DNA of 64,000 nt from Flavobacterium arcticum. Its GTDB lineage: Bacteria; Bacteroidota; Bacteroidia; Flavobacteriales; Flavobacteriaceae. Positions 1-64,000 of this stretch are shown piece by piece; positions within the stretch are counted from its first letter, which is position 1, and each line of letters starts with the position of its first letter. Where the stretch lies: the NCBI RefSeq assembly GCF_003344925.1, contig NZ_CP031188.1, forward strand, positions 2,906,357 through 2,970,356, in the 5' to 3' direction. The notes under the pieces are model-generated. The model was not told the origin of the DNA and made no database searches. It was given only the letters and a program-made list of their open reading frames with translations. Position numbers and translations under genes: made by a program.

Positions 1-1
1 C

Positions 2-373
2 GGGCTTGGGCAAACTGATGAAATAGACCAAGTTGTTATAAAATGGCCTTCTGGAATTATCGATATTATTGAAAACCCAACTATTAATGAGTCTTTAATG
101 GTAGTAGAAGGTTCTACGCTTGGCATAAACAATGTGAGTAGCACAATATTTAATATATACCCTAACCCTGTAAAAGATGTAATACAGTTTAGTACAAATG
201 AAAATATATCAATAACCAATGCTTATGTTTATGATATCTCTGGAAGACTGATAACTACACAGGCTGTATCTACTACAAGCATACCTGTACAACACCTATC
301 GGCAGGTACTTATATATTAATACTTAAAGATGCAAGTGGCAAACATTACTCATCGAAAATCGTTAAAGAATAA
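2..373 (+). CDS. C-terminal part of secreted ASPIC/UnbV-domain protein with T9SS sorting domain (5' truncated)
   Basis: The reading frame is open from the first base of the window, so only the last 123 codons are visible. It begins inside a motif (GLGQTDEIDQVVIKWPSG) that matches the ASPIC/UnbV domain, which usually ends CRTAC1-like FG-GAP/VCBS repeat proteins. After about 35 residues comes a type IX secretion C-terminal domain: YPNPVKD, then VYDISGRLI, then LSAGTYIL and a basic end. Such proteins are exported by Sec, cross the outer membrane by the Por system and are attached to the surface or released. An internal ATG at 98 is not the start, because the ASPIC motif lies upstream in the same frame. 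A strong hairpin follows the stop. The substrate or adhesion role is unknown. Confidence 0.85.
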   Translation, partial: GLGQTDEIDQVVIKWPSGIIDIIENPTINESLMVVEGSTLGINNVSSTIFNIYPNPVKDVIQFSTNENISITNAYVYDISGRLITTQAVSTTSIPVQHLSAGTYILILKDASGKHYSSKIVKE

Positions 374-430
374 ACAACTTGATTTAATATTAATAAACTA
401 CAGTTTCTTGCTTTATTAATTAATAAACAA

Positions 431-463
431 AAAGCCTGCTCTTAATAATTAAGAGCAGGCTTT
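431..463. terminator. Bidirectional hairpin terminator between convergent genes
   Basis: Perfect 15-bp arms (431-445 and 449-463) enclose a 3-base loop. A-rich and T-rich flanks allow use from both strands. It separates the plus-strand gene ending at 373 from the minus-strand gene ending at 484. Confidence 0.85.
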
Positions 464-483
464 CTTTCAAAAAACACATCCAT

Positions 484-1059
484 TTATTTTTTTACAATCG
501 TAATATTTTTTAATGCTCCTGCACTATTTACTGTAACAATATAAGTACCTGCATTAAAAGAGTCCATATATAACTTTACAGTAGAAGTATCAGCAGTATT
601 AGTCATAATAACTCTTCCTGTCATATCATAAACAGTAACTTTGTTTATAACGCTACCAGAAGTTATCGTTAAAACATCAGTAACAGGGTTAGGATAATAG
701 CTAAAATCAATAAGCTTATCATCTATTATTGCAGCAACACTTTGTACTGTAATAGTACCTTGCATTGTAGGGTGAAAAGAACAAGCATAGTCAGTACTCC
801 CCTCATTTGTAAAAGTATGAGAATACTCTTCACCATTTCCTGTAATTGTACCGCTATCAAAAGATTCAGCACCACCTGATTGACTTGTTACAGTATGAGG
901 TGATGCATCTCCCCATATCCATTTAACAGTATCTCCAGAGTCGATAGTCATTGTTGCCTCGGCAGAAGGCACTCCCATAAACCAGCTTATCATATGTGTA
1001 GTTTGTGCATTAACACTTGTAGCTACTAATGCTACTACTAATAGTAATTTTGTTTTCAT
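484..1059 (-). CDS. Secreted cupredoxin (plastocyanin-like) protein with T9SS sorting domain
   Basis: The protein has 191 residues. A signal peptide (about residues 1-18, ending NAQ) is followed by a cupredoxin fold. A complete type 1 copper site is visible: His55 in SPHTV, then Cys93, His96 and Met99 in CSFHPTM. After residue 117 comes a type IX sorting domain with YYPNPVTD, VYDMTGRVI and FNAGTYIV. It is therefore predicted to be a small blue copper protein exported to the cell surface, where it could carry electrons or bind copper; the redox partner is not in view. The start is the ATG in front of the signal peptide. The gene is monocistronic and ends at a shared terminator. Confidence 0.85.
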   Translation of the reverse strand: MKTKLLLVVALVATSVNAQTTHMISWFMGVPSAEATMTIDSGDTVKWIWGDASPHTVTSQSGGAESFDSGTITGNGEEYSHTFTNEGSTDYACSFHPTMQGTITVQSVAAIIDDKLIDFSYYPNPVTDVLTITSGSVINKVTVYDMTGRVIMTNTADTSTVKLYMDSFNAGTYIVTVNSAGALKNITIVKK

Positions 1060-1259
1060 AACAGTTATTTTAATTGATTATACTATACAAAGTAATTGTA
1101 TAAATAAATATAAAAGAGTAGTTATTTAGAATTGGAGTACTATCAATTAGTATTCGCGAGGTATAAACCAGTATTTGTTTTTAGAGATACTTTAGGTAAT
1201 TGAATAAACCTTGTTAAAGCAAAGTATCCATTATACTACTAACTCTCGATATTATATAA

Positions 1260-1400
1260 AATCAGTACACTAAATTTACTGGAAAAATAGTGGCAACAGG
1301 TACTATTGCAACTAATGAAATAGCTATTGATAAACTATCTAACGGGATCTATATTTTAAAAATAGGAGAAAGAAAATCGATTAAGTTTATTAAAGAATAA
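1260..1400 (+). pseudogene. Remnant of a T9SS C-terminal sorting domain
   Basis: This frame has no start codon of its own and opens just after a stop at 1257. It encodes TGKIV, a spacer, IAIDKLSNGIYILKIG and a final KFIKE. That is the last two thirds of a type IX sorting domain, much like the one ending at 373. No secreted domain or YPNP motif could be read upstream in any frame, and the preceding 200 bp is AT-rich non-coding sequence. It is best explained as the decayed 3' end of a cell-surface protein gene. A conventional terminator still follows it. Confidence 0.65.
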
Positions 1401-1414
1401 CTCCTGAAATTATA

Positions 1415-1450
1415 AAAATAAAAAAGCCCCGAAAGGGGCTTTTTTATTTT
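1415..1450. terminator. Bidirectional terminator with GAAA tetraloop
   Basis: Sixteen-bp arms (1415-1430, 1435-1450) surround a GAAA loop. The arms start with A/T runs around a GCCCC core. It lies between the sorting-domain remnant and the 3' end of carB, whose stop codon it touches. Confidence 0.9.
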
Positions 1451-4301
1451 ATCTGCTCAAGTACATTTTTCTTCGTGAGTACAGCTCGTAGAACTGGTCG
1501 TCTTTCAAGTCCTCTATAAACAGGATACTTTCACCTGTACTCTTCATTTCAGGTCCAAGTTTTTTATTCACACCTGGAAACTTGTTGAAAGAGAATACTG
1601 GTTGCTTAATTGCATATCCTTTAAGCTGTGGGTTAAACGTAAAGTCTTTTACTTTTTTATCGCCCAGCATTACTTTAGTAGCATAGTTTACATACGGTTC
1701 GCCATACGCCTTAGCGATAAACGGTACAGTACGTGATGCTCTTGGATTAGCTTCTATAATATAAACCGTATCGTCTTTTACAGCAAACTGTATATTGATA
1801 AGTCCTACTGTTTTAAGTGCTAATGCAATCTTTTTAGTATGGTCTTTTATTTGCTGCATTACAAACTCCCCAAGATTAAATGGTGGTAATGTAGCATTAC
1901 TATCGCCAGAGTGTACTCCACAAGGCTCTATATGTTCCATAATACCAATGATGTAAACATCTTCGCCATCACATATAGCATCTGCCTCAGCCTCTATAGC
2001 GCCATCAAGATAATGATCTAACAGTAGCTTATTACCTGGTATATTTTTCAATAGATCAATAACATGCTCTTCTAGTTCTTGCTTGTTAATAACAATTTTC
2101 ATTCCCTGACCTCCTAATACATACGAAGGACGTACTAATAATGGGAAATCAAGCTCATCCGAAAGCTTTACAGCTTCTTCTGCACTCTCTGCTACACCAA
2201 ACTTAGGGAATGGTATATTTAGATTTGATAATAGCTCAGAGAAACGCCCTCTGTCCTCAGCAAGGTCTAGTGCATCATAGCTTGTACCTAATATCTTGAT
2301 ACCATATCTATCTAACTTCTCTGCTAGTTTAAGTGCTGTTTGTCCTCCAAGCTGAACAATAACACCTTCAGGCTTTTCATGACGGATAATATCATATATA
2401 TGTTCCCAGAATACAGGTTCAAAATAAAGTTTATCGGCTGTATCAAAATCAGTCGATACTGTTTCAGGGTTACAGTTTATCATTATAGTTTCATAACCAC
2501 ACTCTGAGGCTGCAAGCACACCGTGTACGCAAGAATAATCAAACTCAATACCCTGTCCTATTCGGTTAGGTCCTGAACCTAATACTATAACTTTTTTCTT
2601 ATCAGTAACAATACTTTCGTTATGTACATAACGTGTACCATCTGGTCTTTCTATCTCTGCTTCAAATGTAGAGTAATAGTATGGTGTTTTCGCCGTAAAC
2701 TCAGCAGCACAAGTATCTACTAGCTTGTACACGCGCTTCACTCCCATTTCTTCACGCTTGTTATAAACCTGACTTTCAAGGCAGCCCATCATGTGGGCAA
2801 TTTGCCTGTCGGCAAAACCTTTTTGTTTTGCTTCAAGTAATAACTCTTTTGGTAATGTATCTATTTTAAAATTAGATATTTCTTTTTCTAATAGATAAAG
2901 CTCTTCATACTGACGTAAGAACCACATATCTATTTTAGTAATTTCATGTATGCGACTCAACGGGATACCCATTTGTATTGCATCATAAATTACAAATACC
3001 CTATCCCAACTTGCGTGGGTTAATTTATCAATAACTTGTTCATAATTGGTATATCCTTTACCATCGGCTCCAAGACCGTTACGCTTAATTTCTAGCGACT
3101 GGGTAGCTTTGTGCAATGCTTCTTGGAACGAACGCCCAATACCCATTACCTCTCCTACCGATTTCATTTGAAGTCCTAATGTTCTATCGGCTCCTTCAAA
3201 TTTATCAAAGTTCCAACGTGGTATTTTTACAATAACATAATCTAATGTAGGCTCAAATAAAGCCGATGTAGATTTTGTTATTTGATTTTCTAATTCATCA
3301 AGATGGTAGCCCAATGCCAGTTTAGATGCTATTTTTGCAATAGGATATCCTGTAGCTTTTGATGCTAGTGCCGATGAGCGTGATACCCTCGGGTTAATCT
3401 CAATGGCAACAATATCTTCTTTTTCATCTGGGCTTACAGCAAACTGCACATTACACCCTCCGGCAAAGTTACCAATGCTACGCATCATTTTGATTGCCAT
3501 ATCTCTCATTTTCTGATAGGTAGTATCAGATAAGGTCATGGCAGGTGCTACCGTTATACTATCTCCTGTATGGATACCCATAGGATCCATATTTTCGATA
3601 GAACAAATAATAACAACGTTATCATTTTTATCTCGAAGTAGCTCTAATTCATATTCTTTCCAGCCCAATAAGGCTTTGTCTATAAGTACCTCGTGTATAG
3701 GTGAAGACTCAAGACCAAAGGTAAGTAGGTCGTCAAATTCTTCTTTATTATGTACAAATGCGGCTCCAGAGCCACCTAATGTAAATGATGGACGAATTAC
3801 TAAAGGAAAACCAAACTCTTGCGCGATTTCTTTTCCTTTCAAGAAAGAATTAGCAATTTTAGCAGGAGCAGCAGGTATTCCTATTTTTTGTAGTAATTGT
3901 TTAAACTGCTCTCTATCTTCAGTTATATTTATGGCATTTACATCCACTCCTATAAGTCTTACATTAAAGTCTGCCCATATACCTTTTTCTTCTGCCTCAA
4001 GGCAAAGGTTAAGTGCTGTTTGTCCTCCCATAGTAGGTAGTACAGCATCGATATTTGGGTGTGCCTTTAATATCTCAATAATAGATTTTGTAGTAAGTGG
4101 TTTCAAGTATACATGATCTGCCATCGATGGGTCGGTCATAATCGTTGCAGGATTCGAGTTAATAAGTATTACCTCTATACCTTCTTCTCTTATAGAACGT
4201 GCCGCTTGTGAACCAGCATAATCAAACTCGCAGGCCTGCCCGATAACGATTGGACCTGAACCAATAATTAAAATAGATTTAATAGAATTGTCTTTCGGCA
4301 T
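1449..4301 (-). CDS. carB: Carbamoyl-phosphate synthase large subunit, short form
   Basis: CarB makes carbamoyl phosphate from ammonia supplied by CarA, bicarbonate and two ATP, for pyrimidine and arginine synthesis in the cytoplasm. Both halves are clear: GSGPIVIGQACEFDYAG near the N-terminus and GSGPNRIGQGIEFDYS near the middle, each followed by an ATP-grasp domain with EINPR or EANPRASR. The protein is 950 residues long, whereas the E. coli enzyme has 1073. It ends about 35 residues after the second FNKFPG motif, so the C-terminal MGS-like allosteric domain is missing. The end is a normal stop followed by a terminator, so this looks like the natural family form and not a truncation. carA is not in the window. 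Confidence 0.97.
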   Translation of the reverse strand: MPKDNSIKSILIIGSGPIVIGQACEFDYAGSQAARSIREEGIEVILINSNPATIMTDPSMADHVYLKPLTTKSIIEILKAHPNIDAVLPTMGGQTALNLCLEAEEKGIWADFNVRLIGVDVNAINITEDREQFKQLLQKIGIPAAPAKIANSFLKGKEIAQEFGFPLVIRPSFTLGGSGAAFVHNKEEFDDLLTFGLESSPIHEVLIDKALLGWKEYELELLRDKNDNVVIICSIENMDPMGIHTGDSITVAPAMTLSDTTYQKMRDMAIKMMRSIGNFAGGCNVQFAVSPDEKEDIVAIEINPRVSRSSALASKATGYPIAKIASKLALGYHLDELENQITKSTSALFEPTLDYVIVKIPRWNFDKFEGADRTLGLQMKSVGEVMGIGRSFQEALHKATQSLEIKRNGLGADGKGYTNYEQVIDKLTHASWDRVFVIYDAIQMGIPLSRIHEITKIDMWFLRQYEELYLLEKEISNFKIDTLPKELLLEAKQKGFADRQIAHMMGCLESQVYNKREEMGVKRVYKLVDTCAAEFTAKTPYYYSTFEAEIERPDGTRYVHNESIVTDKKKVIVLGSGPNRIGQGIEFDYSCVHGVLAASECGYETIMINCNPETVSTDFDTADKLYFEPVFWEHIYDIIRHEKPEGVIVQLGGQTALKLAEKLDRYGIKILGTSYDALDLAEDRGRFSELLSNLNIPFPKFGVAESAEEAVKLSDELDFPLLVRPSYVLGGQGMKIVINKQELEEHVIDLLKNIPGNKLLLDHYLDGAIEAEADAICDGEDVYIIGIMEHIEPCGVHSGDSNATLPPFNLGEFVMQQIKDHTKKIALALKTVGLINIQFAVKDDTVYIIEANPRASRTVPFIAKAYGEPYVNYATKVMLGDKKVKDFTFNPQLKGYAIKQPVFSFNKFPGVNKKLGPEMKSTGESILFIEDLKDDQFYELYSRRKMYLSR

Positions 4302-4337
4302 TGTTGTGTGTAGTTGTAGTTATATATTGAAGTTGTG

Positions 4338-4345
4338 CAAATTTA
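4338..4345 (-). promoter_or_regulatory. Candidate -7 promoter element for carB
   Basis: TAAATTTG on the minus strand matches the Bacteroidota TAnnTTTG element and lies 36 bp upstream of the carB ATG. No TTG is seen at the expected -33 position. Confidence 0.45.
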
Positions 4346-4412
4346 CTATTTATTTTAAAAAAAATCCCCTTTATTCTGACAGCTATCAGTAGGAGAAATC
4401 TTTACAGGGTAT

Positions 4413-4443
4413 AAAAAAAGGCGTTACTAAAATAAGTAACACC
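4413..4443 (-). terminator. rpmH terminator
   Basis: On the minus strand, 9-bp arms (4420-4428 and 4435-4443, one G-T pair) are followed by a run of seven T. It lies 22 bp after the rpmH stop. Confidence 0.8.
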
Positions 4444-4465
4444 TTTATTATGTTTAAAAAAAACA

Positions 4466-4627
4466 TTATTTTTTATGTCTTGGTTCACAAGAAACAGTAA
4501 GTTTATGTCTTCCTTTAGCTCTTCTGCGAGCAAGCACTTTTCTACCATTTGGAGAGGACATCCTATCCATAAAACCGTGCTTATTTCTTCTTTTTCTTTT
4601 CGATGGCTGAAATGTTCTCTTACTCAT
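4466..4627 (-). CDS. rpmH: 50S ribosomal protein L34
   Basis: This 53-residue, highly basic protein begins [19 protein letters not shown] and continues with the L34 signature [19 protein letters not shown]. It is a structural protein of the large ribosomal subunit. Slightly longer than the usual 44-46 residues, it carries the [13 protein letters not shown] tail that Bacteroidota L34 proteins often have. The gene is single, with its own promoter and terminator. Confidence 0.97.
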
Positions 4628-4702
4628 TACGTTGTATCTTTAAAATCTTTTATTGAATATCTTATCGAGGTATACGGAATACCGCTATTCCAAAACCGAG
4701 TG

Positions 4703-4732
4703 CAAATATACAAACCTTTTTTTTACACACAA
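4703..4732 (-). promoter_or_regulatory. rpmH promoter
   Basis: Read on the minus strand, TTG (4730-4732) is separated by 19 bp from TATATTTG (4703-4710). This fits the Bacteroidota housekeeping promoter. The predicted start of transcription leaves a leader of about 70 bases before rpmH. Confidence 0.7.
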
Positions 4733-4766
4733 GTGCTTTTATAAAAATATTTTTAATTCATTTTAT

Positions 4767-4774
4767 TACCTTTG
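4767..4774 (+). promoter_or_regulatory. Candidate -7 element for the TPR protein gene
   Basis: TACCTTTG lies 23 bp before the ATG at 4798, giving a leader of roughly 17 bases. No clear -33 TTG is seen. Confidence 0.5.
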
Positions 4775-4797
4775 CACCACAAATTTATATAACTATC

Positions 4798-5337
4798 ATG
4801 TTCAATAAAAACATTAAGCTTGTGCTTGCTGCACTGGTAATTATAACTGCAGTATGGCAATTTACAGAAAAAAATATAGGTAACGGCATTTTCTTATTAC
4901 TCCTTTCGGGAATTTTTATACTATTATATTATAAAAATGAGATGATTTTAATGGCTTTCTTAAAGTTAAGAAAACAAGATTTTGACGGTGCTAAAAAATT
5001 ACTCGATAAAATAAAGAACCCTCAAGCATCATTAGTAAGAAAGCAAGAAGGGTATTACAATTACCTTAACGGGCTTATGTTATCGCAAACCAACTTAACG
5101 CAAGCGGAGAAATACCTTAAAAAAGCTGTTGCTCTTGGACTTAATATGGATCAGGATATGGCAATGGCAAAACTTAACCTTGCAGGTATAGCAATTACTA
5201 AAAACCGAAAAGTAGAAGCTACAAGTTTACTTAATGAAGCTAAGAAACTGGACAAACAAAACATGCTGAAAGATCAAATAACAATGATGAAACAGCAACT
5301 TAAAAAGGGACCGCAAACACAGCAAAGAAGATATTAA
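4798..5337 (+). CDS. Membrane-anchored TPR-like protein
   Basis: The 179-residue protein starts with two close hydrophobic segments (about residues 7-24 and 29-45). It continues with a soluble helical part of roughly 110 residues. Helical pairs such as DFDGAKKLLDKI, QAEKYLKKAVALGL and KVEATSLLNEAKKL look like degenerate tetratricopeptide repeats, which usually bind partner proteins. The C-terminus is basic and Gln-rich. No catalytic motif is visible and the partner is unknown. Its last codons and stop form part of a large palindromic terminator shared with the convergent transglycosylase gene. Confidence 0.75.
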   Translation: MFNKNIKLVLAALVIITAVWQFTEKNIGNGIFLLLLSGIFILLYYKNEMILMAFLKLRKQDFDGAKKLLDKIKNPQASLVRKQEGYYNYLNGLMLSQTNLTQAEKYLKKAVALGLNMDQDMAMAKLNLAGIAITKNRKVEATSLLNEAKKLDKQNMLKDQITMMKQQLKKGPQTQQRRY

Positions 5338-5381
5338 ATAAAAAAGCCGCCTCATATGAGGCGGCTTTTTTATTTAATATC
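5330..5381. terminator. 52-bp perfect palindrome acting as bidirectional terminator
   Basis: Positions 5330-5355 are the exact reverse complement of 5356-5381, with no spacer. The core is GCCGCCTCATATGAGGCGGC flanked by A and T runs. The palindrome contains the stop codons of both convergent genes (5335-5337 on plus, 5374-5376 on minus). Confidence 0.9.
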
Positions 5382-6297
5382 CCGATAGCGGAATCTCTAT
5401 ATTATATTCTTTACCCGACGCTACATTCAGTTTCCTGTCGCGCATCCATGGGTTGTGTATTTTTAATATCTTATAATTTATTCCCTGTTCTTTAGCAAAT
5501 ACTGCTAAATCTGATATTGATGATGTTACTGCTACATCTTTTACTGGAAGTACAGGATACATATCCTCTGGTAAAAGGTGAAAGTTATATTTAGATGGGT
5601 CTATCATAACTTGTTTTAAAGCTAATATCCTAAATACATAGCGCGAAGTCTCATCATTTAAAAGTAGATCATAATAATCATCTACCCCCTGAAATGTTAG
5701 TTGCCTGTTAACCCCGGTAAGTCCTGCATTATAAGATGCTGCTGCTAACGTCCAAGAACCTAATTTCTCTTTTGCATTTAATAGATATTTACATGCTGCT
5801 TCTGTAGATTTTTCTAAATGATAACGCTCATCTACAAGGTCGTTAATTTCTAAACCATATTGTTTTCCCGTTTCGGGCATAAACTGCCATACACCCCGTG
5901 CTCCAGCAGGTGAAACTGCATTCACCAATCCGCTTTCTGCAACAGCAAGATATTTAAAATCGTCAGGTACACCATTTTTCTTTAATATAGGTTCAATAAT
6001 TGTAAAAGCCCTATTAGCACGTTTTATAATAATTTGAGTTGTAGCATGCAGGTTAGCATTTACAAGTAATTCTCTATCAAACCTTTCTTTTACATCGGCA
6101 ACATCCAAAGGTGTAACCTCTCCTGCAAAATCAATTTTAGAAGGAAAATAAAAACTTGACACATTTTTTTCCTCCTCAATTTTTTCTGATGTTTTGGTCG
6201 AAACAGCATTTATAAGTATTCCGCTTACCAACACTACCGATGCTATAACACCCACTTTCTTACCCCATTCCATAACGTCTTTCTTTTTATAATTCAT
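5374..6297 (-). CDS. Membrane-bound lytic murein transglycosylase (SLT domain, MltD-like)
   Basis: The protein has 307 residues. An N-terminal hydrophobic segment (about 15-32) anchors or exports it. It is followed by a lysozyme-like SLT domain with the catalytic glutamate Glu121 in AVAESGL, then SPAGARGVWQFMPETGKQYGL and the AAASYNAG motif. Enzymes of this type cleave the MurNAc-GlcNAc bond of peptidoglycan with anhydro ring formation, for wall turnover in the periplasm. After the SLT domain about 70 residues remain; they could hold one weak LysM-like segment, but the usual MltD tandem LysM repeats are not obvious. The gene stands alone. Confidence 0.88.
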   Translation of the reverse strand: MNYKKKDVMEWGKKVGVIASVVLVSGILINAVSTKTSEKIEEEKNVSSFYFPSKIDFAGEVTPLDVADVKERFDRELLVNANLHATTQIIIKRANRAFTIIEPILKKNGVPDDFKYLAVAESGLVNAVSPAGARGVWQFMPETGKQYGLEINDLVDERYHLEKSTEAACKYLLNAKEKLGSWTLAAASYNAGLTGVNRQLTFQGVDDYYDLLLNDETSRYVFRILALKQVMIDPSKYNFHLLPEDMYPVLPVKDVAVTSSISDLAVFAKEQGINYKILKIHNPWMRDRKLNVASGKEYNIEIPLSGY

Positions 6298-6366
6298 AGT
6301 ACAGCATATTTAAGGAAATAGCACAGCCATTACCTGTTTGTAAAGCTACAAAAATGACACCAAATA

Positions 6367-7029
6367 CTACGATGCTGTAATAATTTTAGGAAGATTTTCA
6401 TTAAACCATTTTACCTTATTAATTATCATAATATGAGTACCATTTTGCAGGGGTATATAGTCTTTTAAATATTGTGGCGGAAAAACACCATCAGCAGTAC
6501 CATGAATATGAACTACATTATCATTAGGGGCTACCCTATCCCAAAGTATTATAGTTCTAAAAGCCCAATCGAGATATTTTTTATCTCTTACAGACAAAAA
6601 TTTCTCATACAACCTTAATCGTTTCGCAATAAAGCTATTACCTTTAGCAAAACGTGCCAACCAGTCAACTCGTTCCATAAGAGCTGTAGGGAAAACATTG
6701 TAAGCTCTTACAAGTTTAGCAAAACGCATTCTACGCGGAAACTCAGCATTACATTTTACACTAGATACGATAATTACTTTTCTTGTTGGTATCACTTCTG
6801 CTATTTCCTGCACCAATACCCCACCGAAAGAAACCCCTATTAAAACAGGGTTTTTGTGTACTATGTTTTTAGAGATTCGTTTGGCATAGTGTGATAAAGA
6901 CTCTTGCGCTTCAGGCAATAACCATTCAAGAAAAAACATTTCAAATTTATCTTCGGGAAGCTTTATATTTTCAAAAATAACAGGACTCGCAGCTAGTCCT
7001 GGCATAAAATAAACAGGAATTTTTTCCAT
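6367..7029 (-). CDS. Alpha/beta hydrolase
   Basis: This 220-residue protein has no signal peptide. It has the nucleophile elbow GVSFG with Ser67, a probable acid Asp180 in HGTADGVFP and a probable base His199 in NGTHIMI, which gives a full alpha/beta-hydrolase triad. An early PVYFMPGLAASP segment can form the oxyanion hole. It would hydrolyse an ester or similar bond in the cytoplasm; the substrate cannot be told from sequence. It is transcribed away from the pirin gene, with about 120 bp between them. Confidence 0.8.
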   Translation of the reverse strand: MEKIPVYFMPGLAASPVIFENIKLPEDKFEMFFLEWLLPEAQESLSHYAKRISKNIVHKNPVLIGVSFGGVLVQEIAEVIPTRKVIIVSSVKCNAEFPRRMRFAKLVRAYNVFPTALMERVDWLARFAKGNSFIAKRLRLYEKFLSVRDKKYLDWAFRTIILWDRVAPNDNVVHIHGTADGVFPPQYLKDYIPLQNGTHIMIINKVKWFNENLPKIITAS

Positions 7030-7150
7030 TTTATTATTGGGTTTTAACGCTCCCTCACGCTATTTGTCGATTTTTATTACGAAATTTGTATAAAGTTAAA
7101 ATTTTTATCCCACTTCGAGCGTTCATATAATCTTAATTTATCAATAAATT

Positions 7151-7873
7151 ATGAAGTCACGATTGTTTCCTAAAAGTGAAAGAGGTACTGCCGATTTCGG
7201 GTGGCTACAAGCCAACTTTTCGTTTTCTTTCGGTAACTACTATAATCCTGACATGGTACAGTTTGGTATGCTACGTGTATTGAATGATGATACTATTGCT
7301 GCAGGAATGGGTTTTGGGACACACCCTCATGATAATATGGAAATTATAACCATACCACTACAAGGAGGACTTACACATCGTGACAGTATGGGTAACGAAG
7401 CTACTGTTAGCTTTGGCGAAGTACAGGTTATGAGCGCTGGCACTGGTATACAACACTCTGAGATGAATGCCAGCCAAACAGAAGCTGCAAAAACACTTCA
7501 ATTGTGGGTTTTTCCTGATAAACAAGATGTAACACCCCGATATGATCAAAAAAGTTTTGATCTAGAGAAAAACAATAACACTTTTGTTAACATTGTAGCT
7601 CCACAAGGCAAAAATAATGATAATGCTTTATGGATACATCAACAAGCATACCTACACATAGGAATATTTGATACTGGGCAAAAAATAACACATAACATAA
7701 TGATGCCTGCCAATGGCGTCTATTTATTCTTGATAGAGGGTGAAATAGAAATTGATGGGCAAATTATTAAAGAACGTGATGCTTATGGCGCAATAGAACT
7801 CGACAGCCTTACAATTGAAATAAAAAAAGCTTCTAAAATAGTACTGATAGAAGTACCAATGACGCATAATTAA
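7151..7873 (+). CDS. Pirin family protein (bicupin, YhhW-like)
   Basis: The 240-residue protein has an N-terminal cupin with the complete pirin metal site: His58 and His60 in THPHDNME, His102 and Glu104 in GIQHSE. A second, metal-free cupin half begins near residue 140. Pirins of this class bind iron or another divalent metal, and the E. coli homologue YhhW opens the ring of quercetin in vitro; the natural substrate is unknown. The gene leads a likely three-gene operon: the acetyltransferase-like gene starts 7 bp after it and the SDR gene 20 bp after that. Confidence 0.9.
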   Translation: MKSRLFPKSERGTADFGWLQANFSFSFGNYYNPDMVQFGMLRVLNDDTIAAGMGFGTHPHDNMEIITIPLQGGLTHRDSMGNEATVSFGEVQVMSAGTGIQHSEMNASQTEAAKTLQLWVFPDKQDVTPRYDQKSFDLEKNNNTFVNIVAPQGKNNDNALWIHQQAYLHIGIFDTGQKITHNIMMPANGVYLFLIEGEIEIDGQIIKERDAYGAIELDSLTIEIKKASKIVLIEVPMTHN

Positions 7874-7880
7874 AAAAACT

Positions 7881-8168
7881 ATGGAAATTAGAGACAACCA
7901 ATTTCAGAGACAGTTTGAAACAACAGTAAATGATAATGTAATATTATCCGTAGAATACTCTTTGCAAGAACGAAAAATATTTCTTACCCGCATTAATACC
8001 CCTGAAGGGTTTGAGGAGGAAGATGTGGTTAATGAATTTCTTAAAGAAATACTTGAAATCGCCGAAGAAAAAAGATTAAAAGTAGTACCTGTGCACCCAA
8101 AAGTAGCTGCTTTTTTTAAGAAAAACCCTCAGTATAAAGAATTGCTACCACCAGGCATTAGAATATAA
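7881..8168 (+). CDS. Small GNAT-like N-acetyltransferase (NATD1/YjdJ type)
   Basis: This 95-residue protein fits the short Gcn5-related family: a beta-rich N-terminal half, then the helix [15 protein letters not shown] and the typical end [22 protein letters not shown]. The family keeps only the acetyl-CoA-binding core, and its substrates are mostly unknown. It sits between the pirin and SDR genes with very short gaps, so it is probably cotranscribed. Confidence in the fold is good; confidence in an actual acetyl transfer is lower because this minimal form has little room for a substrate site. Confidence 0.8.
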
Positions 8169-8188
8169 AAACAATAAATAAATACAGA

Positions 8189-8905
8189 ATGCAAAGTTTA
8201 AAAGGAAAAAATGCACTTATAACAGGTGCAGGTAAAGGTATAGGTAAAGCTGTAGCATTAGCTTTGGCTAACGAAGGTGTAAATATTATACTACTTTCAC
8301 GTACTAAAAACAGTCTTGAAGAAGTAGCGACAGCAGTAGAAAAAACTGGTGTAAAAGCATTTGTAGTAACAGCAGATGTAGCCGATATTAATGCTGTAAA
8401 TGACGCCGTTAGTAAAGCTTTAGCAGCGTTTGGTTCTATAGACATTTTAATTAACAATGCTGGTATTGGTAAGTTTGGTAAGTTTCTAGATTTAGACCCT
8501 ACAGACTGGGAGGGTATTATAAAAACTAACCTAATGGGAGTATATTATACTACTCGTGCTGTACTACCTGGTATGATAAAACAACAAGGTGGCGATATTA
8601 TAAATATATCATCTACAGCAGGACAAAAAGGTAATGCTGCTACAAGTGCTTATAGTGCATCTAAATTTGGTGTTATGGGCTTAACAGAGTCTTTAATGCA
8701 AGAGGTAAGAAAACACAACATAAGAGTAACAGCCTTAACTCCTAGCACTGTAGCTACAGATATGGCTATTGACTTAAACTTAACAGACGGAAACCCCGAA
8801 AGCGTAATGCAAGCTGAAGATATTGCCGAAGTAATTATAGCGCAGTTAAAGCTAAACAAAAGAGTATTTATAAAAGAAAGCGGAATTTGGTCTACTAACC
8901 CATAA
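8189..8905 (+). CDS. SDR-family oxidoreductase (3-ketoacyl-ACP reductase-like)
   Basis: A classical short-chain dehydrogenase/reductase of 238 residues. The NAD(P)-binding motif TGAGKGIG is at 12-19, NNAG at 89-92, and the catalytic serine lies in INISST with Tyr155 and Lys159 in YSASK. Arg38 in LLSRTK favours NADPH. The length and motifs fit FabG-like reductases, but the C-terminus is slightly short and the gene stands with pirin rather than with fatty-acid genes, so the substrate is open. It ends the operon and is followed by a strong hairpin terminator. Confidence 0.88.
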
Positions 8906-8921
8906 CCTAAATTCTTATTTA

Positions 8922-8964
8922 TATAAAAAAATAGAGGACACGTAATGTCCTCTATTTTTTTATA
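8922..8964 (+). terminator. Terminator of the pirin-SDR operon
   Basis: Nineteen-bp arms (8922-8940 and 8946-8964) enclose the 5-base loop CGTAA. The A and T runs sit at the base of the stem. It could also stop minus-strand transcription. Confidence 0.9.
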
Positions 8965-9016
8965 ATTTAATCTCAAATCTCTCTCACTTAAAACGTACAA
9001 GTAACTGTATAACAGT

Positions 9017-10354
9017 TTATCCTAAAAATACAGGCTCTTTTACAAACTCCATCCTTACTATACCATCATCATCTATCTTGGTAAGTTTTATTTCGTGAAG
9101 CGTATTTACCAGTTCAGGATTCCAAGGCGTTTTTACCTTTACATAGTTTTCGGTAAAACCATGAATGTAACCTTCTTTATTCTCTCCTTCAAATAATACA
9201 GTACGAGTGCTACCCAACTGAGCTTCATAAAAAGCTCTACGTTTTTTAACCGATAGTCCACGAAGCATTTTACTACGTTTACTACGCACATTCATAGGGA
9301 CTACACCATCCATTTCGGCAGCAGGAGTATTATCTCTTTCGCTATATGTAAATACATGTAGGTAAGATATATCCATACTATTCAAGTAGTTGTACGTCTC
9401 TAAAAAATGCTCGTCAGTTTCCCCTGGGAAACCAACAATAACATCTACACCTATGCAGGCATGAGGCATTACTTCGCGTGTTTTTGCTACACGCTCAGTA
9501 TATACTTCGCGCATATAGCGACGGCGCATTAACTTCAATATCTCGTTACTACCAGATTGTAATGGTATATGGAAATGTGGTACAAATGTTCTACTCTTAG
9601 ATACAAAATCAATTGTCTCATTTTTTAGTAAATTAGGCTCTATAGACGATATTCTTAAACGCTCTATCCCCTCTACTTCATCTAATGCCTGTACCAGTTC
9701 ATAAAAAGTATGCTCATGCTTTTTATTACCAAACTCGCCTTTACCATAGTCGCCTATATTTACCCCAGTAAGAACAATCTCTTTAATACCTTTCTGCGAT
9801 ATTTCAGAAGCATTATTAAGTACATTTTGTAGTGTATCACTACGCGAAATACCACGCGCTAATGGAATAGTACAGTATGTACATTTATAATCGCATCCAT
9901 CCTGCACTTTCAGGAAAGCACGAGTACGATCGCCAATAGAGTAGCTGCCTACATAAAAATCAGCCTCCGATATTTCGCATGAGTGTACCTCACCCATATC
10001 ATTTTTAGACAAATCATTTATATAATCGGTAAGTTTAAATTTTTCAGTCGCACCTAAAACAAGATCTACACCATCAACAGCTGCAAGTTGTTCTGGTTTT
10101 AATTGTGCATAGCACCCCACAGCAGCTACAAAAGCCTTATCATTCTTCTTTAGCGCTTTTTTAACTACCTGTTTAAACTGCTTATCGGCATTCTCTGTAA
10201 CCGAGCAAGTGTTTATAACATAAATATCTGCAGCATCTTCAAAATCAACACGATCGAAACCTTCATCTTGAAAATTTCGGGCAATAGTAGATGTTTCTGA
10301 AAAATTCAGTTTACATCCCAGCGTATAAAAAGCAACTTTTTTCTTGTTTTCCAT
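9017..10354 (-). CDS. mtaB: tRNA (N6-threonylcarbamoyladenosine37-C2)-methylthiotransferase
   Basis: MtaB adds a methylthio group to t6A37 of tRNAs that read ANN codons, using two iron-sulfur clusters and S-adenosylmethionine. The N-terminal UPF0004 domain shows cluster cysteines Cys14 (TLGCKLN), Cys50 (NTCSVT) and Cys81 (GCYAQ). The radical-SAM triad is Cys154, Cys158 and Cys161 in CDYKCTYC, followed by the SAM motif region LTGVNIGDYG, which is typical of MtaB rather than MiaB. A TRAM-like domain occupies the last 65 residues. The length of 445 fits. It is monocistronic and divergent from the peptide-binding lipoprotein gene. Confidence 0.95.
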   Translation of the reverse strand: MENKKKVAFYTLGCKLNFSETSTIARNFQDEGFDRVDFEDAADIYVINTCSVTENADKQFKQVVKKALKKNDKAFVAAVGCYAQLKPEQLAAVDGVDLVLGATEKFKLTDYINDLSKNDMGEVHSCEISEADFYVGSYSIGDRTRAFLKVQDGCDYKCTYCTIPLARGISRSDTLQNVLNNASEISQKGIKEIVLTGVNIGDYGKGEFGNKKHEHTFYELVQALDEVEGIERLRISSIEPNLLKNETIDFVSKSRTFVPHFHIPLQSGSNEILKLMRRRYMREVYTERVAKTREVMPHACIGVDVIVGFPGETDEHFLETYNYLNSMDISYLHVFTYSERDNTPAAEMDGVVPMNVRSKRSKMLRGLSVKKRRAFYEAQLGSTRTVLFEGENKEGYIHGFTENYVKVKTPWNPELVNTLHEIKLTKIDDDGIVRMEFVKEPVFLG

Positions 10355-10416
10355 TCTCTAAGCTTACTGTAAAGCAGTAACTTTATTTATATTTACCTCT
10401 CTTAAAAAAGAGGTTG

Positions 10417-10424
10417 CAAATTTA
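10417..10424 (-). promoter_or_regulatory. Candidate -7 element for mtaB
   Basis: TAAATTTG on the minus strand, 62 bp before the mtaB ATG. The -33 region has no convincing TTG. Confidence 0.4.
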
Positions 10425-10442
10425 CACACAAAATTCGATTTG

Positions 10443-12044
10443 ATGAAATCAATAAGATACTATATATCAATTTGTTGCTTTATGTTTCTGTTTACTTCGT
10501 GTTCAGAATCAGAAAAACAAAACCGCGACCACCTCGTTTTCCGCTATAACGAAAATGCAGCCGTCAATTCATTAGACCCTGCTTTTTCACGCATTCGTCC
10601 TTCTATATGGGTATGTAACCAACTGTTTAACGGGCTGGTACAACTGGACGATAAACTGAACATACAGCCTGATATTGCCAAAAAATGGGAAATATCTCTC
10701 GATGGTAAAACCTATACTTTTACCCTTCGTGATGATGTATATTTTCATAAAAATGCTGTTTTTGGAGCAGATAGTACACGAACAGTAGTTGCTGCTGATT
10801 TTGAATATAGCCTTAACCGGCTACTCGATGAAGATATTGCCGCCCCTGGCAGATGGATATTGCAAAATGTAGAAAGTTTTAGCGCAGTAAATGACAGTAC
10901 TTTTCAGATACAACTTAATAAAACATTTCCTGCTTTTTTGGGATTGCTTACTATGAAGTATGCATCTGTAGTACCACACGAAGCCTTTAAAACCAAAGAT
11001 TACGATTTTCGTGCTAATCCTATTGGTACCGGACCTTTTCAGTTTAAAATATGGGAAGAGAATATAAAACTGGTACTGCGAAAAAACCCTTTATACTACG
11101 AAAAAGATAAAAACGGTGTACAACTCCCTTACCTTGAAGCTGTAGCCATTACCTTTTTACCTGATAAACAAAGTGGCTTTTTACAGTTTGTACAAGGCAG
11201 ACAAGATTTTGTTTCAGGGTTAGACCCATCCTATAAAGACGAGATACTTACACCCAAAGGAGAACTACAACCCAAGTATAAAAATACTGTAAACATGATT
11301 ACAGGTGCATATCTTAATACTGAATATATGGGTTTTAGACTTGATGGTGTTGATGACGCTGTAAAAGATAAACACATACGCCAAGCTATGAATTATGGGT
11401 TTAATCGTAGTAAAATGATTATGTACCTGCGTAACGGTATGGGTACACCTGCCATACATGGTATGATACCTACAGGACTTGGAGGTTATGGTACAAAAGG
11501 TTATGATTACAACCCTGCAAAAGCACGCAAGCTGATAGCGGAGTACAAAAAGACAACAGGAGATAATAACCCTAAGATACAAATGAGCACTAGTGCTTCT
11601 TATCTTGATATAGCTGAGTATCTGCAACGCGAATGGCAGAAAATAGGACTGAATGTAGAAGTAGATGTAAATCCGCCTTCTACCCTTACACAATCAATAT
11701 CTAACGGTAAAGTCTCGTTTTTTAAAGCAAGTTGGATAGCCGATTATCCTGATGCTGAGAATTATCTTTCATTATTTTACAGTAACAACTTCTCTCCAGG
11801 AGGTCCTAACTATACACATTTTAAAAATGAAGAATTTGACAGGCTATATGAAAAGGCTTTTACAGTTATAAATGACAAAGAAAGATATACTTTGTATAAA
11901 AAAATGGATTCGATAATAATGGAAGAAGCTCCCGTTATCCCTTTATTTTATGATAAAGCAGCACGTTTTACAGGTAAAAATGTAAAAGGATTAGGGATTA
12001 ATCCTTTAAATTTATTAACGTTAAAACAGGTAAAGAAACAATAA
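10443..12044 (+). CDS. ABC transporter substrate-binding lipoprotein, family 5 (oligopeptide/dipeptide type)
   Basis: A 533-residue solute-binding protein of the DppA/OppA class. The signal peptide ends in the lipobox FTSC, so it is a lipoprotein. The family 5 pattern is clear: LDPAFSRI early, NQLFNGLVQLD, PDIAKKWEISLDGKTYTFTLRDDVYFH, and ANPIGTGPFQF in the middle. Such proteins bind peptides or similar ligands and deliver them to an ABC permease, but no permease or ATPase gene is adjacent. I take the ATG at 10443 as the start; the TTG immediately before it is in frame but adds nothing. The gene ends 3 bp from the convergent nuclease gene without a recognisable terminator. Confidence 0.92.
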   Translation: MKSIRYYISICCFMFLFTSCSESEKQNRDHLVFRYNENAAVNSLDPAFSRIRPSIWVCNQLFNGLVQLDDKLNIQPDIAKKWEISLDGKTYTFTLRDDVYFHKNAVFGADSTRTVVAADFEYSLNRLLDEDIAAPGRWILQNVESFSAVNDSTFQIQLNKTFPAFLGLLTMKYASVVPHEAFKTKDYDFRANPIGTGPFQFKIWEENIKLVLRKNPLYYEKDKNGVQLPYLEAVAITFLPDKQSGFLQFVQGRQDFVSGLDPSYKDEILTPKGELQPKYKNTVNMITGAYLNTEYMGFRLDGVDDAVKDKHIRQAMNYGFNRSKMIMYLRNGMGTPAIHGMIPTGLGGYGTKGYDYNPAKARKLIAEYKKTTGDNNPKIQMSTSASYLDIAEYLQREWQKIGLNVEVDVNPPSTLTQSISNGKVSFFKASWIADYPDAENYLSLFYSNNFSPGGPNYTHFKNEEFDRLYEKAFTVINDKERYTLYKKMDSIIMEEAPVIPLFYDKAARFTGKNVKGLGINPLNLLTLKQVKKQ

Positions 12045-12047
12045 TTA

Positions 12048-12653
12048 TTACCTATGATTTCTATTTTTTCTTCGCCATTGCCAAGGAGCAGTAGGATTTC
12101 TATCTGCCCATAAGCCTACTTTTTTAGCTCTTGCTTTATTCTCTATTTCTGCAAGCAATTCACTATCAGAGTAATTTTTATAATGCCATGCTAGTCCAGC
12201 CTTTACAAGCTCTTCATTTACATTAATACCATCTTGGGTTATTACTGTGCCCACTACTCTACCATATTGATCGCGTTTACCTCCCGATTCTACCGTTACA
12301 ATTTGACCATAACATAAATCAGATGCATATTTTTTAGCAGCTTTACCAAAAGCTTGTTTACTTTCGGGGCAGTCTATTTCGGCAAGGCGAATACGTTCGG
12401 CAAATCCGTCATATAATACTTCAAAGGTATCACCGTCTTTTATACTTACTACTTTTCCCGTAAATGTTTTTAGACTACGAAATGGTCTTTTTGCTTTTTT
12501 ATATGTTTTTTCGACAAAACCATCTTGAGGTTTACTACCACCCTTATTATCTATATTTCTTACAACTGAATATATAGAAACAGTTAGTATAAGGAGTAAA
12601 ATCCAGATAGAATACTTTTTTTTACCCCTACCTCTATTTTGTTTTCTTGTCAT
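12048..12653 (-). CDS. Membrane-anchored thermonuclease (SNase-like)
   Basis: This 201-residue protein has a basic start, one transmembrane segment (about 15-31) and a staphylococcal-nuclease domain from about residue 65. Catalytic-site features are preserved: the DGDTF loop, Arg89, Asp94 and Glu97 in IRLAEIDCPES, and Arg132 in DQYGRVVG. The family hydrolyses DNA and RNA with calcium, normally outside the cytoplasmic membrane. The anchor and the basic tail suggest a periplasmic enzyme. It lies 13 bp downstream of the GlmU-like gene on the same strand and may be cotranscribed with it. Confidence 0.88.
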   Translation of the reverse strand: MTRKQNRGRGKKKYSIWILLLILTVSIYSVVRNIDNKGGSKPQDGFVEKTYKKAKRPFRSLKTFTGKVVSIKDGDTFEVLYDGFAERIRLAEIDCPESKQAFGKAAKKYASDLCYGQIVTVESGGKRDQYGRVVGTVITQDGINVNEELVKAGLAWHYKNYSDSELLAEIENKARAKKVGLWADRNPTAPWQWRRKNRNHR

Positions 12654-12666
12654 TGTATAGTATTAA

Positions 12667-13842
12667 CTAGTCTTTACGCCATTTTTTTGTTTCTTCAAAA
12701 ATGTACTCCATTATAGCAGCATCTTCCTCTGTAAACTCTACATGACGACGTGCCATTACTATTTTTGCAGTTTCAAACGCTTTCTTGGTTATATATGTTG
12801 TAAAACCCGAAGCTCCACCCCAAGAGAAACTTGGCACAAAATTACGCGGGAAACCACTACCAAAAATATTAGTACTAACCCCTACTACTGTACCTGTATT
12901 AAACATAGTGTTAATACCACATTTACTATGGTCGCCCATCATAAGTCCGCAAAACTGTAATCCTGTCTTTTTAAAACCTTCTTTTTCATAACTCCATAGC
13001 TTTACCTCATCATAATTGTTTTTCAAATTAGAGTTGTTAGTATCAGCACCAAGGTTACACCATTCTCCTAAAACCGAGTTACCTAAAAAGCCATCATGCC
13101 CTTTGTTAGAGTATCCAAATAACACTGAATTATTTACTTCACCACCAATACGTGAGTGTGGTCCTACAGTAGTAGCACCATATACTTTAGTGGCTAGTTT
13201 TACCTGAGCACCTTCGCACAATGCAAATGGACCACGAATTACTGAGCCTTCCATAACCTCTGTATCTTTACCTATATATATAGGTCCTGTACTCGCATTA
13301 AGCGTAACAAATTGCAGTTTGGCACCTTCTTCTATAAAGATATTTTCGGGAGCAACAACATTTACTGTAGTAGGTATAGGTTGCGAAGTTCGTCCTTCGG
13401 TAAGTAATTCAAAATCTTCACGAATAGCAGCATCATTTTTCTGGAATATATCCCACGGATTTTCTACTCGTAAACAATCTCCATTATACTCTATAATTTC
13501 ATACGTATCAAAATCTACTTCTTCCTGAGTTTCACTAGTATAAAAAGCAACAACTTCTTCACCGCAAAAAACAGCTTGTTTCTCTTCAAGTCCCTGTATC
13601 ATTTCTACCATATCTTCTGTAGGCAAAAAAGAAGCATTTATCATTATATTTTGCTCCATTTCTACCATAGGATATTTTCCCATCAGGTACTCTTCGGTAA
13701 GCGTTGTGGTAGTATAACCCAAATGCTTTTCCCATTTTTCGCGAATGGTAAGAATTCCTATCCTAATATCTGCTACAGGACGAGTAAAAGTAAACGGTAA
13801 AAGCGCGTTGCGCACAGTTCCGTCAAAAAGTATATAATTCAT
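12667..13842 (-). CDS. GlmU-like sugar-nucleotidyltransferase family protein
   Basis: The 391-residue protein starts MNYILFDGTVRNALLPFTFTRPVADIRIG, a start seen in a Bacteroidota family annotated as GlmU-like. The N-terminal half resembles a nucleotidyltransferase fold without the complete GxGTRM loop of true GlmU. The second half has hexapeptide repeats of a left-handed beta-helix (for example GPIYIGKDTEVMEGSVIRG). It may transfer a nucleotidyl or acetyl group in envelope sugar synthesis, but the missing pyrophosphorylase signature makes that uncertain. The nuclease gene follows on the same strand. Confidence 0.8.
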   Translation of the reverse strand: MNYILFDGTVRNALLPFTFTRPVADIRIGILTIREKWEKHLGYTTTTLTEEYLMGKYPMVEMEQNIMINASFLPTEDMVEMIQGLEEKQAVFCGEEVVAFYTSETQEEVDFDTYEIIEYNGDCLRVENPWDIFQKNDAAIREDFELLTEGRTSQPIPTTVNVVAPENIFIEEGAKLQFVTLNASTGPIYIGKDTEVMEGSVIRGPFALCEGAQVKLATKVYGATTVGPHSRIGGEVNNSVLFGYSNKGHDGFLGNSVLGEWCNLGADTNNSNLKNNYDEVKLWSYEKEGFKKTGLQFCGLMMGDHSKCGINTMFNTGTVVGVSTNIFGSGFPRNFVPSFSWGGASGFTTYITKKAFETAKIVMARRHVEFTEEDAAIMEYIFEETKKWRKD

Positions 13843-13953
13843 GGTTTTTAGTGTTTGTGCTCCAAAAATAGGTAATAAAGTTGTAAAGTTATAACCTAAA
13901 AATTACGTATATATTAATATGCTACAATTTTAATGATAACTTAAAAACAAGGT

Positions 13954-13984
13954 ATAAAAAAACCTTCCGTTTCGGGAAGGTTTT
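13954..13984 (-). terminator. rpmE2 terminator
   Basis: Eight-bp arms (13961-13968, 13975-13982) with a six-base loop are followed on the minus strand by a run of T. It lies just after the rpmE2 stop. Confidence 0.8.
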
Positions 13985-14005
13985 CTATAATTTGAAATCC
14001 AAAAA

Positions 14006-14257
14006 TTATTTTTTGAATTTTGAATATTTGCTTTTGAACTTGTCAATACGTCCTGCTGTATCAATAAGTTTAGATTTACCTGTATAGAATGGGTGTGAAG
14101 TTCTAGAAATCTCCATTTTCACTACCGGATACTCAACTCCGTCTACTTCAATTGTTTCTTTTGTATCTGCAGTAGATTTAGTAATAAATACATCTTCATT
14201 AGACATATCCTTAAATGCAACTAATCTGTAATTTTCTGGGTGAATACCTTTTCTCAT
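14006..14257 (-). CDS. rpmE2: 50S ribosomal protein L31, type B (zinc-free)
   Basis: An 83-residue L31 beginning [15 protein letters not shown], with [20 protein letters not shown] near the end. It lacks the four cysteines that bind zinc in type A L31, so it is the type B, zinc-independent form. In many bacteria this form replaces the zinc form when zinc is scarce; whether that applies here cannot be judged, because no other L31 gene is in view. It has its own terminator. Confidence 0.95.
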
Positions 14258-14472
14258 CTTTACGTAAATTTTATTTTGTTATGGCTGCAAACCCGCTTTG
14301 CGGCTTTCCTTATATGCGGAAAGGTATAAACGCTTTTACAACTTTTTATTTTTGAACATTTTAAATTCAGAGTGCAAAAGTACAACTATTTTTTTAATAT
14401 CAAATAGTTACATTTATTTTTTTTGACTGTAACATCCATTCCATTTTCACGACTCATTACTATTGTAATTAG

Positions 14473-14480
14473 TATATTTG
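14473..14480 (+). promoter_or_regulatory. Candidate -7 element for the DUF4199 operon
   Basis: TATATTTG, 22 bp before the ATG at 14503. It would start transcription for the four-gene operon that follows. No clear -33 motif. Confidence 0.45.
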
Positions 14481-14502
14481 TAACTTTAAAACCAACCATA
14501 TC

Positions 14503-15036
14503 ATGAATGATGTAATCAAAAAGAACGGCGTTAATTTCGGTATTATTATTGGAATCGTATCCGTTTTAATCAGTACTATCCTATATATAATTAACCTTGA
14601 ACTCATGTTTAGCATTTGGGTTGGGATTATTATGTTTCTAATCAGCCTAGGAATAGCAATATTTTCAATAGTAAAATCTAAAAAAACATTAGATGGATAC
14701 ATAACTTTTAAAGAAGCTTTTACAAGCTATTTTATAACAATGGCTCTCAGCTCTATTATTAGTACATTATTTATGTTTGTGCTTTTTAATTATGTAGATC
14801 CCGAAGCAAAAGTAACACTTTCGGAAATAGCTCTTAAAAAAAGTGTTGAAATGATGCAAAGCGTAGGTGCTAAAAGCGAAGACATAAGATCTACTGTAGA
14901 ACAGATAAAAGACGTAGACAACTTCAGTATAGCATCATTAGCAAAATCTTATATTTTTGGGCTTATATTTTATATAATAATTGGTCTTATAGTAGCTGCT
15001 GCAATTAAAAAAAATAAGCCTGAGTTCGAAAACTAG
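14503..15036 (+). CDS. DUF4199 membrane protein
   Basis: The 177-residue protein has four predicted membrane segments (about 12-31, 35-53, 72-93 and 145-167). Between the third and fourth is a polar region with MMQSVGAKSEDIRSTVEQI. The arrangement and the phrase YITFKEAFTSYF fit DUF4199, a Bacteroidota inner-membrane family without known function. Its stop codon is directly followed by the glycosyltransferase ATG, so the two are surely cotranscribed. It may help the glycosyltransferase at the membrane; that is an inference from position only. Confidence 0.85.
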   Translation: MNDVIKKNGVNFGIIIGIVSVLISTILYIINLELMFSIWVGIIMFLISLGIAIFSIVKSKKTLDGYITFKEAFTSYFITMALSSIISTLFMFVLFNYVDPEAKVTLSEIALKKSVEMMQSVGAKSEDIRSTVEQIKDVDNFSIASLAKSYIFGLIFYIIIGLIVAAAIKKNKPEFEN

Positions 15037-15987
15037 ATGAATTTATCCATAGTAATACCACTCCTTAACGAAGAGGAATCGCTTAACGAACTACATCAGT
15101 GGATTGTTGCCGTAATGACAACTAATAGCTATAGTTATGAATTAATTTTCATTGATGATGGTAGTACTGACAGTTCTTGGCAAAAAATACAACTCCTCGC
15201 TACCACAAACCCGAATGTAAAAGGCATTCGGTTTTTGCATAATTATGGTAAGTCTCAAGCCCTGCATGCTGGCTTTGCTAAAGCGCAGGGTGAGGTTATT
15301 ATTACTATGGATGCTGATTTACAAGATAGTCCCGAAGAAATACCCGAATTGTACAACATGATTATGGGTAAAGGGTTGGATTTAGTATCGGGGTGGAAAA
15401 AAAAGCGATACGATTCGGTAATTGCTAAAAACATGCCTTCGAAGCTCTTTAATTGGGCAGCTCGTAAAACATCGGGCGTGAAACTACACGATTTTAATTG
15501 CGGACTAAAAGCTTATAAAAACACCGTAGTAAAAAACATAGAAGTATCTGGCGAAATGCACCGTTATATACCTGTGCTTGCTAAAAATGCAGGATTTGCC
15601 AATATTGGCGAAAAAGTAGTGGTACATCAAGCAAGAAAATATGGTAGTACCAAGTTTGGTATGGAACGCTTTATTAACGGCTTTCTCGACCTTATAACAA
15701 TTTGGTTTATATCGCGTTTTGGTAAACGTCCTATGCATCTTTTTGGCGCACTAGGAGTACTTATGTTTATCATAGGGCTATTTGCAGCAACCTATATTGG
15801 TTTTATAAAGCTATATAAGTTGTATAATCATGAACCTACTATACTGGTAACAGATAATCCTTGGTTTTACATTGCGCTTACCACAATGATAATAGGCACA
15901 CAGCTTTTCCTTGCAGGATTTTTAGGAGAAATAATTCTACGTACTAAAAATAATGAAGAACGTTACAAAATAAGCGAATCATTATAA
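15037..15987 (+). CDS. Glycosyltransferase family 2, membrane-anchored (DPM1/GtrB-like)
   Basis: A 316-residue GT-A enzyme. DDGSTD at about 41-46 and DADLQD bind the nucleotide sugar and metal, and EMHRYIP is typical of polyprenyl-phosphate glycosyltransferases. Two C-terminal membrane segments (about 232-257 and 275-300) follow. Relatives transfer a hexose from a nucleotide sugar to a polyprenyl phosphate at the inner face of the membrane. The operon with a phosphohexomutase and an exporter supports a role in envelope glycan or lipid building. It abuts the DUF4199 gene with no gap. Confidence 0.9.
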   Translation: MNLSIVIPLLNEEESLNELHQWIVAVMTTNSYSYELIFIDDGSTDSSWQKIQLLATTNPNVKGIRFLHNYGKSQALHAGFAKAQGEVIITMDADLQDSPEEIPELYNMIMGKGLDLVSGWKKKRYDSVIAKNMPSKLFNWAARKTSGVKLHDFNCGLKAYKNTVVKNIEVSGEMHRYIPVLAKNAGFANIGEKVVVHQARKYGSTKFGMERFINGFLDLITIWFISRFGKRPMHLFGALGVLMFIIGLFAATYIGFIKLYKLYNHEPTILVTDNPWFYIALTTMIIGTQLFLAGFLGEIILRTKNNEERYKISESL

Positions 15988-16047
15988 TAAAAATAATTTG
16001 TATCTTCAATTCATAAAAACCAACCTTTAAATTCATAATAAAATACT

Positions 16048-17775
16048 ATGGATATTGAAAAATCGATACTAGATAAAGTAAATATATGGCTAACGCCAGA
16101 TTTTGACACTGATACACAAAATACTATAAAGGAGATGATGACCTCATCACCTAAAGAACTTGAAGAAAGTTTTTATAAAAACCTTGAGTTTGGTACAGGT
16201 GGTATGCGCGGTATTATGGGGCCTGGTACTAACCGAATTAATAAGTATACATTAGGTAAGGCTACACAAGGCTTATCTGACTATTTAAAAAAATCATTCC
16301 CAAACAAGCAAATTAAAGTTGCGATAGCTTATGATTGCCGACATAATAGTGACACACTTGCAAAAGTAGTTGCCGATGTATTTTCAGCAAACGGTATTAA
16401 GGTTTTCCTTTTCTCTGATATGCGCCCAACGCCTGAGCTTTCGTTTGCTGTAAAACAATTAGACTGCCAAGCAGGTATAGTACTTACAGCATCACACAAT
16501 CCTCCCGAATATAACGGTTATAAAGTATATTGGGAAGATGGTGGGCAGCTTGTACCGCCACAAGATGGCGAAATTATAAATACCATTGAGGCTTTACAAT
16601 ACAATCAAATTAGGTTTGAAGCTAACGAAAGCCTTATAGAGTATATAGACACTGCTATTGATAAAGCATTCATACAGTCGTCACTAAAAAATGCTACTTT
16701 CAATACACCACAGGAAGCAAAAGACAACTTAAATATTGTATTTACCTCGTTACACGGAACTTCTATAAAATTAGTACCAGATGTATTAGAAGCTGCGGGA
16801 TATAAAAACGTACACTTAGTAGCAGAACAAGCTGTACCTAACGGTAACTTTCCTACAGTAAAATCGCCAAACCCTGAAGAGCCAGAAGCACTTGCTATGG
16901 CCACAGCATTAGCGGATAAAGTAGGTGCAGATATTGTAGTAGGTACTGACCCTGACAGCGATAGACTTGGTGTAGCTGTTCGTAATAATGAAGGCGTCAT
17001 GACATTGTTAAACGGTAACCAAACTATGGTACTGATGACGCAGTTTTTACTGGAGCAATGGAAAAAGCATAATAAAATAACCGACAATCAATTTATTGGG
17101 TCAACCATTGTATCTACCCCAATGATGATGGAACTTGCTACGACTTATAATGTAGAGTGCAAAGTGGGGCTTACAGGTTTTAAGTGGATTGCCAAAATGA
17201 TAAAAGACTTCCCTGAACTTGAATTTATCGGTGGTGGAGAGGAAAGTTTTGGTTATATGGTAGGCGATGCTGTTCGCGATAAAGACGCAGTTACCTCTAC
17301 CCTATTGGTATGCGAAATAGCAGCACAAGCTAAAGCAAAAGGTAGTTCGATGTATCAAGAATTACTACGTCTTTATACCGAGTTTGGTTTTTATAAAGAG
17401 TCGCTTATCTCGCTTACCAAAAAAGGTATTGAAGGGGCTCAGGAAATAAAGCAAATGATGATAGATCTACGTGAAAATCCGCTAGAAGAAATAAACGGAC
17501 AACGTGTAGTTATGGTAGAAGATTATCAGGCATCATCGGGTAAAAACCTATTAACAGGTGAAACAGAAGAGCTGTACCTCCCAAAATCGAATGTGCTTAT
17601 TTATTATCTAGAAGACGGTAGTAAAATATGTGCACGACCAAGTGGTACTGAGCCAAAAATTAAATTTTACTTTAGTGTAAACGATACACTGGACAATGTT
17701 GATGATTTTGTAGGAATAGAAACCATGCTTACCCTGAGAATTGAAGGCATTATAAAAGCAATGAACCTTATTTAA
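16048..17775 (+). CDS. Phosphoglucomutase/phosphomannomutase
   Basis: A 575-residue alpha-D-phosphohexomutase that interconverts hexose 1- and 6-phosphates. The phosphoserine loop TASHNPPEYNG carries Ser149, the metal loop is GTDPDSDRLGV, the sugar-binding loop GGGEESFGY and the phosphate-binding loop ARPSGTEPKIKFY. The length and motifs fit the PgcA-type phosphoglucomutase of Bacillota and Bacteroidota. It would supply glucose 1-phosphate for nucleotide sugars, in line with the glycosyltransferase before it. The ABC exporter gene begins 4 bp after its stop. Confidence 0.95.
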   Translation: MDIEKSILDKVNIWLTPDFDTDTQNTIKEMMTSSPKELEESFYKNLEFGTGGMRGIMGPGTNRINKYTLGKATQGLSDYLKKSFPNKQIKVAIAYDCRHNSDTLAKVVADVFSANGIKVFLFSDMRPTPELSFAVKQLDCQAGIVLTASHNPPEYNGYKVYWEDGGQLVPPQDGEIINTIEALQYNQIRFEANESLIEYIDTAIDKAFIQSSLKNATFNTPQEAKDNLNIVFTSLHGTSIKLVPDVLEAAGYKNVHLVAEQAVPNGNFPTVKSPNPEEPEALAMATALADKVGADIVVGTDPDSDRLGVAVRNNEGVMTLLNGNQTMVLMTQFLLEQWKKHNKITDNQFIGSTIVSTPMMMELATTYNVECKVGLTGFKWIAKMIKDFPELEFIGGGEESFGYMVGDAVRDKDAVTSTLLVCEIAAQAKAKGSSMYQELLRLYTEFGFYKESLISLTKKGIEGAQEIKQMMIDLRENPLEEINGQRVVMVEDYQASSGKNLLTGETEELYLPKSNVLIYYLEDGSKICARPSGTEPKIKFYFSVNDTLDNVDDFVGIETMLTLRIEGIIKAMNLI

Positions 17776-17779
17776 GTTA

Positions 17780-19609
17780 ATGGATTACTTTAAAAAAATA
17801 TTTCGCTTTGCGAAACCTTACAAAAAATATGCTGCACTAAATATTTTCTTTAATATTTTTTATGCTTTATTTAGTGCACTTTCTTTTGTATCTCTTATAC
17901 CAATGCTTGATGTTCTCTTTGGAGAAGATAAAGACAAAGTTGTCGAAAAACCTGTTTATACAGGCATCCTAGAAGTAGGAGATTATGTAAAAGCATATAT
18001 GGGACATTATATGCAAACAGCTTCTGAAGAACATGGTCAACAATTTACACTTACTATAGTAATATCACTTATTATATCCCTGTTCTTACTAAAGAATATG
18101 TGTAATTATTGGGCTATGTACTTTATTACCTTTCTGAGAAATGGTGTGCTTAAAGATATCAGGAATGCCATGTACAAAAAGATAGTAGAATTACCATTAG
18201 CATACTTTTCAGAAAAGAGAAAAGGAGACACTATGGCTCGTATCTCATCAGATGTATTAGAGATACAACACTCTTTCTTATCTATTCTGGAACTAATTGT
18301 ACGTGAACCACTAACTATTATTTTTACAATAATTGTAATGTTAACAATAAGCACAAAGCTTACTATATTTGTTTTCATTTTTATCCCTATTTCAGGATAT
18401 GCTATATCTTTAGTAGGAAAGTCACTAAAAAAGCGTTCGGATCGTGCCCAAAAAGAACAAGGATATTTCCTCTCTATCATTGAAGAAACATTAGGAGGAC
18501 TTAAAGTAATAAAAGGTTTTAACTCTGAACCTTACTTCAATCAAAAATTTCAAAAATCTACTGACAATTTTTATCATTTTTCAAACAAAGTTCTTAATAG
18601 ACAAAACCTTGCTTCACCAACTAGTGAATTTTTAGGCATAGTGGTTATCACTGTATTACTATGGTATGGTGGGCGCATGGTTTTAGTAGAAGGAACCTTA
18701 AAACCTTCGGACTTTATTGTTTATATGGGACTTGCCTATAATATACTTACTCCAGCAAAAGCTATTTCGAAAGCGTCCTATGGTGTTAAAAAGGGTAATG
18801 CCGCTGCCGAGCGGGTTATGGAAGTACTTGAACAGGAAAACCCTATAAAAAACAAGCCAAGTGCTATCGAAAAAAATTATTTTGAACAAGATATAGTTAT
18901 AGAAAATATCAACTTCCGATATGAGGAAGAAAATGTTTTAAAAGATTTTTCACTTACAGTACCTAAAGGACAAACCGTTGCACTAGTAGGGCAATCAGGT
19001 AGCGGAAAAAGCACTATAGCTAACCTGCTTACTCGTTTTTATGATGTACAAGAAGGTAGTATTAAAATAGACGGTATTAATATAAAAGATTATAAGCTAA
19101 GTGCATTAAGAGGGCTTATGGGACTAGTAACACAAGATAGTATCTTGTTTAACGATACCATACGTAACAACATTGCTTTAGGTAAAGAAAATGCGACAGA
19201 TGAAGAGATTATTGATGCCTTAAAAATAGCGAATGCTTATGAGTTTGTAAAAGACTTACCTGAAGGCATACAGACAAACATAGGCGATGGCGGAAACAAA
19301 CTAAGTGGTGGGCAAAAACAACGCCTTAGTATAGCACGTGCTGTATTGAAAAACCCTCCTATAATGATTTTAGACGAGGCGACCTCTGCACTAGATACCG
19401 AAAGTGAAAGACTCGTACAACAAGCATTAGAAAATATGATGCAAAACCGTACTTCGGTAGTTATTGCTCATAGACTTTCTACAATTCAAAAAGCTGATAA
19501 AATCATAGTGATGAAAAAAGGGCGTATTGTAGAACAAGGTACGCACGACGAACTTATTATGCTAGATGGTAATTATAAAAAATTGGTAACAATGCAAAGT
19601 TTCGAATAA
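17780..19609 (+). CDS. ABC exporter, fused membrane and ATPase domains (MsbA-like)
   Basis: A 609-residue half-transporter. The six-helix membrane domain occupies about residues 1-330. The ATPase domain has Walker A GQSGSGKST, the Q-loop in TQDSILF, the signature LSGGQKQRL, Walker B IMILDEATSALD and the H-loop AHRLST. Homologues flip lipid A precursors or other amphipathic substrates across the inner membrane. It ends the DUF4199-glycosyltransferase-mutase operon, so a glycolipid substrate is plausible, though a multidrug role cannot be excluded. A palindromic terminator follows. Confidence 0.93.
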   Translation: MDYFKKIFRFAKPYKKYAALNIFFNIFYALFSALSFVSLIPMLDVLFGEDKDKVVEKPVYTGILEVGDYVKAYMGHYMQTASEEHGQQFTLTIVISLIISLFLLKNMCNYWAMYFITFLRNGVLKDIRNAMYKKIVELPLAYFSEKRKGDTMARISSDVLEIQHSFLSILELIVREPLTIIFTIIVMLTISTKLTIFVFIFIPISGYAISLVGKSLKKRSDRAQKEQGYFLSIIEETLGGLKVIKGFNSEPYFNQKFQKSTDNFYHFSNKVLNRQNLASPTSEFLGIVVITVLLWYGGRMVLVEGTLKPSDFIVYMGLAYNILTPAKAISKASYGVKKGNAAAERVMEVLEQENPIKNKPSAIEKNYFEQDIVIENINFRYEEENVLKDFSLTVPKGQTVALVGQSGSGKSTIANLLTRFYDVQEGSIKIDGINIKDYKLSALRGLMGLVTQDSILFNDTIRNNIALGKENATDEEIIDALKIANAYEFVKDLPEGIQTNIGDGGNKLSGGQKQRLSIARAVLKNPPIMILDEATSALDTESERLVQQALENMMQNRTSVVIAHRLSTIQKADKIIVMKKGRIVEQGTHDELIMLDGNYKKLVTMQSFE

Positions 19610-19632
19610 CCATTGTTAATAATATGATAAGG

Positions 19633-19662
19633 AATAGCTGCAAATTTGCAGCTATTTTTTTA
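19633..19662 (+). terminator. Terminator after the ABC exporter
   Basis: A 24-bp perfect palindrome (19633-19656) with AATAGCTGCAAA arms continues directly into a T run. Confidence 0.85.
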
Positions 19663-19703
19663 TGCAGTATATTTAGCTTTGATAAAAGTTAAAGACTTAT
19701 TCT

Positions 19704-20327
19704 ATGCAAAAAAAAGCAATTATATACGACCTCGATAACACTATATACCCTGTAAGCGCCATAGGCGATATATTATTCAAGCCACTATTCGACCTTATTA
19801 TCGAAAGCAGACTGCACAATAATGATTATGATGCTATACGCAAAGCTATTATGCGAACACCTTTCAGGTTGGTGGCACAACGCTTTAAGTTTAGCGAGGA
19901 ACTCACCCAAAAAGGTATTGACTTACAAGAGGAAATGGAATACAATAAAGCTATAGCTCCTTTTGACGATTATCCTGAAATACATACTATCACGGCAGAG
20001 CGATTCTTAGTTACCACAGGGTTCCGAAAAATGCAACTAAGTAAAATAAAACACTTGGGCATAGAGAACGATTTTAAAGAAGCGCATGTAGTAAATCCTA
20101 CAGTTACAAGTAAAAAAGAAGTATTTGCTGATATCTTAAAACGTTACAATTACAGTCCCGAAGAGGTCTTTGTAGTAGGTGATGACCCTGAATCGGAAAT
20201 TGGAGCAGCCAAAGCATTAGGAATACCTACTATATTGTATGACAAAAATAACCTATACAATGCTGAAGAAGCTGATTATGCTATAAGCCATTTTAAAGAG
20301 CTCGTAACTATATACAATACTAAATAA
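19704..20327 (+). CDS. HAD-superfamily hydrolase (subfamily IA)
   Basis: A 207-residue haloacid-dehalogenase-like protein. Motif I is IYDLDNTI with nucleophile Asp9 and general acid Asp11; motif II is the Thr in FLVTTG; motif III is the lysine in TSKKEVF; motif IV is GDDPESEIGAAKALG. It should dephosphorylate a small metabolite; pyrimidine 5'-nucleotidase or phosphoglycolate phosphatase activities occur in this group. It starts 94 bp after the exporter gene, behind that gene's terminator, and precedes a DUF2971 gene on the same strand. Confidence 0.88.
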   Translation: MQKKAIIYDLDNTIYPVSAIGDILFKPLFDLIIESRLHNNDYDAIRKAIMRTPFRLVAQRFKFSEELTQKGIDLQEEMEYNKAIAPFDDYPEIHTITAERFLVTTGFRKMQLSKIKHLGIENDFKEAHVVNPTVTSKKEVFADILKRYNYSPEEVFVVGDDPESEIGAAKALGIPTILYDKNNLYNAEEADYAISHFKELVTIYNTK

Positions 20328-20403
20328 ACTAATAACGATTTAATAATGATTAGTATGGCAGAACATTTGTACATTTAACATATTAAACAAGCCAACTAAT
20401 TTT

Positions 20404-21102
20404 ATGTATGTTCCTCAAAAAAATATAACCCTGTCCGATCCCGATACTGTGGTATGGAAATATTTAGACCTTTCTAAGTTTTTAGATTTATTACTTTGCA
20501 AAAAGCTATTTATGGCACGTGCAGATAAATTTGAAGATCAGTATGAGGGTACATTCAGCGAACCTACTTATGGCGAAATGAAAAAGATTGCTCAAAACAA
20601 TCCTGAATTTCTTAATCGTTATAAAACACATAGAGAAAAAGTGGTGATAAGCAGTTGGCATATTAACGAGCATGAGTCGTATGCCATGTGGCAAATATTT
20701 ACACAAAATAGCGAAGGGCTTGCTATACAATCTACCATAGGGCGGTTACAACAAGCGTTAGCATCTGAAACTAAATATGAACAACATATTGGTGCCGTAA
20801 ACTATATTGACTACAAGAAAGAGTTTATTCCGTTTGATGATATTTTCTTCCCATTCCTGTTTAAAAGAAAGAGCTTTCAATATGAGGGTGAATTACGAAT
20901 TATATCTGACTATACTAAATATGGTAAAACCATTAACGACGGAGTAAAAATTGATGTAGACATTAACTCTCTCATAGAAAAAATATATATTCATCCAAAA
21001 TCAGAGAACTGGTATAAAAACCTTGTTATCCAACTTATGGAACAACTAGGCTTCAACTTTACAATAGAAAAATCGGACTTAGAGAGCGATATACTAATAT
21101 AA
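20404..21102 (+). CDS. DUF2971-family protein
   Basis: A 232-residue soluble protein with the DUF2971 pattern: KFLDLLLCKKLFMARADKFED near the start, VVISSWHINEHESYAMWQIF in the middle with the following GLAIQST, and KRKSFQYEGELRII later. The family is common in bacteria, including in accessory and toxin-like loci, but its function is not established. No catalytic residues can be named with certainty, although the conserved His, Glu, Ser and Trp cluster may form an active or binding site. It ends 8 bp from a convergent lipoprotein gene. Confidence 0.8.
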   Translation: MYVPQKNITLSDPDTVVWKYLDLSKFLDLLLCKKLFMARADKFEDQYEGTFSEPTYGEMKKIAQNNPEFLNRYKTHREKVVISSWHINEHESYAMWQIFTQNSEGLAIQSTIGRLQQALASETKYEQHIGAVNYIDYKKEFIPFDDIFFPFLFKRKSFQYEGELRIISDYTKYGKTINDGVKIDVDINSLIEKIYIHPKSENWYKNLVIQLMEQLGFNFTIEKSDLESDILI

Positions 21103-21110
21103 AAAAACTA

Positions 21111-21863
21111 TTATTTATCAATAGTGTCACGCACAACAGAGGCTACAGGCTCATAATCGGTTACCTTCCACTCTGGCGAAAGTAAATTAACATAGTAGTA
21201 ATGTACTTTATCATTTTTATCAAAAGCACCATTTTTATTAATATCCTCTATAGTACGGAAGTATAATCTATTTTGTACCTCTACCACATTCCAATCTATA
21301 AGCTCTTGCATATTACGCGATAGCTTATGGAAATTGCGTCCGCTTATATCACTTATATAAAGTGATTTTATATCATTAGCATCTATCTTTCTATCATGAT
21401 TCGTATCAGAATCTACTAGTGTATAAACTAGCACCTGTTTTTTAGCGATCGCATCAAGATAAGTAGCGGTTTGTATTTGCATCTTTTTATCTGTAAGCGG
21501 ATGTAGCGCTGTAGAATCGATATGTTGAAACTTCAAATTTTCAAAATATCCCGTTATTTCATAACGGTTATAATTTGATATAGCATAACTAATATTATTA
21601 GTCCTGCTACTACCGTAAATTTTGCTCCTATCATCATAGATACGAATATCACCAATGGGGTGTATTAGGTACTTAGTACCCTCCATATGCACTGGTAAAT
21701 CAGCGATTTTTATTTGCGTAGAGTCAACTTTCGGAACCTCCTTCTTTACCTCGGTAGTATCTTCATAAATAACCTTTGGTTTTGGCTTTTCCTCTTTACC
21801 ACAACTTATAGCAAGAAGTCCTGAAAATGCGAATACTAATAGTGCGTTTTTTTTCATTTCCAT
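21111..21863 (-). CDS. Lipoprotein with two EF-hand-type calcium loops
   Basis: The 250-residue protein has a signal peptide ending in LLAISC, with the lipidated Cys21, and a Lys/Glu/Pro-rich linker. Two canonical 12-residue EF-hand loops are visible: 153-164 with D-N-D-K-D-D at positions 1, 3, 5, 7, 9 and 12, and 207-218 with D-N-N-A-D-D and Gly at position 6. The rest has the look of a beta-rich domain of unknown family. Calcium binding at the envelope is likely. An in-frame ATG at 21857 could be the start instead. It follows the TonB receptor gene by 40 bp on the same strand. Confidence 0.78.
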   Translation of the reverse strand: MEMKKNALLVFAFSGLLAISCGKEEKPKPKVIYEDTTEVKKEVPKVDSTQIKIADLPVHMEGTKYLIHPIGDIRIYDDRSKIYGSSRTNNISYAISNYNRYEITGYFENLKFQHIDSTALHPLTDKKMQIQTATYLDAIAKKQVLVYTLVDSDTNHDRKIDANDIKSLYISDISGRNFHKLSRNMQELIDWNVVEVQNRLYFRTIEDINKNGAFDKNDKVHYYYVNLLSPEWKVTDYEPVASVVRDTIDK

Positions 21864-21903
21864 ATCAGATATATTACCAAAAATACTGAAAATGTTTGAA
21901 TAA

Positions 21904-24390
21904 TTATATCCTTGCGTTAAGCTTTATACTGAAAACGCGACTGGTTAGATAATTAGGAATACCATATTGCGATTTTGTATACACATCGCGCACCCAAGTA
22001 TTGGTAATAGCATTTTGATTATCAAACAGGTTAAAGATTTCTAAACCTACAGAAAGTTCTTTAAACATAGCCAGCCAATGCCCCTTGTCATACGCCTTTG
22101 TTCCATCAGTAAAGACATAAGCAAAGCCAGCATCGGCACGGCGGTAGTCATTAAGCCTTGATTGATACACATAAGGATCTGCATACGATGGCGAACCGCC
22201 TGGCAACCCTGTATTATACACTAAGTTTAAGTACATTTTCAAGCTCGGTATGTTAGGCACATAATCTTGAAATAGGATTCCAAATTTAAGTCTTTGGTCA
22301 GTAGGTCGTGCTATATATCCTTTATCTCTATAGTTTTCTTCTGTTTTTAAATAGCCAAATGTTACCCACGATTCTGTACCTGGTACAAACTCACCATTCA
22401 TACGTACATCAAGCCCATAGGCATAAGCAACGGCATCATTATTAGCACGATAACGAATACGTACATTTTCTAACGTATAAGTATTTACATCATCAAGCTT
22501 TTTATAATATGCCTCTGTAACCAGTTTAAAAGGTCTGCCTGATAATTTAAAACTATAATCATTACCCAATACTATATGTATCGACTGCTGTGCTTTAACA
22601 TTAGGATTAACTACACCAAGTGAATCTCTAAGTTCTCTGTAAAATGGCGGCTGATGATATAGCCCTCCTGCTATACGGAATAACATATCGCGTTTCCAAT
22701 CAGGCTTAATGGTAAACTGCCCTCGCGGACTCATCGTTACCTGACTCTTACCGCTATTACCATACACATTAACTTGCCATTGATGCGCCCTTACTCCAGC
22801 ATTCATCCATATATCGCTGCTTCCCAATTTTGCTCTTCTACTCCATTGTGCATAACCTGATACCCTATTAATTTCGACAAAATTAGTAGCCCTTACATTT
22901 TGATAAGGTGTTAACGGTCCTGTATAAGGGTTATAAGGCTGATCATTTATTGGTGTATCTATAACAGGAGCTGGTAATGCAAACCCTGCCGAGTCGATTA
23001 CCTCCCACTCTACTAAACGGTCGCGAATGTCTTCACGAGTATATTTTACACCCCATTCTATAAGATTACTTTTTATGTCATGAAATCCTTTTACTTCGGC
23101 ATTTACTATAAGAGCATCAAGGTCATTACGAGCATGATTTAACTGCGAACCTGCTCCACGAGCCGATTGTATCTCACCAAAAGTATCTGAACCTATATTA
23201 GTATCTACCTCACCCAGTGCATATTGTGCTAGTATATCAAAATGCTCTTGTTCTTGCGTGTGATATATAGAGCCAATTACCTTAAACTTAAAGTTTTCTG
23301 AAACTTCATAGGTAGATTTAAAAGCTCCAAAATAGGTTTCATACTCATCCTTTTCTTGCCCATCATAATAAATTTGTAAAGCAATAGGCTCATCTATAGT
23401 ACCAAAATTAGTTTGACGTGTTAATGGTTGGTAGTGGTACTTATTTTGTGACATATTACCTAAAAAACTAAGCTCCCACTTATCAGTAGGCTTAAAGTTC
23501 ACCATCGTTTGCACATCGGCAAAGGTGGGCTTAAAATTGGTTTCTGTCTCCTGACTATTTACTAACAGACTATTATCACGATAACGTGCCCCTATTATAC
23601 CACTCCATTTTTTATTTTTTGATAACGACTCAAGAGTAAGGCTACCGCCTAGAAAACTAGCCTCTACCTCTGCACCAAAACCTTTTGGTCGGCGGTAAGT
23701 AATATCTAGTACTGATGATAGTTTATCGCCATAACGTGCCTGAAAACCTCCCGATGAAAAATCGACATTCTCTATCATAGCAGTATTAGTAAAGCTTAGC
23801 CCTTCCTGCTGTCCTGAACGAATAAGGAATGGACGATATATCTCGATATCTTCTACATAGACCAAGTTTTCGTCATAATTACCACCACGCACTGCATATT
23901 GAGTACTCAACTCATTATTACTATTACCTCCAAGTAATTTTATAATATTTTCTACCCCTGCATTAGCTCCAGGTATTTTTCTAATTGTTTCGGGCGATAT
24001 ATTAGTTATACCTTCTACCCGTTTCCTACCTGTTTTGGCATCAATTACAATATTATTAAGTGTCTCTGTTCCTGTAAGCATAAAGGAGTTGAACTCGAAA
24101 CTATCATTATATCCCATCTCAACATTTTCTATAGACGAAAGTTTAAAGCTAATGTGTGAGAAAAAGACATTTACAGGAGTATTTACAGGAATGTTTATAC
24201 TATAAAACCCACTACGATCAGTAGTTGTGGTTACACGTCCCGAAGGAACATCATAATATACACTTACTCCATCTATCGGTACATTGTGTTCATCGAGTAA
24301 TACACCATATAAAATAGGGCTTTTTTGAGCAAAAAGTACGCTGCTAAATAGGATAAAAGTAAGCGTAAGTAATTTATTTATTGTTTTCAA
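21904..24390 (-). CDS. TonB-dependent outer-membrane receptor with carboxypeptidase-like N-terminal domain
   Basis: I place the start at a TTG (24390). It gives an 828-residue protein with an ideal signal peptide: KTINKLL, a hydrophobic run, then VLFAQ. Upstream ATGs would put about 20 charged residues before it. A carboxypeptidase-regulatory-like domain follows (YGVLLDEHNVPIDGVSVYY), then a plug domain (VENIIKLLGGNSNNELSTQYAVRGG, with RGGNYDENLVYVEDIEI) and a 22-strand-type barrel ending in KLNARI. Such receptors import large ligands using TonB energy. The ligand is unknown and no SusD-like partner is present. The start overlaps the end of the M23 peptidase gene by 17 bp. Confidence 0.9.
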   Translation of the reverse strand: MKTINKLLTLTFILFSSVLFAQKSPILYGVLLDEHNVPIDGVSVYYDVPSGRVTTTTDRSGFYSINIPVNTPVNVFFSHISFKLSSIENVEMGYNDSFEFNSFMLTGTETLNNIVIDAKTGRKRVEGITNISPETIRKIPGANAGVENIIKLLGGNSNNELSTQYAVRGGNYDENLVYVEDIEIYRPFLIRSGQQEGLSFTNTAMIENVDFSSGGFQARYGDKLSSVLDITYRRPKGFGAEVEASFLGGSLTLESLSKNKKWSGIIGARYRDNSLLVNSQETETNFKPTFADVQTMVNFKPTDKWELSFLGNMSQNKYHYQPLTRQTNFGTIDEPIALQIYYDGQEKDEYETYFGAFKSTYEVSENFKFKVIGSIYHTQEQEHFDILAQYALGEVDTNIGSDTFGEIQSARGAGSQLNHARNDLDALIVNAEVKGFHDIKSNLIEWGVKYTREDIRDRLVEWEVIDSAGFALPAPVIDTPINDQPYNPYTGPLTPYQNVRATNFVEINRVSGYAQWSRRAKLGSSDIWMNAGVRAHQWQVNVYGNSGKSQVTMSPRGQFTIKPDWKRDMLFRIAGGLYHQPPFYRELRDSLGVVNPNVKAQQSIHIVLGNDYSFKLSGRPFKLVTEAYYKKLDDVNTYTLENVRIRYRANNDAVAYAYGLDVRMNGEFVPGTESWVTFGYLKTEENYRDKGYIARPTDQRLKFGILFQDYVPNIPSLKMYLNLVYNTGLPGGSPSYADPYVYQSRLNDYRRADAGFAYVFTDGTKAYDKGHWLAMFKELSVGLEIFNLFDNQNAITNTWVRDVYTKSQYGIPNYLTSRVFSIKLNARI

Positions 24391-26089
24391 GGGCAGTATT
24401 TTGTGTTCTAAAAAAATGCGTTTCAAAGGTAGTAGAATTTCCAACATTATCCGTAACAACAACTTTTAAATCGTTGCGACCTTCATCTACAACTCCATCA
24501 CTAAAATTATGGAAGATGATACGGGTTTTATAATCATAATGCATCAATATCCATTTACCATTTAACCAAGCGTCAAATGTAGCAATTCCAGAAAGATCGT
24601 CGCTCATCTTGAGGCTAAAAGTTTGTTGCTGACTAAGCCATTTCCCTTCGGCAAAGCTACAACTGTATATTTTAGGCGGGGTTGTATCTTGATCAAGTTT
24701 ATAATCGCCTAAAGATCTTACCTTAGCTGTTAATTTACCATTTTCTAGTGTACTGGAGTTATACGTCCTGCGTTTACCAGTAAAACCTTCTATAAAGGTT
24801 TTTTGTAAAACTTCGGGCTTAAGGTGGCTCACGTCAAACGATATTGTTATATAATCATGTACGGGTACTTCAGGATCATGTAAGTACAGTACAGAATCTT
24901 TTACAGTAAAATTCATATAAAAATCTTCATAAAAAGAATGTGCTGGTATATATACCGAAACGCCATCTTTTGTATAATTATTATTGCTTGCCGCTTTTAA
25001 AAAATAAGGTGTAGTATTTTTAGGTTCTACAGCCGTTGCAGTAATATTAGAATACTCAACACTACCATTTACTATGGTTTTGTTACCATGAAAATCTGAA
25101 ACCTCTATTTTATAATTTTGAGTTCCATTAGGTAGTATTTCGAGTTGCCCATTAGTTGTATTACCCGAAATCACTGAAAGTGGATAAGGTGTTGTTACAA
25201 AAAGTTTTTGAAAACGCTGCCTTGTATTATAATAATAACCATAGTCGATAAAGTTATTAGAATATCGTGACTCGCTAAAAGCAAAAGTATCAAATGTGTA
25301 ACTAAATGCAGGGCTATCATTGTAAAAAGTTTTCACTTTATAAACCCCATTATTTGGTGTACTACCCGTAGATCTATCAGATGTATTTATTGAGAAGCCT
25401 ATTTTACCTTTAGCCAAAATTTTATCGGCTTTATACGTACCATCCTTTTGTAATCTGAGTTTTACCAAAAAAGGTTTAGCAACCCCATCTATCACAGTAG
25501 CATCACTCAGCGGATATACCATAAGCCCTTTTATTGCGGGAGCTTTAGTATCTTTCATTAATTTTTTAAGACCAAAATGGAGCGGGTTAATAATAGCTTC
25601 GGTTTTAGTATCTCTATACTCAAAATGCAAATGAGGTCCGCCAGAGCTACCCGAGTTACCCGAAAATGCAACCACCTCGCCTTGTGTTACCGGGATTTCG
25701 TTAGGTTTAAAAAACATTTCTACATCAAAATTTTGTTTTTTATACTGCTCTGCTCTAACTACTCTGGCTATTTTAGGCGCATAGCCCTCAAGGTGTCCAT
25801 ATACTGTAGTATAACCATTAGGATGGTCTATATACAATGCTGTACCGTAACCGTAAGACGATACCTTAATACGTGAAACATAGCCATCGGCAGCCGAATG
25901 AACAGGCAAACCTGTTTTTTGGTCTGTTCTATAATCTAGTCCTGTATGGAAATGATTACTCCTTACCTCTCCAAATGTACCAGATGGATATACAGGCAAA
26001 TTGAGAGGCGATTTAAAATAGCCATCAGGGTACTGTTGTTGTGCAAAAGACAATGCAGTAAACAGTAAAAAAAATATTCGTAATCTCAT
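24374..26089 (-). CDS. Secreted M23-family metallopeptidase
   Basis: The start is the ATG at 26089, in front of the signal peptide RLRIFFLLFTALSFAQ; the longer frame would begin with TTG and a non-signal stretch. The mature 571-residue precursor has an LytM/M23 domain with zinc ligands His48 and Asp52 in HTGLD, and HLHFEY as the third motif. The remaining 400 residues are beta-rich and may bind wall or surface glycans. M23 enzymes cut peptide cross-links in peptidoglycan. It is followed by an overlapping TonB receptor and then the EF-hand lipoprotein, suggesting one envelope-related transcription unit. Confidence 0.9.
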   Translation of the reverse strand: MRLRIFFLLFTALSFAQQQYPDGYFKSPLNLPVYPSGTFGEVRSNHFHTGLDYRTDQKTGLPVHSAADGYVSRIKVSSYGYGTALYIDHPNGYTTVYGHLEGYAPKIARVVRAEQYKKQNFDVEMFFKPNEIPVTQGEVVAFSGNSGSSGGPHLHFEYRDTKTEAIINPLHFGLKKLMKDTKAPAIKGLMVYPLSDATVIDGVAKPFLVKLRLQKDGTYKADKILAKGKIGFSINTSDRSTGSTPNNGVYKVKTFYNDSPAFSYTFDTFAFSESRYSNNFIDYGYYYNTRQRFQKLFVTTPYPLSVISGNTTNGQLEILPNGTQNYKIEVSDFHGNKTIVNGSVEYSNITATAVEPKNTTPYFLKAASNNNYTKDGVSVYIPAHSFYEDFYMNFTVKDSVLYLHDPEVPVHDYITISFDVSHLKPEVLQKTFIEGFTGKRRTYNSSTLENGKLTAKVRSLGDYKLDQDTTPPKIYSCSFAEGKWLSQQQTFSLKMSDDLSGIATFDAWLNGKWILMHYDYKTRIIFHNFSDGVVDEGRNDLKVVVTDNVGNSTTFETHFFRTQNTALENNK

Positions 26090-26267
26090 AAGGCTAAAAT
26101 ATAAAAAAGCATCCAAAAACCAGTAACTACAAGGTTTTTACTTATAACTGTTTACATAGCAATTTATTACAGATATACGAAAAAAATTATAATAATTTTA
26201 GCATAACTATTGTTTGTATGCAAAGTAATATTAACTTTGTGAAATATTGTAATGAATATTGAATGCT

Positions 26268-26558
26268 ATGAGCGGATTACCCGAAATAGTTGATTCTCTG
26301 GAAAGTAAAATTGAGAAGCTATACCAAAAACTGGATGAGCTAAACAAACAGAACCAGAAGCTTGAAAATGAAATTTCGGCATCAGCTAAGGTTATCAGCA
26401 ATCAGTCTGAAGAGATTTCTATGTTAAAAAGGCAGCATGAGACTTTAAAAATGGCAAATTCATTACTGGGCAGTGACGAAAACAAGAGAGAAACAAAACT
26501 CAAGATAAATTCATTGATCCGTGAAATTGATTACTGCATAGCACAACTTTCTGATTAA
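26268..26558 (+). CDS. Short coiled-coil protein next to zapA
   Basis: A 96-residue protein that is almost entirely heptad-like coiled coil (KIEKLYQKLDELNKQNQKLE and following), ending with a helix containing LIREIDYCIAQL. The ATG at 26268 is preferred to an in-frame TTG nine bases upstream. It lies 7 bp before zapA, so the two are almost certainly cotranscribed. Its size, coiled-coil nature and position recall ZapB-like partners of ZapA, but sequence similarity to ZapB cannot be claimed. A role in division-ring bundling is an inference. Confidence 0.75.
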   Translation: MSGLPEIVDSLESKIEKLYQKLDELNKQNQKLENEISASAKVISNQSEEISMLKRQHETLKMANSLLGSDENKRETKLKINSLIREIDYCIAQLSD

Positions 26559-26565
26559 GGAAGAA

Positions 26566-26859
26566 ATGGATGAAAAGCTTAAGATAAAGATATCAATAGC
26601 CGACAGAGTTTACCCACTAACGGTAGACCCGTCGCAAGAAGAAGGGCTAAGAAGTGCCTCTAAAAAAATTGATGCTATGATTAAGCAATTCGAAGAAAAC
26701 TATGCCGTGAGAGACAAACAGGATGTTTTAGCAATGTGCGCGCTACAGTTTGCAGCACAAACAGAACAAAAGCAGATAGATACTGCTGAATCGCTAGAAA
26801 AAGCGGTTGCTAAGTTGAAAGAAATGGATAAAAAATTGAGCGAAGTACTCTCTAAATAA
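26566..26859 (+). CDS. zapA: Cell division protein ZapA
   Basis: A 97-residue ZapA: N-terminal beta part KIKISIADRVYPLTVDPSQEE, then GLRSASKKIDAMIKQFEE, then the long helix with AMCALQFAAQTEQK. ZapA tetramers cross-link FtsZ filaments at the division site. The position between a coiled-coil gene and the 6S RNA is also seen, in part, in proteobacteria, where zapA precedes ssrS. Confidence 0.92.
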   Translation: MDEKLKIKISIADRVYPLTVDPSQEEGLRSASKKIDAMIKQFEENYAVRDKQDVLAMCALQFAAQTEQKQIDTAESLEKAVAKLKEMDKKLSEVLSK

Positions 26860-26893
26860 TAAAAACACGTTCTTTACATACGTCAAAAATACT

Positions 26894-27055
26894 GCCTACA
26901 TTAGTACATATTTGATAAACTCAACACTAACAAATTAAAATGAGTGAATCTCCGTTTCTAAAGCAAGCTGCCTTGAGCAGATCCTTGAACAACGGGTTAG
27001 CTCAAAACTTGTCCATTACGAGTTTATACAATCTCTTCTGATGTAGGCTTTTTTT
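26894..27055 (+). ncRNA. ssrS: 6S RNA (flavobacterial type), candidate
   Basis: The 225-bp gap between zapA and rny folds as one long rod. An 11-bp terminal stem pairs 26894-26904 with 27038-27048 (one G-T pair). Inside it, 26915-26922 pairs with 27020-27027, leaving a large central region with smaller internal pairings. A T run (27049-27055) directly follows the closing stem, as in an intrinsic terminator. A closed rod with an open central bubble, about 155 bases, and the zapA/rny position all fit 6S RNA, which binds sigma70-type RNA polymerase. A covariance-model search would settle it. Confidence 0.8.
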
Positions 27056-27084
27056 ATATACATACACCAACATTAAAAAAATTT

Positions 27085-28650
27085 ATGGATTCAACATTAA
27101 TGATAATTATCGGTTGCATTATAGGATTAGCGATTGGTTTCGTGATAGCAAAGTTTCTTGAAAAAAAGAGTGCGTCCGGAATTTTAGGTAATGCAAAAAA
27201 AGAGGTCTCCTCTATACTAAAAGATGCTAAAAGCGAAGCGGAAGCTATTAAGAAAGATAAAATACTACAAGCTAAAGAGAAGTTTTTAGAGCTTAAAGCA
27301 GAGCATGAACAAGTTATATTAGGGCGCGACAAAAAAATATCGGAAGCAGAAAAAAGAATCCGTGATAAAGAGTCACAAGTTTCTAGTGAACTTGCAAAAG
27401 CGAAGAAGGTTAATGATGAAGTAGAAACTAAAATTTCTGACTACAACAACCGTATTGACTATCTTGATAAAAAGCAACAAGAAATAGACAGATTACACAA
27501 AAGTCAAGTAGAGCAACTAGAAGTTATATCAGGACTATCTGCCGAAGAAGCAAAAAGTCAACTTGTAGACAATCTTAAAGCAGAAGCGAAGAGCAATGCT
27601 ATGTCGCACATACAAGACACTATAGAAGAGGCTAAACTAACGGCACAACAAGAAGCCAAAAAAATAATAATAAACACGATACAACGTGTAGGTACTGAAG
27701 AAGCTGTTGAGAACTGTGTATCAGTATTTAATATAGAATCAGACGACGTTAAAGGACGAATTATTGGACGTGAAGGTCGTAACATACGCGCACTAGAAGC
27801 TGCTACAGGTGTAGAAATTATTGTAGATGATACTCCAGAGGCTATTATACTTTCGTGTTTTGATCCTGTGCGTAGAGAAATAGCACGCCTTGCTTTACAC
27901 AAACTGGTAACAGATGGTAGAATTCACCCAGCACGTATTGAAGAGGTAGTTGCAAAAACAGCTAAGCAAATTGAAGACGAAATCATAGAAGTAGGTAAAC
28001 GTACCGTTATAGATTTAGGGATACACGGACTACACCCTGAACTTATAAAAATAGTAGGAAGAATGAAATACCGTTCTTCTTACGGACAAAACTTGCTACA
28101 GCACTCACGCGAAGTAGCTAAGCTTTGTGGTATTATGGCTGCTGAATTAGGGCTTAATGTAAAAATTGCTAAAAGAGCTGGATTACTACACGATATTGGA
28201 AAAGTACCCGATGCAGAGAGCGACTTACCACACGCATTACTAGGTATGCAGTGGGCAGAAAAATATGGTGAAAAAGAAGAGGTATGTAATGCCATTGGTG
28301 CTCACCACGATGAAATAGAAATGAAATTCTTACTATCTCCTGTTATACAAGTGTGTGATGCTATATCGGGTGCTAGACCAGGTGCAAGAAGACAAGTGCT
28401 AGACTCATATATACAAAGACTTAAAGATCTTGAAGAAATTGCCTATGGCTTTGGTGGAGTTAAGAGTGCCTATGCTATACAAGCTGGTAGAGAGCTGCGT
28501 GTAATAGTAGAAAGCGAAAAGGTTAGCGATGAAATGGCTGCTACTTTATCTTTCGAAATATCGCATAAGATACAAACAGAAATGACATATCCTGGTCAGG
28601 TAAAAATTACTGTAATCAGGGAAACAAGAGCTGTAAACATTGCTAAATAA
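27085..28650 (+). CDS. rny: Ribonuclease Y
   Basis: A 521-residue membrane-anchored endoribonuclease that starts mRNA decay. The N-terminal membrane helix (about 5-24) is followed by a long coiled coil (to about 190), a KH domain with [17 protein letters not shown], and an HD domain with [10 protein letters not shown] and LLHDIGK metal ligands. The order and length match Rny exactly. A terminator follows 26 bases after the stop. Confidence 0.97.
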
Positions 28651-28675
28651 TAATTAGAGTTTAGAGAGTTTGTAC

Positions 28676-28716
28676 ACGAATAAAAAAAGCTGCCAATGGC
28701 AGCTTTTTTTATTCGT
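28676..28716. terminator. Bidirectional terminator after rny
   Basis: Nineteen-bp perfect arms (28676-28694, 28698-28716) enclose a three-base loop. It ends 2 bp before the stop of the convergent response-regulator gene. Confidence 0.9.
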
Positions 28717-28717
28717 A

Positions 28718-29119
28718 TTATACTTCTTCGCTCATAAATATCTTATCGAGGTCTTCTTTGCAAATCGGTTTTAAATAATAATCTTTAACTATATCATTAA
28801 ACTCTTTAGCTTTGTTCATATCAACTTCACTGTTTGATGAACTTATCATATATACTATTGATGTTTTAGATAATGATGTTGTCAATTTTGAATATTCTTC
28901 TAGAAATTGCCACCCATCCATTATTGGCATATTTACATCGAGCAATATAAGATCTGGTAATTGCTCATTATTATTAGACTGTATATATTCTATCGCCTCG
29001 GCTCCATCACCAAAAAACTTAGTTGTTACATCTATACCATTTTGTTTAAGAAGATTCTTAAATAAAAAATGATAAATTTTGTCATCGTCAATTACATAAA
29101 GGCTTTTAACCATCTTCAT
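28718..29119 (-). CDS. Single-domain response regulator (CheY-like)
   Basis: A receiver domain alone, about 133 residues. The acidic pocket is YVIDDDK, the phospho-acceptor Asp lies in LILLDVNMPIMDGW, the Ser in YMISSSN takes the Thr/Ser role and Lys is in YYLKP. There is no output domain, so it probably passes phosphate on or acts by protein contact. The ATG at 29119 overlaps the last codons of the kinase gene; a second ATG at 29113 is equally possible. The overlap makes this kinase its likely partner. Confidence 0.88.
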   Translation of the reverse strand: MKMVKSLYVIDDDKIYHFLFKNLLKQNGIDVTTKFFGDGAEAIEYIQSNNNEQLPDLILLDVNMPIMDGWQFLEEYSKLTTSLSKTSIVYMISSSNSEVDMNKAKEFNDIVKDYYLKPICKEDLDKIFMSEEV

Positions 29120-30626
29120 CAAAATATATTTTAAAAGTAGTTCCTTTGTTTACTTCACTAGAAACTTCTATTTTACCTCCCATTGCTTCTACTTGGTTCT
29201 TGGTTATAAATAACCCTATACCTCTCGAGTTTTGATTTTTGTGGAATGTTTTATACATCCCAAAAAGAGAATTCTTATGTTTTTTTAAATCAATACCTAA
29301 ACCATTATCCGATATAGATAGAACCTTCTTCCCTTCTACTACCGAAAAATCATAAGAAAGCATCGGCTTTCTTTCTGAGCTTGAATACTTAATTGCATTT
29401 GTGGTAAAATTAAGCAAAACACTTTCAAGATATGCAGGGTTGTAGTTTACCGTTACATCAAGAGGTATGTTAATTTCTATATTTACACCATTCTTAGTTA
29501 TTTCATTATGCAATATATTCAATATATTTTTAAGATAGTGCCTTAAATTAAGGTTTTCTTTTACTGTTTTTATCTCAAATTGTATATCTACTAACTCTTT
29601 TAAATGTATAATAGTTACATATAAACTATCAGATATAGCTTCAAGATGATTTAGCATATCCTCCTTTTCGTCTTCTTTAGCACCTTTAAATATATCTATT
29701 AACATCTTAAGGTTACCAGCATGTGATCTTAAGTTATGCGAAACTATATGAGCAAAATTAATAAGTCTGTTATTTTGATCTCCAATAATGTCTATAGTAT
29801 TGCCAAGCTCTATTTCTTTTTCTTTTAATAAAGTTATGTCTTTATGTGTACCTATTGCTCTTATTGGGTTTCCAAAATCGTCATACCCCACTACTTTACC
29901 TCTACTAAGCACCCATCTATATTTACCCTCATCATTCATGATGCGATATATATTCTCAAAACTAGATGATTTCCCTTCTAAATGAGCATCTCTAGAAGCC
30001 TTATGCCCCTTTATATCATCAGGGTGCATCCTATCTCTCCAAAACTTTAAAGGTACAATAACTTCTTCCTCTTCACTACCTAGTATACTCATTGATTGTC
30101 CTGAGAAATAGACGTTATCAGTAACCATATCCCAATCCCATATTCCTTCTGATGCTGCATGTAAGGCATACTTAAAGCGTTCTTCAGAAATTTTCAACTT
30201 ACGCTCGTGTTCCTTTTGGTCGGTAACATCACTTACTCTACCATAAAAATATATACTCCCATCTTTTTGCAATTCGGGCTTAGCGTTTATTCGCATCCAA
30301 CGCAATCCTTTCTTGGGTAGCCGTACGCGAAACTCACCATTCCATCCCGTAAGCTCTGCTTTAGATTTTTCAAGACTTTCTTTAAAACGACCAAAATCAT
30401 CCAGTAATAATCTCTCTTTTAAAAAAACTTGAGTGTTATACATAAATGTTTCTACACTTAGCTCTAAAATATCATTTACTGTTTCGCTAGCAAAAACTAT
30501 CGAGTAAAGATCATCAGTCTTCCAAATCATTTTAAATATAAGATCTGGTACTTGGTCTAGTAACTTTTTATAAAAAGCATTTAGGCTCTCACCATCATGA
30601 ATATCTGGCATATCAAAAAACTCCAT
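29106..30626 (-). CDS. PAS-domain sensor histidine kinase
   Basis: A 506-residue kinase without membrane segments. Two PAS domains with PAC ends (YFYGRVSDVTDQKEHE and IRAIGTHKDITLLKEKE) are followed by a dimerisation helix with the H-box IVSHNLRSHAGN. The ATPase domain then has the N-box NFTTNAIKYSS, the G1 box DNGLGIDL and the G2 box GIGLFITK. It should sense a cytoplasmic signal or bound cofactor and phosphorylate the receiver encoded by the overlapping downstream gene. It starts 81 bp after xerD and could have its own promoter. Confidence 0.92.
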   Translation of the reverse strand: MEFFDMPDIHDGESLNAFYKKLLDQVPDLIFKMIWKTDDLYSIVFASETVNDILELSVETFMYNTQVFLKERLLLDDFGRFKESLEKSKAELTGWNGEFRVRLPKKGLRWMRINAKPELQKDGSIYFYGRVSDVTDQKEHERKLKISEERFKYALHAASEGIWDWDMVTDNVYFSGQSMSILGSEEEEVIVPLKFWRDRMHPDDIKGHKASRDAHLEGKSSSFENIYRIMNDEGKYRWVLSRGKVVGYDDFGNPIRAIGTHKDITLLKEKEIELGNTIDIIGDQNNRLINFAHIVSHNLRSHAGNLKMLIDIFKGAKEDEKEDMLNHLEAISDSLYVTIIHLKELVDIQFEIKTVKENLNLRHYLKNILNILHNEITKNGVNIEINIPLDVTVNYNPAYLESVLLNFTTNAIKYSSSERKPMLSYDFSVVEGKKVLSISDNGLGIDLKKHKNSLFGMYKTFHKNQNSRGIGLFITKNQVEAMGGKIEVSSEVNKGTTFKIYFDEDG

Positions 30627-30707
30627 CTAAAATAGTTTTACACAAAAATAGGGTTAGTTTTAAAAAAAATAATTTTTTTTAGTATTTATCTGTCAAAATT
30701 CTTAAAA

Positions 30708-31607
30708 TTATCGTCGTGGGTGGTATGTATTTATAATATTTCTAAGAAATTTTCGATCTAAATGCATATATATCTCTGTTGTTGTAATCGATTCATGCCC
30801 TAACATAAGTTGAATAGAACGTAAGTCGGCTCCGTTTTCTAATAAATGTGTTGCAAAAGAATGTCTAAATGTATGTGGACTTATTATTTTATTTAATTCA
30901 ATTCTTTTAGCCAAATCTTTTATAATAGTAAATATCATAGCCCTTGTTAGTCCTTTACCGCGTCGGTTTAAAAACAAAGTATCTTCATGTCCTTTTTGTA
31001 TATTCTGAAAAGTTCTTACACCATCTTTATATATGGTAATATATTTTTGAGTAAGATCATCTATAGGTACAAATCTTTGTTTATTTCCTTTTCCTGTAAC
31101 CTTAATAAAGCCTTCCTCAAAAAACAAATCTGAAATTTTAAGCCCTATCAATTCAGATACTCGGAGTCCGCAACTATATAACGTTTCTAACATAGCTCTA
31201 TTACGTTCTCCTTCATTACTAGCCAAATTTATAGCACTTATAAGTGCATCTATTTCGGCAGTAGAAAGTGTATCAGGTAGTTTACGCCCTATTTTAGGAA
31301 CTTCTATAAGTTCTAAAGGGTTGTCTTTTCTATAATTTTCAAAAACGATATAACTAAAGAAACTTTTAAGCCCAGATATAAGTCTTGCACGAGAACGCGG
31401 ATTCAACTCTGTCGCTACATGGTATATAAATTGTTGTATTGTCTCTTCATTTATATATACAGGAGAAACATCTATACTATTATCATCCATATACTTAACC
31501 AACCTATTGATATCAAATAAATAGTTTGTTATCGAATTATCTGATAATCCACGTTCTATTTTAAGATAGGATTTATAGTCTTTTATATATATCGACCAGT
31601 TTTTCAT
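30708..31607 (-). CDS. xerD: Tyrosine recombinase XerD
   Basis: A 299-residue recombinase with a SAM-like N-terminal domain and all catalytic residues: Arg149 (SCGLRVSE), Lys174, His245 and Arg248 (HTFRHSFATH), His271 (LGHES) and Tyr280 (EIYMHL). The length and the IIKDLAKR/ISPHTFRHS region match the housekeeping XerD that resolves chromosome dimers at dif, not a phage integrase. It is encoded 13 bp after a PfkB kinase gene. No dif site was recognised in the window. Confidence 0.92.
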   Translation of the reverse strand: MKNWSIYIKDYKSYLKIERGLSDNSITNYLFDINRLVKYMDDNSIDVSPVYINEETIQQFIYHVATELNPRSRARLISGLKSFFSYIVFENYRKDNPLELIEVPKIGRKLPDTLSTAEIDALISAINLASNEGERNRAMLETLYSCGLRVSELIGLKISDLFFEEGFIKVTGKGNKQRFVPIDDLTQKYITIYKDGVRTFQNIQKGHEDTLFLNRRGKGLTRAMIFTIIKDLAKRIELNKIISPHTFRHSFATHLLENGADLRSIQLMLGHESITTTEIYMHLDRKFLRNIINTYHPRR

Positions 31608-31620
31608 AGAAGTCTATCTA

Positions 31621-32556
31621 CTACTTTTTAGATAACCATTGGTATAAACGCTCGGCATCTTCTTTGTTAAACAAGCTTGTACCTGGGTTCATTGTAGCTG
31701 CCGAGCCACAGGCAACCCCCATGCGTGCCATATTTAAAAAAGTGCTTCCTTGTGCTAACATAGCCACCATACCTGCAACCATACTGTCTCCTGCTCCCAC
31801 TGTACTCATTTTTTTAACCGATGGTGCAGGTATATGTACACTATCATTTTTTGTTACTAAATAAGCGCCTTGTGCTCCCATAGATACCACTACAACCTCT
31901 GTCATACCTTTATTTATAAGCTGTCTTGCTGCTTGGGTTGCAGTTTCATTATCTAAATGCTCTATACCCGACAAGCGACTGAGCTCACCAATATTGGGTT
32001 TAAGTAAATACACGCCTTCTTCTAATGCTGTAAAAAGCGCGTCACCAGAGGTATCAAGTACTACTTTACTACCTTTATCTTTTGCAATCTTAACTATAGT
32101 TTTTATAAAATTTGGCGAAATACCTAGCGGTAAACTACCACTTATAACCATAATTTCAGGAAAAGGTTTTATTGCCTTAATTTTATCAAGTATAGTAGTT
32201 GTTTCATCAACGGTAACTGCTTCGCCAGGCATACCAAAACGGTACTGCTCATTAGTTAATGTGTCTACTACTATAAAGTTTTCACGTGTTTGGGCTACCA
32301 CTGGTACAGGTAGTGTAGTTACATACTCTTGTTCTAACAATTGTTGTAATAAATCGCCAGTACATCCTCCTGAAGTAAAAAAAGCTGTTGTATTTATACC
32401 AAGCCTTACTAAACCACGGGAAACATTGATACCGCCACCTCCTGGTTCATATTTTGGCGGAGCACATCTTAATTTTTTTTCAGGTTTTATATTAGCTACA
32501 CTACTACTTTTATCTACAGTTGGGTTAAGGGTTATAGTGAGTACATTGTTTATCAT
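31621..32556 (-). CDS. PfkB-family hexose kinase (1-phosphofructokinase-like)
   Basis: A 311-residue PfkB sugar kinase. It starts TITLNPTVDKS, has the substrate-binding GGGGINVSRGLVRLG and ends with the catalytic signature STVGAGDSMVAGM with Asp257. This pattern is closest to 1-phosphofructokinase, tagatose-6-phosphate kinase and the minor 6-phosphofructokinase PfkB. No fructose PTS or tagatose genes are nearby, so 6-phosphofructokinase activity is as likely as the others. It is upstream of xerD on the same strand. Confidence 0.88.
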   Translation of the reverse strand: MINNVLTITLNPTVDKSSSVANIKPEKKLRCAPPKYEPGGGGINVSRGLVRLGINTTAFFTSGGCTGDLLQQLLEQEYVTTLPVPVVAQTRENFIVVDTLTNEQYRFGMPGEAVTVDETTTILDKIKAIKPFPEIMVISGSLPLGISPNFIKTIVKIAKDKGSKVVLDTSGDALFTALEEGVYLLKPNIGELSRLSGIEHLDNETATQAARQLINKGMTEVVVVSMGAQGAYLVTKNDSVHIPAPSVKKMSTVGAGDSMVAGMVAMLAQGSTFLNMARMGVACGSAATMNPGTSLFNKEDAERLYQWLSKK

Positions 32557-32680
32557 GATACTGTATTCATTTCCTGCTAATTTAGCATTAAAATTTACTT
32601 TAATATGTTGTGAAAAACTTAAATATAATAGAACTTAAATATAGTTTATATACTCTATATATAAATTATGATAATGAAGG

Positions 32681-33097
32681 TTAACCTATAAGCGACTGTA
32701 TAGCTAAGTTATATCCTTTAAGACCAAAACCAATAATAACACCTCTGGCAACAGGTGATATATATGACTGATGCCTAAACGTTTCTCGCGAAAAAGTGTT
32801 AGATATATGCACTTCTACTACAGGGGTAGTTATCGCCTTAACAGCATCGGCAATGGCTACAGATGTATGAGTATATCCTCCTGCATTAAGTATAATACCA
32901 TTGTATTTAAAGCCCACCTTTTGTATTTTATCTATTATTTCGCCTTCTATATTACTTTGATAGTATGATAATTCGACATCAGGATATTCTTCTTGTAATA
33001 TTTTAAAATAATCGTGAAACGTTGTAGTACCATATACCTCTGGTTCTCTTTGTCCTAGTAGGTTAAGATTAGGACCGTTAATTATAATAATTTTCAT
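32681..33097 (-). CDS. aroQ: 3-Dehydroquinate dehydratase, type II
   Basis: AroQ converts 3-dehydroquinate to 3-dehydroshikimate in aromatic amino acid synthesis. The start is the ATG at 33097, giving 138 residues that begin KIIIINGPNLNLLG; the longer frame adds 14 residues not found in the family. Tyr22 in EVYG is the catalytic base, with NAGGYTHTS (His77) and EVHISN (His97) completing the active site. The gene is monocistronic. Confidence 0.95.
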   Translation of the reverse strand: MKIIIINGPNLNLLGQREPEVYGTTTFHDYFKILQEEYPDVELSYYQSNIEGEIIDKIQKVGFKYNGIILNAGGYTHTSVAIADAVKAITTPVVEVHISNTFSRETFRHQSYISPVARGVIIGFGLKGYNLAIQSLIG

Positions 33098-33122
33098 TGG
33101 CAGTCTTTTTGTAAAAATACAT

Positions 33123-33150
33123 AAAAAAGCCGACCTCATAAGGTCGGCTA
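33123..33150 (-). terminator. Terminator of the OMP gene ending at 33177
   Basis: AGCCGACCT/AGGTCGGCT arms (33129-33149) are followed on the minus strand by a T run. It separates the barrel genes from aroQ and overlaps the aroQ upstream region. Confidence 0.85.
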
Positions 33151-33176
33151 ATTATAAACCTAAAATATAAATGTGT

Positions 33177-33713
33177 TTAAAAGAAATATCCTACTGATAG
33201 CTGAAATACTGCATTTTTAGAATCTACATCTTCATAAACATCTGTAAGTCCTATTGTATATCGTGCTTGTACAAAAAGCCCAGCTATAAGTTTCAGCTCT
33301 ACGCCACCTGCGGCTGCCATATCAAAACTTTTAGACTCTAACGCTTCCTCTGCTTCATCTATAAGAAATGAAAATTGAGGCCCTGCCATAAGGCTAAGTT
33401 TACTTGGCAATATATAATATTTTGCCATTACTGGTACTGATATATAATCTAAATTAATATCACGCACTGCACCTAGTTCATCTTTATATTCAGAGCCCTG
33501 AGAAGAAAACAAACCTTCTGCCTGTACCGAAAAAGTTGGTACAAGATTTAGCTCAAGCACTGCTCCTGCATGAAAACTAGTTATGCCATCACCATCAATA
33601 TCTCCATTAAGGTTCGCAAAATTAGCACCTCCTTTTACACCGAAGTTAACACCTTGTGCTTGCATAGCAAAGCTAGTTGCTATTACTGCTACTAAAACTA
33701 ATACTTTTTTCAT
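33177..33713 (-). CDS. Outer-membrane beta-barrel protein (PorT/OMP_b-brl_2 type), paralogue 1
   Basis: A 178-residue protein with a signal peptide ending MQAQ, then the family start GVNFGVKGGANFANLNGD, then alternating amphipathic strands (VQAEGLFSSQG, ISVPVMAKYYILPSKLSLMAGPQ) and a terminal aromatic strand SVGYFF. This is a small eight-strand-like porin family common in Bacteroidota. The function is unknown. It is clearly related to the next gene (starting 34262) and to the plus-strand gene at 34457. Confidence 0.88.
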   Translation of the reverse strand: MKKVLVLVAVIATSFAMQAQGVNFGVKGGANFANLNGDIDGDGITSFHAGAVLELNLVPTFSVQAEGLFSSQGSEYKDELGAVRDINLDYISVPVMAKYYILPSKLSLMAGPQFSFLIDEAEEALESKSFDMAAAGGVELKLIAGLFVQARYTIGLTDVYEDVDSKNAVFQLSVGYFF

Positions 33714-33734
33714 ATTTAAAAATTTAGTTGATTA

Positions 33735-34262
33735 CTAAAACATATAACATAATGACAATTGTAATACTGAGTTTTTAAGCTCATACTTGTCTGAAACTTT
33801 AGTTGAACCAGCATTATACCTTGCTTGTGCGGCAAAATTATCGGCAAAGAAAAACTCTACACCACCTGCAAAGCCTAAATCGTAAGTACTACTTTCAAAA
33901 GTAGTAAAACTATCCGACTCACCAATAAGCAATCCTATTTGTGGTCCTGCATGTATATTAAACGAATCTGTAAAATATAGTTTAAGCATTACAGGTAAAG
34001 TTACATAATTCAGCTTATAAGTTTCATCTTTTGTTTTTGCCCCTTGTACAGAGTATAAAAACTCAGGCTGAACAGATAAAGCATCCATCAAGTGCATCTC
34101 TGCAACCATTCCTACATGAAAACTAGTTAAAACATTAAAATCATCAGCATCATTACCATTAAAATTAGCAAAATTTAAACCAGCTTTTATTCCAAATGCT
34201 TGAGCTTTTACAGTAGTATAGCTACACATAAATACAAAAGCGACAAGTAATAGTTTTTTCAT
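33735..34262 (-). CDS. Outer-membrane beta-barrel protein, paralogue 2
   Basis: Start placed at the ATG 34262, directly before the signal peptide KKLLLVAFVFMCSY...KAQ, giving 175 residues; the longer frame has 16 non-signal residues. The mature part follows the same plan: FGIKAGLNFANFNGND, VQPEFLYSVQGAK, LPVMLKLYFTDSFNIHAGPQIGLL and a final LSLCYMF. It lies 21 bp before paralogue 1 on the same strand, so they are probably cotranscribed. Confidence 0.87.
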   Translation of the reverse strand: MKKLLLVAFVFMCSYTTVKAQAFGIKAGLNFANFNGNDADDFNVLTSFHVGMVAEMHLMDALSVQPEFLYSVQGAKTKDETYKLNYVTLPVMLKLYFTDSFNIHAGPQIGLLIGESDSFTTFESSTYDLGFAGGVEFFFADNFAAQARYNAGSTKVSDKYELKNSVLQLSLCYMF

Positions 34263-34419
34263 AAATGATAAGTTATTGTTATATAGCACAAAAATAGTAT
34301 AAATTACCATACAAAAAGAGTCGAAACTAGTACAGTATATTTATTTCGTCTAATGTTTACTTATTATTAAATTTAAAAAAATCACCAATACTAGGTATTT
34401 TTAATAAAATAAAAAAAAG

Positions 34420-34427
34420 TACATTTG
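34420..34427 (+). promoter_or_regulatory. Candidate -7 element for OMP paralogue 3
   Basis: TACATTTG, 29 bp before the ATG at 34457, in an A-rich stretch. No -33 TTG is seen. Confidence 0.45.
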
Positions 34428-34456
34428 TTATTCCTAACAACAAATTAATTTACAAA

Positions 34457-35020
34457 ATGAAAAAATTATTACTTTCGGCTGCGGCCGTAATGGCGTTTAG
34501 CTTTGCTACGCAAGCTCAAGAAGTTAAGTTTGGTGCAAAAGCAGGTTTAAACATTGCTGACTTTGGTGGTGATGCGGAAACTGATGGTTCAAGAACTGGA
34601 TTACACGTTGGTGCTATTGCAGAAATTAAATTAACTGAGACATTCTCTGTTCAGCCAGAACTTCTTTACTCTATGCAAGGTGCAAAAGGAAAAGAACTTG
34701 GAGTAGAATATGATCTTAAATTTGATTACATTAACATTCCTATTATGGCTAAATACTATCTTATGGAAGGTTTAAGTATCGAAGCAGGGCCACAAGTAGG
34801 TTTCCTTATGAGTGCTAAAGCAGAAGATGAAGACGTTAAAGATGGTTATAAAGGTGTTGACTTTGCTTTAAACGGAGGTGTTGCTTACGATTTACCAATG
34901 GGTGTTTTCTTCCAAGCAAGATATAGTGCTGGTCTTAACAATATTTATGATGGAGAAGGTAGCGACGATTACAAAACAACTAACAATGTAATTTCGCTTT
35001 CTGTTGGTTATAAATTCTAA
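34457..35020 (+). CDS. Outer-membrane beta-barrel protein, paralogue 3
   Basis: A 187-residue member of the same family, divergent from the other two. Signal peptide LSAAAVMAFSFATQAQ, then VKFGAKAGLNIADFGGD, VQPELLYSMQGAKGK, INIPIMAKYYLMEGLSIEAGPQVGFLM and the end SLSVGYKF. The codon usage looks richer in GCT and GGT than its paralogues, which may mean high expression. A terminator follows. Confidence 0.88.
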   Translation: MKKLLLSAAAVMAFSFATQAQEVKFGAKAGLNIADFGGDAETDGSRTGLHVGAIAEIKLTETFSVQPELLYSMQGAKGKELGVEYDLKFDYINIPIMAKYYLMEGLSIEAGPQVGFLMSAKAEDEDVKDGYKGVDFALNGGVAYDLPMGVFFQARYSAGLNNIYDGEGSDDYKTTNNVISLSVGYKF

Positions 35021-35070
35021 TTTACAACCTTAGGTCACCTTAAAATAAGTTGACAGATTAATATAAATTT

Positions 35071-35099
35071 CCCGATTGTATTTTGCAGTCGGGTTTTTT
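35071..35099 (+). terminator. Terminator of OMP paralogue 3
   Basis: CCCGATTG and CAGTCGGG arms (8 bp, one G-T pair) around a seven-base loop, followed by six T. Confidence 0.85.
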
Positions 35100-35138
35100 A
35101 TTATCTAAAATTAAACTCAAACCCAAGAAAATATATAA

Positions 35139-35168
35139 TAAAAAAAGCCTGTATTGCTACAGGCTTTC
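35139..35168 (-). terminator. Hairpin with minus-strand T run
   Basis: AGCCTGTA/TACAGGCT arms (35147-35166) with A run upstream on the plus strand, so it would terminate minus-strand transcription. The nearest minus-strand gene upstream is the tRNA region, about 340 bp away; it may be a back-up stop. Confidence 0.65.
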
Positions 35169-35457
35169 CATCCAACTAAAAAATTACTATAATAACTTTC
35201 GTTATTATGGTGCAAATTTATTACATAATAGAAATCATTATTTAACAAATAGACTTACACCCCATTAGTTCCGACGAACGGTAGTAAAGTATCGATAAAC
35301 TGTATTCTTGATCTATAATACAATTGTTTATTTAAGTGCAACCGACAAGTAATCGTAAGAAAAACACTTAATGAGGAAATAAGAATAAATCTAATAAACG
35401 ATGTTTTATGACTTGAAAAATATCTTTTAAAAATGTATAGAAGAGCTAAAAAAATAA
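35169..35457. other. Intergenic region without recognised gene
   Basis: About 290 bp of AT-rich sequence. No open frame with family resemblance, no tRNA and no clear promoter could be supported here. Together with its flanks, the whole stretch 35021-35730 has hairpins, a tRNA fragment and left-end repeats but no protein gene. Confidence 0.5.
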
Positions 35458-35497
35458 AATCCCGTAACCAACAGTATTTACTATTTGTTACGGGATT
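35458..35497 (-). terminator. Hairpin after the tRNA fragment, probably the original tRNA-Met terminator
   Basis: Eleven-bp arms (35458-35468 and 35487-35497) around an 18-base loop, with a minus-strand T run after them. It lies four bases beyond the left copy of the tRNA 3' half. This fits the tRNA's terminator from before the island inserted. Confidence 0.7.
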
Positions 35498-35500
35498 ACC

Positions 35501-35545
35501 TGTAGCGAAGACGGGAGTTGAACCCGTGACCTCAGGGTTATGAAT
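35501..35545 (-). repeat. attachment-site copy: 3' half of tRNA-Met (left end of island)
   Basis: These 45 bp are identical to 38515-38559. They hold the tRNA-Met sequence from the anticodon loop to the 3' end plus two bases. The 5' half is absent, so it is not a functional tRNA. An exact duplication that starts in the anticodon loop is typical of tyrosine-integrase attachment sites in tRNA genes. Confidence 0.88.
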
Positions 35546-35628
35546 TTTAAACCATCATAAACCAAAAAAATAAATCACTTAAAATCAACGAATTAAAAAG
35601 CAATGATTTTTAATTTTTACATAAAATA

Positions 35629-35646
35629 TGTTCAAAAAATTGTTCA
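35629..35646 (+). repeat. Left-end TGTTCA direct repeats, 12-bp spacing
   Basis: TGTTCA occurs at 35629-35634 and 35641-35646, exactly one 12-bp period apart. The same motif, orientation and spacing recur at the right end of the island. Arm-type binding sites for a recombinase are a reasonable explanation. Confidence 0.55.
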
Positions 35647-35730
35647 CTAAAATTTGCAAACTATTTTAAATCTATCTCTAAGTATCCATTCATATATTTA
35701 GAACTTGGAAAAATATGGGTTAATAATTTA

Positions 35731-36714
35731 TTACCCCTTTTTATGTGGACCTAAAAATCTATCTCCATTAAAATGTATCATATGGCTGGGATTATCAGCA
35801 ATCCATACTTCTGTCTCCCAAGCAATGTCAGCTGCATATTTCCTAAAAGTATTTTGATTCGGAAAAGCAGTTACATATACCAATCCTGCTTTACATTCTT
35901 TAAATGCTACTTCTAATTCTACCCAACGTTTTGGAGAAATCGGTCCATGACTAGTAACTGCTTCAATTAAAAATAGCCAATTATTTTTTTCATCATAAAC
36001 AATAACATCAGGTAATTTATCATGGGACATAGGAGAAACATTTAACGATTTTAAATACTCAGTTTCTAATAGCATATACTTCCCTTTTTCTTCTCTACTA
36101 CTAGCTGTGTCACCTATATATAATATATGACCATCTGACCCAATAAATCGTGAACAAAATTCATAAATAATATCAGCATGAAGTTTGTTATGCTCACCTG
36201 GAGATAATTCGAATACACGACCATCTGGTGTTTTGATAGGGATCATATGTATCTCTCTAGTACGTTTATACTGCTCTGTTAATTCAGTAACTGAATTTTT
36301 ATATTCGAGTATTTTTTTTTCCCAATTCCCTTTAGGATATTCGACTAAAATATTTATAACTTCTTTATTTAGAGAATAATTATTGTCTTTACTATTTGTA
36401 GCACGAGCTGGATTATCCCTATTCCTATCAATTATTCTAGCTTGCTCAAACTGATGTAAAGTTTGACGCCTTATTGTTTCTCTACTGTTTGGTTTATAAT
36501 CCATCCCATATTCATTTCGAATGAATTCCATAATCGTAACAGTGGGTAATAAAGGAGATTTTGCTTCAGCCCAATTATCATTTGGTTTGATATCTGCTAA
36601 TGCTAAGAACACCCATGCTGAACGATTATTACATTGAGCTTTTGGAAGTCCTAATTTTTCTAATAATTCTTTCGCAAGGGTTAGTTTTACAGTTTGTTCT
36701 TCAGTGAATTGCAT
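35731..36714 (-). CDS. Type II restriction endonuclease, BsuBI/PstI family
   Basis: A 327-residue protein resembling R.BsuBI and R.PstI, which cut CTGCAG. A winged-helix-like N-terminal domain (about 1-120, [15 protein letters not shown]) precedes the nuclease domain. The catalytic region is [20 protein letters not shown], with Asp236 and Glu251 in a PD-(D/E)XK-like arrangement, followed by [14 protein letters not shown]. The recognition sequence is inferred from the family. It starts 16 bp after the methyltransferase stop on the same strand, so the modification gene is transcribed first. No controller (C) protein gene is seen. Both genes look AT-richer than their neighbours and are inside the tRNA-flanked island. 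Confidence 0.9.
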
Positions 36715-36730
36715 AATTTATTGTTGGTGT

Positions 36731-38260
36731 TTAAAAATTAATTGCAAGTATAGAGTTTACAATTTCATCTAATTCTTTTTGGTTGTCAATTTGTGATTTT
36801 TCAATTTGACCACCTATTTGTTGGATTTGTTTCCTAGAAGGAAACATCATAACCCTAACTTCAGTGGCGTTAACTTGTGTATTCCCTGATATACACCTAA
36901 AATACTTATCCATAAAAGTTGAATTGAAAAGAGCTGATACCCCAAAGGCTTCTGTTTGAGAAAGAGTTTCTCCTATCAATCCAATATAATTAGTTTTATT
37001 TCCAAACCCAATATATTTATAATTCTTATCTGTTTGCAAATGAATACTTGCAACTAATCTTCGTTTTTCATCTTTAGATGAAAAACGCTTTAATATAACA
37101 TAGTTTGAATTAATGATAGTATGTTTTTCGTGATTTTTATTAAGAATAAAAGAAACATCTTTTTTATGATTACCATCCCAAGAGATTTTCATTGGGGTTA
37201 TATTATGAGGTCGGTATAAGGGAACTGAATTTGCCTCTACCTTGGGACTTATAATAAAATCCTTAGTTCTATGTTCAACAACTTTACCTGTCGATATGAA
37301 ATAGCCTGCTTTAGAGAAAGTGTTTGGCAGACTTTCTGCTATTTTTAGAATAGCTGCTTCTTGATCATTTTCTGGTATTCGAATTAGTTTTAAATTATTT
37401 GCTGTATAAATAATGGTACTCGACGAGTATTGTCTTTCTTCTGCAGATTCAATTTTTAAATCACAATCACTAGAACGTATTGTAATTTTATTAGATTGAT
37501 TTCTTTTAACGAAAGAACAAATAATATTTTCTTGTAAAACTTTATTCTCATCATTTTGAAAAATTTTATTCCTATGTCTAAATATATGAATTAAGCTTAA
37601 AGAAACTTTAGATAATAGAAAACCTCTAAGACCTTTAAAATATAATCCATTTGTAAAACTTCTTGGCGTAATAGTAATCAATTGTCCATTTACATTCATA
37701 CAATTTACAACCACAGCCATAAATGAAGCATAGATGTTTGGGTCACCATCATATAAATCAGCTACAGCACGTGCATATGGGGAAGTTTTCAAATTGTATT
37801 TAAAATAAGGAGGATTAATCACAGAAATGTCAAAAGGTTCAATGTCTTTATTTTTATCAGGTCTCGAAAGAATGAAATCTTCAGAAATAATTTCATACGA
37901 AAATTTTTTTCCGTTTTCTCTAAATTCGTTATAAATGCTATCCATTGATATTTTTATTTTGTCAAAAATATCTTTGTCAATTTCATATAAAACAGCATGA
38001 ACACTCTCACACCCTTTTTCTAGACAATATAGAGAAGCAGAGGCTGTTAATATACCTAAACCAGCCCCCGCATCTAATATTCTGATACATTTTTTATTAG
38101 GTATATTCACAAGAGATGCCATATATTTCGCGATAACCGATCCAGTAAAATATTGTCCAGTTGCTTTTCTTTCCTTTACCGATTTTGAGTACGAATAATC
38201 CTTTTGTAAAGATAAGATATTATTAATAGGAGATTCTTTTTCAATTTGTACTAAACCCAT
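36731..38260 (-). CDS. Type II DNA N6-adenine methyltransferase, BsuBI/PstI type
   Basis: A 509-residue gamma-class adenine methyltransferase. Motif X (KATGQYFTG, 32-40) precedes motif I (LDAGAGLG, 62-69), and motif IV is NPPY at 149-152. The long C-terminal half holds the target-recognition domain. Relatives methylate the adenine of CTGCAG and so protect the host from the partner endonuclease. At least six CTGCAG sites occur in this window, one at 37441 inside this gene, so active methylation would be needed if the nuclease works. The ATG at 38260 is supported by the early motif X spacing. Confidence 0.92.
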   Translation of the reverse strand: MGLVQIEKESPINNILSLQKDYSYSKSVKERKATGQYFTGSVIAKYMASLVNIPNKKCIRILDAGAGLGILTASASLYCLEKGCESVHAVLYEIDKDIFDKIKISMDSIYNEFRENGKKFSYEIISEDFILSRPDKNKDIEPFDISVINPPYFKYNLKTSPYARAVADLYDGDPNIYASFMAVVVNCMNVNGQLITITPRSFTNGLYFKGLRGFLLSKVSLSLIHIFRHRNKIFQNDENKVLQENIICSFVKRNQSNKITIRSSDCDLKIESAEERQYSSSTIIYTANNLKLIRIPENDQEAAILKIAESLPNTFSKAGYFISTGKVVEHRTKDFIISPKVEANSVPLYRPHNITPMKISWDGNHKKDVSFILNKNHEKHTIINSNYVILKRFSSKDEKRRLVASIHLQTDKNYKYIGFGNKTNYIGLIGETLSQTEAFGVSALFNSTFMDKYFRCISGNTQVNATEVRVMMFPSRKQIQQIGGQIEKSQIDNQKELDEIVNSILAINF

Positions 38261-38414
38261 AATCCCTTTTTTTTGGTAAAAATAAGTAACGTTTTAAAAA
38301 AATGATAATATATTCTAGAGTAAGAAATAAATGTAGTCTTAAAAAATCACTTAGAAGTATTATTATTATTATGATCTTTTAAGGTCAAAAAATTACTTTT
38401 TTTAGTATCAATTA

Positions 38415-38451
38415 TGTTCAAAAATATGTTCAAATTATAATAGATTGAACA
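38415..38451. repeat. Right-end TGTTCA repeats, two direct (12-bp spacing) plus one inverted
   Basis: TGTTCA occurs at 38415-38420 and 38427-38432, again 12 bp apart, and its reverse complement TGAACA at 38446-38451. The direct pair mirrors the left-end pair at 35629. They lie between the methyltransferase gene and the tRNA. Confidence 0.6.
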
Positions 38452-38466
38452 TATTTATTATAAAAA

Positions 38467-38496
38467 AAACGGTTTTAAATTGCTTTAAAACCGTTT
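38467..38496 (-). terminator. Present tRNA-Met terminator, carried by the island
   Basis: Thirteen-bp perfect arms (38467-38479, 38484-38496) around TTGC, with a T run on the minus strand. It lies 20 bp beyond the tRNA 3' end. Confidence 0.85.
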
Positions 38497-38514
38497 GTAT
38501 CAATAACTTACTTT

Positions 38515-38559
38515 TGTAGCGAAGACGGGAGTTGAACCCGTGACCTCAGGGTTATGAAT
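38515..38559 (-). repeat. Attachment-site copy inside the intact tRNA-Met (right end of island)
   Basis: Exact 45-bp match to 35501-35545, covering the anticodon loop to the tRNA 3' end and two further bases. Confidence 0.88.
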
Positions 38560-38590
38560 CCTGCGCTCTAACCAACTGAGCTACCTCGCC
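38517..38590 (-). tRNA. tRNA-Met (CAT), elongator type likely
   Basis: A 74-base cloverleaf on the minus strand. The acceptor stem GGCGAGG pairs with CTTCGCT (two G-T pairs). D-arm GCTC/GAGC, anticodon loop TTCATAA, and T-arm ACGGG/CCCGT with TTCAACT loop follow. The discriminator is A and CCA is not encoded. The anticodon stem has one A-C mismatch at its loop end. It lacks initiator-tRNA features such as an unpaired position 1, so elongator Met is the best call; the lysidine-modified Ile tRNA with the same anticodon is the alternative. It is the target of the restriction-modification island. Confidence 0.9.
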
Positions 38591-38628
38591 TTTTTTTGTC
38601 TAACATTGTTATTACTCCAATGCGGGTG

Positions 38629-38658
38629 CAAATATATAATTTTATTTATACCCTGCAA
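38629..38658 (-). promoter_or_regulatory. tRNA-Met promoter
   Basis: On the minus strand, TTG (38656-38658) is 19 bp from TATATTTG (38629-38636). This is a full flavobacterial promoter placed about 40 bp before the tRNA 5' end. Confidence 0.75.
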
Positions 38659-38744
38659 ACATATTTTTTTGAAAAAATTATTTTAACTAAATGTTTTTTT
38701 TTAACTGTTTATTATTCTATATTTCGCGAAAATTTGATAGACCG

Positions 38745-39137
38745 ATGGACGAAAAAATAAAATATGAACTCGAAATCCCGATAACCTCATCGCCACAGCT
38801 TTTATACCAATACATATCAACACCATCAGGGTTATCAGAATGGTTTGCTGATAATGTTAACTCTAGAGGAGAATTTTTCACCTTTATATGGGATGACTCT
38901 GAAGAAAAAGCTAGAATGTCTTCTAAAAAAACTGGAGAAAAAATTAAGTTTAGATGGGTAGATGACGATAATAAAGATACTGAGTATTATTTTGAGTTAA
39001 GAATATTAGTCGATGAAATTACAAAAGATGTATCGATAATGGTTGTAGACTTTGCTTATGAAGATGATTTGGAAGAAGCTAAGCAATTATGGGAAAATCA
39101 AATATCTGACCTTAAACATGTTTTAGGTTCTGTTTAG
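38745..39137 (+). CDS. START-like domain protein
   Basis: The start is the ATG at 38745, giving 130 residues that begin DEKIKYELEIPI; the longer frame adds a Phe-rich stretch of 18 residues encoded in the tRNA promoter side. The pattern (SSPQLLYQYISTPSGLSEWFADNV, then FTFIWD) is that of the SRPBCC/AHSA1 helix-grip fold. Such proteins bind hydrophobic ligands. The acidic C-terminal helix (LEEAKQLWENQISDLKHVL) closes the cavity. The ligand is unknown. A hairpin terminator follows. Confidence 0.85.
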   Translation: MDEKIKYELEIPITSSPQLLYQYISTPSGLSEWFADNVNSRGEFFTFIWDDSEEKARMSSKKTGEKIKFRWVDDDNKDTEYYFELRILVDEITKDVSIMVVDFAYEDDLEEAKQLWENQISDLKHVLGSV

Positions 39138-39157
39138 GATATCAGTACGATTACAGT

Positions 39158-39165
39158 TATATTTG
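39158..39165 (+). promoter_or_regulatory. Candidate -7 element for the aminotransferase gene
   Basis: TATATTTG, 25 bp before the ATG at 39191. Its last base is the first base of the upstream gene's terminator hairpin. Transcripts from it would begin inside the hairpin and so would not form it. Confidence 0.5.
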
Positions 39166-39190
39166 CCCTATTAAAAAATAGGGCTTTTTT
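39165..39190 (+). terminator. Terminator of the START-like gene
   Basis: GCCCTATT/AATAGGGC arms with a four-A loop, then six T that run straight into the ATG of the next gene. Confidence 0.8.
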
Positions 39191-40036
39191 ATGATAAGTT
39201 ATAACGGCAACTTAGTAGCACAATCAGACATCACTATACATCAAAATAGAGCATTTTTATATGGAGATGCTATTTTTGAAACCTTAAAAGTACTTGATGG
39301 AAAAGTATTATTTATAGAAGACCATTATTTTAGACTAATGGCATCTATGCGTATAGTCAGAATGGAAATACCTATGTACTTTACTATGGAGTATATGGAG
39401 CAAAAGGTAGTAGAGTTAGTTAATAGTTTAAATCTAAATGCCTCTGCTCGTGCACGACTTACATTTTTTAGAAAACCCGGAGGATATTACTTACCTACAG
39501 ATAACAATACCGAGTTTATTATAACAGCCGATACATTAGACACCCCTATATATCATTTTTCAGATACAGTATATGAAGTAGATCTTTTTAAAGACTTTTA
39601 TGTAACCAAACAATTACTATCTTCTTTAAAAACGGTTAATAAAATGGTGCAAATTACAGGAAGTATTTTTGCTAACGAAAATGGATTAAATAACTGCCTG
39701 CTTTTAAATGACGATAAAAACGTAGTAGAAGCACTACAAGGCAACTTGTTTATGTTAATGGACAATAAACTAATAACACCACCAGTAGTAGATGGCTGTC
39801 TTAATGGTATTATGAGAAAACAAGTTTTAGCAATAGCCAAAAAGCACGAAGGAATTATAGTTGAAGAAGCATCTATATCACCTTTTGATCTTCAAAAAGC
39901 CGATGAATTATTTATTACTAACGTAATTGTAGGCATACAACCCATTACTAAATATAGAAAAAAAGAATACAATAATCATTTAGCTTTAGGTATTCTTAAA
40001 AAACTAAATGCTCAAATAAGATTAGGATTAGTTTAA
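39191..40036 (+). CDS. Class IV PLP-dependent aminotransferase (PabC/IlvE/D-amino-acid type)
   Basis: A 281-residue fold-type IV enzyme. It has RAFLYGDAIFETLKVLDGK near the start, HYFRLMASM, the segment LKTVNKMVQITGS with the likely PLP-binding lysine, and VVEALQGNLFML, then VVDGCLNGIMR. This family covers 4-amino-4-deoxychorismate lyase, branched-chain aminotransferase and D-alanine transaminase. The length and the short N-terminus favour PabC-like lyases, but no folate gene is adjacent. The ATG directly follows the T run of a terminator. The 3' end overlaps the convergent YqgE gene by 9 bp. Confidence 0.85.
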   Translation: MISYNGNLVAQSDITIHQNRAFLYGDAIFETLKVLDGKVLFIEDHYFRLMASMRIVRMEIPMYFTMEYMEQKVVELVNSLNLNASARARLTFFRKPGGYYLPTDNNTEFIITADTLDTPIYHFSDTVYEVDLFKDFYVTKQLLSSLKTVNKMVQITGSIFANENGLNNCLLLNDDKNVVEALQGNLFMLMDNKLITPPVVDGCLNGIMRKQVLAIAKKHEGIIVEEASISPFDLQKADELFITNVIVGIQPITKYRKKEYNNHLALGILKKLNAQIRLGLV

Positions 40037-40588
40037 GGTAGGATTTTCAGGCGCATTAGACCATATTAAATACTCACCGCCTAGCTCCATTATTTTTTCT
40101 TTCCAAAAAGAAGCACTCGATTTTCCTATAATTTTATTTTGGTAACTATTTTCAGCTACTATCCATGAATCATCTTCAAGCTCATCCTCCAGTTGATGTG
40201 CCTCCCAGCCTGTATAACCTAAAAAGAAGCGAATATTGTTCTTTTTTATCTTTCCTTTATTAATTAGCTCTTTAGTAGACTCAAAATCTCCCCCCCAATA
40301 AATACCATTAGATATTTCAATACTATTAGGTATAAGCTCTGGTATGTTATGTATAAAATACAGATTGTCTTGTTCTACAGGACCTCCATTATAAATTTTA
40401 AACTCCCCGCTTACTTCAGGAATAAGATCTTGTATAGTAAAACCTAAGGGTTTATTCAAAATAAATCCTACAGCGCCCTCCGTATTATGATCGGCTAACA
40501 ATACCACAGACCTGTTAAATGACAGATCTCCTATGGTCGAAGGCTCTGCAATAAGCAAGTGCCCTTTTTTTGGTTTTAGTGAAATCAT
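40028..40588 (-). CDS. YqgE/AlgH family protein
   Basis: A 186-residue protein with the family marks LKPKKGHLLIAEP, FNRSVVLLADHNTEGAVGFILNKP, NGGPVEQDNLYFIH and FFLGYTGWEAHQLEDEL. YqgE proteins are cytoplasmic and widely conserved, with no agreed function; in Pseudomonas AlgH influences alginate-related regulation. It is monocistronic here. Confidence 0.93.
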   Translation of the reverse strand: MISLKPKKGHLLIAEPSTIGDLSFNRSVVLLADHNTEGAVGFILNKPLGFTIQDLIPEVSGEFKIYNGGPVEQDNLYFIHNIPELIPNSIEISNGIYWGGDFESTKELINKGKIKKNNIRFFLGYTGWEAHQLEDELEDDSWIVAENSYQNKIIGKSSASFWKEKIMELGGEYLIWSNAPENPTLN

Positions 40589-40655
40589 AGTCGCTCAATT
40601 TGAATTAAATTTAGTTAAAAAAAATAGACATCCAAAATAAATTTATAAAGTTTTA

Positions 40656-40686
40656 TAAAAAAAGCCTCTCGATAAGAGAGGCTTTA
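40656..40686 (-). terminator. HU gene terminator
   Basis: AAGCCTCTC/GAGAGGCTT-type arms with a short loop, followed on the minus strand by a T run, 22 bp after the HU stop. Confidence 0.8.
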
Positions 40687-40708
40687 TATACTTTGCTAAT
40701 TGATATGA

Positions 40709-40984
40709 TTATTTATTAACAGCACCATCAAGCTCAGCACCTGGCTTAAACTTAACAACATTTTTAGCAGCAATCTGAATAGTAGCACCTGTTTGTGGAT
40801 TCCTTCCTTCTCTAGCTGCTCTGTTAGTTACAGACCAAGAACCGAAACCTACTAGAGATACTCTTTTACCTTGGTTTAACGCATCGCCTACATTACCTAT
40901 GAATGACTCTAATGCTTTCTTTGCTGCACCTTTTGATATTCCTGCGTCTGCAGCCATCGCGTCGATTAATTCTGATTTGTTCAT
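40709..40984 (-). CDS. HU-family DNA-binding protein
   Basis: A 91-residue nucleoid protein. It shows KSELIDAMAADAGISKGAAKKALESF, VSLVGFGSWSV and the DNA-bending arm with REGRNPQTGATIQI. HU dimers wrap and bend DNA without sequence preference. It has a strong promoter and its own terminator, in line with high expression. A second CTGCAG site lies within it, at 40948. Confidence 0.95.
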   Translation of the reverse strand: MNKSELIDAMAADAGISKGAAKKALESFIGNVGDALNQGKRVSLVGFGSWSVTNRAAREGRNPQTGATIQIAAKNVVKFKPGAELDGAVNK

Positions 40985-41040
40985 AATAATTGTTATTAAT
41001 TGTTTGGTTTAAAAATAATGCTTTTATATATCCTGTCCTA

Positions 41041-41070
41041 CAAATTTAGCAGGAAATCTATATCATGCAA
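41041..41070 (-). promoter_or_regulatory. HU promoter
   Basis: TTG (41068-41070) and TAAATTTG (41041-41048) on the minus strand are separated by exactly 19 bp. The leader would be about 50 bases. Confidence 0.78.
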
Positions 41071-41172
41071 GTGTTTTATATCTATTTCAATTTAATTGTT
41101 AATAACTTTTATTAAAATGTTAACAAACAGTCTTGGAAATTATAATTTTTCGTTAACACTTGTGTTTACTGA

Positions 41173-42120
41173 CTATTTTGCTATAGCATCTTTAGTAAAC
41201 TTCATACCGTTTAGCAAATTACCTGCTGTCATTTTTTTCTTACCTGGAAATTGCAAATCAAGCAATACAATATATCCATCAGCAACACTTACCTTAATTT
41301 CTTTTTTATCAATTATAAGTTTACCTACTTCAATATCATGATTTTCTTTTATGAATAGAGCATTATATATCTTTACATTCCATTCTTGTTCATTATCATT
41401 AATAAAAGTCCATGCTGCAGGATACGGACTTAGTCCTCTTATAAGATTATAAATAGCTTGCCCTGGCTTAGCCCAGTCTATTTTACAATTTTCTTTATTT
41501 AATTTATAAGCCGTTTTTATATCTGCATCTGTAGGTTGTATAGTCGTTTCTGTTTGTCCGTTCGCAATAAGAGTAAGTGTTTTTAGAACCGCATCAACAC
41601 CTAGCAGCATAAGTCTATCATGTAGTTCTCCTGCCACCTCAGTAGGAACTATAGCCGTTTCTTCTTTTAATATAATAGCACCTGTATCAATCTTATCATC
41701 TATAAAAAAAGTGGTTACTCCTGTTGTTTTTTCACCATTAATAATAGCCCAGTTAATAGGAGCAGCCCCTCTATATTGAGGCAATAATGATGCATGTAGG
41801 TTAAATGTACCTAACTTTGGCATTTTCCATACTTGAGCTGGTAACATACGAAAAGCCACTACTACCTGTAAGTTTGCTTTTAAACTTTCAAGCTCTTTTA
41901 AAAAATTTTCATCTTTTAAATTTGTAGGTTGTAAAAGCTTTAAGTTCTTTTCGAGAGCATACTCTTTAACAGCAGAGTGTTTTACTTTTTGCCCTCTACC
42001 AGCAGGACGATCAGGGGCTGTTATAACCCCAACAATATCATAGTTATTTTGATATATAGCATCTAAAATTCCTACCGCAAATTCGGGAGTCCCCATAAAA
42101 ACAATTCGTAAACGTTCCAT
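41173..42120 (-). CDS. fmt: Methionyl-tRNA formyltransferase
   Basis: Fmt formylates initiator Met-tRNA with 10-formyltetrahydrofolate. The 315-residue protein has FMGTPEFAVGIL, the catalytic NLHASLLPQYRGAAPINWAI and TFFIDDKIDTGAII, and a C-terminal tRNA-binding domain (residues about 205-315) with GLSPYPAAWTFI. Its ATG overlaps the recQ stop by one base (TAATG), so translation is coupled to RecQ. Confidence 0.96.
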   Translation of the reverse strand: MERLRIVFMGTPEFAVGILDAIYQNNYDIVGVITAPDRPAGRGQKVKHSAVKEYALEKNLKLLQPTNLKDENFLKELESLKANLQVVVAFRMLPAQVWKMPKLGTFNLHASLLPQYRGAAPINWAIINGEKTTGVTTFFIDDKIDTGAIILKEETAIVPTEVAGELHDRLMLLGVDAVLKTLTLIANGQTETTIQPTDADIKTAYKLNKENCKIDWAKPGQAIYNLIRGLSPYPAAWTFINDNEQEWNVKIYNALFIKENHDIEVGKLIIDKKEIKVSVADGYIVLLDLQFPGKKKMTAGNLLNGMKFTKDAIAK

Positions 42121-44012
42121 TACTTTATAATGTATTGGTTATTTGTATTTAATTTAATCTTTTCATTTTCTAGCAAAAGTTGTAAAACATATATAGTTTC
42201 CTGTGATGAAAGTTCAAGTTTTTGCTCTATCTCACGCGAATTGCAAGAACCTTTTTCTAACAGTTGTAATACTGATTGTGCTAGATCAATAATATTTCTC
42301 GACTTTTTATTTTTAGTTATACAATAAGAACAAATACCACAATCTTTACTTTTTTCCTCGTCAAAATAATCGAGTAGTAAACGACTCTTACACCTATTAG
42401 TATTTGTTGCATAATGCACTATTGTCTCAAATTGCTGTAATTTTATTTTGTTTTGTTGTTCTAAAAAAACCGCAACACGATTAATAGTCAAATCATCTTC
42501 TCTAATCTCATTAAAAGTAAGACTACTATCAGCTCCTTTACTAGTATAGCTAATAATTCCTTTTTGTTGTAAACGCTGCATTAAGGCTAAAAGTTCCTGT
42601 TCACTAGTTTTTGCCTTCCTTGTTATAAGATTAGTATTAATAGCTGTTTCCATATCAAATATACCTGCATAATTTCTTAAAATAGCAAGAACCATCTCCT
42701 CATCTGCAGGATTAAGGCTTGTATAACGCAATACTTCTTTACTTGACACCAGAAACTGAAGTGTAATACTTTCTGAAAATTGTTTAGATAATGTAATGAT
42801 ACTTTGCCTATCTAAAAACTGAAGCGCATTATATGTTTTTACAACAGAAAATTTATATTGCCAGCAAAAGGCATTAAGGTTAAAAGGGAAAGTTTGCCCT
42901 ATACCTTCACCATAGGCTATTTGTAAATAACTATTTAATCGAGAATATACATTTTTTAAAAACTTTCTATCTGGCAAGACTTCTATAAACTGATTTTGAG
43001 TAACTACAATATCCGACTTATTTATAAGCAATATAGCAAATGATTTTTCGCCGTTTCGCCCTACTCTACCTGCTTCCTGATAATAGTTTTCTGGATTTTC
43101 TGGAAGTTGTATATGAATAACTGTTTTCACATTAACCTTATCTATCCCCATACCAAAAGCATTAGTAGCTACTATTACTTGCACTTTTTCTTGCATCCAA
43201 GCCTTCATATTGGCTTCTTTTTCTTTTTCTCTAAGCCCGCCATGATAATAAGTCGCTTTATACCCTAACGATTGGAGTTGTTGCGAAACATCGTGACACG
43301 ACTTTCTATTACGAACATATATAATAGAGGGTTCAGGATTTTTAGTGAGTATTTGTTGTAAACGATGTAGTTTGTCTTCGGTTTCAAAAACCATGTAGGC
43401 TATATTCTCTCTAAAGAATGATTTTTTATATACAATAGGGGTTTCTAATCCTAAATTTGTTACAATATCATCTTGCACTCTTTTTGTAGCCGATGCTGTT
43501 AGGGCTAGAAAAGGAACATAGGGCAAATGTTTTTTTAATTCAGATATTTTTAAATACGCTGGTCTAAAATCATGCCCCCATTGCGACACACAATGCGCTT
43601 CATCTATAGCAACAAGATTTATATGCAATTCTTTTATACGTTCTATGATCCAATCGGCTTGTAACCTCTCAGGCGAAACATACAGAAATTTATAATCTCC
43701 AAATTTACAATTATCTAATTGATCGCTTATAGCATCGGGAGACAAGCCTCCTGTTAACGCAATAGCTTTAATACCACGTTGAGACAAATTAGCAACCTGA
43801 TCTTTCATTAAAGCTATAAGAGGAGATACCACTAAACAAATCCCCGGTTTTATTAATGCAGGTATTTGAAAGCATATAGATTTTCCTCCACCTGTAGGCA
43901 TTAAAGCAAAAGTATCTTTTCCTTCGAGTACCGATTGGATTATTTCTCCCTGCGGATCGCGAAAGTTATCATGCTGCCAGTACTTTTTTAGAATCTCAAG
44001 AGGTTGTTGCAT
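42120..44012 (-). CDS. recQ: ATP-dependent DNA helicase RecQ
   Basis: A 630-residue 3'-5' helicase of recombination and repair. It has Walker A MPTGGGKS, the DEAH box AIDEAHCVSQWGHDFRP, the C-terminal helicase motif GMGIDKVNV and QEAGRVGRNG. A zinc-binding segment with CKSR and CGICSYC follows. The usual HRDC domain is not apparent; the tail is instead a short winged-helix-like part, so this is the short RecQ form. It lies between an ATPase gene (5 bp upstream) and fmt (1-bp overlap). Confidence 0.95.
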   Translation of the reverse strand: MQQPLEILKKYWQHDNFRDPQGEIIQSVLEGKDTFALMPTGGGKSICFQIPALIKPGICLVVSPLIALMKDQVANLSQRGIKAIALTGGLSPDAISDQLDNCKFGDYKFLYVSPERLQADWIIERIKELHINLVAIDEAHCVSQWGHDFRPAYLKISELKKHLPYVPFLALTASATKRVQDDIVTNLGLETPIVYKKSFFRENIAYMVFETEDKLHRLQQILTKNPEPSIIYVRNRKSCHDVSQQLQSLGYKATYYHGGLREKEKEANMKAWMQEKVQVIVATNAFGMGIDKVNVKTVIHIQLPENPENYYQEAGRVGRNGEKSFAILLINKSDIVVTQNQFIEVLPDRKFLKNVYSRLNSYLQIAYGEGIGQTFPFNLNAFCWQYKFSVVKTYNALQFLDRQSIITLSKQFSESITLQFLVSSKEVLRYTSLNPADEEMVLAILRNYAGIFDMETAINTNLITRKAKTSEQELLALMQRLQQKGIISYTSKGADSSLTFNEIREDDLTINRVAVFLEQQNKIKLQQFETIVHYATNTNRCKSRLLLDYFDEEKSKDCGICSYCITKNKKSRNIIDLAQSVLQLLEKGSCNSREIEQKLELSSQETIYVLQLLLENEKIKLNTNNQYIIK

Positions 44013-44017
44013 ATAAA

Positions 44018-44554
44018 TTATGAAAGATGCTCCAATATAAAAAGAATTCTGTTATCTAGAGTATCTTTTGGAACTTCTATTAATTGATAACCATAACTTT
44101 TATATGTTTCTTGCAAATGAGTAGCAATCAATTCTGCTTGCTCATAGCTTTCATAACGAGCTTCATCGGCGGTATATATTTCGCGCCAAGGCGGTAAAAA
44201 GAATATTTTAGTATATCTATATTCTTTACAAACATCATCAAAAAAAGACGGATAAGCATCGCCAATGTAATGCATATAAGCCAAAACATCGGGCAACCCT
44301 CTATCTATAAATACGATATCACTTTCATCATTAACAGCAGAGGTATACTGCTTTTTTCTACCTTCGAGTAGAAGTTCACTAAAAAGCAACGGCTTTTCTA
44401 AAAACAGTTGTTCTATACCTTGTTTACGCGCCTCGAGGGTAACTTCACGTGAAATTTCAGGATAGCAAGTATGTCCTTTTTTTTCAAGATACTCTATAAG
44501 ACTCGTTTTCCCAGAGCCTGGTCCGCCAATTATTATTATTATTTCTTTAGCCAC
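44018..44554 (-). CDS. P-loop ATPase/kinase-like protein (AAA_28 type)
   Basis: A 178-residue protein starting with GTG. Walker A is GGPGSGKTS (9-17), there is a possible Walker B IVFIDRGLPD, and an R-rich lid region follows (LPPWREIYTADEARYES). This is the AAA_28 or nucleoside-kinase-like group of small P-loop proteins; substrates are unknown. It starts an operon with recQ and fmt. ATG alternatives in frame would cut off the P-loop, so the GTG start is well supported. Confidence 0.82.
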   Translation of the reverse strand: MAKEIIIIIGGPGSGKTSLIEYLEKKGHTCYPEISREVTLEARKQGIEQLFLEKPLLFSELLLEGRKKQYTSAVNDESDIVFIDRGLPDVLAYMHYIGDAYPSFFDDVCKEYRYTKIFFLPPWREIYTADEARYESYEQAELIATHLQETYKSYGYQLIEVPKDTLDNRILFILEHLS

Positions 44555-44819
44555 AATTTTTATATAAGGAGCAAATTTACTTAAACCTATTTTATAATAA
44601 AAGTGTTATATACAATAGAATAAATATGGAATAAAATCATTCAATTTTTTTATACCTATATGCATCATAGACGTTAGGCTATAGTAATTTTAAAAACTAC
44701 ACTTTAAATATATATCTAATACCTAATCAAACACTTATACACAAAACAAATAACAATTCATTTATTAATTGTTAACCTAAAAAAAATATACAAATATTTT
44801 TTTATACTAAATATATACA

Positions 44820-44827
44820 TATATTTG
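44820..44827 (+). promoter_or_regulatory. Candidate -7 element for the small secreted protein gene
   Basis: TATATTTG, 22 bp before the ATG at 44850, at the end of a 295-bp AT-rich gap (44555-44849) in which nothing else was recognised. Confidence 0.45.
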
Positions 44828-44849
44828 TTTTAGAAATAAACCCAAAAGT

Positions 44850-45089
44850 ATGAGAAAGTTATTTTTAAATTTGTATGTTTTTATTTTCCTAATAGCAAGT
44901 GATTATACCTTGTTTGCTCAACCAAGTGATCAGGATGGTACTGGTGACGGAGATGGTGGTGTAGAAGATGGTGGTGACCCTGTAGCACCAATTAACGGTA
45001 AAATTATAGTACTAGCAATTGTAGCTATTAGTTTTGCTTATTATTACTTTTCGAAAAGAAGAGAAGAAAAACAACTTACTTCAAACTAA
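44850..45089 (+). CDS. Small protein with signal peptide, Asp/Gly-rich linker and C-terminal membrane helix
   Basis: The 79-residue protein has a signal peptide (about 1-24, ending LFAQ), then an acidic Asp/Gly-rich stretch (residues 26-45), a membrane helix (about 50-66) and a basic end FSKRREEKQ. The topology would place the acidic linker outside the inner membrane and the basic tail inside. It is not recognised as a known family. The acidic repeats may bind calcium or only act as a spacer. It is single and closed by a long palindromic terminator. Confidence 0.7.
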   Translation: MRKLFLNLYVFIFLIASDYTLFAQPSDQDGTGDGDGGVEDGGDPVAPINGKIIVLAIVAISFAYYYFSKRREEKQLTSN

Positions 45090-45101
45090 TTTCTATAATT
45101 G

Positions 45102-45159
45102 AAGCTATAAGTACTAAAAAAAGGGTTTTATAAAACCCTTTTTTTAGTACTTATAGCTT
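45102..45159. terminator. 58-bp perfect palindrome acting as bidirectional terminator
   Basis: Positions 45102-45130 are the exact reverse complement of 45131-45159, with no spacer. The core AAAGGGTTTTATAAAACCC is flanked by A and T runs and outer arms ending in AAGCTATAAGTACT. It separates two convergent small genes. Confidence 0.9.
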
Positions 45160-45172
45160 AGTATTCGATTTT

Positions 45173-45472
45173 TTAATCTGCAAATCGTTCAAGAATACTA
45201 TACTCATTACTCAACTCAATGTAGTAACAACCATTAGGCACCTCTACATCCAATTCGGATATTTCATATTCTGAATAACCTCTTTGTTTCAACTCTTTAC
45301 TAGTATTCATAATTGCGGGCTCATCGCCTACATAATACAAATCATCATCAGAGTGAATAATTTCAGATATAGTACCTGAAATACCATAATCCATAGCGTT
45401 ATAGTGCAACTCTTTTTCAAGCTCATCATCAGATAGCTTGTTTACCCAAGATTTAAGATCTTTTAATTTCAT
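45173..45472 (-). CDS. Hypothetical acidic cytoplasmic protein
   Basis: A 99-residue protein without signal or membrane segment. It starts MKLKDLKSWVNKLSDDELEKEL, a helical part, and continues with a mixed alpha/beta part ending VPNGCYYIELSNEYSILERF. It is acidic, with about 24 Asp/Glu. I recognise no family. The gene is single, with the palindromic terminator just behind its stop. Confidence 0.65.
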   Translation of the reverse strand: MKLKDLKSWVNKLSDDELEKELHYNAMDYGISGTISEIIHSDDDLYYVGDEPAIMNTSKELKQRGYSEYEISELDVEVPNGCYYIELSNEYSILERFAD

Positions 45473-45719
45473 TAGCTAATAAAGTTAATTTTTAGGGAGC
45501 GGGGGCTCATTAAAATAATGCTGCAAATATAATTAATATAATAGTAATCTAATACAATATTAAAACAAATCTGCACAACAAAAAACAGTAACATTCAGAT
45601 TGTGAGTATATAGTATTTTTTTAAATCAAAAAAACCAACATCTAATTAAAACACTATACTAGAACCAAACCCTTGCTTAATTCATTACGGCATAAATTTT
45701 GATTAAAAAATATTCAATT

Positions 45720-46031
45720 ATGAATATGAAAAAAATTGACTACAAACATATTGCCTTCCATACTATAGTTGCTTTTTATTTCATCTGGTTTATTATTTTT
45801 GTCATTCTAAATAGTATGGCATTAATAAACGCTTTTGGAGTAATTAATACTATCCTAAACAATATATTAACTACACTTATTTTATTAAACTTTTTTATGG
45901 GTGTAGCTCTTTTCTTTGTATTCAAATTATTTCAGAACAAATCAGTATTAGATAAAATTATACGATATAGCTTTATTATTGCATCTGTCCTATCTATAAT
46001 TACCATTTTAACCCTAAAGTTTAAAACATAA
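45720..46031 (+). CDS. Hypothetical small membrane protein
   Basis: The likely start is the ATG at 45720 (103 residues) or the next ATG at 45726; a TTG 21 bases earlier is less likely. Three membrane segments are predicted (about 12-33, 41-67 and 78-98), with few charges between them. No family is recognised. About 250 bp of AT-rich sequence precede it, in which no other gene is seen. Confidence 0.6.
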   Translation: MNMKKIDYKHIAFHTIVAFYFIWFIIFVILNSMALINAFGVINTILNNILTTLILLNFFMGVALFFVFKLFQNKSVLDKIIRYSFIIASVLSIITILTLKFKT

Positions 46032-46186
46032 TAAAATCGTCAATTACAGTTACAAATTATAAAAATAATAAACAGCAATAAACTTAAATTATAAAGTGAC
46101 ATCTTTAATAAATAGCAGCACGACTTATTTTTTTCAGTAAAAATAGTATGCTAATTGGTTTTTTAGGGAAGTTACTATGTAAAGCG

Positions 46187-46194
46187 TATATTTG
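46187..46194 (+). promoter_or_regulatory. Candidate -7 element for the DUF493-murA operon
   Basis: TATATTTG, 18 bp before the ATG at 46213, which implies a very short leader of about 12 bases. Confidence 0.5.
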
Positions 46195-46212
46195 CCTATA
46201 ATTTACTTATAC

Positions 46213-46497
46213 ATGGACAACAAAAGTGAAGAATTTTACAAAAGGCTAAAACAAGAATTATCAGATTCAACAATTTGGCCATCAGAATATTTATTTAAAT
46301 TTATCGTTCCAACAAATCCTGAAAAGATATTAAAAGTAGAGAATACTTTTAACGGAATGGGAGCTGTTATAAAAACTACTAAATCTAAAAACGAAAAATA
46401 TACCAGTATCTCTATAAATGTAAAAATGGTAAGCGCACAATCTGTAATAGATAAGTATATAGAACTTTCAGAGATTGAAGGTATAATCTCACTATAA
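46213..46497 (+). CDS. DUF493 (YbeD-like) family protein
   Basis: The ATG at 46213 gives 94 residues; the longer frame starts from TTG within the promoter. The family pattern is visible: FYKRLKQELSDSTIWPSEYLFKFIVP, then SKNEKYTSISINVKMVSAQSVIDKYIELSEIEGIISL. DUF493 proteins are small ACT-like regulatory-fold proteins; E. coli YbeD lies by lipoate genes. It leads an operon with DUF4290 and murA. Confidence 0.85.
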   Translation: MDNKSEEFYKRLKQELSDSTIWPSEYLFKFIVPTNPEKILKVENTFNGMGAVIKTTKSKNEKYTSISINVKMVSAQSVIDKYIELSEIEGIISL

Positions 46498-46514
46498 TTT
46501 TTTCAAAAACTAAT

Positions 46515-47213
46515 ATGCAATATACACCGGAAGAAGCAGTAAACTCATTAGAGTATAATTCCGAAAGGACTCACTTAATAATACCCGAGTATGGAAGGCA
46601 CTTGCAAAAACTAATTGACCAAGCCGCGGCCATAGAGGACAAAGAAGAACGAAACAAAGCTGCAAAATATATAATATCAGTAATGGGTAACCTCAACCCT
46701 CATCTACGCGATGTACCTGATTTTCAGCACAAACTTTGGGATCAAATATTTATAATGTCTGACTTCAATCTGGATGTAGATTCACCCTACCCTATTCCTT
46801 CTAAAGAAATGTTAGAAGAAAAGCCTGAAAGGCTTGCCTACCCTCAAAATTTCCCTAAGTATCGTTTTTATGGCAACAATATTAAATACATGATAGATGT
46901 AGCCAATAAATGGGAAGACGGAGAGCTTAAAAACGCACTTATTATGGTTATAGCTAACCATATGAAAAAATCATTTTTAAGCTGGAACAAAGACACTGTT
47001 AAAGATGATGTTATCTTTCAACATCTGTTAGAATTATCAGGAGGAAAAATAGATCTTTTAAAAAGCGAAGAAGAGCTTTCTACCTCTTCTGATTTAATGA
47101 AGGTAAATAAAAAGCTAAGTAATAAAACACAGTTTGGCACTATAAAACCTAAATCTCATCGATCTAACTCTGGTGGAAAAAATAACCAAAATAATAAAAA
47201 CAGAAAATCCTAA
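46515..47213 (+). CDS. DUF4290 family protein
   Basis: A 232-residue protein of a family confined largely to Bacteroidota. It starts TPEEAVNSLEYNSERTHL, has EYGRHLQKLIDQA, then ISVMGNLNPHLRDVPDFQHKLWDQIF, and MIVIANHMKKSFLSWNKD-like sequence. The last 35 residues are basic, rich in Ser, Asn and Gly, and probably disordered. It is usually encoded just before murA, as here (14-bp gap), so a role tied to peptidoglycan synthesis or its control has been guessed; no activity is known. Confidence 0.88.
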   Translation: MQYTPEEAVNSLEYNSERTHLIIPEYGRHLQKLIDQAAAIEDKEERNKAAKYIISVMGNLNPHLRDVPDFQHKLWDQIFIMSDFNLDVDSPYPIPSKEMLEEKPERLAYPQNFPKYRFYGNNIKYMIDVANKWEDGELKNALIMVIANHMKKSFLSWNKDTVKDDVIFQHLLELSGGKIDLLKSEEELSTSSDLMKVNKKLSNKTQFGTIKPKSHRSNSGGKNNQNNKNRKS

Positions 47214-47227
47214 TTCTTTAAAACAAC

Positions 47228-48538
47228 ATGGGAACATTTAAAATTGAAGGAGGGCTACAGCTACATGGCGAAATTACACCGCAGGGAGCAAAAAATGAAG
47301 CATTACAGGTATTATGTGCTGTATTACTAACTCCTGAGAAAGTAACTATAACCAATATACCCGATATAATTGATGTTAATAAGCTTATAGCATTACTAAG
47401 TAACCTTGGTGTAAAAGTAGAAAAACTGGCACACGGTTCTTATACTTTTCAAGCCAAAGATGTTAATATAAAACATCTTGAATCAGAGGCTTTTAAAGAA
47501 GAAGGTAAAGCATTGAGAGGTTCTATTATGTTGGTTGGTCCCTTACTTGCACGTTTTGGTAAAGGGTATATCCCTAAGCCTGGAGGCGACAAAATTGGGC
47601 GAAGAAGACTAGACACACACTTTGAAGGATTTATAAATCTAGGTGCTACATTCCGTTATAATAAAGAAGATTCTTTTTACGGAGTAGAAGCTGAAAGACT
47701 TAAGGGTACTTATATGCTTCTAGACGAAGCATCTGTTACAGGAACTGCTAACATTGTTATGGCTGCTGTACTTGCCGAAGGTAAAACTTCTATATATAAT
47801 GCTGCTTGTGAGCCTTACTTGCAACAATTATGCAAAATGCTTAACAGCATGGGAGCTAAAATTACAGGTATAGGTTCTAATCTATTACATATAGAAGGTG
47901 TAGAAAAGCTTGGTGGTTGCGAGCACAGAATATTACCTGATATGATTGAAATAGGTAGCTGGATAGGTCTTGCTGCCATGACCCAGAGTGAAATAACTAT
48001 TAAAAATGTAAGTTGGGATAACCTTGGTGTTATACCAAATACATTTAGAAAATTAGGGATTACACTAGAACGTAGAGGCGATGATATATTTATCCCTAAA
48101 CATCCTGACGGTTATGAAATACAAAATTATATAGATGGTTCTATACTTACTATATCCGATGCACCTTGGCCTGGTTTTACTCCTGATCTTTTGAGCATTA
48201 TATTAGTAATAGCCACACAAGCAAGAGGAAGTGTCCTGATACATCAAAAAATGTTTGAAAGTCGCCTTTTCTTTACAGATAGGCTGATAGATATGGGAGC
48301 AAAAATTATATTATGCGACCCACACAGAGCAACTGTAATAGGTCATGATTTTAAATCACAACTAAAAGGTGTTAAAATGTCCTCGCCAGATATACGTGCA
48401 GGAGTTTCGCTACTCATAGCAGCACTTTCGGCTAAAGGAACAAGTATTATACAAAACAGTGAACAAATAGACAGAGGGTACGAAAGAATTGATGAAAGAC
48501 TTAAAGCTCTTGGTGCTAAAATTGAAAGAATAGATTAA
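47228..48538 (+). CDS. murA: UDP-N-acetylglucosamine 1-carboxyvinyltransferase (Asp-type active site)
   Basis: MurA starts peptidoglycan synthesis by moving enolpyruvate from PEP to UDP-GlcNAc. The 436-residue protein has GAKNEALQVLCAVLL with Lys22, LLARFGKGYIPKPGGDKIG, and PDMIEIGSWIG later. The loop position that is Cys115 in E. coli (PGGC) is Asp121 here (PGGD). Enzymes with Asp there remain active but are not alkylated by fosfomycin. It is the last gene of the DUF493-DUF4290-murA operon and is followed by a terminator. Confidence 0.96.
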   Translation: MGTFKIEGGLQLHGEITPQGAKNEALQVLCAVLLTPEKVTITNIPDIIDVNKLIALLSNLGVKVEKLAHGSYTFQAKDVNIKHLESEAFKEEGKALRGSIMLVGPLLARFGKGYIPKPGGDKIGRRRLDTHFEGFINLGATFRYNKEDSFYGVEAERLKGTYMLLDEASVTGTANIVMAAVLAEGKTSIYNAACEPYLQQLCKMLNSMGAKITGIGSNLLHIEGVEKLGGCEHRILPDMIEIGSWIGLAAMTQSEITIKNVSWDNLGVIPNTFRKLGITLERRGDDIFIPKHPDGYEIQNYIDGSILTISDAPWPGFTPDLLSIILVIATQARGSVLIHQKMFESRLFFTDRLIDMGAKIILCDPHRATVIGHDFKSQLKGVKMSSPDIRAGVSLLIAALSAKGTSIIQNSEQIDRGYERIDERLKALGAKIERID

Positions 48539-48557
48539 TATACTATTTCATATAAAT

Positions 48558-48592
48558 AAAAAAAGGATGCTATATATCAGCATCCTTTTTTA
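48558..48592. terminator. Terminator between murA and the DUF5686 gene
   Basis: GGATGCT/AGCATCC arms around a seven-base loop with A and T runs on both sides, so it can serve both convergent genes. Confidence 0.85.
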
Positions 48593-48616
48593 TTATATAA
48601 TACTATTTAACATACA

Positions 48617-51094
48617 TTAAAGTATATCTAAAAATTTAAGTCCGAAAATAACACCATCAGTCTGGAAACCATTTTGATAAGAACGAACATAATCAATACG
48701 CAACATTTTAAATTTGCCAAAACCTACATTATCAAAACCTGCAGTAAACTCACTATATGGTTTATAATCCGGTGTCGAAATTTGGTGATATCCCACTACA
48801 AGATTCCATTGCAATTTATTTAATAACGGAATTTTGTTCATTATATATCCTTTAAAGTTATGCTCTGCGTGTAGCTCCATATATTCATCATTAGTACTAT
48901 GACTATAATAAGGTAGTAAATTAAAAACATTCAAATAGCTTTGTCCGCCTCCCACATGAGTTTGGTTACCATTAAAATGTTTATAGTCGATAAATGCTAT
49001 ATTATCAGCATTAAAAAACTTACCTCCTTTTATATTAATGCCAAAATTACCTTTATTACCTAACGTTGTGTTATAAGTAACACGCCCAGCAACAAAATCA
49101 TACTCATAATTACTTTCGCTACCCGCAAAACCTTTTTCATACATTACCGAAAATGAAGGATAGTTGCGACTGCTTATAGGTATTTTACCATCAGGACGGG
49201 TTATATATTTTTGACCAAATCTCATATTCGCCACAATACTTGCTTTCATTAAATGATGTTTCTCAAAAGTAGGTACGTCTACCTCTGGCGCTAATGGATT
49301 ATTAGAAGTGTAACTGTCACTATCTTTTATTAAAACATAATCAGTATGATTCGTTAAGGCTCTTCTTCTAGTATACTCTGTAGTAGCCAGTACATTTAGC
49401 CCTGTAATTATCTCCTGTTGGTATTGTGCTTTAGCAAAAGTATTATCATACAGCTTCATGTAGTTGTCCTTAAAAAACAATGTACTAACCGTATTTATAA
49501 ATTTACTTATAGGTTTTGCTTCATTATATTGTTCAGCTACATTACCTCCTGTTAAATAAAGAGTAGCATTATTAGTCCTATTAAAGCGATGAGTAAAACG
49601 CCCTAAAACACGTAGTCTATCTTCGGCTAAACCATACTCAAAATTTGTACCTAAGTAGGTTGACTTCCCTGTATCTTCATCATACTTCGTAAAAGAAAGG
49701 TTTGTATTAAGGTTCCATCCTTGTACAGTATTAAAGCCAATATTAGAAAGACCTAATAAACCATCGTAGCTTATACGCCATTTTTTAAATGAATTGCGAT
49801 AGGTATAACCCGATAGAATATCGAACACACCAAACTTATTATTCTTTTGATCTGTAGAATCAAGATAGGTTTGCGAGGTGTGCAGTGTTTGTATGCTATC
49901 TTTCTTTACATAGTCAACAACTTCTTCTTCTGTAAGCGGTACAGGTCGCATTTCATTCCAATATATGGAATCTTTTTTATTAGAGTCTTTCTCTATATAC
50001 ACAACCTCTTTACCAAAAGTGCCTTTATCAAAACTATCATGAAATACATAGTTAGTATATACATGAGTAAACTTGCCTGTAAAGGTTATACCAAATAACC
50101 CTGCTTTAAAATCTAGTGTTTGCGAATTTTTAGCCCATATTCTATTTTTAGTATTGTAACTAAAGTTTTGTTTTAAGTTTAGAGTTTCCATTATAGGTTG
50201 CTGTACTCTATATCCTTTTATATCAAAATCTACAGCCGAAATAGCCCAACTATCTTCTACGATATAAATATAACCTTCAACTACAGGTTCTTTATCTCGG
50301 CGCGGTATTACTTTTATTTTATTTATCTGCGTTTCGTTTTCGTCAAAAAAACTACCTTCAAAAGAAAACTTATAATAATTAAAAGCGTTATCTGCTAAGG
50401 GCGACACCATATTGATACCAAACTTTACATAATTATCATAAAAATTATAAGAAGTACCTAATGCGGTGTTATAACTAAAACCATTATCATTACCGCTTAT
50501 TTTAGAAGCAATTATACGCTCTTTAAGATTATTAGGTTGCTCAAATGTAATTTTAGATACCGTTTCTGATAGGTATATAATACCACTTCCTGTACTATCT
50601 AGCATACTTTCCTCTTCATCTTCTACCTTTATGCCCATTATCTTTTTAGGAACATCCTTTACTCTAAAAATACCTTTAGAGTAAAAGTCAGCTTCAAACC
50701 GTCCTGTTTTAGCAGAGTTTTCTTTCTTATTAGCAATAGCACTTCTAATTATAGCAATGGCAGGATTTTCTTTATTAGAAATCACCACTTCATCTAGCTG
50801 ATATGTTTCATCTTGCAAAGTAATATTAAGCAAGTACGGAAAAGTTTTTATATCAATACTCTTTCTCTTAGTTTTATAACCTATAGACTGAAAAAGCAGT
50901 GTATAATTACCTGTTTTTTTTATATTTAGCTCATACTCCCCATTTTCGTTAGCAGTAGTACCAGTATAGGTGTCTTCTACTGTTATACTTACAAAAGGTA
51001 TAGATTGACCATCGGAAGAGGTTACTTTACCTTTAATTTGTGAATGTACTGTAACTCCCAGCAACAGTAATAATACGGTAATAACTTTATGCAT
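48617..51094 (-). CDS. DUF5686 outer-membrane protein with carboxypeptidase-like regulatory domain
   Basis: An 825-residue protein. The signal peptide (about 1-18) is followed by a CarboxypepD_reg-like beta-sandwich (KGKVTSSDGQSIPFVSITVEDT, then GNYTLLFQSIGYKTKRKSI, about 20-105). A long DUF5686 region with barrel-like amphipathic strands fills the rest, ending GVIFGLKFLDIL. The family is a Bacteroidota outer-membrane type with no known role; the sandwich domain is shared with TonB-dependent receptors. There is no plug domain, so it is not a TonB receptor itself. It is monocistronic. Confidence 0.87.
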   Translation of the reverse strand: MHKVITVLLLLLGVTVHSQIKGKVTSSDGQSIPFVSITVEDTYTGTTANENGEYELNIKKTGNYTLLFQSIGYKTKRKSIDIKTFPYLLNITLQDETYQLDEVVISNKENPAIAIIRSAIANKKENSAKTGRFEADFYSKGIFRVKDVPKKIMGIKVEDEEESMLDSTGSGIIYLSETVSKITFEQPNNLKERIIASKISGNDNGFSYNTALGTSYNFYDNYVKFGINMVSPLADNAFNYYKFSFEGSFFDENETQINKIKVIPRRDKEPVVEGYIYIVEDSWAISAVDFDIKGYRVQQPIMETLNLKQNFSYNTKNRIWAKNSQTLDFKAGLFGITFTGKFTHVYTNYVFHDSFDKGTFGKEVVYIEKDSNKKDSIYWNEMRPVPLTEEEVVDYVKKDSIQTLHTSQTYLDSTDQKNNKFGVFDILSGYTYRNSFKKWRISYDGLLGLSNIGFNTVQGWNLNTNLSFTKYDEDTGKSTYLGTNFEYGLAEDRLRVLGRFTHRFNRTNNATLYLTGGNVAEQYNEAKPISKFINTVSTLFFKDNYMKLYDNTFAKAQYQQEIITGLNVLATTEYTRRRALTNHTDYVLIKDSDSYTSNNPLAPEVDVPTFEKHHLMKASIVANMRFGQKYITRPDGKIPISSRNYPSFSVMYEKGFAGSESNYEYDFVAGRVTYNTTLGNKGNFGINIKGGKFFNADNIAFIDYKHFNGNQTHVGGGQSYLNVFNLLPYYSHSTNDEYMELHAEHNFKGYIMNKIPLLNKLQWNLVVGYHQISTPDYKPYSEFTAGFDNVGFGKFKMLRIDYVRSYQNGFQTDGVIFGLKFLDIL

Positions 51095-51242
51095 TTATAT
51101 ATTGTTAAGTATTGGTTATTGTAGGTATAGACGAAGTAAGTTAACAAAAGGTTGTATCACTTTCTAGGTTAGAACGTAATTTATAACTTCTTCTTACAAG
51201 AAAAAACAAATTATTATATTTAAATCCTCTAAAACACCAATT

Positions 51243-51443
51243 ATGGGCGATTTCATTTTCGAAATAATAATCGAAGTCTTAATAACTACAGTAGTATATC
51301 CTGGTGCACTTTTACATTGGCTTATCTTAAAAAAGAAAACTTCATTTAAAAATATTGTAAAAAAGCATAAGAACATTAACATCCTGTTGTCACTATTACT
51401 GTATGCTTGTTTTGGCTATATCATATACCAAATTATACAATAA
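51243..51443 (+). CDS. Hypothetical small membrane protein
   Basis: A 66-residue protein with two hydrophobic segments (about 3-28 and 46-65) linked by a basic stretch (KKKTSFKNIVKKHKN). No family is recognised. The real ATG, the membrane pattern and its position just before the NYN gene support it as a gene. The start of the NYN gene's promoter lies just after its stop. Confidence 0.6.
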   Translation: MGDFIFEIIIEVLITTVVYPGALLHWLILKKKTSFKNIVKKHKNINILLSLLLYACFGYIIYQIIQ

Positions 51444-51450
51444 ATGAACA

Positions 51451-51478
51451 TTGTTACCACAGATTTATCTTATCTTTG
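51451..51478 (+). promoter_or_regulatory. NYN-LOTUS gene promoter
   Basis: TTG (51451-51453) and TATCTTTG (51471-51478), separated by 17 bp, 15 bp before the ATG at 51494. The leader would be about 9 bases. Confidence 0.65.
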
Positions 51479-51493
51479 AGTAAACAATTTGCA

Positions 51494-52273
51494 ATGAATA
51501 CAATACAAAACTTAAAACTTGCAGTGCTTATAGATGCCGAAAATGTGCCTTATGCTAACATAAAAGGTATGTTTGAAGAAATCACAAAATATGGTACACC
51601 TACCACCAAACGTATATATACCGACTGGACAAGCCCCAGGGTATCAAACTGGAAAAAAGTACTATTAGAAAACGCTATTACCCCAATACAACAATACAGC
51701 TATACTAAAGGAAAAAATGCTACAGATAGTGCCATGATAATTGATGCTATGGATATACTCTACTCTGGTAAAGTAGATGGTTTTTGCATAGTATCTAGCG
51801 ATAGCGATTTTACGCGACTAGCAACTCGACTGCGTGAAGCAGGCATGAAAGTAATAGGTATAGGCGAAAAGAAAACTCCTATCCCTTTTATAACGGCTTG
51901 TGATAAATTTATATATTTCGAAATTCTAGAAAAAGAAGATAACAGTACAAATAATGTTACTCCGAAAAAGGCTACTAGCGACAATAATGAAGAAAAAGTA
52001 CTTGCAAAACCAAAAGAGAGTCTTAGCAAAATTGATAAACGTTTAGTGAGTCTTATACGCAATAGTGTTAACGATCTTGGTGACGAGGATGGTTGGGCAT
52101 TTCTAGGTGATCTAGGCAACATCATCTTGAAAAAGCAGCCTGATTTTGATCCGCGTAACTACGGATTTTCAAAAATGCTTCCGCTTATAAAAAGCTTAGA
52201 CAGTTTTATAGTAGATGAAAGAGAAACAGGAAAGGCTAACATTAAGCATGTTTATGTAAAAAACAGGCACTAA
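51494..52273 (+). CDS. NYN-domain nuclease-like protein with OST-HTH/LOTUS domain (LabA-type)
   Basis: The start is the ATG at 51494 (259 residues); an upstream in-frame extension overlaps the previous gene and lacks homology. The N-terminal NYN (PIN-like) domain shows LKLAVLIDAENVPYANI, the acidic ATDSAMIIDAMD and VSSDSDFTRLA, which together form a metal site for RNA cleavage. A linker (about 155-180) leads to a LOTUS/OST-HTH domain (LVSLIRNSVNDLGDEDGWAFLGDLGNIILKKQPDFDPRNYGFSKM). This pairing is found in many bacteria and is taken to act on RNA. It starts a row of four plus-strand genes. Confidence 0.9.
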   Translation: MNTIQNLKLAVLIDAENVPYANIKGMFEEITKYGTPTTKRIYTDWTSPRVSNWKKVLLENAITPIQQYSYTKGKNATDSAMIIDAMDILYSGKVDGFCIVSSDSDFTRLATRLREAGMKVIGIGEKKTPIPFITACDKFIYFEILEKEDNSTNNVTPKKATSDNNEEKVLAKPKESLSKIDKRLVSLIRNSVNDLGDEDGWAFLGDLGNIILKKQPDFDPRNYGFSKMLPLIKSLDSFIVDERETGKANIKHVYVKNRH

Positions 52274-52281
52274 TAATAGGC

Positions 52282-52554
52282 ATGAAAAAGATTAATGAGG
52301 CGCTGCTGCGTAAAGAAAGTACAATAAATAAAGTGCAGTATGACAAAGAGTGGTTTTATGCCATTAAAGATATGGCAGATTATTTGAACGAAGACCTTAA
52401 AGGAGTAGATTTTATACACCTACCAATGCTTATAGACGGGATTATTTTTACTGTAAAATGTGCAACTTGGGAGGACATTCAGTGCATTTTACATAAAGAA
52501 CCATTACAAGACTTTGAAGATAGTAGGCTTAAAAAAATCAATTTGCAAAGTTAA
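52282..52554 (+). CDS. Small protein with weak BRO-N/antirepressor-like resemblance
   Basis: A 90-residue protein beginning 8 bp after the NYN gene. The stretch QYDKEWFYAIKDMADYLNED followed by IHLPMLIDG and KCATWEDIQCIL recalls the N-terminal domain of BRO-type phage antirepressors and Bacteroidota relatives (W-F-x-x-x-D, then a changed TDCAT-like end). The match is partial and by eye only. It is probably cotranscribed with the NYN gene. The function is not known. Confidence 0.6.
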   Translation: MKKINEALLRKESTINKVQYDKEWFYAIKDMADYLNEDLKGVDFIHLPMLIDGIIFTVKCATWEDIQCILHKEPLQDFEDSRLKKINLQS

Positions 52555-52602
52555 CAAATAACCTCATTTTTTTATTGGAATACTATTTGCTAATCATATA
52601 AT

Positions 52603-53271
52603 ATGGATTTCAATAAAATAATACATAAAGTTACACCAGCTTACCATGACATTAAGAGAAATGTAAACAAATTACACTTTTCGCACCCTGGTATGCCTGC
52701 AAGCGAGCTATCTCGATTATACACCAAAAAAATAAGAAATAAATACACATCTGTAGGGGCTATTACAGCACTACCTGGTATAATACCAGGATTAGGTACT
52801 GCAACACAAGCTGCCATAGAAGCAGGTTCTATCTCTGCCGATTTAGTACTTATGCTTCGCTGGATGGCTAGCATTTGTTATGGTACATCATTAATTTATG
52901 GCAAGGATATAGAAGAAGAATTTGAAGCTGAGTTTGCTACCGTATTAGGTATATGGTCTGGCGTTATTAAAAATGGTCATGGTACTACTATAACCTATAA
53001 AAGCAGTGTTATAACTACAGCGCACCTTAATAAGCATTTTAATGATAAGCTAGGTAATCATGTAAATCAGAAAATAGGGCAAAAGCTAGTTGCCAAATAT
53101 GGAGGTAAACGTGGTGGGGCTACTTTAGGTAAACTCCTCCCTTTTGGTATAGGCGCGGCTGTTGGCGGTACTTTTAACTATGTAACTATGAAAAGTTTTG
53201 GTAATGTTGTCGATACTTATTTTAAATCGCATCATATCACTACTACAAACACAAACGTAGATTTACAATAA
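52603..53271 (+). CDS. EcsC-like protein
   Basis: A 222-residue protein with a Gly/Pro-rich hydrophobic part ITALPGIIPGLGTATQAAIEAGSISADLVLMLRWMASIC and a second at GKLLPFGIGAAVGGTFNYVTMKSFG. This layout resembles the EcsC family, which is found beside transporters and in accessory loci but has no known activity. The two hydrophobic parts are too broken for firm membrane assignment. It starts 48 bp after the antirepressor-like gene. Confidence 0.68.
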   Translation: MDFNKIIHKVTPAYHDIKRNVNKLHFSHPGMPASELSRLYTKKIRNKYTSVGAITALPGIIPGLGTATQAAIEAGSISADLVLMLRWMASICYGTSLIYGKDIEEEFEAEFATVLGIWSGVIKNGHGTTITYKSSVITTAHLNKHFNDKLGNHVNQKIGQKLVAKYGGKRGGATLGKLLPFGIGAAVGGTFNYVTMKSFGNVVDTYFKSHHITTTNTNVDLQ

Positions 53272-53333
53272 TAGTTTGACTATATACGAGTTGCCATGTC
53301 TTTATTTCGTATATTTACCATAAACAGCTACAA

Positions 53334-53522
53334 ATGGTAAAGTTCAATGTAAATGATGAGGTATATATAGCAGGAAAATTTGGTTTAAAAACACCTATAT
53401 ATGTTTGGAAAATAAACCATGAGAAAAATGGTGATATAACGTATACCTGTTCTGCTAGTAAGGGTAGAGACGAAAAAGCATATACTACTAGTCAAATATA
53501 TTATCTTTCAGAATTGTATTAA
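53334..53522 (+). CDS. Hypothetical small beta-rich protein
   Basis: A 62-residue protein, FNVNDEVYIAGKFGLKTPIYVWKINHEKNG and following, that looks like a small SH3-like barrel. No family is recognised. Its ATG, coding look and position in a row of plus-strand genes support it as real. It ends 5 bp before a convergent gene. Confidence 0.6.
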   Translation: MVKFNVNDEVYIAGKFGLKTPIYVWKINHEKNGDITYTCSASKGRDEKAYTTSQIYYLSELY

Positions 53523-53527
53523 GGAGA

Positions 53528-54364
53528 TTATTTGTTTTCTTCTCTTTCCTTATCTAAATCATGTTCGTTCATACGCTTCCAAGCCTTCATTGTAACCACA
53601 AAAAGTTCACTCTTTTCGCAGTCCCATATTGAAATATTTTTTTTTGAGACTACATAATGTTGACTCCAGTTAGTATATGGGCAATACAGCATAAGAGTAC
53701 AAATATCTGTGGCGGTAATAAGATCACCTGTTTCCTCTTGGTGGTTGTGTATCGTTATATTTTCATCAGGATTATCACTATACTCAATAGGTATTATATT
53801 TTTGTGTAGTGGTTTCTTTTTTTTAATCCTATTCTTTTTGTCAAATGTAATTAAGTAATCATTTCCAAAAACAACCACACCTCTTACCCCTGTTCCCGTT
53901 AGTATATATACCTTTTTCTTCTTGCCTACTATTAGCGGTATATAGTTGTAATTAGTATTTTTATAACGCTTAAATGTAACAGTATCGTTCACTGATTCTA
54001 TAATAGCCTTTTGTCTTATTTCATAAAGGTCATTTTCAAGAGATGTCATTTTTCTATAGGTAGTATCAACCTTAGTTGTTTCTGGTATAAAAGTATCATC
54101 AAAACTTATACTTATTGTAATACTAGGAACAGAATCTCTGTTAAAAAAAACACAAGTATGCCTATCATCATTAGTATAAGAGAAGTATCCACCAGATGTT
54201 TTTAGTTTTTCAGGGTAATACTGCGTTACCATATCAGTACCGTTCCATGAAGCTTTTTCTGAATTATACATTAGCCAAGCCTCTGCTAGCACCTCGTCTT
54301 TATCTTGTGCATTAACATTAACTGTAATAAATAATATTGTAAAAAAATAAACTATTCTATTCAT
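53528..54364 (-). CDS. Hypothetical secreted protein
   Basis: A 278-residue protein with a signal peptide (NRIVYFFTILFITVNVNAQ, cleavage after about 19). The mature part has a beta-rich centre (TISISFDDTFIPETTKVDTTYRKM, VYILTGTGVRGVVVFGNDYLITF) and a charged, Lys/Glu-rich end. No sorting domain or lipobox is present, so it is probably periplasmic. No family is recognised. Confidence 0.65.
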   Translation of the reverse strand: MNRIVYFFTILFITVNVNAQDKDEVLAEAWLMYNSEKASWNGTDMVTQYYPEKLKTSGGYFSYTNDDRHTCVFFNRDSVPSITISISFDDTFIPETTKVDTTYRKMTSLENDLYEIRQKAIIESVNDTVTFKRYKNTNYNYIPLIVGKKKKVYILTGTGVRGVVVFGNDYLITFDKKNRIKKKKPLHKNIIPIEYSDNPDENITIHNHQEETGDLITATDICTLMLYCPYTNWSQHYVVSKKNISIWDCEKSELFVVTMKAWKRMNEHDLDKEREENK

Positions 54365-54478
54365 GGTATAATTAATTAACAGCAGGCAATATATAAAATA
54401 TTGCTATATTTCTTTATTCATCAAGTAAAATTAATGGCAGTTTGTTTTTTGTATATTTACGAGTATAAAACTGTTACT

Positions 54479-55099
54479 ATGAAATTTACTTTTATACTCT
54501 TGCTAAGCTTAGTATTAGCAACAGGATGCAAAACCAAAACTACTGATACCGCACCCGAAACATTCAATATAACATCATCAAAAGGGCTAGCAATAGGCAC
54601 TATTACTTTTGAAGGCGAAAAACCCGTTAATGATATATATCGCTTTTTTTACGAACCTACATCGGGCGATAAAAAATTCATTCGTCAAAATGATGGTAAG
54701 ATAGAAATTAAAGCCCGAATTAAAAGTGAACCTGCTTATAATGGTGATTTTGATAGCAAAAAAACCTACCTTTTTGTTATAGAACGAGAACCTGGCAGCT
54801 ATGCCTTTACACAATACAATTATCTCGATCACATTGGTTATAGTGGTATGGTAAGTAACAGTAAAAAATTTGCTATCCCTTTTGATATTAAAAAAGGAGA
54901 GATAACTTACATAGGCGAACTTACCTATATTGAAAATGCACAACCTGGCACTCCTAGAGTTGTTATATGGGATAAATTTGACCGTGATAAAAAAGAATTT
55001 AAAAAGAAATACCCTAACATTAACTGGGATATTACTAAAAATAACACGGTAAAAAAAGGTGATACTGGTGGCGGAATAATTGACTTTATGGAACAGTAA
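54479..55099 (+). CDS. Hypothetical lipoprotein
   Basis: The start is the ATG at 54479, directly before the signal sequence KFTFILLLSLVLATGC; the longer frame adds 26 residues with no signal. The 206-residue protein is lipidated at the Cys of ATGC. The mature domain is beta-rich (GLAIGTITFEGEKPVNDIYRFFYEP, SYAFTQYNYLDHIGYSGMV), with a charged C-terminus. It is likely on the periplasmic face of a membrane. No family is recognised. Confidence 0.72.
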   Translation: MKFTFILLLSLVLATGCKTKTTDTAPETFNITSSKGLAIGTITFEGEKPVNDIYRFFYEPTSGDKKFIRQNDGKIEIKARIKSEPAYNGDFDSKKTYLFVIEREPGSYAFTQYNYLDHIGYSGMVSNSKKFAIPFDIKKGEITYIGELTYIENAQPGTPRVVIWDKFDRDKKEFKKKYPNINWDITKNNTVKKGDTGGGIIDFMEQ

Positions 55100-55249
55100 A
55101 TGCAATTACTAATAATTCATTTTTTAATACAAAAAAATATATTATTATATAACAAAACAGCAAACATATGTTAAATCAGTTAATTTTAACAATTGAAACA
55201 ATATTTTATTCAATCTTCTTTCCTATTTTTATAAGAACTAAACTTATAT

Positions 55250-55486
55250 ATGCTTATGGAAAAAATTACTTATGACGGAATGCGCAACTTCATTATTGAA
55301 AATGAAATTACTGACAGCGTAGCCATTACACTACATCCTGACAATTTTGACTCTCTTGTAATGGATTACCTCGACATCAACGGTAACCAGATTGAACGTC
55401 CTTTTGAAATTTTAGGAATTGAAATTTTACAAGACAACACGGGTAACGTGTCTAAAAGCAAAATCAGTCTATTAAATATTGTTTAA
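55250..55486 (+). CDS. Hypothetical small cytoplasmic protein
   Basis: A 78-residue acidic protein (EKITYDGMRNFIIENEITDSVAITLHPDNFDSLVMDYLD and following). A second ATG at 55256 would drop two residues. No family is recognised, but its length, its own terminator and its conserved-looking mixed alpha/beta pattern support expression. A promoter was not identified in the 150-bp AT-rich leader. Confidence 0.65.
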   Translation: MLMEKITYDGMRNFIIENEITDSVAITLHPDNFDSLVMDYLDINGNQIERPFEILGIEILQDNTGNVSKSKISLLNIV

Positions 55487-55525
55487 TAGCAACGTTCAAA
55501 TTTTAAAAATCGCATTTAAAAATCA

Positions 55526-55554
55526 AAAATCCCGTCATTATCTGACGGGATTTT
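55526..55554. terminator. Bidirectional terminator before hisS
   Basis: AAAATCCCGTCA/TGACGGGATTTT arms, 12 bp each, around a five-base loop. Confidence 0.88.
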
Positions 55555-55613
55555 ATTTATTTTATAGCTTCCCAAAAAAGGTAAACAAAATAGTCAAATC
55601 TTTTTAGAAATAA

Positions 55614-56987
55614 TTATTTGTTCAACTGTTCTATCAATTCATCTAGCGATACTGCTGTCTGTTCTCCTGTAGCGAGATTTTTTAGGGTAAACTTATTATT
55701 ATTCATTTCCTCAGCTCCTGTAAGTACTACATAAGGTATACCTCGTTTATCGGCGTGCTGAAACTGCTTTCCTATTTTTGCAGTATCAGGGTATAGCTCT
55801 ACTTTACAGCCCATATCACGCAATTTTTTAATCGCTTTCATGCTATATAAAGCCTCTGTATCTCCAAAATTTATAAACAATGCCTTAGTAGCCTCAGTAA
55901 CCGTATCAGGAAAAAGTCCTAAATCTTCAAGTACAAGATAAATTCTATCAAGTCCGAAAGATATACCTACCCCACTCATATTTTTTAACCCAAAAATACC
56001 AGTTAGGTCGTCATACCTACCGCCACCGCCTATAGAGCCCATAGCAACTCCTTCAGGAGCAGTAACTTCAAATATAGCTCCTGTATAATAATTTAATCCT
56101 CGCGCTAATGTAACATCAAGGTCAAGCACTGATTTGTTGAGCCCTACAGTTATAACATTATCACAAATAAAACGAAGCTCTTCAACCCCTTTCATCCCTT
56201 CTTCAGATGATGCTAATAATTGTGATAACTTCTCCAACTTCTCATTTATACTTCCTGTAAAGTTGAATAACGGTTGTACTTTTGCTATTGCATCTTCAGT
56301 AATACCTTTTTCTAGCATTTCTTTCTTCACGCCATCCTCTCCTACCTTATCCAGCTTATCTAATGCTACAGTAAAGTCAATCAGTTTATCTTTTGCACCA
56401 ATTACCTCAGCAATGCCCGAAAGTACTTTACGGTTATTAATCTTAATAGTAACACCCGCTAATCCTAATGATGAGAAAACACCATCATATAGCTGTACTA
56501 GCTCTACTTCTTGCCATAGCGATGTACTACCAACTACATCGGCATCACATTGATAAAACTCTCTAAAACGACCTTTCTGAGGGCGATCAGCCCTCCATAC
56601 TGGTTGTATTTGGTAACGTCTGAATGGGAATTCAATATCATTTTGATGCTGTACTACATAGCGTGCAAAAGGAACAGTAAGGTCATAGCGCAATGCTTTT
56701 TCAGATATTTGTGATGTAAGTTTTACACTATCTTTATTTACTAAAAGTGTTTCATTGGCTTTAGCCAAATAATCTCCACTATTTAGTATCTTAAAAATAA
56801 GTCGGTCGCCTTCTTCACCATACTTACCCATCAGGGTATCATAATTTTCAAATGAAGGGGTTTCAATAGGCTGAAAACCAAAAGTCTCAAAATGATGCTT
56901 TATCGTCGCTATTATATATTGACGCTTAGCCACCTCTATGGGCGAAAAATCTCTTGTGCCTTTTGGAATTCCTGGTTTTTGTGCCAT
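55614..56987 (-). CDS. hisS: Histidyl-tRNA synthetase
   Basis: A class II aminoacyl-tRNA synthetase of 457 residues that charges tRNA-His. Motif 1 region GTRDFSP is at the start, motif 2 is [26 protein letters not shown], the His-specific [14 protein letters not shown] lies near residue 300, and motif 3 is [11 protein letters not shown]...GISFGLDR. An anticodon-binding domain fills the last 90 residues. It is monocistronic, and a -7 element lies 26 bp upstream. Confidence 0.97.
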
Positions 56988-57013
56988 CTTTTTAAATCTT
57001 ATTTTTAATTAGG

Positions 57014-57021
57014 CAAATATA
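57014..57021 (-). promoter_or_regulatory. Candidate -7 element for hisS
   Basis: TATATTTG on the minus strand, 26 bp before the hisS ATG. No -33 TTG at the right distance. Confidence 0.5.
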
Positions 57022-57136
57022 CACATTGAGGCTGTAAGATTATAAGTTTACAATTCAAGATTATACATTCTCCTGAAATTTTACCCCCTAAAGCTAAAAC
57101 AAATTGTGTATTTTAGTGGCATTAAAACTACTACCT

Positions 57137-58381
57137 ATGTTTAACCTATTCAGGGAAAATACTAAAATTGCATTAGGCTCTATACGTAGCCAACTATTAC
57201 GCACCATATTAACAGTAGCAATTATAGGTATTGGTATTTTTGCATTAGTAGGTATCCTCTCAGGGGTAGCTGTTTTACAAAGTACTATTACAGGAAACTT
57301 TGCCAGTATGGGTACTAATACCTTTTCTATAAGTCGTTATGACTTTTCTGAACAAATAGGACGTAATAACGGAAGAGCTAAAGTAAATGCTATTATTTCT
57401 TACCCCCAGGCTAAAGAATTTCAGGAACGATACAACTTTCCTACTGCTGCCGTTTCATTATCGTTTACAGCAGCAAGCAGTGCCGAAGTAAAACATTTAA
57501 GCGAAAAAACAGACCCCGAAATAACCATATTAGGTGTTGATGAATACTTTATGCCTAACTCTGGATTAGAAACTACTAAAGGCAGAAACTTTAATACGTT
57601 TGATATAAAAAACAACAATAATGTTTGTATAGTAGGTTCTGATTTTGAAAAAGGACTTCTTAAAGATATGAACCCTATAGATAAAACTATATCTATTAGA
57701 GGGGCTCGATTTAAGGTTATAGGAGTTCTTAAAGAGCAAGGCTCTACTTTTGGTAATCGTAAAGATTTAAGAGTGTTAATACCCATACAACTTGCGCGCT
57801 CATTATTTACAGCACCGTACATTAACTATGAGATAAAAACAATGGTAGGTAATAGCGATATGCTCGATGCGGGTGTAGATGAAGCCATTATTACCATGAG
57901 ACAGGTGCGAAAATTAAACCCTGTAGAAGATGACAACTTTGGTATAGAGCGTAGTGACGAATTATTAGAAACATTACTTTCGCAAACCGAAACTATTAAT
58001 TATGCTGCATGGGTTATTGGTATTATTACAGTATTTGGCTCATCTATAGCATTAATGAACATCATGTTAGTATCTGTAACCGAACGTACACGCGAAATTG
58101 GGGTGCGAAAGTCACTCGGGGCTACAAAGGCTACTATAGCTATGCAGTTTTTTACCGAGACGCTTATCATTAGCCTTATAGGGGGTGCATTGGGTATTTT
58201 TTTAGGAGTACTTACTGGTGGCGTAGGGTTATCGCTCATTATGGACACATCATTCCCCATACCTTGGACAGCTATTTTTGCAGCACTTACCACCATCTTA
58301 GTAGTAACATTATTTTCAGGTTCTTACCCTGCTGTAAAAGCTGCTGCACTAGACCCTATTGAGGCACTTCGTCATGAATAA
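57137..58381 (+). CDS. ABC transporter permease, MacB/FtsX type
   Basis: The start is the ATG at 57137 (414 residues); an in-frame TTG upstream is not needed. The layout is that of MacB-like permeases: one N-terminal membrane helix (about 18-42), a large periplasmic domain (about 50-280), then three helices (about 290-315, 345-370 and 380-402) with VTERTREIGVRKSLGATKATI between them and a PAVKAAALDPIEALRHE end. Such proteins use an ATPase partner for mechanotransmission, lipoprotein release or export. No ATPase or MacA-like gene is adjacent, so the partner is encoded elsewhere. Confidence 0.9.
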   Translation: MFNLFRENTKIALGSIRSQLLRTILTVAIIGIGIFALVGILSGVAVLQSTITGNFASMGTNTFSISRYDFSEQIGRNNGRAKVNAIISYPQAKEFQERYNFPTAAVSLSFTAASSAEVKHLSEKTDPEITILGVDEYFMPNSGLETTKGRNFNTFDIKNNNNVCIVGSDFEKGLLKDMNPIDKTISIRGARFKVIGVLKEQGSTFGNRKDLRVLIPIQLARSLFTAPYINYEIKTMVGNSDMLDAGVDEAIITMRQVRKLNPVEDDNFGIERSDELLETLLSQTETINYAAWVIGIITVFGSSIALMNIMLVSVTERTREIGVRKSLGATKATIAMQFFTETLIISLIGGALGIFLGVLTGGVGLSLIMDTSFPIPWTAIFAALTTILVVTLFSGSYPAVKAAALDPIEALRHE

Positions 58382-58396
58382 TTGAAGATATTGGTT

Positions 58397-59242
58397 TTAT
58401 AAAATAGCCCCTATCATCCTATTGTTACCATATAGGTCTTTACGTACTTCAACATCCTTATACTGATATTCTTGTAGTATTTCGGATGTTTCTTTACCTA
58501 AATATTGGTTGATTTCAAAGTATAATTTGCCGTTTGGCGTAAGGCTTTTTTGTGCGAGTACCGCTATTTTTCGGTAAAACAATAAGGGGTCATTATCCTC
58601 TACAAAAAGCGCAAGATGTGGCTCATAGTCTAGCACATTATTTTTTATTTCATGCTTCTCTAAATTACGCACATACGGTGGGTTTGAAACAATGACATCA
58701 AATTGTAAAGGCAGCTCCTCTGTAATAAGAATATCTTTTTGCAAAAAAGTAACATCGGCATCATTAGCTTTAGCATTATCTTGTGCTACCATTAACGCTT
58801 CATCAGAAACATCTATAGCATATACGGTTGCATTAGGCAAATTTTTAGCCAGTGCTATAGCAATACAACCACTACCTGTACCAATATCTAGTATATTTAT
58901 TTTGCCTTTATCTGCATTCTCTTTTATTATCCACTCTACCAGTTCTTCGGTTTCAGGACGTGGTATCAATGTATTTTCATTTACCTTTAGTTCCAGTCCA
59001 TAAAAATGAGCCATACCAAAAATATACTGTATCGGTTTATATATTTTTAAGGCATTTAAAACAACATCCCATTTTGCAACCTCAGCATCAGTTAACTCAG
59101 CATCAGGATTCATAACCACATCAACACGTTGCCACCCTTTAAGCTTTTCGAGAGTAATGGTAAAAAAACGTTCTGCTTCCATGCTATCATATAGCGGAGT
59201 AAGCTGCTCTAAAAAATTAGTTTTATATACTTTTAGTTTCAT
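58397..59242 (-). CDS. prmC: Peptide chain release factor N5-glutamine methyltransferase
   Basis: PrmC methylates the Gln of the GGQ motif of release factors, using S-adenosylmethionine. The 281-residue protein has an N-terminal helical domain (to about 100) with KPIQYIFGMAHFYGL, the SAM motif LDIGTGSGCIAIALA and the catalytic NPPY. The match is complete. A GNAT gene lies 24 bp upstream on the same strand. Confidence 0.95.
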   Translation of the reverse strand: MKLKVYKTNFLEQLTPLYDSMEAERFFTITLEKLKGWQRVDVVMNPDAELTDAEVAKWDVVLNALKIYKPIQYIFGMAHFYGLELKVNENTLIPRPETEELVEWIIKENADKGKINILDIGTGSGCIAIALAKNLPNATVYAIDVSDEALMVAQDNAKANDADVTFLQKDILITEELPLQFDVIVSNPPYVRNLEKHEIKNNVLDYEPHLALFVEDNDPLLFYRKIAVLAQKSLTPNGKLYFEINQYLGKETSEILQEYQYKDVEVRKDLYGNNRMIGAIL

Positions 59243-59266
59243 TATTATAATATCGTGTGTAGTTTA

Positions 59267-59755
59267 TTAAATCTCTAGTTTTTTCAACATCCATACCGGG
59301 CATGAGCCATGCCCCGTGTTACCCATAGGTTCATCGAGATATTCAAAACCAAATTTTTTATATAGTTTTTGGGCATCACGCATATAGGGCATTGTTTCGA
59401 GGTAACAGTTTACAAAACCAAAGTTCTTTGCGCTTTCTAGGCAACACTCCATCATCTTGGCGCCAATACCAATCCCTCTTGCTTCTTCCAGAAAATACAT
59501 TTTTTGTAACTCACAAATATCATTAGCTCCATTTTCTAACGGTGCAATACCAGCCCCGCCAATTATAGTTCCCTCCTGCTCTACTACAAAATATTCCGAA
59601 TTCTTTTGATTGTAGGTTTCATACATACAGTCTAACGAAACATCGGCATAGGCAGTACCTATTTTGGGTACATTATGCTCAATAAGTACCTGCCTTATTA
59701 CTTTTGCTATAGCAACATCATCAGCAAGTTTAATTTTTCTTATTATTACATCCAT
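59267..59755 (-). CDS. GNAT-family N-acetyltransferase
   Basis: A 162-residue acetyltransferase with the acetyl-CoA motif EARGIGIGAKMMECCLE (Q/RxxGxG/A form), preceded by LQKMYFLEE and followed by NCYLETMPYMRDAQKLYKKFGFEYLDEP. The substrate is unknown. It is upstream of prmC with a 24-bp gap and divergent from ribD, 55 bp away. Confidence 0.9.
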   Translation of the reverse strand: MDVIIRKIKLADDVAIAKVIRQVLIEHNVPKIGTAYADVSLDCMYETYNQKNSEYFVVEQEGTIIGGAGIAPLENGANDICELQKMYFLEEARGIGIGAKMMECCLESAKNFGFVNCYLETMPYMRDAQKLYKKFGFEYLDEPMGNTGHGSCPVWMLKKLEI

Positions 59756-59810
59756 AAAGCAAAGCTACTACTATTTACGGATTTTGTAACTTTACACTTT
59801 TGTAAATATA

Positions 59811-60860
59811 ATGAACCACGAACTATACATGCGCCGTTGCCTAGAACTCGCCGCAAACGGACTCAGGACAGCCATGCCTAACCCATCGGTTGGAGCAGTA
59901 CTTGTACATAACAATCGTATTATTGGAGAAGGCTATACTTCGCCTTATGGCGGAGCACATGGTGAGGTAAACTGTGTTAATTCCGTTCGTCCTGAAGACA
60001 AGCATTTAATACCTGAAGCCACACTATATGTAAGCCTAGAACCGTGTAGCCATTATGGTAAAACGCCACCATGTTGCGACCTTATTATACAACAACAAAT
60101 ACCTAATATTGTTATTGGTACTACAGACCCACACGAAAAAGTGGCAGGCAAAGGGATTCTTAAACTACTAGAAGCCGGTAAAAATGCTATTGTAGGTGTT
60201 TTAGAAAATGAGTGCCGAGAATTTAACCGTCGCTTTTTTACTTTCCATGAAAAGAAACGACCTTACATTATACTAAAATGGGCTGAGAGTGCTGATGGTT
60301 ATTTGAGTCCAAAAACAAAAGACAGTAAAAAGCCAGTATGGATAACAAACCAATATTCGCGTCAACTGGTGCATAAATGGCGTAGTGAAGAAATAGCTAT
60401 TGTAGTAGGCACACAAACGGTTATTGACGACAACCCAAAACTGGATGTACGCGACTGGACAGGTATAAGTCCTGTGCGAATAGTCTTAGACAGAACCAAC
60501 CGAGTAAGTAGTGACTATGCGGTTAAGGATGGTAGTGTAAAATCGATATTCTTAACAGAGCAGACTGATTTAGAGAGTAGTGAAAATCTGCTGTATGAAA
60601 CTATTTCTTTTGATGATAATCTTGCCCAAACTGTTAGCGATATACTCTACAAACACAACTTGCAATCGGTTATTATTGAGGGAGGACTTAAAACGTTACA
60701 AACGTTTATAACGGCAAACCTATGGGATGAAGCCCGAGTTTTTAAAGGGACTACAACTTTTAGAGAAGGGACTAAAGCTCCTTCAATAAGAGGAACAATC
60801 ATCAAAAAACAAATGATAGTAAATGATGAGTTATTAATTTATAAAAATGAGAACAGCTAA
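59811..60860 (+). CDS. ribD: Riboflavin biosynthesis protein RibD (deaminase/reductase)
   Basis: A 349-residue bifunctional enzyme for the second and third steps of riboflavin synthesis. The deaminase half has a zinc site His50 and Glu52 (AHGEVN), Cys79 and Cys88 (EPCSHYGKTPPCC). The reductase half (from about 145) has KRPYIILKWAESADGYLS and IEGGLKTLQTFI. No other rib gene is adjacent and no FMN riboswitch fits in the 55-bp upstream gap. It ends 1 bp from a convergent lipoprotein gene. Confidence 0.96.
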   Translation: MNHELYMRRCLELAANGLRTAMPNPSVGAVLVHNNRIIGEGYTSPYGGAHGEVNCVNSVRPEDKHLIPEATLYVSLEPCSHYGKTPPCCDLIIQQQIPNIVIGTTDPHEKVAGKGILKLLEAGKNAIVGVLENECREFNRRFFTFHEKKRPYIILKWAESADGYLSPKTKDSKKPVWITNQYSRQLVHKWRSEEIAIVVGTQTVIDDNPKLDVRDWTGISPVRIVLDRTNRVSSDYAVKDGSVKSIFLTEQTDLESSENLLYETISFDDNLAQTVSDILYKHNLQSVIIEGGLKTLQTFITANLWDEARVFKGTTTFREGTKAPSIRGTIIKKQMIVNDELLIYKNENS

Positions 60861-60861
60861 A

Positions 60862-61305
60862 TTAATCGACTTCTTTCTTACTCTTTATAGCCGCAACAAG
60901 CGTATTATGATCATTGGTATAAAATAATAATTTCCTTTCTTTTGGTAACCTACCATCAAAATCTTCTTTTAATAAAAAACAGCTTATTTTTTCTACCTCA
61001 GCTTGGTCATCTGGTCCTATAACATACATACCTATGGTATTTTCATCTCTCATAAAATAAGAGAACTTAACCGCATCAGTTTTACCCAGCATTTTATCTA
61101 CAGCTTCCATCATATCGCCAGCAAGAACCTTATCTGCATCAGTATAAGTATAGCCTTTATTGCCTATAGTTTTTAAGTCCATTATTTCAAAACCAGTAAT
61201 TTCTACACCACAATATTTTTCTTTTGGCGCTTCTTGTTTCTTGTTGCAATTAGCAAGTGTGAAGCAAGTAATTAGTACGAGTAAAGTCTTAATTGTTGTT
61301 TTCAT
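60862..61305 (-). CDS. Hypothetical lipoprotein
   Basis: A 147-residue protein with a signal peptide ending in the lipobox LANC (Cys20). The mature part has two further cysteines (CGVEI and ISCFLL), which may form a disulfide, and an alpha/beta pattern (GDMMEAVDKMLGKTDAVKFSYFMRDENTIGMYVIGPDDQAEVEKI). No family is recognised. Probably periplasmic, membrane-attached. Confidence 0.7.
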   Translation of the reverse strand: MKTTIKTLLVLITCFTLANCNKKQEAPKEKYCGVEITGFEIMDLKTIGNKGYTYTDADKVLAGDMMEAVDKMLGKTDAVKFSYFMRDENTIGMYVIGPDDQAEVEKISCFLLKEDFDGRLPKERKLLFYTNDHNTLVAAIKSKKEVD

Positions 61306-61462
61306 AAGTATATTTTGTTAGCTGATTAAATGATTTATTAGCTGAATTATAACTCAAATTAACACTTTTTATTTAGTTTATTCTTACAAAGCTTAAAGTA
61401 AATATAAAATCCTTGTATTGGCGATCTAAAAGTGAGAAATTGTAGTAACAAAAATAAGCATC

Positions 61463-62158
61463 ATGACTGAAATTCAAGGTAAAGTTAGCGAAGATTTTAA
61501 ATCAATGCTAAAAGATAAAATTTTTCCTTGCGTAGCAGCAAAAGCTGCCTTAGTTAAGGATCAACTAAAAATTATGACAGCAGGACATATGGGGTGTCCA
61601 AAAGACGACAAAGCTATACTCGAGTTTATATATGATTTTCTTGAAGGTTATCGCAATTCAGACAAACTCTTTCATAGCGCAGTCATTATTTTTCCTAATA
61701 CTGAAATTTTTAATGAAGATATGTATGAAAAATTATTTTGGTCGAGGTTACAGGCATTGGCAGATGCAGATGCAAAAAAATATAATTATGATATCAAAGT
61801 AAGTCCTAATCCTGATTCTAAAAACTTTAGTTTCAGTCTTGGTGAAGAAGCTTTTTTTATAATCGGCTTACACCCTGCTAGTAGCAGAAAAGCACGTCAA
61901 TTTAAATATCCTGCCATTGTATTCAACCCCCATGCACAGTTTGAAAAACTGAGAGAAAATAAACAATATATAAAAATTAAAAATATAGTACGTAAAAAAG
62001 ATTTTGTTCTTAGTGGTAGTATAAACCCTATGTTACAGGATTTTGGAGAAGCATCAGAAGTATACCAATATACCGGACGCCATTATACCAATAACTGGAA
62101 ATGCCCTTTTAATAGTAATCATAATAAAATAAACAATGAAAATAATAAATCCGCGTAG
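61463..62158 (+). CDS. YqcI/YcgG-family protein, GntA-like (haem-dependent N-hydroxylase type)
   Basis: A 231-residue protein with the full YqcI/YcgG pattern: FPCVAAKAAL with Cys23, FWSRLQALADAD, FSFSLGEEAFFIIGLHPASSRKARQF (about 123-147), FNPHAQFEKLR, LSGSINPMLQDFG and YQYTGRHY...WKCPF. A characterised member, GntA of the guanitoxin pathway, is named as a haem-dependent N-hydroxylase. Substrate and activity here are unknown. The DUF1989 gene begins inside this gene, with a 23-bp overlap in another frame, so the two are translationally linked. No other toxin or natural-product gene is visible nearby. Confidence 0.85.
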   Translation: MTEIQGKVSEDFKSMLKDKIFPCVAAKAALVKDQLKIMTAGHMGCPKDDKAILEFIYDFLEGYRNSDKLFHSAVIIFPNTEIFNEDMYEKLFWSRLQALADADAKKYNYDIKVSPNPDSKNFSFSLGEEAFFIIGLHPASSRKARQFKYPAIVFNPHAQFEKLRENKQYIKIKNIVRKKDFVLSGSINPMLQDFGEASEVYQYTGRHYTNNWKCPFNSNHNKINNENNKSA

Positions 62159-62717
62159 CGGAACCTCTTTTATCCTTTCAAAAGGAAAAAAACTTAAAAT
62201 TACAGATATTGAAGGCGAACAAGTTGCCGACTTGCTATGTTATAACCTGAACGATAAAAAAGAGTATCTTTCGTCAGGCAGGACTATTGACTATGCCGAA
62301 ACTATATTTCTTACAGAAGGACATCCTTTTTACTCCAACCGCAGTAATGTAATGTTTACGATGATTGAAGATACTGTAAAAAGACATGACTTTTTACTGA
62401 CGCCTTGCAGCTCAGATACTTTTAGAATAATATATGGGCATGAACATCCGCATCAGGGGTGTTTTGGTAATTTATGTAATGCATTACAAGAATATAATAT
62501 AACTCCTGATGAGATACCTACCACATTTAATGTATTTATGCATGTAACTGTAAACGGTGAGACAGGTAAAGTAGATGTACTGCCGCCTAAAAGTAAAGCT
62601 GGTGATTATATTATTATTGAAGCTAAAATGGATTTACTTGTAGGATTAACAGCATGTTCAGCAGAGATGTCTAATAACTATTCGTTTAAACCTATAGGTT
62701 ACGAAATACTTGACTAA
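62136..62717 (+). CDS. DUF1989 (urea carboxylase-associated/carboxyguanidine deiminase-like) protein
   Basis: A 193-residue protein with the DUF1989 pattern: GEQVADLLCYN (27-37), SSGRTIDYAE (47-56), TPCSSDTFRIIYG (89-101), HEHPHQGCFGNLCNAL (102-117), FNVFMHVTV and MDLLVGLTACSAEMSNN. The Cys and His residues in these motifs probably hold a metal. Relatives CgdA and CgdB (formerly urea carboxylase-associated proteins) form carboxyguanidine deiminase in guanidine degradation. Its start overlaps the GntA-like gene. No guanidine carboxylase or allophanate hydrolase gene is nearby, so a different nitrogen compound is likely. Confidence 0.87.
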   Translation: MKIINPRSGTSFILSKGKKLKITDIEGEQVADLLCYNLNDKKEYLSSGRTIDYAETIFLTEGHPFYSNRSNVMFTMIEDTVKRHDFLLTPCSSDTFRIIYGHEHPHQGCFGNLCNALQEYNITPDEIPTTFNVFMHVTVNGETGKVDVLPPKSKAGDYIIIEAKMDLLVGLTACSAEMSNNYSFKPIGYEILD

Positions 62718-62737
62718 AATTTCAATATTATATATAC

Positions 62738-62768
62738 TTGTTTATACTTGAGTAAAAAAATACCTTTG
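62738..62768 (+). promoter_or_regulatory. yigZ-type gene promoter
   Basis: TTG (62738-62740) and TACCTTTG (62761-62768) with a 20-bp spacer. The ATG is only 8 bp after the -7 element, so the mRNA would be almost leaderless. Confidence 0.68.
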
Positions 62769-62776
62769 CAGTACTC

Positions 62777-63376
62777 ATGGAAAACGACACGTATAAAACT
62801 ATTGATGCCCCATCAGAAGAAACACTGTTTAAAGAAAAAAACAGCAAGTTCTTCGGTTATGCTGTTCCTGTTACTACCGAAGACGAGGCAAAAACAATAC
62901 TGGAAGAGTTACGTAAAAAACATCACTCGGCTCGCCACTGGTGCTATGCCTACCAAATAGGCATAGAAGATATACAATACCGTGCTAACGACGATGGCGA
63001 ACCTAACAACTCGGCAGGAATGCCTATTTACGGACAAATACAGTCGTTTGAGGTAACTAATGTACTTATAGTAATAGTTCGTTACTTCGGAGGGGTAAAG
63101 CTCGGTGTAGGCGGTCTTATATCTGCTTATAAAACTTCGGCACAAATGGCACTTGAGGCTTCTAATATTATTGAGAAAACTATTGATGTGCACTACACAC
63201 TGAAATTTAGTTATCAAAATATGAACAAAGTGATGCGGGTAATAAAAGAAAAAAACTTAGATATTGTATCGCAAAAAATGGAAATGGATTGTGAAATAAT
63301 AGTGAGTACCCGAAAAAAAAATGCCCCAATGGTACTTGAGGCATTTACTAATTTATACGAAATAATCGTAAAATAA
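62777..63376 (+). CDS. YigZ/IMPACT family protein
   Basis: A 199-residue protein with the UPF0029/IMPACT signature: KNSKFFGYAVPV, KKHHSARHWCYAY, RANDDGEPNNSAGMPIYGQI and IVRYFGGVKLGVGGLISAYKTSA. A C-terminal ferredoxin-like domain (about 135-199) follows. Members are linked to translation control or proline-peptide processing in some organisms; the bacterial role is not clear. It has its own promoter. Confidence 0.93.
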   Translation: MENDTYKTIDAPSEETLFKEKNSKFFGYAVPVTTEDEAKTILEELRKKHHSARHWCYAYQIGIEDIQYRANDDGEPNNSAGMPIYGQIQSFEVTNVLIVIVRYFGGVKLGVGGLISAYKTSAQMALEASNIIEKTIDVHYTLKFSYQNMNKVMRVIKEKNLDIVSQKMEMDCEIIVSTRKKNAPMVLEAFTNLYEIIVK

Positions 63377-63430
63377 ATAATCGACATAATCACTTTAATA
63401 GTTAATTAGGTGCTGTTATAATGCTAAAAA

Positions 63431-63829
63431 CTAAAAAATAAGTTTCTCTTTCACATACTCAGGAGGAGCTACAGGACGTCCTGTTTTCATGTCTACAAAC
63501 ACTAATATTGAGTTACCTATTGTTAATAACTCTTCGTTCTCATTATAAATCTCATAGTCAAATTCTATCTTAACTGACTCTTGTTTTTTAAAGATTGTTT
63601 TTATTGTTAAGAGATCATCATACCGTGCGGGCTTTTTAAAATTTAACGTTAAACTAACAACAGGCAACATAATGCCCTTCTCTTCCATAAACTTATAGCT
63701 AAGACCCAGATTTCTAAGCCATTCTACACGACCCATCTCAAAATACTGTGCATAATTACCATGATATACCACCCCCATTTGGTCGGTTTCTGCATATCGG
63801 ACTCTTGTTTCAATTTGATAAATTTTCAT
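63431..63829 (-). CDS. Acyl-CoA thioesterase, YbgC/FadM hotdog family
   Basis: A 132-residue hotdog-fold enzyme. It has RVRYAETDQMGVVYHGNYAQYFEMGRVEWLR, with Asp16 and His23 in the catalytic DxMGxVYHxxY pattern, and ENEELLTIGNSILVFVDMKTGRP near the end. It should hydrolyse acyl-CoA thioesters. It lies last on the minus strand of the window; the upstream region continues to the window edge. Confidence 0.93.
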   Translation of the reverse strand: MKIYQIETRVRYAETDQMGVVYHGNYAQYFEMGRVEWLRNLGLSYKFMEEKGIMLPVVSLTLNFKKPARYDDLLTIKTIFKKQESVKIEFDYEIYNENEELLTIGNSILVFVDMKTGRPVAPPEYVKEKLIF

Positions 63830-64000
63830 ATTTTTATAACGTTAATTTTATATCAATTCTTCTTAAATAAGACTTACGATTTTTTTTTAAAATAATCAAT
63901 ATGCCTAAAGTTTTTTTTTGAAAAAATTTGTTCACATATTTGTTCTCCCGAATAGGAACGACTCTCTTTCGCTCCTTTTGTAAGACATCTATTATAAAAA
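63830..64000. other. Intergenic region at the right edge
   Basis: This 171-bp stretch is very AT-rich, with two T runs (63880s and 63910s) and a promoter-like TTTG/TATTTG pair near 63915-63945 pointing rightward. No coding frame is seen. It is probably the shared upstream region of the thioesterase and of a gene beyond the window. A location close to dnaA/oriC is possible from flavobacterial gene order but no clear DnaA box was found. Confidence 0.4.

Follow-up and report, generated by a model that had tools for sequence, protein, structure and literature searches.

The 3,014-bp unit that adjoins the tRNA-Met gene of Flavobacterium arcticum is probably (we put this at about 0.6) a non-autonomous, integrase-dependent integrative cassette that acts like the cis-mobilizable elements (CIMEs) of streptococci, with a type II restriction-modification (R-M) pair as the cargo that would be held between complete attachment ends. 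The mobility that we infer for it would run as follows: a tyrosine integrase encoded elsewhere would have inserted the unit into the 3' half of tRNA-Met, an integrase of the class marked by the arm word TGAACA would, judging from sequence, bind its arms, and the unit may still be excisable, reaching new cells along with a helper island, whether by co-excision with that island from a tandem array or as a circle. Type II R-M genes would protect their host from phages and would also act as an addiction pair whose loss is costly. If such units are indeed driven by helpers, single conflict modules could spread without mobility genes of their own, and the arm word would constitute a directly testable code linking cassette to helper.

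A restriction-modification pair between two tRNA-Met 3' halves

The window, i.e., the whole stretch of 64,000 nucleotides that was analysed, contains a single tRNA according to ARAGORN, the minus-strand tRNA-Met at 38516-38590. One base more than the 3' half of this gene makes up the right-hand copy of a repeat whose two copies (35501-35545 and 38515-38559) are identical at 45 of 45 positions and lie 3,014 bp apart from start to start, just as the earlier note had described; with up to three mismatches tolerated, the repeat is found at only these two places in the 2,970,356-bp genome. The 3' half of the intact gene would have come with the inserted unit. The GC content of the unit, 28.7%, ties with the lowest of 122 three-kb window steps, some of which overlap the unit. 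The features are the following:

38516..38590, minus strand: intact tRNA-Met gene (CAT), putative integration target (ARAGORN)
38515..38559, minus strand: attachment repeat copy at the tRNA (left end in the tRNA sense), from anticodon loop to 3' end, 45/45 against the distal copy
38468..38497, minus strand: terminator-like hairpin immediately 3' of the tRNA, within the left end of the unit (by eye)
38446..38451, plus strand: inverted left arm, TGTTCA in the tRNA sense, 108 nt from the core start
38427..38432, minus strand: left arm site 1, TGAACA, 127 nt from the core start
38415..38420, minus strand: left arm site 2, TGAACA, 139 nt from the core start and 12 nt past site 1
36731..38260, minus strand: DNA methyltransferase, 509 aa, Eco57I-type domain, partner of the endonuclease (PF07669, E 4.7e-13; PADLOC MTase_II, E 4.1e-110)
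35731..36714, minus strand: BsuBI/PstI-family restriction endonuclease, 327 aa (PF06616, E 3.9e-61; PF17728, E 1.2e-47)
35641..35646, minus strand: right arm site 1, TGAACA, 101 nt before the distal core
35629..35634, minus strand: right arm site 2, TGAACA, 89 nt before the distal core
35501..35545, minus strand: distal attachment repeat copy, probably the displaced original tRNA 3' half, one of the two places of this repeat in the genome
35458..35497, minus strand: terminator-like hairpin (inverted repeat) immediately 3' of the distal repeat, presumably the original terminator of tRNA-Met

A hairpin is also present in other units at a position equivalent to 38468..38497.

The only ORFs of at least 80 aa between the repeats (38260-36731 and 36714-35731, both on the minus strand) are the two R-M genes, and the earlier claim that nothing but a BsuBI/PstI-type methyltransferase and endonuclease lies inside is borne out by PF06616, PF17728 and PADLOC. 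Both endonuclease domains are present and the methyltransferase adjoins, as in a BsuBI/PstI type II R-M system. The unit was also said to be free of an integrase, and this holds: hmmsearch of its ORFs gave no tyrosine integrase, and tblastn with 16 tyrosine-integrase queries gave neither an integrase nor a decayed copy between the repeats at E<=1. A hidden tyrosine integrase or remnant within the unit is rejected, both searches being empty.

Arm sites and the integrases that share their word

Both ends of the unit carry TGAACA-N6-TGAACA pairs, in which the repeats are 12 nt apart, and the TGTTCA repeats noticed earlier are real and correspond to these pairs. Among 20,000 dinucleotide shuffles, no 6-mer pair of 12-nt spacing was common to both ends, and the 2.97-Mb genome has four such TGAACA pairs, compared with none for the reversed-pattern control. 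Each of the four lies at most about 150 nt from a 3'-half copy of tRNA-Met or of a second CAT tRNA: two are the cassette ends, one is at a full integrase at the other CAT tRNA, and one at a degraded copy of the latter site. A chance origin of the arms is rejected on these grounds.

The proposal that the unit is either a shrunken island or a cassette moved by an integrase in trans gains support from the arm word, which matches integrase-bearing islands in its own and in related genomes. Measured from the shared TCATAACC word, the left arms stand at 125/137 nt in the unit and at 127/139 nt at the own-genome integrase. A search of 398 genomes of the genus, one per species, for a tRNA end with an arm pair gave 18 matches, which fall in 17 genomes and include 14 at a CAT tRNA; 7 of the 11 matches at tRNA-Met open into an integrase of 403-407 aa, all of one clade (99/100). 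Seven congeners have a complete integrase at tRNA-Met with the same arm word at positions within about 10 nt of those in the unit. At the own-genome integrase, as at the TGAACA (class-1) integrases of tRNA-Met, the left arms fall within the opening codons of the integrase gene. PHROGs searches with 10 proteins from the own second-CAT-tRNA island and the G024 island (genomes of the genus are given by handle) matched an anti-restriction/ATPase family in each island and no structural phage family.

The preferred reading of a helper-dependent cassette nevertheless faces several discrepancies. The own-genome integrase sits at a different tRNA, its core differs from the tRNA-Met core, and the next copy of its core is preceded by TGAGTA rather than TGAACA pairs. 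In the tRNA-Met clade the left arms are 93-95 nt from the tRNA end vs 83 in the unit, and the right ends of the G416 and G256 arrays, which start with an integrase of this clade, have their TGAACA pairs 91/79 nt before a tRNA-Met copy vs 101/89 in the unit, i.e., 10 nt nearer the core, so that no known helper matches both the word and the exact spacing at this site. No second integrase-free TGAACA-armed unit with both ends turned up in the 398 genomes; G187 and G390 have lone TGAACA left ends, with no integrase or distal repeat in the fetched stretches.

Small units at tRNA-Met across the genus

It had been suggested that the unit represents a repeating type, and other units of 1-7 kb bounded by tRNA-Met 3' halves and carrying different genes do exist in the genus: at least 19 further ones below 7 kb were counted. 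The more specific expectation, cassettes ending in the same 45 bp and in TGTTCA repeats, holds in part, as units with different cargo were found but none that has TGTTCA arms at both ends and no integrase. The count draws on a first set of genomes and on 62 others with at least two same-strand copies that were searched again (G004 and G014 were already known), and omits G108, G178, G183 and genomes with single copies on opposite strands, while G242 and G064 were dropped for their full tRNA copies. One counted unit, G380, has a contig that starts within the first repeat and was therefore not used in the analyses of ORFs, integrases and arms. The fetched stretch has no complete tRNA in G301, G370, G250, G140, G028 and G380; in G301 and G140 the complete tRNA is on the same contig, past a larger island.

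None of the 18 further units searched has an intact integrase. The Pfam scan, the sole look for serine recombinases, covered 33 of their 45 ORFs of at least 70 aa. Their cargo includes HipS/HipA, a TOTE helicase with Fic or AbiE, Mrr and Fic, as well as non-defence genes such as TonB receptors, a glycosidase and unknowns; PADLOC gave matches for three of the 10 cassette proteins submitted. A second arm word is present in 12 of the 18; it marks a second integrase class, and its pair lies 101-136 nt from the tRNA-Met core at 28 of the 30 loci examined, out of 41 matches. The six with neither this word nor TGAACA pairs (G236, G301, G174, G370, G384 and G164) count as units, not as proof of an arm code. 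An inverted arm like that of the R-M unit is present in nine class-2 units without a detected integrase and at none of the six left ends that have a class-2 integrase. Two comparisons favour the preferred reading at the level of the class: between G100 and G335, which are different species, the whole cassette is 94.2% identical vs 82.9% for the upstream flank, and G066 and G028 have only their ends in common (91.6% over 669 bp). Of the 12 hosts of second-word, integrase-free units below 7 kb, however, 10 lack a class-2 integrase at a cutoff of E<=1e-10 and one has only a relative at 27%, so that a resident helper is usually missing, which also weighs against the preferred reading.

Tentatively, tRNA-Met may serve in this genus as a loading dock for integrase-dependent, non-autonomous cassettes with standardised ends, and these would be an enduring class in their own right, not the outcome of decay happening again and again. 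The left end would then consist of one inverted and two direct arms and the right end of two direct arms, one subfamily having a common left block as well; the cassettes would move on any helper integrase with a matching arm word and, somewhat like integron cassettes, would be interchangeable conflict modules traded between species, the R-M unit being the member keyed to TGAACA integrases.

Competing origins and relation to known elements

The strongest competitor, decay in place, is rather unlikely: a larger class-1 island in tRNA-Met would have lost its integrase and most of its genes, leaving an immobile relic of ends and R-M genes. Decay does occur at tRNA-Met, where G164 retains a match to the first 30 integrase residues, G254 and G133 keep pieces of the gene, and G187 and G390 have only a left end, and deletion is the origin stated for CIMEs in PMC7563491 and PMC5704250. 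The R-M unit, however, has no remnant at E<=1 although class-1 left arms sit within the first codons of the integrase, both of its repeat copies are still identical, and its inverted left arm is absent from all 13 other TGAACA left ends beside a CAT tRNA and recurs in the nine class-2 units mentioned above. Compared with an origin by deletion as in CIMEs, its arm word does match the integrase-bearing class, yet the left-end layout is different.

It is improbable that cargo moves between strains by homologous recombination across the conserved tRNA and the regions around it, with the repeat as a mere landmark. In favour of this, upstream flanks are conserved (82.9% identity between G100 and G335), and in this pair there is no sharp step at the left boundary, identity being 83-97% over the 600 bp leading up to the core and 83-99% past it. 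Units also exchange ends and cargo, as with TOTE beside Fic or AbiE. At the G100/G335 right boundary, on the other hand, identity falls from 91-100% inside to 74% over the last 100 bp before the distal core and to 54-81% over the next 600 bp beyond it, before returning to 80-90%; downstream flanks are unaligned in 6 of 8 tested pairs (two of these with only 278 bp available), and neither an exact att duplication nor the arm geometry would be expected from recombination. The mosaic final 100 bp speaks for recombination and indicates that the G100/G335 unit was not carried as one untouched piece, a point against the preferred reading. Chance or artefact, by which a tandem tRNA duplication or misassembly would surround unrelated R-M genes, is rejected as highly improbable: full tRNA-Met genes do stand in rows of two or three in G242 and G064, but here the 3' half alone is repeated, the genome is 99.93% complete with the unit in one contig of 2.97 Mb, and other genomes of the genus show the same architecture.

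An empty tRNA-Met site, proposed earlier as a check, was found for some relatives' units but not for the unit's own flank, whose neighbouring outer-membrane protein genes are absent from the tRNA-Met stretches examined; this is a further point against a helper-dependent cassette. Of the 21 relatives that have both these genes and the tRNA on one contig, a comparison by eye places the genes across the tRNA from the island, at a distance of 9-15 kb, in 20, and on the island side only in G024.

The cassette had been called unusual, and its lack of an integrase stands, but the kind is not new, such elements having been named CIMEs in streptococci. As described in the relevant parts of PMC7563491 and PMC5704250, CIMEs are cis-mobilizable elements belonging to streptococcal ICE/IME-derived islands, including some at the tRNA-Lys 3' end, and cargo-type CIMEs are att-bounded elements of 1.2-13 kb that lack integrase and transfer genes and stand in tandem with integrase-bearing elements. 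The R-M unit has attL and attR flanks (the 45-bp repeats, with paired arms at both ends), no integration or excision genes, and no conjugation or mobilisation genes, both of its two genes being R-M. CIMEs are also defined by movement through accretion with an ICE or IME; tandem arrays at tRNA-Met, in G301, G140, G416 and G256, extend the likeness to the genus but were seen in relatives only. The genus units differ in that the left ends of several integrase-free units (inverted arm, common block) are absent at six class-2 integrase left ends, and in that their cargo often consists of conflict genes; CIMEs descend from ICE/IME, and the likeness of the genus units to them is one of architecture. 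No description of integrase-free tRNA-Met cassettes was found in titles and abstract beginnings of the literature, with most subscription journals outside this scope. MITE-like elements and cargo-only tycheposons likewise keep their ends and obtain the enzyme from elsewhere, as proposed here for the unit, although MITEs are transposase-driven and gene-free.

The tDNA islands of the Islander type are also marked by an intact tRNA and a displaced 3' fragment, and the R-M unit has its tRNA and cognate fragment in direct orientation, with no integrase gene inside. Islander, a main method for tRNA islands, demands such a gene according to the relevant part of PMC4383910, so that integrase-free units are filtered out by design and small cargo units can escape survey.

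Next to other BsuBI/PstI/SdaI systems the proteins are ordinary, and only their genetic setting is notable. The methyltransferase has relatives in other phyla, of which nine loci were fetched. None of the fetched flanks of the 11 relatives' endonuclease loci has a tRNA, the tRNA-Met core word or TGAACA pairs. Relatives of the endonuclease occur in 12 of the 398 genus genomes, its own included (E<1e-60 in 10), and the sole relative of solved structure that was found is SdaI (2ixs, E 7e-57).

The restriction-modification cassette and its arms

The 45-bp repeat at tRNA-Met is exact, with copies 3,014 bp apart and no third copy in a search of the whole Flavobacterium arcticum genome, and the unit between them carries a type II methyltransferase and an SdaI-related endonuclease of the BsuBI/PstI family. 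Repeat, tRNA and gene searches confirmed the coordinates and two-gene content that an earlier note had assigned to this tRNA-Met-bounded unit (the R-M cassette), and its claim that no integrase is present also held, neither a whole nor a broken tyrosine integrase being found there by profile search and tblastn. A search for an empty site matching the cassette found none. Near the repeat (the core), both ends carry arms, i.e., paired short words.

Features of the R-M cassette (distances in the tRNA sense)
38515-38559, minus-strand tRNA-Met: repeat copy at the tRNA, equal to the 3' half of the intact tRNA-Met
127 and 139 nt from core start: left arms, TGAACA
108 nt from core start: inverted left arm, TGAACA
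101 and 89 nt before the distal core (the copy farther from the intact tRNA): right arms, TGAACA

In 20,000 dinucleotide shuffles, no 6-mer pair with such spacing was common to both ends. TGAACA pairs occur four times in the whole genome, two being the cassette ends. The third adjoins a full 407-aa integrase (C1:286220-287443), which starts 56 bp past a second CAT tRNA, and the fourth lies beside the degraded third copy of the 3' half of that tRNA; copy 2 is preceded by TGAGTA pairs instead. The three copies extend over 78 kb outside the window (C1:286122, 313913 and 364317; L116-L118 of the same genome, G000), and the region is a composite island array with the full integrase at copy 1 and orphan arms at copy 3. 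Measured from the common TCATAACC word, the left arms stand at 125/137 in the R-M cassette vs 127/139 at this integrase.

Three related outer-membrane barrel genes (window 33177-35020) adjoin the distal repeat. Compared by eye, 20 of the 21 relatives that have both on a single contig carry such barrel genes on the opposite side of tRNA-Met, at a distance of 9-15 kb; the region was therefore rearranged in the F. arcticum lineage and in G024.

Small units across the genus

The tRNA-Met 3'-half word is present in 376 of 398 genomes of the genus, many with at least two same-strand copies. The other cassettes proposed in the earlier note do exist: 19 further units below 7 kb lie between 3'-half copies, with varied cargo, making 20 with the R-M cassette. 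This count includes G380, which is outside the 19 units analysed, and omits G242 (L061) and G064 (L072), where the tRNA is repeated in full. Complete tRNA-Met genes follow one another there at intervals of 0.4-2.4 kb, two in the first genome and three in the second, and a DnaJ-domain or aldehyde dehydrogenase gene lies between them.

Cargo of small units, by genome (Pfam unless stated)
G014, G250: HipS/HipA-type genes
G236: Mrr
G174: Mrr and Fic
G100, G335: TOTE primase-helicase and Fic (G335 via 94.2% DNA identity to G100)
G366: TOTE and AbiEi/AbiEii
G387, G140, G315: Fic, 512-538 aa
G301: TonB receptor
G370: GH3 glycosidase
G028: TonB/two-component/YHYH set
G384, G164, G104, G199, G066: no convincing family

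In this raw listing, conflict genes are frequent, not universal. The G140 Fic protein matches the PADLOC candidate PDC-S24 (E 2e-193), and the G014 cassette would be HipBST if the short candidate helix-turn-helix-like ORF preceding its Hip pair is counted. No intact integrase was detected in the 19 analysed units by profile search and tblastn; the G164 unit holds an integrase remnant (a 30-residue match). Among 16 analysed units above 10 kb, 11 carry an integrase matching an island-integrase profile, itself built from these same 11; five also match Pfam PF00589, one of them just below the curated cut-off. The nine main-type integrases among the 11 begin at 95-109 nt from the core.

Arm words, left ends and integrases

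Two arm classes were distinguished. Class 1 arms have 12-nt spacing (TACACG, GAATAC, GTAAAC or TGAACA) and their islands' integrase reads away from the tRNA, whereas class 2 arms have 13-nt spacing (AGTGAGGA and variants) and are found on islands like those of G365 and G203, where the integrase reads towards it. Twelve of the 19 small units have class-2 words at their right end; the interiors of all 19 hold two in total, both in G066. Across the 398 genomes, the exact class-2 pair gave 41 matches in 32 genomes and the control one; a tRNA-Met core lies 101-136 nt away in 28 of 30 loci examined, and none lies within the stretch in the other two.

At the left end (that at the tRNA), nine units without detected integrase carry a class-2 word in inverted orientation, 94-97 nt out: G387, G100, G335, G250, G315, G140 and the 9-13 kb units of G416, G256 and G165. 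It is followed by a strict direct word in six of them, and by altered copies or none in the rest. The inverted word is missing from every one of the six examined left ends that do carry a class-2 integrase (G365, G203, the larger island of G140, G152, G323 and G097). The inverted-plus-two-direct layout recurs in the R-M cassette in its own word, and is absent from the other 13 TGAACA left ends found beside a CAT tRNA.

Nine units (G100, G335, G366, G236, G250, G416, G256, G165 and G201) align over a left block whose final string is CAGACCTCA, and G315 and G140 have related forms; the block is missing from the R-M cassette. This conserved non-coding block, about 120-190 nt from the core, was seen only in units without detected integrase; it may be an accessory protein site, a transfer origin or an RNA. 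Its end string, as AGACTTCA, also occurs elsewhere before the arms in G347 and in integrase-bearing G323. A short pre-arm stretch is common to the integrase-free 9.2-kb G347 unit (L078) and the G323 left end (L176), and the two are a possible cassette-helper pair.

A TGAACA arm pair following a tRNA end was matched 18 times, in 17 of the 398 genomes scanned; 14 are at a CAT tRNA (11 tRNA-Met, the R-M cassette among them, and three another CAT tRNA), and the four without any tRNA look like chance. Seven of the 11 lead to integrases of 403-407 aa, which form one clade in the tree, where the integrase of F. arcticum clusters with those of G141 (second CAT tRNA) and G024. One further match runs off its contig, one is the R-M cassette, and two, G187 (L137) and G390 (L138), are decayed left ends, with no integrase or distal repeat in the stretch. 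In the seven integrase loci, the distance from tRNA end to arms is 93-95 nt, vs 83 in the R-M cassette, 82 in both decayed ends and 85 at the F. arcticum integrase. Right-end TGAACA pairs stand at 91/79 nt in G416 and G256, whose arrays start with one of these tRNA-Met integrases, vs 101/89 in the cassette. The cassette matches the tRNA-Met integrases in word and layout, with exact spacing about 10 nt off.

Probable mobilisation and exchange

The likeliest mechanism is that the cassette arms are bound by a tyrosine integrase encoded on a different island, which recombines the core with the tRNA-Met 3' half and would thereby restore the tRNA gene. To spread, the cassette would have to meet that helper integrase in the recipient cell or be excised together with an adjacent island. 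Because a close class-2 integrase is now missing from 11 of 12 hosts of small class-2 units, helpers are probably transient. The R-M cassette copy could also be a relic. In the part of the literature consulted, the anatomy of streptococcal cis-mobilizable elements (CIMEs) fits: att-bounded, cargo only and in tandem arrays. CIMEs are also defined by descent and cis-mobilisation, so the claim here goes no further than that the cassette would work like a CIME. What is new is where the units sit and in which taxon, their left-end layouts, so far seen only in integrase-free units, an arm code tying cassettes to helpers, and how often they carry conflict genes.

The G066 and G028 units have ends, not cargo, in common. 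TOTE primase-helicase genes of G100 (L065) and G366 (L060) share 94.5% DNA identity, with a Fic gene as partner in the former vs AbiEi/AbiEii in the latter, a pattern resembling a swap of the partner module, and G100 and G335 are 94.2% identical in the unit vs 82.9% in the flank. Together, these comparisons indicate that units and modules are exchanged. Over the final 100 bp ahead of the distal core, G100/G335 identity is only 74%, so unit ends can be mosaic. In G006 and G008, sequence found beyond the distal repeat in filled genomes starts at most 0.2 kb after tRNA-Met; the same sequence begins 0.26-0.55 kb past that repeat in G100, G335, G236 and G004, at 82-88% identity. G006 and G008 thus look like empty sites, the filled genomes holding some extra sequence beyond the repeat.
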